A stretch of DNA of 10,196 nucleotides from Bacteriovoracales bacterium (lineage in GTDB: Bacteria > Bdellovibrionota > Bacteriovoracia > Bacteriovoracales > Bacteriovoracaceae): assembly GCA_007117175.1 (NCBI GenBank), contig SKGZ01000272.1, positions 1 to 10,196 on the forward strand, given 5' to 3'. Shown here piece after piece: positions 1 to 10,196 of the stretch; position 1 is the stretch's first letter; each line of letters begins with the position of its first letter. Made by a program: the position numbers and the translations under genes. Under the pieces are notes generated by a model. It worked only from the letters and a program-made list of their open reading frames with translations. It was not told the origin of the DNA and made no database searches.

Positions 1-512
1 ACATCGGAGTAGGTAAAGTCTCCATAGCGGCGATTGGGATTAAAGGCGATGATGTTTTGCCAAGTTTCATCGAGATTCTCGCTGTAAACACTAGGGGGGA
101 GGACAGGGGCGAAGCCAGACTGGTGCCTTAAGAGGTCTTCTATAGTTATTTTTCTTTTTTGCAGGTCAGTACTTTGTGAGTCAAGGTACTGGGTGAGCTT
201 GTCTTCTAGTTTGAGTTTACTTTCTTCCACCAATTTTTGAATGGCCATTGCAGTAAAGATTTTTGTGATGGAGGCAATATCATAAAGTGTATTTAATTGA
301 GTGGGGATATAAGAAGTTCCAGCTTTGCTAAAGGCTGCTCGATAGAGAGCTTTTTCAGAGTTACCTGCAATAACAGTGATTGATGGAATTTGATCTTGTT
401 GTAGACGGTTTTGGATCGTTTGGGTAATGACATCTTCACTCGTTTTGGCGTGTAGATGGCCGTCATTAAAAAAAATGAGTAGTGGGAATAAAAATATCAG
501 TTTTAGCCGCAT
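1..512 (-). CDS. Exported beta-lactamase-fold serine hydrolase, N-terminal part (runs off window)
   Basis: The first 170 residues are visible; the C-terminus lies left of the window. An N-terminal hydrophobic stretch (about residues 2-15 after MRLK) followed by HLHAKT looks like a signal peptide, so the enzyme should act in the periplasm or be membrane-attached. The catalytic motif S81-I-T-K84 sits in the context YDIASITKIFTAMA, which is typical of the class C beta-lactamase / low-molecular-weight penicillin-binding protein / esterase B superfamily. Y168-S-D170, in RRYGDFTYSD, matches the second motif (YxN, often YSD or YSN in this group). The DLLRHQSGF block at about residues 126-134 is also a family hallmark. 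The third motif (KTG/HxG) lies outside the window. Substrate cannot be told: peptidoglycan peptidase, esterase and beta-lactamase all share this fold. The ATG at 512 is the first in frame after an in-frame TGA, and only a weak GAG precedes it. Confidence 0.88.
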   Translation of the reverse strand, partial: MRLKLIFLFPLLIFFNDGHLHAKTSEDVITQTIQNRLQQDQIPSITVIAGNSEKALYRAAFSKAGTSYIPTQLNTLYDIASITKIFTAMAIQKLVEESKLKLEDKLTQYLDSQSTDLQKRKITIEDLLRHQSGFAPVLPPSVYSENLDETWQNIIAFNPNRRYGDFTYSD

Positions 513-571
513 AACCGAGTGCTCATATCAGCTTTTTCTGTGTTTTGTCTCAAATGTAGTACTTTGTAAGA

Positions 572-811
572 TTAACAGGCCCACCTTAATGTTCTATGTA
601 CAGTGTACATTTCTTTCTTCAATTTATCTGGGATGCTTGAATCAAGTTCAAATAAATGGCTTAAGACCTTATATTCAATTGGGCCATCTCCTGTTTCAAA
701 AGACGACCTAGTTGACAGAAAAGCAGGGTTTACTCTTCCAGAATCTTTTTTAAGATCCATATTGAGAAACCAATCCATCTTTTCTACGCCAAGTAAACTC
801 ATCTTCTCCAC
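572..811 (-). CDS. Possible small hypothetical protein or gene remnant (79 aa)
   Basis: I do not recognise this frame. It starts at GTG (811), preceded 7 nt upstream by AGGA, and ends at TAA. The translation is hydrophilic with balanced charge and no membrane segment or signal peptide, for example LGVEKMDWFLNMDLKKDSGR in its first third and LDSSIPDKLKKEMYT near the end. It reads more like real protein than the overlapping plus-strand frame. The frame stays open upstream to 889 (HPNSSLKKELIYNLTL and onward, equally protein-like), but that part has no ATG, GTG or TTG before an in-frame TAA at 890-892. This suggests either a small gene starting at the GTG or the 3' remnant of a decayed longer gene. 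Function unknown. Confidence 0.3.
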   Translation of the reverse strand: MEKMSLLGVEKMDWFLNMDLKKDSGRVNPAFLSTRSSFETGDGPIEYKVLSHLFELDSSIPDKLKKEMYTVHRTLRWAC

Positions 812-917
812 TAATTTTTCCTGATTATTGCATAAGGTTAAGTTATATATGAGTTCTTTTTTTAAGCTTGAATTAGGATGGGTGAGAAATTAGTCTGTGA
901 GCTATGGACTCGGCATG

Positions 918-949
918 ATCTGAGCTTAACTTTACAGTTAAATTCAGAT
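918..949. repeat. Inverted repeat / hairpin, two 6-bp arms each side
   Basis: ATCTGA (918-923) pairs with TCAGAT (944-949), and TTAACT (926-931) pairs with AGTTAA (936-941), around a TTAC loop. Between the two helices lie GC opposite AT, which allows one G.T pair and leaves one mismatch. The result is an almost continuous 14-bp stem. No T run follows on either strand. It could be an operator palindrome, an RNA hairpin or part of a decayed element. Confidence 0.6.
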
Positions 950-988
950 TTGGCTTCCAAATAGTATAAGCTCTTGCGGGTCACCCCC

Positions 989-1029
989 CTATCTCTTGGA
1001 TTGTTTTTATCAAAAAATTTAAGAGATAG
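989..1029. repeat. Inverted repeat downstream of the RES gene
   Basis: CTATCTCTT (989-997) is the exact reverse complement of AAGAGATAG (1021-1029). The stem can continue inward through two G.T pairs and three A-T pairs (998-1002 with 1016-1020). It lies 30 nt beyond the RES stop codon on the minus strand. Beyond the hairpin that strand reads a run of G, not T, so it is not a classical intrinsic terminator. It could protect the 3' end of the toxin-antitoxin mRNA or be a regulatory palindrome. Confidence 0.6.
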
Positions 1030-1058
1030 AAGATCTTTCCTTTAGAGGTCTTATCTGA

Positions 1059-1499
1059 TTATTTTGTTAATCTAGAATCCAAGTAGAATAGGCCATGAGA
1101 AGTAATCTTTAACGAAGAGAAAGATGAATGTTCAGGATTTAAAAGAAAATTATTCTCTCTTTCAACGACAGCAGAGGGTACCTCTAAGGCCATATTACTT
1201 TTAGATGAAATCCATTTATCTCCAAAATGCTTACTTTTTGTTTTATCTCTTAATAATTTTAAAAGTGTTGAATCGCGGTCTATAGCAGGGTCATCGATCT
1301 CAATTTCATAGAGATAAAGAGGTGGTGCAATATCAACATCAAAATGAACAAGATTTTCTAAGACTGCTAATGATACTGATTCTGAACAATAAACCATCTT
1401 GCGACCTTTAGAATTCCAACGCCCACCATACCTAGAAGCTCCTTCTCCATCAAAAGCTTCACTTATATTGTCCTTGGTCGTCAGTCGCCAGATAATCAA
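1059..1499 (-). CDS. res: RES-domain toxin of a type II toxin-antitoxin pair
   Basis: This 146-residue protein covers a whole RES domain. Characterised RES toxins are NAD+-degrading enzymes that deplete cellular NAD+ and stop growth. The hallmark block is GGRWNSKGRKMVYCSES at residues 25-41, with R27 and Y37 spaced ten residues apart as in the known active site. E48 follows in LAVLENLVH, then the conserved serine S109 in EVPSAVV, and the NPEH block at 121-124. R27, E48 and S109 would be the Arg-Glu-Ser that names the family. Key residues are intact, so it is probably active. The start is TTG, not ATG: the codon overlaps the antitoxin stop as TTGA (1496-1499), so translation is coupled. A rare start on the toxin combined with coupling should keep toxin below antitoxin. 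An inverted repeat lies just downstream. Confidence 0.92.
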   Translation of the reverse strand: MIIWRLTTKDNISEAFDGEGASRYGGRWNSKGRKMVYCSESVSLAVLENLVHFDVDIAPPLYLYEIEIDDPAIDRDSTLLKLLRDKTKSKHFGDKWISSKSNMALEVPSAVVERENNFLLNPEHSSFSSLKITSHGLFYLDSRLTK

Positions 1500-1924
1500 C
1501 TATATACTCCATCTCTAATTCTCCCTAGAATGGCCATGACTTCTTCTGCTCCGATATCTGAATCAAGATACGAAATAGGTGCACTCTCACCCAATGCCCT
1601 ATTCGGTCTCTTAAGCCAAGTGGCTACTTTATCGTCAACTTTAAAAACATCTAATGCTTCTAAATATATACGAGCTAGACGAATGACTTTTTCGGATTCT
1701 TCTGGAGTCAATTTTTCACTGGGCTTTTTAAACCTTCGGCTTAACGTTCTAATTTTTAATCCAACAAACTCTGCAAATTCTTCCTGGTTAATTTGAATAT
1801 CTTTGATAAGTTTTTTAGCAAAGCTTGCCTTGATTCCCGATCTTGATAAGTTGATAATATCAAAGGTTGTAATATCCGTCCTTCTAAGACCAAAATAAGT
1901 ACCTATTTGTTTAGCGTTGTCCAT
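1496..1924 (-). CDS. xre: Xre/MbcA/ParS-type antitoxin (DUF2384) partner of RES
   Basis: This 142-residue protein lies directly upstream of res and overlaps it by 4 nt. The N-terminal half (about 23-75) is an Xre-like helix-turn-helix region, with INQEEFAEFVGLKIRTLSRR as the recognisable helices. The C-terminal part (about 88-142: YLEALDVFKVDDKVATWLKR, then NRALGESAPISYL and ILGRIRDGVYS) is the DUF2384 toxin-binding domain. The family neutralises RES by binding its active site and represses its own promoter. The ATG at 1924 is preceded by a perfect AGGAGG at 1930-1935, much stronger than any signal for the toxin. A TATAAT -10 box and repeated GTCTTT/AAAGAC sites upstream fit autoregulation. 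Length and domain order are normal for the family. Confidence 0.92.
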   Translation of the reverse strand: MDNAKQIGTYFGLRRTDITTFDIINLSRSGIKASFAKKLIKDIQINQEEFAEFVGLKIRTLSRRFKKPSEKLTPEESEKVIRLARIYLEALDVFKVDDKVATWLKRPNRALGESAPISYLDSDIGAEEVMAILGRIRDGVYS

Positions 1925-1929
1925 AAAGA

Positions 1930-1935
1930 CCTCCT
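1930..1935 (-). promoter_or_regulatory. Strong Shine-Dalgarno of the antitoxin gene
   Basis: On the minus strand AGGAGGT lies a few bases before the ATG at 1924. It is the best ribosome binding site in the window and fixes the antitoxin start. A GTCTTT operator-like half-site runs from the end of this SD to the start codon. Confidence 0.85.
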
Positions 1936-1949
1936 GCCATTTGTCTTTT

Positions 1950-1955
1950 ATTATA
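1950..1955 (-). promoter_or_regulatory. -10 box (TATAAT) of the xre-res operon
   Basis: The minus strand carries a perfect TATAAT, which predicts transcription start near 1943, about 20 nt before the antitoxin ATG. No good -35 hexamer sits at 17 bp; that position holds AAGACT, part of the operator-like palindrome. An imperfect -35 overlapped by a repressor site is common in toxin-antitoxin operons. Confidence 0.65.
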
Positions 1956-1973
1956 TCGTCATTTGGCGTAAAA

Positions 1974-1994
1974 GTCTTTAGTTATTTTAAAGAC
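1974..1994. promoter_or_regulatory. Putative antitoxin operator (GTCTTTA-N7-TAAAGAC)
   Basis: GTCTTTA (1974-1980) and TAAAGAC (1988-1994) form a perfect 7-bp inverted repeat with a 7-bp spacer, covering the -35 region. The core recurs nearer the gene: GTCTTT at 1943-1948, at the predicted transcription start, and AAAGAC at 1925-1930, between SD and start codon. Four copies of one hexamer core in 70 bp, bracketing the promoter, suggest a cooperative autoregulatory operator for the Xre protein. This is inferred from layout, not from a known consensus. Confidence 0.55.
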
Positions 1995-2003
1995 CGTCTA
2001 AAC

Positions 2004-2031
2004 TATCTTAATGAGGGACCATTAATAGATA
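2004..2031 (-). terminator. Weak hairpin over the porin stop codon
   Basis: TTAATG (2008-2013) and CATTAA (2020-2025) pair around AGGGAC, and TATC/GATA outside extends the stem with a 2-nt bulge. The porin stop codon (2022-2024) lies within it. The stem is AT-rich and no T run follows on the minus strand, so termination here is doubtful. Confidence 0.2.
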
Positions 2032-3209
2032 AAACCAAAACCAATTTCCAATTGGTTAGCTTGTCCTAGGGTGGTATTGGGATGGTGATTCTTGCGAAAT
2101 TGAAAATTACCTTTAAAAACTAGATTGCGTTTGGGGCGAATATTAACACCTAATGTAATAATTTCAAGGTCCTGTCTTTCGGTGGTAAGGTTCATCAGCG
2201 CTGGGTCAATTTGCCCGTGAGTATCCAGTCTTTCATAGCGAATAAAAAGCGGTATTTTCCAGTCCGGATTCAGTGAGGTGTGGGGATTAATATCATAGCG
2301 AATTTCGCTATAGTGGCCTTTGACTTGGCTTCCCATGACTTGTCCGCTGACTTGGTAGAGTTGTTCGGTTTGAGAAAGTGAGCCACGAGTGAGCAAAGTG
2401 AAGAACTGCCATTGCCCCAGGGTCCATTCCAGGTAAGAGGAGACTAAGTTGAGCCTGGGATTCATTTGAGCGTTGTGATGGCCAGCAGTACCAGTGTAGC
2501 CTGAGAGAGCAAAGGCCAGTTCATTTTCTTTGTCATATTTAATTTGTCCGTTGAATGCACCGTTGGCCGGACGATCAAAGCCCATAAAGCGGCCATCTCG
2601 GGCCCAAGTGCTCTCGCGAAATTCTTGGGCGTCTAGTCCCTTGGTGATTCCTAGGCTGTACTCCCAATGCTCACTTAAATTTCCATAGAACATCACTCCC
2701 GGCTCAACCCATTGAGAGGGGATGATTAAGCGCTCAACCTCCGGTCGATTGACGGTGTAAAAGGCAATGGGTTCTTCATTAATATTCACATAGCCTATAG
2801 GCAGAGGGTAATTTCCCACTCGCAAGTTAAATTTTGGGTGAATGAGAAAATCGATCATGGCCTCGATATTGGCTTCAAACAGACTGTGATGAACTCCGTC
2901 ATGGATAAACTCGAATTGAAAATCACTATTAAAGATGATTCGATCAGTAAATTTATAACCAAAATAAGTACCAGAGCGGTAGAGATTGGTGTAATAGCTT
3001 TCCAGTTCTCCCGATCGGTTTTTACTTTCGGTATAGTGAACACCGTTAATTTCCCCAAAGCCGCTAAAAGAAAATTTTTGATCGGCGGTGTAGATCTTAG
3101 AAGCGGCGTTGGCCAGACCTGCTTGTTTGATATACTTAAGGTCAGGAACCAGTTCGTCGGCTAGCAAAGTGTTATTATAAATAAAAAGCAAAATCGCCAA
3201 ATACTTCAT
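2022..3209 (-). CDS. Outer-membrane porin, OprP/phosphate-selective-porin-like
   Basis: This 395-residue exported beta-barrel protein should form a diffusion channel in the outer membrane. A signal peptide (MKYLAILLFIYNNTLLA, cleavage probably after A17) is followed by a mature protein of alternating hydrophobic/polar strands rich in aromatic residues. It ends in EIGFGFIY with a terminal aromatic, as BAM-inserted barrels do. The blocks RVGNYPLPIGYVNINEEP, FYTVNRPEVERLIIPSQW and, further on, GLDAQEF with WARDGR are what I associate with the porin O/P-like group. Solute is unknown; family names such as phosphate-selective are not reliable predictors. I chose the ATG at 3209 because the signal peptide begins there. 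The frame continues to 3287, but that would put a long odd extension before the signal peptide and overlap the divergent flavoprotein gene. No Shine-Dalgarno precedes 3209, and a promoter-like pair sits just upstream. Confidence 0.82.
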   Translation of the reverse strand: MKYLAILLFIYNNTLLADELVPDLKYIKQAGLANAASKIYTADQKFSFSGFGEINGVHYTESKNRSGELESYYTNLYRSGTYFGYKFTDRIIFNSDFQFEFIHDGVHHSLFEANIEAMIDFLIHPKFNLRVGNYPLPIGYVNINEEPIAFYTVNRPEVERLIIPSQWVEPGVMFYGNLSEHWEYSLGITKGLDAQEFRESTWARDGRFMGFDRPANGAFNGQIKYDKENELAFALSGYTGTAGHHNAQMNPRLNLVSSYLEWTLGQWQFFTLLTRGSLSQTEQLYQVSGQVMGSQVKGHYSEIRYDINPHTSLNPDWKIPLFIRYERLDTHGQIDPALMNLTTERQDLEIITLGVNIRPKRNLVFKGNFQFRKNHHPNTTLGQANQLEIGFGFIY

Positions 3210-3218
3210 CACTATGCT

Positions 3219-3248
3219 ATTATTGTAGCAATTGAATTTCATCGTCAA
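3219..3248 (-). promoter_or_regulatory. Putative porin promoter
   Basis: On the minus strand TTGACG (3243-3248) is followed by TACAAT at 3222-3227 (spacer 15) or AATAAT at 3219-3224 (spacer 18). Either pairing puts the transcription start about 3-6 nt before the ATG at 3209, so the porin mRNA may be nearly leaderless. This agrees with the missing Shine-Dalgarno. Confidence 0.4.
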
Positions 3249-3254
3249 TTGAAT
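3229..3254. repeat. Direct repeat CAATTGAAT, 17-bp period, between divergent genes
   Basis: CAATTGAAT occurs at 3229-3237 and again at 3246-3254. Each copy starts with the palindrome CAATTG. The copies lie within the 55 bp separating the porin and flavoprotein starts and overlap the putative porin -35 box. A regulator site for both genes is possible, though two copies of an AT-rich 9-mer could be chance. Confidence 0.35.
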
Positions 3255-3264
3255 GAGGGATACT

Positions 3265-4641
3265 ATGAAAAAAATTGAAGTGGCCATTATTGGGGCTGGA
3301 ACTGCAGGATTGACTGCTCGCAGACAGGTGGCGGCTCACACCTCAAATTATTTGGTTTTTGATGGGGGAGAGTTAGGCACGACCTGCGCTAGAGTGGGTT
3401 GTATGCCCTCTAAGGTTTTAATACAAGCGGCTAATGATTATTATCGTTTGCAAAAAATAGCCCAAGAGGGAATTGAAGTGGGGGCCAGTAAAGTTCACGG
3501 GGTACAGGTGATGAAGCATGTGCGCCAATTGCGCGATCGCTTTACCTCGGGAGTGATTCGCTCCCATGAAAATTGGCAAGAGCATTTAATTCGTCATCAT
3601 GTTCGCTTTATTGATGAGCACACCTTTGAGGCGGGAGGTGAAAAGTACTTTGCAGAAAAAATAATTATTGCCACCGGCTCTTCTCCTTTTATTCCCGATC
3701 AATGGCAGCAGTACTCTGATTTTATCATGACCACTGATCAATTCTTTGAGCTAGAGGACTTACCTGATAATCTAGCTGTGATTGGCATGGGAGTGATTGG
3801 TATTGAGCTAGGACAGGCCCTAGCACGCTTGGGTAAAAAAGTGCACAGCTTTAGTTCGAATCGGCGCTTAGGTGGTCTACAAGATCCAGTTATTCAAAAT
3901 TATGCTGTTGACTTGATGGCCCAAGAAATGGATTTATCCTTTCAAAGAGCAAAACCCATGGGAGTCAGCTCCAGCGGAAAGTTAATTGTAGGTGAGGCTG
4001 ATCAGCAGTTTGAGTTTGATCGAGTCCTTTTAACCATGGGACGAAGGGCCAATCTTTCACAATTAGCTCATCCAATCTTTGAAAATGCCCAAGTGGATGC
4101 ACACACCATGCAGTTAAAGGGGCATCCCCATATTTTTATTGCTGGAGATGCTAATTCTGAAAAACCTCTCTTGCACGAAGCAGCTGATGAGGGGGTGATT
4201 GCCGGTCGCAATGCTATGGCTGGTGTAGAGAAAAATTATCGCCGTAGAGTTTTTCTTTCCATTACATTTTCTGAGCCCAATATTGTCATGGTGGGAGAGA
4301 ACTTTTTGCAATTAAGTGAGAAAAAAGTAGACTTTGTCACCGGCTCAGTCAGTTTTGAAGGGCAGGGGCGAAGCTTGGTGAAGTTAAAAAACAAAGGACT
4401 TTTACATGTCTATGTGCAGCGACAAACCGGTGAGATTCTGGGAGCAGAGATGATTGCTCCTGATGGGGAACATCTAGGGCACTTAATCGCTTGGGCCATC
4501 AGTTGTCAGTTAAGTGTCTTGCAAGTTTTAGCTCTGCCTTTTTACCATCCAGTGGTGGAAGAGGGGTTAAGGACTGCATTAAGAGATGCTGCTCAACAAA
4601 CAGTTTTAGCAAGTGAGTCGCTAGAGGTTTTCCCTCTTTAG
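3265..4641 (+). CDS. Dihydrolipoamide dehydrogenase-like FAD/NAD(P) disulfide oxidoreductase
   Basis: This 458-residue protein is a class I pyridine nucleotide-disulfide oxidoreductase, the family of dihydrolipoamide dehydrogenase, glutathione reductase and mercuric reductase. It is cytoplasmic and would pass electrons between NAD(P)H and a disulfide through FAD. The FAD-binding GxGxxG is GAGTAG at 10-15. The redox-active disulfide is C41-ARVG-C46 followed by MPSK. A second nucleotide site appears in the VIGMGVIGIELGQAL block. FIAGDAN precedes LLHEAADEG, and the C-terminal dimerisation domain carries the catalytic pair H428-PVVE-E433 in FYHPVVEEGLRTALRD. All catalytic residues are present. 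It resembles the shorter, stand-alone dihydrolipoamide dehydrogenase-like branch. No pyruvate or 2-oxoglutarate dehydrogenase gene is nearby, so the true substrate is open. The ATG at 3265 has GAGGG 5 nt upstream (3255-3259); the in-frame ATG at 3253 would add MRDT and lacks such a site. Confidence 0.88.
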   Translation: MKKIEVAIIGAGTAGLTARRQVAAHTSNYLVFDGGELGTTCARVGCMPSKVLIQAANDYYRLQKIAQEGIEVGASKVHGVQVMKHVRQLRDRFTSGVIRSHENWQEHLIRHHVRFIDEHTFEAGGEKYFAEKIIIATGSSPFIPDQWQQYSDFIMTTDQFFELEDLPDNLAVIGMGVIGIELGQALARLGKKVHSFSSNRRLGGLQDPVIQNYAVDLMAQEMDLSFQRAKPMGVSSSGKLIVGEADQQFEFDRVLLTMGRRANLSQLAHPIFENAQVDAHTMQLKGHPHIFIAGDANSEKPLLHEAADEGVIAGRNAMAGVEKNYRRRVFLSITFSEPNIVMVGENFLQLSEKKVDFVTGSVSFEGQGRSLVKLKNKGLLHVYVQRQTGEILGAEMIAPDGEHLGHLIAWAISCQLSVLQVLALPFYHPVVEEGLRTALRDAAQQTVLASESLEVFPL

Positions 4642-4647
4642 TTTTTT
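4621..4647 (+). terminator. Probable intrinsic terminator of the flavoprotein gene
   Basis: AGAGG (4623-4627) pairs with CCTCT (4633-4637) around TTTTC, and CT/AG outside can add two pairs across a small bulge. Six T residues follow at 4642-4647. The hairpin lies over the last codons and the TAG stop (4639-4641), so the terminator is built into the end of the gene. On the minus strand the same hairpin has no T run. Confidence 0.5.
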
Positions 4648-5735
4648 CTAGCTGGAATAAAATTAAAGGCACGTGTTACTTTCGCGCAACACAGGTAGCA
4701 GCTTTCATCAATGGGAGTGTTTTGAATTAACTTGAGAAAGTCCTGGTTTTGATCTTCACTGATCACAATGCGAAGGAGTTGGTGGGCGGGGACAATGTCA
4801 TCACTTTCAAGGTTTAAAAGCTTACTGGGCTGAATGGTGGCACCACTGATACCAATAGAGTTTAAGGCCTTGGTGATTAAGGAGCAATCTTGCTCTTCAG
4901 CGTGAACAATATATTCATAACCACTAAAGTAACGGGTATTTTTTTGCTTCTTGATTTTTTGTTGAGAGCGTCTCCAATGGATATTTCCTTTCAAAGAGTC
5001 AATGGCCGCGATCATTTGCTCTAAAGCGGCAGCGTGGGAAATAGGATCTTGAGATGGCTTTAAATGAACAATTCCCTTGTGAAGAGGTGTCTGCCAAATA
5101 AAGCCGCGGCCGGGACGATTCAGTCTTCCATCGTAAATCATGTGCTCAAAAATAGAGGGAGCTTCTTCTGCGCCGCTCACTACTGTTAGAATTTCTTTTT
5201 CCTTGGGGATGGTAATGCGCAATAATCCGATTTGATCCCTTAGGCCTGTTCCCGAGGCGCTGAGAATGGTAGGAACAATTCCATGGTTAAGTGCCACTTC
5301 ACAAAGTTCATTATTTTGACCTCTGGCAGTTGTGCAAAAAGTTTGGGTGAGGTTTTCAAACAGAGCAATTGAGGATTTTTGCTCTACTTGAACCTGATTG
5401 ATAAGATGATCAATTGATTTATTAAAACTGACTTCTCTGGAGATAATCGAACCTCGGCCTGTGATATCAAACTGGCACAGTTCTGCGATGCTTTTCATCA
5501 CTTTCTCTTCATCATCTTCAGTGACATAGAAGAAGATTGTTTCAAAAGAGTCTACTTCTATATGACTGCCGATCAGGCGAGTTAAAAAGTTTGCTTGAGA
5601 TTGATAAGCACATCTAGAAAATGAGTAATAGACTCGATAGATTCCCATTTTAGCTAATTGATCAAAAAAATCTTTAGCCAACGAGGTTCTGAGAAAGACA
5701 GTGATCTTGCAAAATGTTTTTTGAATATTATCCAT
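4638..5735 (-). CDS. Triple P-II-like regulatory protein linked to DUF1538 transporter
   Basis: This 365-residue soluble protein has no signal peptide or membrane segment. I read three successive P-II-like modules. Module A is about 8-104, with FETIFFYVTEDDEEKVMKSI then DITGRGSIISREV. Module B is about 141-222, with HGIVPTILSASGTGLRD, then a strand and helix, then NRPGRGFIWQTPLHKGI. Module C is about 271-356, with ITKALNSIGISGATIQP then LLRIVISEDQNQDFLKLI. P-II proteins are ferredoxin-like homotrimers that bind adenine nucleotides between subunits and dock on transporters or enzymes, so three modules in one chain could form a pseudotrimer. Modules A and B keep the PGRG/TGRG turn; C lacks it and ends in C346-x-x-C349-C350. 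Its ATG lies inside the end of the DUF1538 gene (8-nt overlap, ATGGATAA), which implies translational coupling and a shared job. Small P-II-like proteins are commonly encoded beside DUF1538 genes. The two-module reading is fairly secure, the third less so. Ligand unknown. Confidence 0.65.
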   Translation of the reverse strand: MDNIQKTFCKITVFLRTSLAKDFFDQLAKMGIYRVYYSFSRCAYQSQANFLTRLIGSHIEVDSFETIFFYVTEDDEEKVMKSIAELCQFDITGRGSIISREVSFNKSIDHLINQVQVEQKSSIALFENLTQTFCTTARGQNNELCEVALNHGIVPTILSASGTGLRDQIGLLRITIPKEKEILTVVSGAEEAPSIFEHMIYDGRLNRPGRGFIWQTPLHKGIVHLKPSQDPISHAAALEQMIAAIDSLKGNIHWRRSQQKIKKQKNTRYFSGYEYIVHAEEQDCSLITKALNSIGISGATIQPSKLLNLESDDIVPAHQLLRIVISEDQNQDFLKLIQNTPIDESCYLCCAKVTRAFNFIPARKN

Positions 5736-7518
5736 ATTTCAGTGCACTCTTTCGTTGGTATTCACTCCAAAAACCAACAGTTAAAACTGAGATAATGGGA
5801 CAAACAGAGGCCATTGCTAAGATGCCAAAGCCCTCTATAGCTGCTGACTCCAGTCCGATTCCTGTGCCTAATGCTAACACTAATGGTACAGTCACCGGCC
5901 CAGTGGTGACACCTGCGGAATCCCATGCAATGTTGACAAATTCTTCATTGGAAAAAAAAGACAAAATAAGTAAAAAACAATAAAGAGGAATCAAGAAGTA
6001 GGTCAGTGGCAAGTGCAGAATAATTTTGAGTAATCCTAATAAAATTCCTACCCCAACTCCCATGGCAACTGATTGAATCAAGAGGTTCTTCTTAAAAACA
6101 CCCACTGAAATACGCTCAACAGTGCTACCTAAAGCATTGAGTGCAGGCTCAGCTAAGGTGGAGCCATAACCCATGAAGAAAGCAAAAAACAAGACCACTA
6201 AATAGCCCTTCATATTCCAGCCTGCTTCACTTTGCCAAAGTGGACCATAGCGCAGCGGGTAAGTATAAGTCATCTTTTGCTTGTCAAAGTATTGCTCTTC
6301 AAAAAGAATCTCTTGGGTTTGATTCTGCGGATTTAAAAAATAAAAGAATGTTTCAATCTCTCCACTGGAGTTATAGCGATAATAGGTTTTTTGAGGATCA
6401 AAGTTTTCAATGGTAATTTGTTGATCACTTTCAATGCTGGTGTAAGCCACTGGTAGGGACTGACCAATTTGATTTCCCAGATCCTTAAATCCAGTGTTAA
6501 TTCCGAGAGTAAAGATGCTAAATCCTAAGAGAGAAAAAATAAGACCGAGAATAATCTCATCTGCATGAAGAAATTTTTCTTTGAGAAGAATTTTATAAAC
6601 AAAGAACATAAAAGCAATCAGCGGAAGGATGGCCTGGGCTGCCACCATAAAACTTTCGAAGAGTTGAGTAAGGATGAGGGGTTGAGACTGCTCAGATAAA
6701 CTTTGAGGCAGGGCAAGGGCGGAAAACTCAGAAAAGTCCTTGGTCAGATCATAATAGAGACACAAAGTTAAAACACTGATGATAGGAAAAAGTGAAGCCA
6801 GCGTCACTACCCCCAGACCACTACTGGCACCTTCACTGGTGTGACCACTCACCACACGACTGACTCCTAGCCCTAATGCCAAGACCAGTGGAACGGTCAC
6901 CGGCCCTGTGGTGACAGCGCCGCAATCCCAGGCTAAAGAGACAATATGTGAAAAGTTTTCGCTGAAAAACCCGTAAGAACTAAGGGCCAAACAACTGATC
7001 ACACTGGGGTAGAGAAAGGGCTTTAGTGACCAGTCTTTAAGAAAACGCAACATTCCAGCTATCACGGCCAGTCCAACTCCGATGGCCACCGCACTGACTA
7101 ATTCTTTTGGTCTTTGATACAGTAAAAAGTGTAGAAGCGGTGCTTTTTCAGGATCAACCTGTGAACCCATCATATGTAAAACAGAAATTGCCGGCTCGGC
7201 AAAGGTGGCACCAAGCCCTAAAATAAAAGCAAAGATCAGAATATGCCATAGGCGAGCATTGGCCGGTAGTTTAAGCCCAAGACTTTCGCCCACTGGCATG
7301 ATTCCTAAAATGAGTCCTTCCATAAAAAGAGTAAGACCAACAATAATGGCGACAATGCCCATGGCGATACTAAAAGCATTTTCAATGGGAATTTTAAGAA
7401 TGAAAAGTTGAAAGAAAATAAGATAGAGAATAATAAAGGAAACTACTTTCACTTGCGCCATCAGACGAGTTTTAAAATAGCCTGTCAAAAGACTGATCTT
7501 ATCTTTAAGCGTTAACAT
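5728..7518 (-). CDS. DUF1538 membrane protein, tandem duplication (putative cation/H+ antiporter)
   Basis: This 596-residue inner-membrane protein has about 14 hydrophobic segments in two homologous halves. Landmarks repeat at a 335-residue interval: AEPA at 107-110 and 456-459 (in ATFAEPAI and STLAEPAL), then WDCGAVTTGPVTVPLVLALG at 197-216 and WDSAGVTTGPVTVPLVLALG at 532-551, then FPIISVLT and CPIISVLT. These are DUF1538 signatures. From memory, a two-subunit DUF1538 pair (UmpAB) from Halomonas was reported as a Na+(Li+,K+)/H+ antiporter; here both units are fused. The second unit holds a hydrophilic insert at about 357-437, rich in Tyr, Gln and Glu and flanked by membrane segments, probably outside the cytoplasm. 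It has no counterpart in the first unit. I chose the ATG at 7518; an in-frame TTG at 7545 would add nine residues. No Shine-Dalgarno is present, but a promoter places transcription start about 3 nt upstream. The P-II-like gene follows with an 8-nt overlap. Confidence 0.85.
   Translation of the reverse strand: MLTLKDKISLLTGYFKTRLMAQVKVVSFIILYLIFFQLFILKIPIENAFSIAMGIVAIIVGLTLFMEGLILGIMPVGESLGLKLPANARLWHILIFAFILGLGATFAEPAISVLHMMGSQVDPEKAPLLHFLLYQRPKELVSAVAIGVGLAVIAGMLRFLKDWSLKPFLYPSVISCLALSSYGFFSENFSHIVSLAWDCGAVTTGPVTVPLVLALGLGVSRVVSGHTSEGASSGLGVVTLASLFPIISVLTLCLYYDLTKDFSEFSALALPQSLSEQSQPLILTQLFESFMVAAQAILPLIAFMFFVYKILLKEKFLHADEIILGLIFSLLGFSIFTLGINTGFKDLGNQIGQSLPVAYTSIESDQQITIENFDPQKTYYRYNSSGEIETFFYFLNPQNQTQEILFEEQYFDKQKMTYTYPLRYGPLWQSEAGWNMKGYLVVLFFAFFMGYGSTLAEPALNALGSTVERISVGVFKKNLLIQSVAMGVGVGILLGLLKIILHLPLTYFLIPLYCFLLILSFFSNEEFVNIAWDSAGVTTGPVTVPLVLALGTGIGLESAAIEGFGILAMASVCPIISVLTVGFWSEYQRKSALKYG
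5867..5928. repeat. Internal repeat copy 1 (second DUF1538 unit)
   Basis: This 62-bp segment is about 80% identical at DNA level to 6872-6933, 1005 bp away. It encodes the AWDSAGVTTGPVTVPLVLAL block of the second half of the DUF1538 protein. The match reflects the internal duplication of the protein, with strong conservation of the VTTGPVTVPLVLALG core. Confidence 0.8.
6872..6933. repeat. Internal repeat copy 2 (first DUF1538 unit)
   Basis: Counterpart of 5867-5928, encoding the AWDCGAVTTGPVTVPLVLAL block of the first half. The 1005-bp offset equals the 335-residue repeat period of the protein. Confidence 0.8.
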
Positions 7519-7527
7519 ATGAATTTT

Positions 7528-7556
7528 ATTATGAACAATCCTCAATTGGTTGTCGA
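7528..7556 (-). promoter_or_regulatory. Putative promoter of the DUF1538 / P-II-like operon
   Basis: On the minus strand TCGACA (7551-7556) is separated by 17 bp from CATAAT (7528-7533); each differs from consensus at one base. The predicted transcription start is about 3 nt before the ATG at 7518, so the message would be essentially leaderless, matching the absence of a ribosome binding site. The -35 box overlaps that of the divergent ATPase promoter. Confidence 0.5.
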
Positions 7557-7578
7557 ATGATTTTTATTGTTTTATAAG
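7550..7578 (+). promoter_or_regulatory. Putative promoter of the P-type ATPase gene
   Basis: TTGTCG (7550-7555) is separated by 17 bp from TATAAG (7573-7578). The predicted transcription start, seven bases past the -10 box, coincides with the ATG at 7585. No Shine-Dalgarno is present, which fits a leaderless message. The -35 box shares 7551-7555 with the -35 of the opposite operon, so the two promoters should compete or be co-controlled. Confidence 0.5.
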
Positions 7579-7584
7579 CATAGT

Positions 7585-10196
7585 ATGGATTTCAATCAAA
7601 ATTGGCACGCCATGCAAGCAGAGCATGTCTTGGAGCATTTGCAATCAAATCTTAAAACTGGTTTAACTCAGCAGCAAAGAGAGCAGCGCTTGCAAGCCGA
7701 TGGGAAAAATATTTTGGCTAAGGCCAAGAGCACTTCAATGCTCAAGTTATTTTTCTCACAATTTTCTCAACCTTTAGTTTTAATTTTACTCTTGGCTGGA
7801 TTTTTAACCTTGGCCTTATCTGAGTGGCTGGATTGCACGGTCATTTTTTTAGTCGTGATCCTCAATGCACTGATTGGTTTTGTGCAAGAGAAAAAGGCAA
7901 TACAGGCCATCAGTGCTCTGGATCAAGCCTTGGAATCTTTTGCAACAGTTCTCATCGATGGCACTGCCACTCGCTTAAACTCTCAACAAATAGTGAGAGG
8001 AGATATTCTGACTTTGCAAGCTGGAGATAAGATTCCAGCAGATGTTTACCTACTGAAAAGTAAAGATTTCAGAACAGATGAATCCAGTTTAACGGGTGAG
8101 TCAGTTCCGGTGGAAAAAAAGACTGGGCCATTGCCCCAAGACCGCCCTTTAGCGGATCGAAAAAATTTGGCCTTTGGTGGTACTCTAGTGACTTATGGCT
8201 CTGCTAAAGCAGTGGTGATTGCGACTGGTCATCAGACCCAAGTTGGGAGGATTTCAGACTTAGTCAACCGTGCCGATCTTTTAGAAACACCTTTAACATT
8301 AAAGATTAAAAAATTTAGTCACGCCTTACTAATTGCCATCCTTTTACTTTCATCTCTTTTATTTTTTCTAAGCCTTGCTCGCTCTATGACTTGGCTTGAT
8401 TCTTTCATGGGAGCAGTGGCCTTAATGGTGGCGGCTATCCCTGAAGGATTGCCCGCGGCTATGACTATTATGCTCTCCATGGGAGTCAGTCGTATGGCCA
8501 GGAAAAAAGCCATTGTTAGGCAATTACCTGCAGTGGAAACCTTGGGCAGTACCACTGTTATTTGTTCAGATAAAACTGGAACCTTGACTCAAAATCAAAT
8601 GACAGTGACTCATTTAATCACAGCTCAGCAGACCCTCAAGGTCAGTGGTCAAGGTTATCTACCAGAAGGGGAAATCGCAGGGGATCATGATGATCCGGAT
8701 TTAGATTGGCTATTACAAATTGGACAAGATTGTAATGACTCTCGCTTAATTCAGCATCAAGGCCAATGGAAAATTGAAGGTGATCCTACAGAGGGGGCAC
8801 TGCTGGTAGTTGCCCAAAAGTATGGCAAACTTAAAGAGCTAACACGCTTAGATAGCATTGCCTTTCAATCGGAGTATCAATACATGGCCACTTTAAATCA
8901 AACCGATCAGGGCAAGATGCTCTTGGCCAAGGGATCTATTGAAGCATTAAAATCGAGATGTCTTAATTTTGATGAGCAGTACTGGACAGCTCAGGTGGAA
9001 AAATTAGCCAGTCAAGGTTTGCGCTTATTGGCCTTTGCCTATAAGAAAATTGATTCTGAGCAAGTAGAAATTGATCACCAGGATATGCAGCAGCTTCACT
9101 TTGTTGGTTTGCAGGCTATGATGGATCCACCACGTGAATCAGTCAAGGATGCTATTGCCCTTTGTTTTCAAGCTGGCATTGCAGTGAAAATGATCACTGG
9201 AGATCATCAGGCGACTGCCATGAGTATTGCTCAGCAATTGGGTCTTAAGGTTCAAGAAGATGGAGTGATGACCGGTGCTCAATTAGCAAATATCAGTGAA
9301 GAACACTTAAGACAAAGAGTGGATGAGATTGTTGTCTTTGCTAGAGTCAGCCCTGAACAAAAACTAAAAATTGTTAAGGCCTTACAGCAGCGCAATGAAG
9401 TGGTGGCCATGACTGGAGATGGAGTCAACGATGCCCCCGCTTTACGACAGGCCAATATTGGTATTGCCATGGGATTCAGTGGCACCGATGTGGCCAGAGA
9501 AGCATCCGATCTTATTCTGACCGATGATGATTTTGCCTCTATTGAGTCAGCAGTTGAGGAGGGTAGAAATGTTTTTGATAATTTAAAGAAGTTTATTGTT
9601 TGGACCTTGCCCACCAATTTAGGTGAGGGGCTAGTTTTATTGGTGGCAATTTCCTTTGGTCTGAGCTTACCGCTAAGCCCAGTACAGATTTTATGGATCA
9701 ATATGGTGACCGCTATTTTTCTTGGTCTGGCCTTGGCCTTTGAACCCAAGGAAGTTGATCTGATGAGTAGACCCCCTCGCGATCCTGCGGCGAACTTACT
9801 GAGTTTGGAATTATTGATGAGAACATTTTTTGTGGGATTTTTCATTCTCTTTTGTTCAATGACCACCTTCTATCATCTCATCGGGCATGGGATGAGTCAT
9901 AGTTATGCTCAGACTGCGGTGGTCAATATCATTGTTTTCATTGAAGCCTTTTACCTTCTAAACTGTCGATCACTTTTAAGGCCTTTGACATTTTCACAAT
10001 TATTTTCAAATCCTTGGGTATGGATTGGATTATTGGTCACCAGCCTTTTACAATTATTACTGGTTTATCACCCCAGCATGCAAATGCTTTTTCAAACAGA
10101 AGCCCTGCAGTTAAGAACTTGGTTGATGATTTTATCAGCGAGTTTTTTGCTCTTTCTATTGATTCATGTGGAAAAAAGAATAAGGCTTTCTTTAAA
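7585..10196 (+). CDS. P2-type cation-transporting ATPase (C-terminus just outside window)
   Basis: This inner-membrane ATP-driven cation pump has 870 residues visible and is probably almost complete. Domains in order: N-terminal cytoplasmic region (1-60) of the cation-ATPase N domain type; first membrane pair (about 63-102); actuator domain with TGES at 170-173; membrane pair ending in the ion-site motif PEGLP (286-290); phosphorylation site D329-KTGT; nucleotide-binding domain; hinge TGDGVND (610-616); then C-terminal membrane helices. Ion-site positions comparable to SERCA include E287 (M4), N678 and E681 (M5), N706 and T709 (M6) and E787 (M8). The key M6 aspartate of SERCA (D800) is replaced by alanine (A710, in INMVTAIFLGLALAFEP). 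Ca2+ specificity should therefore not be assumed; Na+, K+ or another cation is possible. No HMA or cysteine-rich metal motif is seen, which argues against Cu+ or Zn2+. It is transcribed divergently from the DUF1538 operon. Confidence 0.9.
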   Translation, partial: MDFNQNWHAMQAEHVLEHLQSNLKTGLTQQQREQRLQADGKNILAKAKSTSMLKLFFSQFSQPLVLILLLAGFLTLALSEWLDCTVIFLVVILNALIGFVQEKKAIQAISALDQALESFATVLIDGTATRLNSQQIVRGDILTLQAGDKIPADVYLLKSKDFRTDESSLTGESVPVEKKTGPLPQDRPLADRKNLAFGGTLVTYGSAKAVVIATGHQTQVGRISDLVNRADLLETPLTLKIKKFSHALLIAILLLSSLLFFLSLARSMTWLDSFMGAVALMVAAIPEGLPAAMTIMLSMGVSRMARKKAIVRQLPAVETLGSTTVICSDKTGTLTQNQMTVTHLITAQQTLKVSGQGYLPEGEIAGDHDDPDLDWLLQIGQDCNDSRLIQHQGQWKIEGDPTEGALLVVAQKYGKLKELTRLDSIAFQSEYQYMATLNQTDQGKMLLAKGSIEALKSRCLNFDEQYWTAQVEKLASQGLRLLAFAYKKIDSEQVEIDHQDMQQLHFVGLQAMMDPPRESVKDAIALCFQAGIAVKMITGDHQATAMSIAQQLGLKVQEDGVMTGAQLANISEEHLRQRVDEIVVFARVSPEQKLKIVKALQQRNEVVAMTGDGVNDAPALRQANIGIAMGFSGTDVAREASDLILTDDDFASIESAVEEGRNVFDNLKKFIVWTLPTNLGEGLVLLVAISFGLSLPLSPVQILWINMVTAIFLGLALAFEPKEVDLMSRPPRDPAANLLSLELLMRTFFVGFFILFCSMTTFYHLIGHGMSHSYAQTAVVNIIVFIEAFYLLNCRSLLRPLTFSQLFSNPWVWIGLLVTSLLQLLLVYHPSMQMLFQTEALQLRTWLMILSASFLLFLLIHVEKRIRLSL

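Follow-up and report, generated by a model that had tools for sequence, protein, structure and literature searches.

Can a P-II regulator be made from a single chain, and what would such a chain control? P-II signal proteins are some of the most widespread of their kind, and the question is raised by a locus in a 10,196-nucleotide stretch of DNA from a Bacteriovoracales bacterium (GenBank assembly GCA_007117175.1, contig SKGZ01000272.1, positions 1 to 10,196), referred to here in its entirety as the window. A preliminary description, made from the letters of the sequence, had placed at 4638..5735 a chain of three successive P-II-like segments. It had proposed that this chain could fold as an asymmetric pseudotrimer and form a regulated transporter with the DUF1538 gene whose end it overlaps.

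The gene was found at exactly these coordinates, on the minus strand (Table 1). Its ATG lies at 5735 and the stop codon of the DUF1538 gene occupies 5728-5730; the overlap noticed earlier is real, with 8 nt in common. The AlphaFold model of the 365-residue protein (pTM 0.85) consists of three consecutive β-α-β-β-α-β units. With profile matches to P-II for all three units, this establishes three diverged P-II-like modules in one chain. Of the limits first drawn, the division into three modules stands and the start of module B, put at residue 141, moves to near residue 126.

Table 1. Features of the triple P-II-like gene and its DUF1538 partner in the window
Feature	Position	Strand	Basis
Triple P-II-like gene, 365 aa, ATG start	4638..5735	-	ORF call, AlphaFold model, profile comparison
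Module A, aa 7-104	5424..5717	-	
Module B, aa 126-222	5070..5360	-	AlphaFold model and hhalign; nearest DUF1538-linked single P-II, E 2.6e-30
Module C, aa 270-358, without GxG turn	4662..4928	-	AlphaFold model, hhalign, conservation
B-loop-like GxG turn, module A, aa 92-97	5445..5462	-	GxG in 80/82 relatives
T-loop of module B, aa 163-178, most conserved stretch	5202..5249	-	mean top-residue fraction 0.83
B-loop-like GxG turn, module B, aa 208-213	5097..5114	-	GxG in 81/82 relatives
Conserved linker between B and C, including a helix, aa 234-256 (A236, Q240, D246, W254, R255)	4968..5036	-	
CYLCC, aa 346-350, unique to the window protein	4686..4700	-	1/110
Overlap of DUF1538 stop and triple P-II start, 8 nt	5728..5735	-	
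DUF1538 gene, 605 aa, TTG start, two repeats (UmpA-like, then UmpB-like)	5728..7545	-	profile matches, model
β insert, DUF1538 repeat 2, aa 371-433, predicted to lie outside the membrane	6247..6435	-	model, loop charges

The pair is flanked on both sides. A dihydrolipoyl-dehydrogenase-like gene (3253-4641, NF004939) runs convergently and shares 4 nt with the triple P-II gene at the stop codons (4638-4641). An OmpL-like porin ORF (2022-3287, PF07642) diverges from this oxidoreductase-like ORF, and since their starts overlap at 3253-3287 one of the two is probably misplaced. A RES/Xre toxin-antitoxin pair (1059-1924, minus strand) scores above the NCBIfam cut-offs for both members. Beyond the DUF1538 gene, a divergent P-type ATPase gene (7567-10196, plus strand) runs off the end of the window; its nearest model is a PMR1-type calcium pump, reached with 655 of 798 bits and so under the cut-off, and it is another cation transporter beside DUF1538.

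As a single sequence the 365-aa protein matched no P-II family of Pfam or NCBIfam, PF00543 included, at E-values up to 10, and phmmer found no match for it in the PDB. Profiles of the family do match, and the kinship with P-II is thus visible solely at the family level. PF00543 was matched by 18 of 33 close family members at E up to 1, the best at 7.4e-10, and the family profile matched P-II structures in the PDB, the best at E 9.7e-4. In hhalign comparisons, whose E-values come from single pairs of profiles and not from database searches, modules A and C aligned with canonical P-II at E 2.3e-5 and 6.2e-8, and module B at E 1.1e-3 over just 44 columns with a probability of 20%. Against single P-II proteins linked to DUF1538 (s1) the values were 8.8e-13, 2.6e-30 and 3.5e-14 for A, B and C, and a control alignment of DUF1538 proteins gave 0.51, 0.39 and 0.16. 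Modules A and C, on whose P-II similarity the preliminary description had let its case depend, thus both match, as does module B. Foldseek with the model of the triple protein matched single P-II chains with probability 1.00. A kinship with tandem α/β-barrels, suggested by the top rows of the Foldseek result (sulfur oxygenase reductase and others), was rejected at a TM of 0.17 and an rmsd of 20. The A, B and C modules each formed one clade (100/98, 97/98 and 96/85) in a tree of 70 modules, a tree of 112 columns with unsettled bootstraps and long branches that was used just for these clades. The one clade per module fits, as far as such alignments tell, one old fusion origin; the joining of C with canonical P-II in the same tree (45/85) was left unused.

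A genome scan with P-II patterns, which gives a biased sample, returned 125 relatives. The best 80 of these and the window protein make up 81 triple-family proteins, 76 uncut and 5 cut by contig ends. All 76 uncut ORFs are triple, covering the profile from position 20 or before to position 340 or beyond; the P-II family proper is one of homotrimers of single-domain chains, and here there are three modules per chain. When three loci cut upstream are set aside, a DUF1538 ORF lies upstream on the same strand in 78/78 loci (best 80 of 125 plus the window), a genetic coupling far stronger than could be told when it was first proposed. The P-II domain begins between -20 and 80 nt from the DUF1538 stop in 60 of the 78 loci, the other 18 having N-terminal extensions or a different start choice, and the ends of the two ORFs overlap or are at most 14 nt apart. 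Three loci (L053, L068, L077) carry, besides the triple pair, a further DUF1538 gene of 513-520 aa, and after it comes a P-II-like ORF 239-284 aa long. Within the phylum of the window, the family P-II match and DUF1538 were found in the identical 12 of 290 genomes. Three of these are triple (G000, G095, G175), G263 is split over two contigs, two single P-II genes occur in seven, and the last has one single P-II gene. Canonical P-II turned up in one of 30 relatives, and the window's own genome (85% complete) gave a canonical P-II match of 16 bits, under the cut-off.

Conservation was scored over 82 non-redundant triple proteins. The mean top-residue fraction is highest in the T-loop of module B (0.83), followed by the B-loop of module B (0.77), the linker helix (0.69) and the B-loop of module A (0.67); the cores of modules A and C have 0.42 and 0.38. 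At least 97% of the proteins have R166, D167, R173, T175, K180, D246, W254 and R255. The loss of the GRG turn from the third module and its presence in the first two, as originally read, hold throughout the family, with GxG in 80/82 proteins in A, 81/82 in B and a scarce 5/82 in C. The B-C linker matched no P-II profile by hhalign and has a pLDDT of 45-50 in blocks 231-260 of the AlphaFold model; being conserved yet lacking a firm predicted fold, it is a candidate transporter-contact site. The earlier proposal of one to three non-equivalent ligand sites is to be narrowed accordingly, as conservation centres on the B T-loop, the two B-loops in modules A and B, and the B-C linker, the last absent from the preliminary description. 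To judge from this conservation, these are likely the working parts. The CxxCC end of module C, taken earlier as a possible redox or metal sensor, occurs in the window protein only (1 of 110 aligned sequences) and is ruled out as a redox/metal site common to the family.

The residues R38, Q39, K58, E62, K90, R101 and R103 of canonical P-II are, we take it, its ATP/2-oxoglutarate ligands, and tyrosine 51 is presumably the uridylylated residue of its T-loop. Among 62 DUF1538-linked modules K90, E62, R38 and K60 are each found in 0/62, R101 in 2, R103 in 3, Q39 in 6 and K58 in 33; the T-loop tyrosine 51 is found in 0/62. On this residue evidence a canonical ATP/2-oxoglutarate response is unlikely, and since the residues are mostly gone another signal, ligand or binding mode is likely. 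A canonical nitrogen role was disfavoured on the same grounds. The triple protein is P-II-like, not GlnB/GlnK, and is filed in this way because it has neither the canonical residue set of that family nor its make-up as a homotrimer of single-domain chains.

The DUF1538 protein matched PF07556 with 366.5 bits against a cut-off of 22.6, in two domain matches of 186 and 185 bits. The UmpA and UmpB equivalogs (NF041627, NF041628) were far from reached, with 210.4 of 490 and 166.4 of 500 bits, so the ion carried by the window DUF1538 is a guess. Its model (pLDDT 90.0, pTM 0.89) gave no clear match to solved structures. Positive charges in the loops agree with an inverted repeat whose C-terminus lies inside, on the same side where the P-II protein would be. 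A β insert in the second repeat is present in 68/68 full-length DUF1538 proteins of triple loci, a count unfiltered for redundancy, and absent from 8/8 DUF1538 proteins whose loci have a single P-II gene or two of them and from 9/9 short fused ones. Of four further rows from the window's phylum, G263, the cut case, lacks the insert and the other three have it, two of them representing one and the same gene. The insert thus accompanies triple P-II, with G263 as the exception.

Other P-II forms stand beside DUF1538 elsewhere. Among 299 genomes drawn from the phylum to which a Chromatiales record belongs, 115 have DUF1538, and the loci of 79 of the 115 were examined. A P-II ORF adjoins umpA/umpB or a fused DUF1538 gene in 29 of the 30 best-scoring loci and lies beside DUF1538 in 20 of 20 additional loci. 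One locus (L155) has UmpA-UmpB-like DUF1538 genes without an adjacent P-II, and a wider read of it (L276) contains a 100-N run; two other DUF1538 loci of the same genome both have P-II. All genomes with weaker DUF1538 matches except the Chromatiales record's own, 28 in number, were then covered, and the family profile matched in 23. DUF1538 is visible beside P-II in 22 of these 23 and a contig end interrupts the remaining one; two tandem P-II genes are seen in 22 of the 23. The five genomes without a family match include one with an adjacent single P-II, one (L264/L275) with an s1-like match in an ORF beside a 100-N stretch, and two cut by contig ends (L266, L268); in the fifth (L267) a 92-aa DUF1538 fragment at a contig end has no P-II within about 1.5 kb after it. 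The triple form is seen in G290, the genome of the Chromatiales record itself. Among nine plasmid records six were examined, and a P-II ORF follows DUF1538 in 6/6; the Alphaproteobacteria have a single P-II there and the Clostridia a two-module one of 217-224 aa, and five of the six are annotated "P-II family nitrogen regulator". The single, paired and two-module forms agree with the window in partner and gene order but have one module or two in each chain, not three. Module B of the triple protein is nearest to the first gene (s1) of the paired form (E 2.6e-30).

A search of open-licence papers found none that treats a P-II triple or P-II together with DUF1538; one paper contains both "DUF1538" and "PII", the latter as a stretch of a sequence motif. 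The sole DUF1538 pair found with a published function is UmpAB of Halomonas zhaodongensis, a Na+(Li+,K+)/H+ antiporter (PMC5484666); P-II or PII occurs 0 times in the main text of that paper. The window DUF1538 is like UmpAB in its two repeats, UmpA-like then UmpB-like, but is one fused gene far under both equivalog cut-offs, whereas UmpAB is encoded by two separate genes. The likeness to GlnK-AmtB lies in the linkage of a P-II gene to a transporter gene (78/78 here), the P-II fold and a likely T-loop contact. GlnK and AmtB are both trimers that bind 1:1, according to a recent review (PMC10710835); the window protein differs in its three modules per chain, a single strongly conserved T-loop (that of B) and a DUF1538 partner. 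SbtB-SbtA also offers a secondary transporter regulated by a P-II-like protein, a nucleotide serving as the signal, but there a separate-chain trimer acts on a trimeric bicarbonate transporter of another family; the likeness is drawn from the description of that system (PMC10710835). The review also states that P-II control of transporters seems restricted to those able to work as trimers (PMC10710835).

The window protein is thus a chain of three P-II-like modules, one of a conserved family whose genes are coupled to DUF1538. It is probably a dedicated P-II-type regulator, its three subunits fused as an asymmetric pseudotrimer, that brings about ligand-driven gating of the upstream UmpAB-like DUF1538 cation/proton transporter. 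In the mechanism that we infer, three P-II subunits would have merged into one chain whose modules pack against each other as the pseudotrimer, and this would sit at the inner face of the transporter as a cytoplasmic regulator. The transporter would be a fused UmpA-UmpB-like secondary transporter, by analogy with UmpAB probably a cation/proton antiporter; the idea comes from the reported function of UmpAB (PMC5484666). A small ligand, probably a nucleotide or other anionic metabolite, would occupy one cleft or two, whose walls are the GxG B-loops of modules A and B together with conserved Arg/Lys residues in the T-loop of B. Binding would move this T-loop and the B-C linker, and both would dock on DUF1538, opening or closing transport.

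Other arrangements can account for parts of this evidence. The two-module and two-gene P-II forms beside DUF1538 are of a kind in which a single chain cannot make one trimer, and by extension the triple protein might not close upon itself either, several chains assembling as stacked like-with-like trimers or a larger ring. This is unlikely, as exactly three modules are found in 76/76 uncut ORFs and the pTM of 0.85 for the one-chain model suggests a defined module arrangement. The signal could also run the other way, the transporter reporting ion or substrate status to P-II, which would act on unlinked targets; P-II proteins can act on more than one target, according to the review (PMC10710835). 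Such a reversal is improbable given that the partner gene is DUF1538 in all 77 other evaluable loci and that both genes occur in the very same 12 of 290 genomes of the phylum.

The loss of the module C turn and of most canonical ligand residues would suit a P-II protein that has given up ligand binding and become an assembly or structural subunit of the transporter. The near-invariant R166, R173, T175 and K180 and the GxG turns of A and B rather resemble a retained binding site, and such a purely structural role is quite improbable. Very doubtful, finally, is a nitrogen system in which DUF1538 moves a nitrogen compound and the triple protein is a GlnK relative. It has the P-II fold behind it and JGI source names ("nitrogen regulatory protein PII", for example), but these names are automatic labels, canonical P-II residues are missing, only one relative of 30 gave a canonical P-II, and UmpAB carries cations (PMC5484666).

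With the ligand-gated single-chain regulator as the preferred reading, DUF1538 with P-II could perhaps rank, more tentatively, as a third major system of transporter control by P-II, next to AmtB-GlnK and SbtA-SbtB. In that case the triple form would be a natural, symmetry-broken single chain, with one working T-loop, for a transporter that is no trimer but itself an inverted repeat within a single chain. Triple P-II proteins of one chain may in this manner be a way round the trimer-only limit on transporter control. Diverged modules in one chain allow single sites and T-loops to be changed singly, which is impossible in a homotrimer. The DUF1538 family gains a dedicated candidate regulator, a P-II gene adjoining nearly every locus examined in the phylum of the Chromatiales record, and the P-II/DUF1538 pairs of many bacteria suggest a widespread, little-studied ion-transporter switch.
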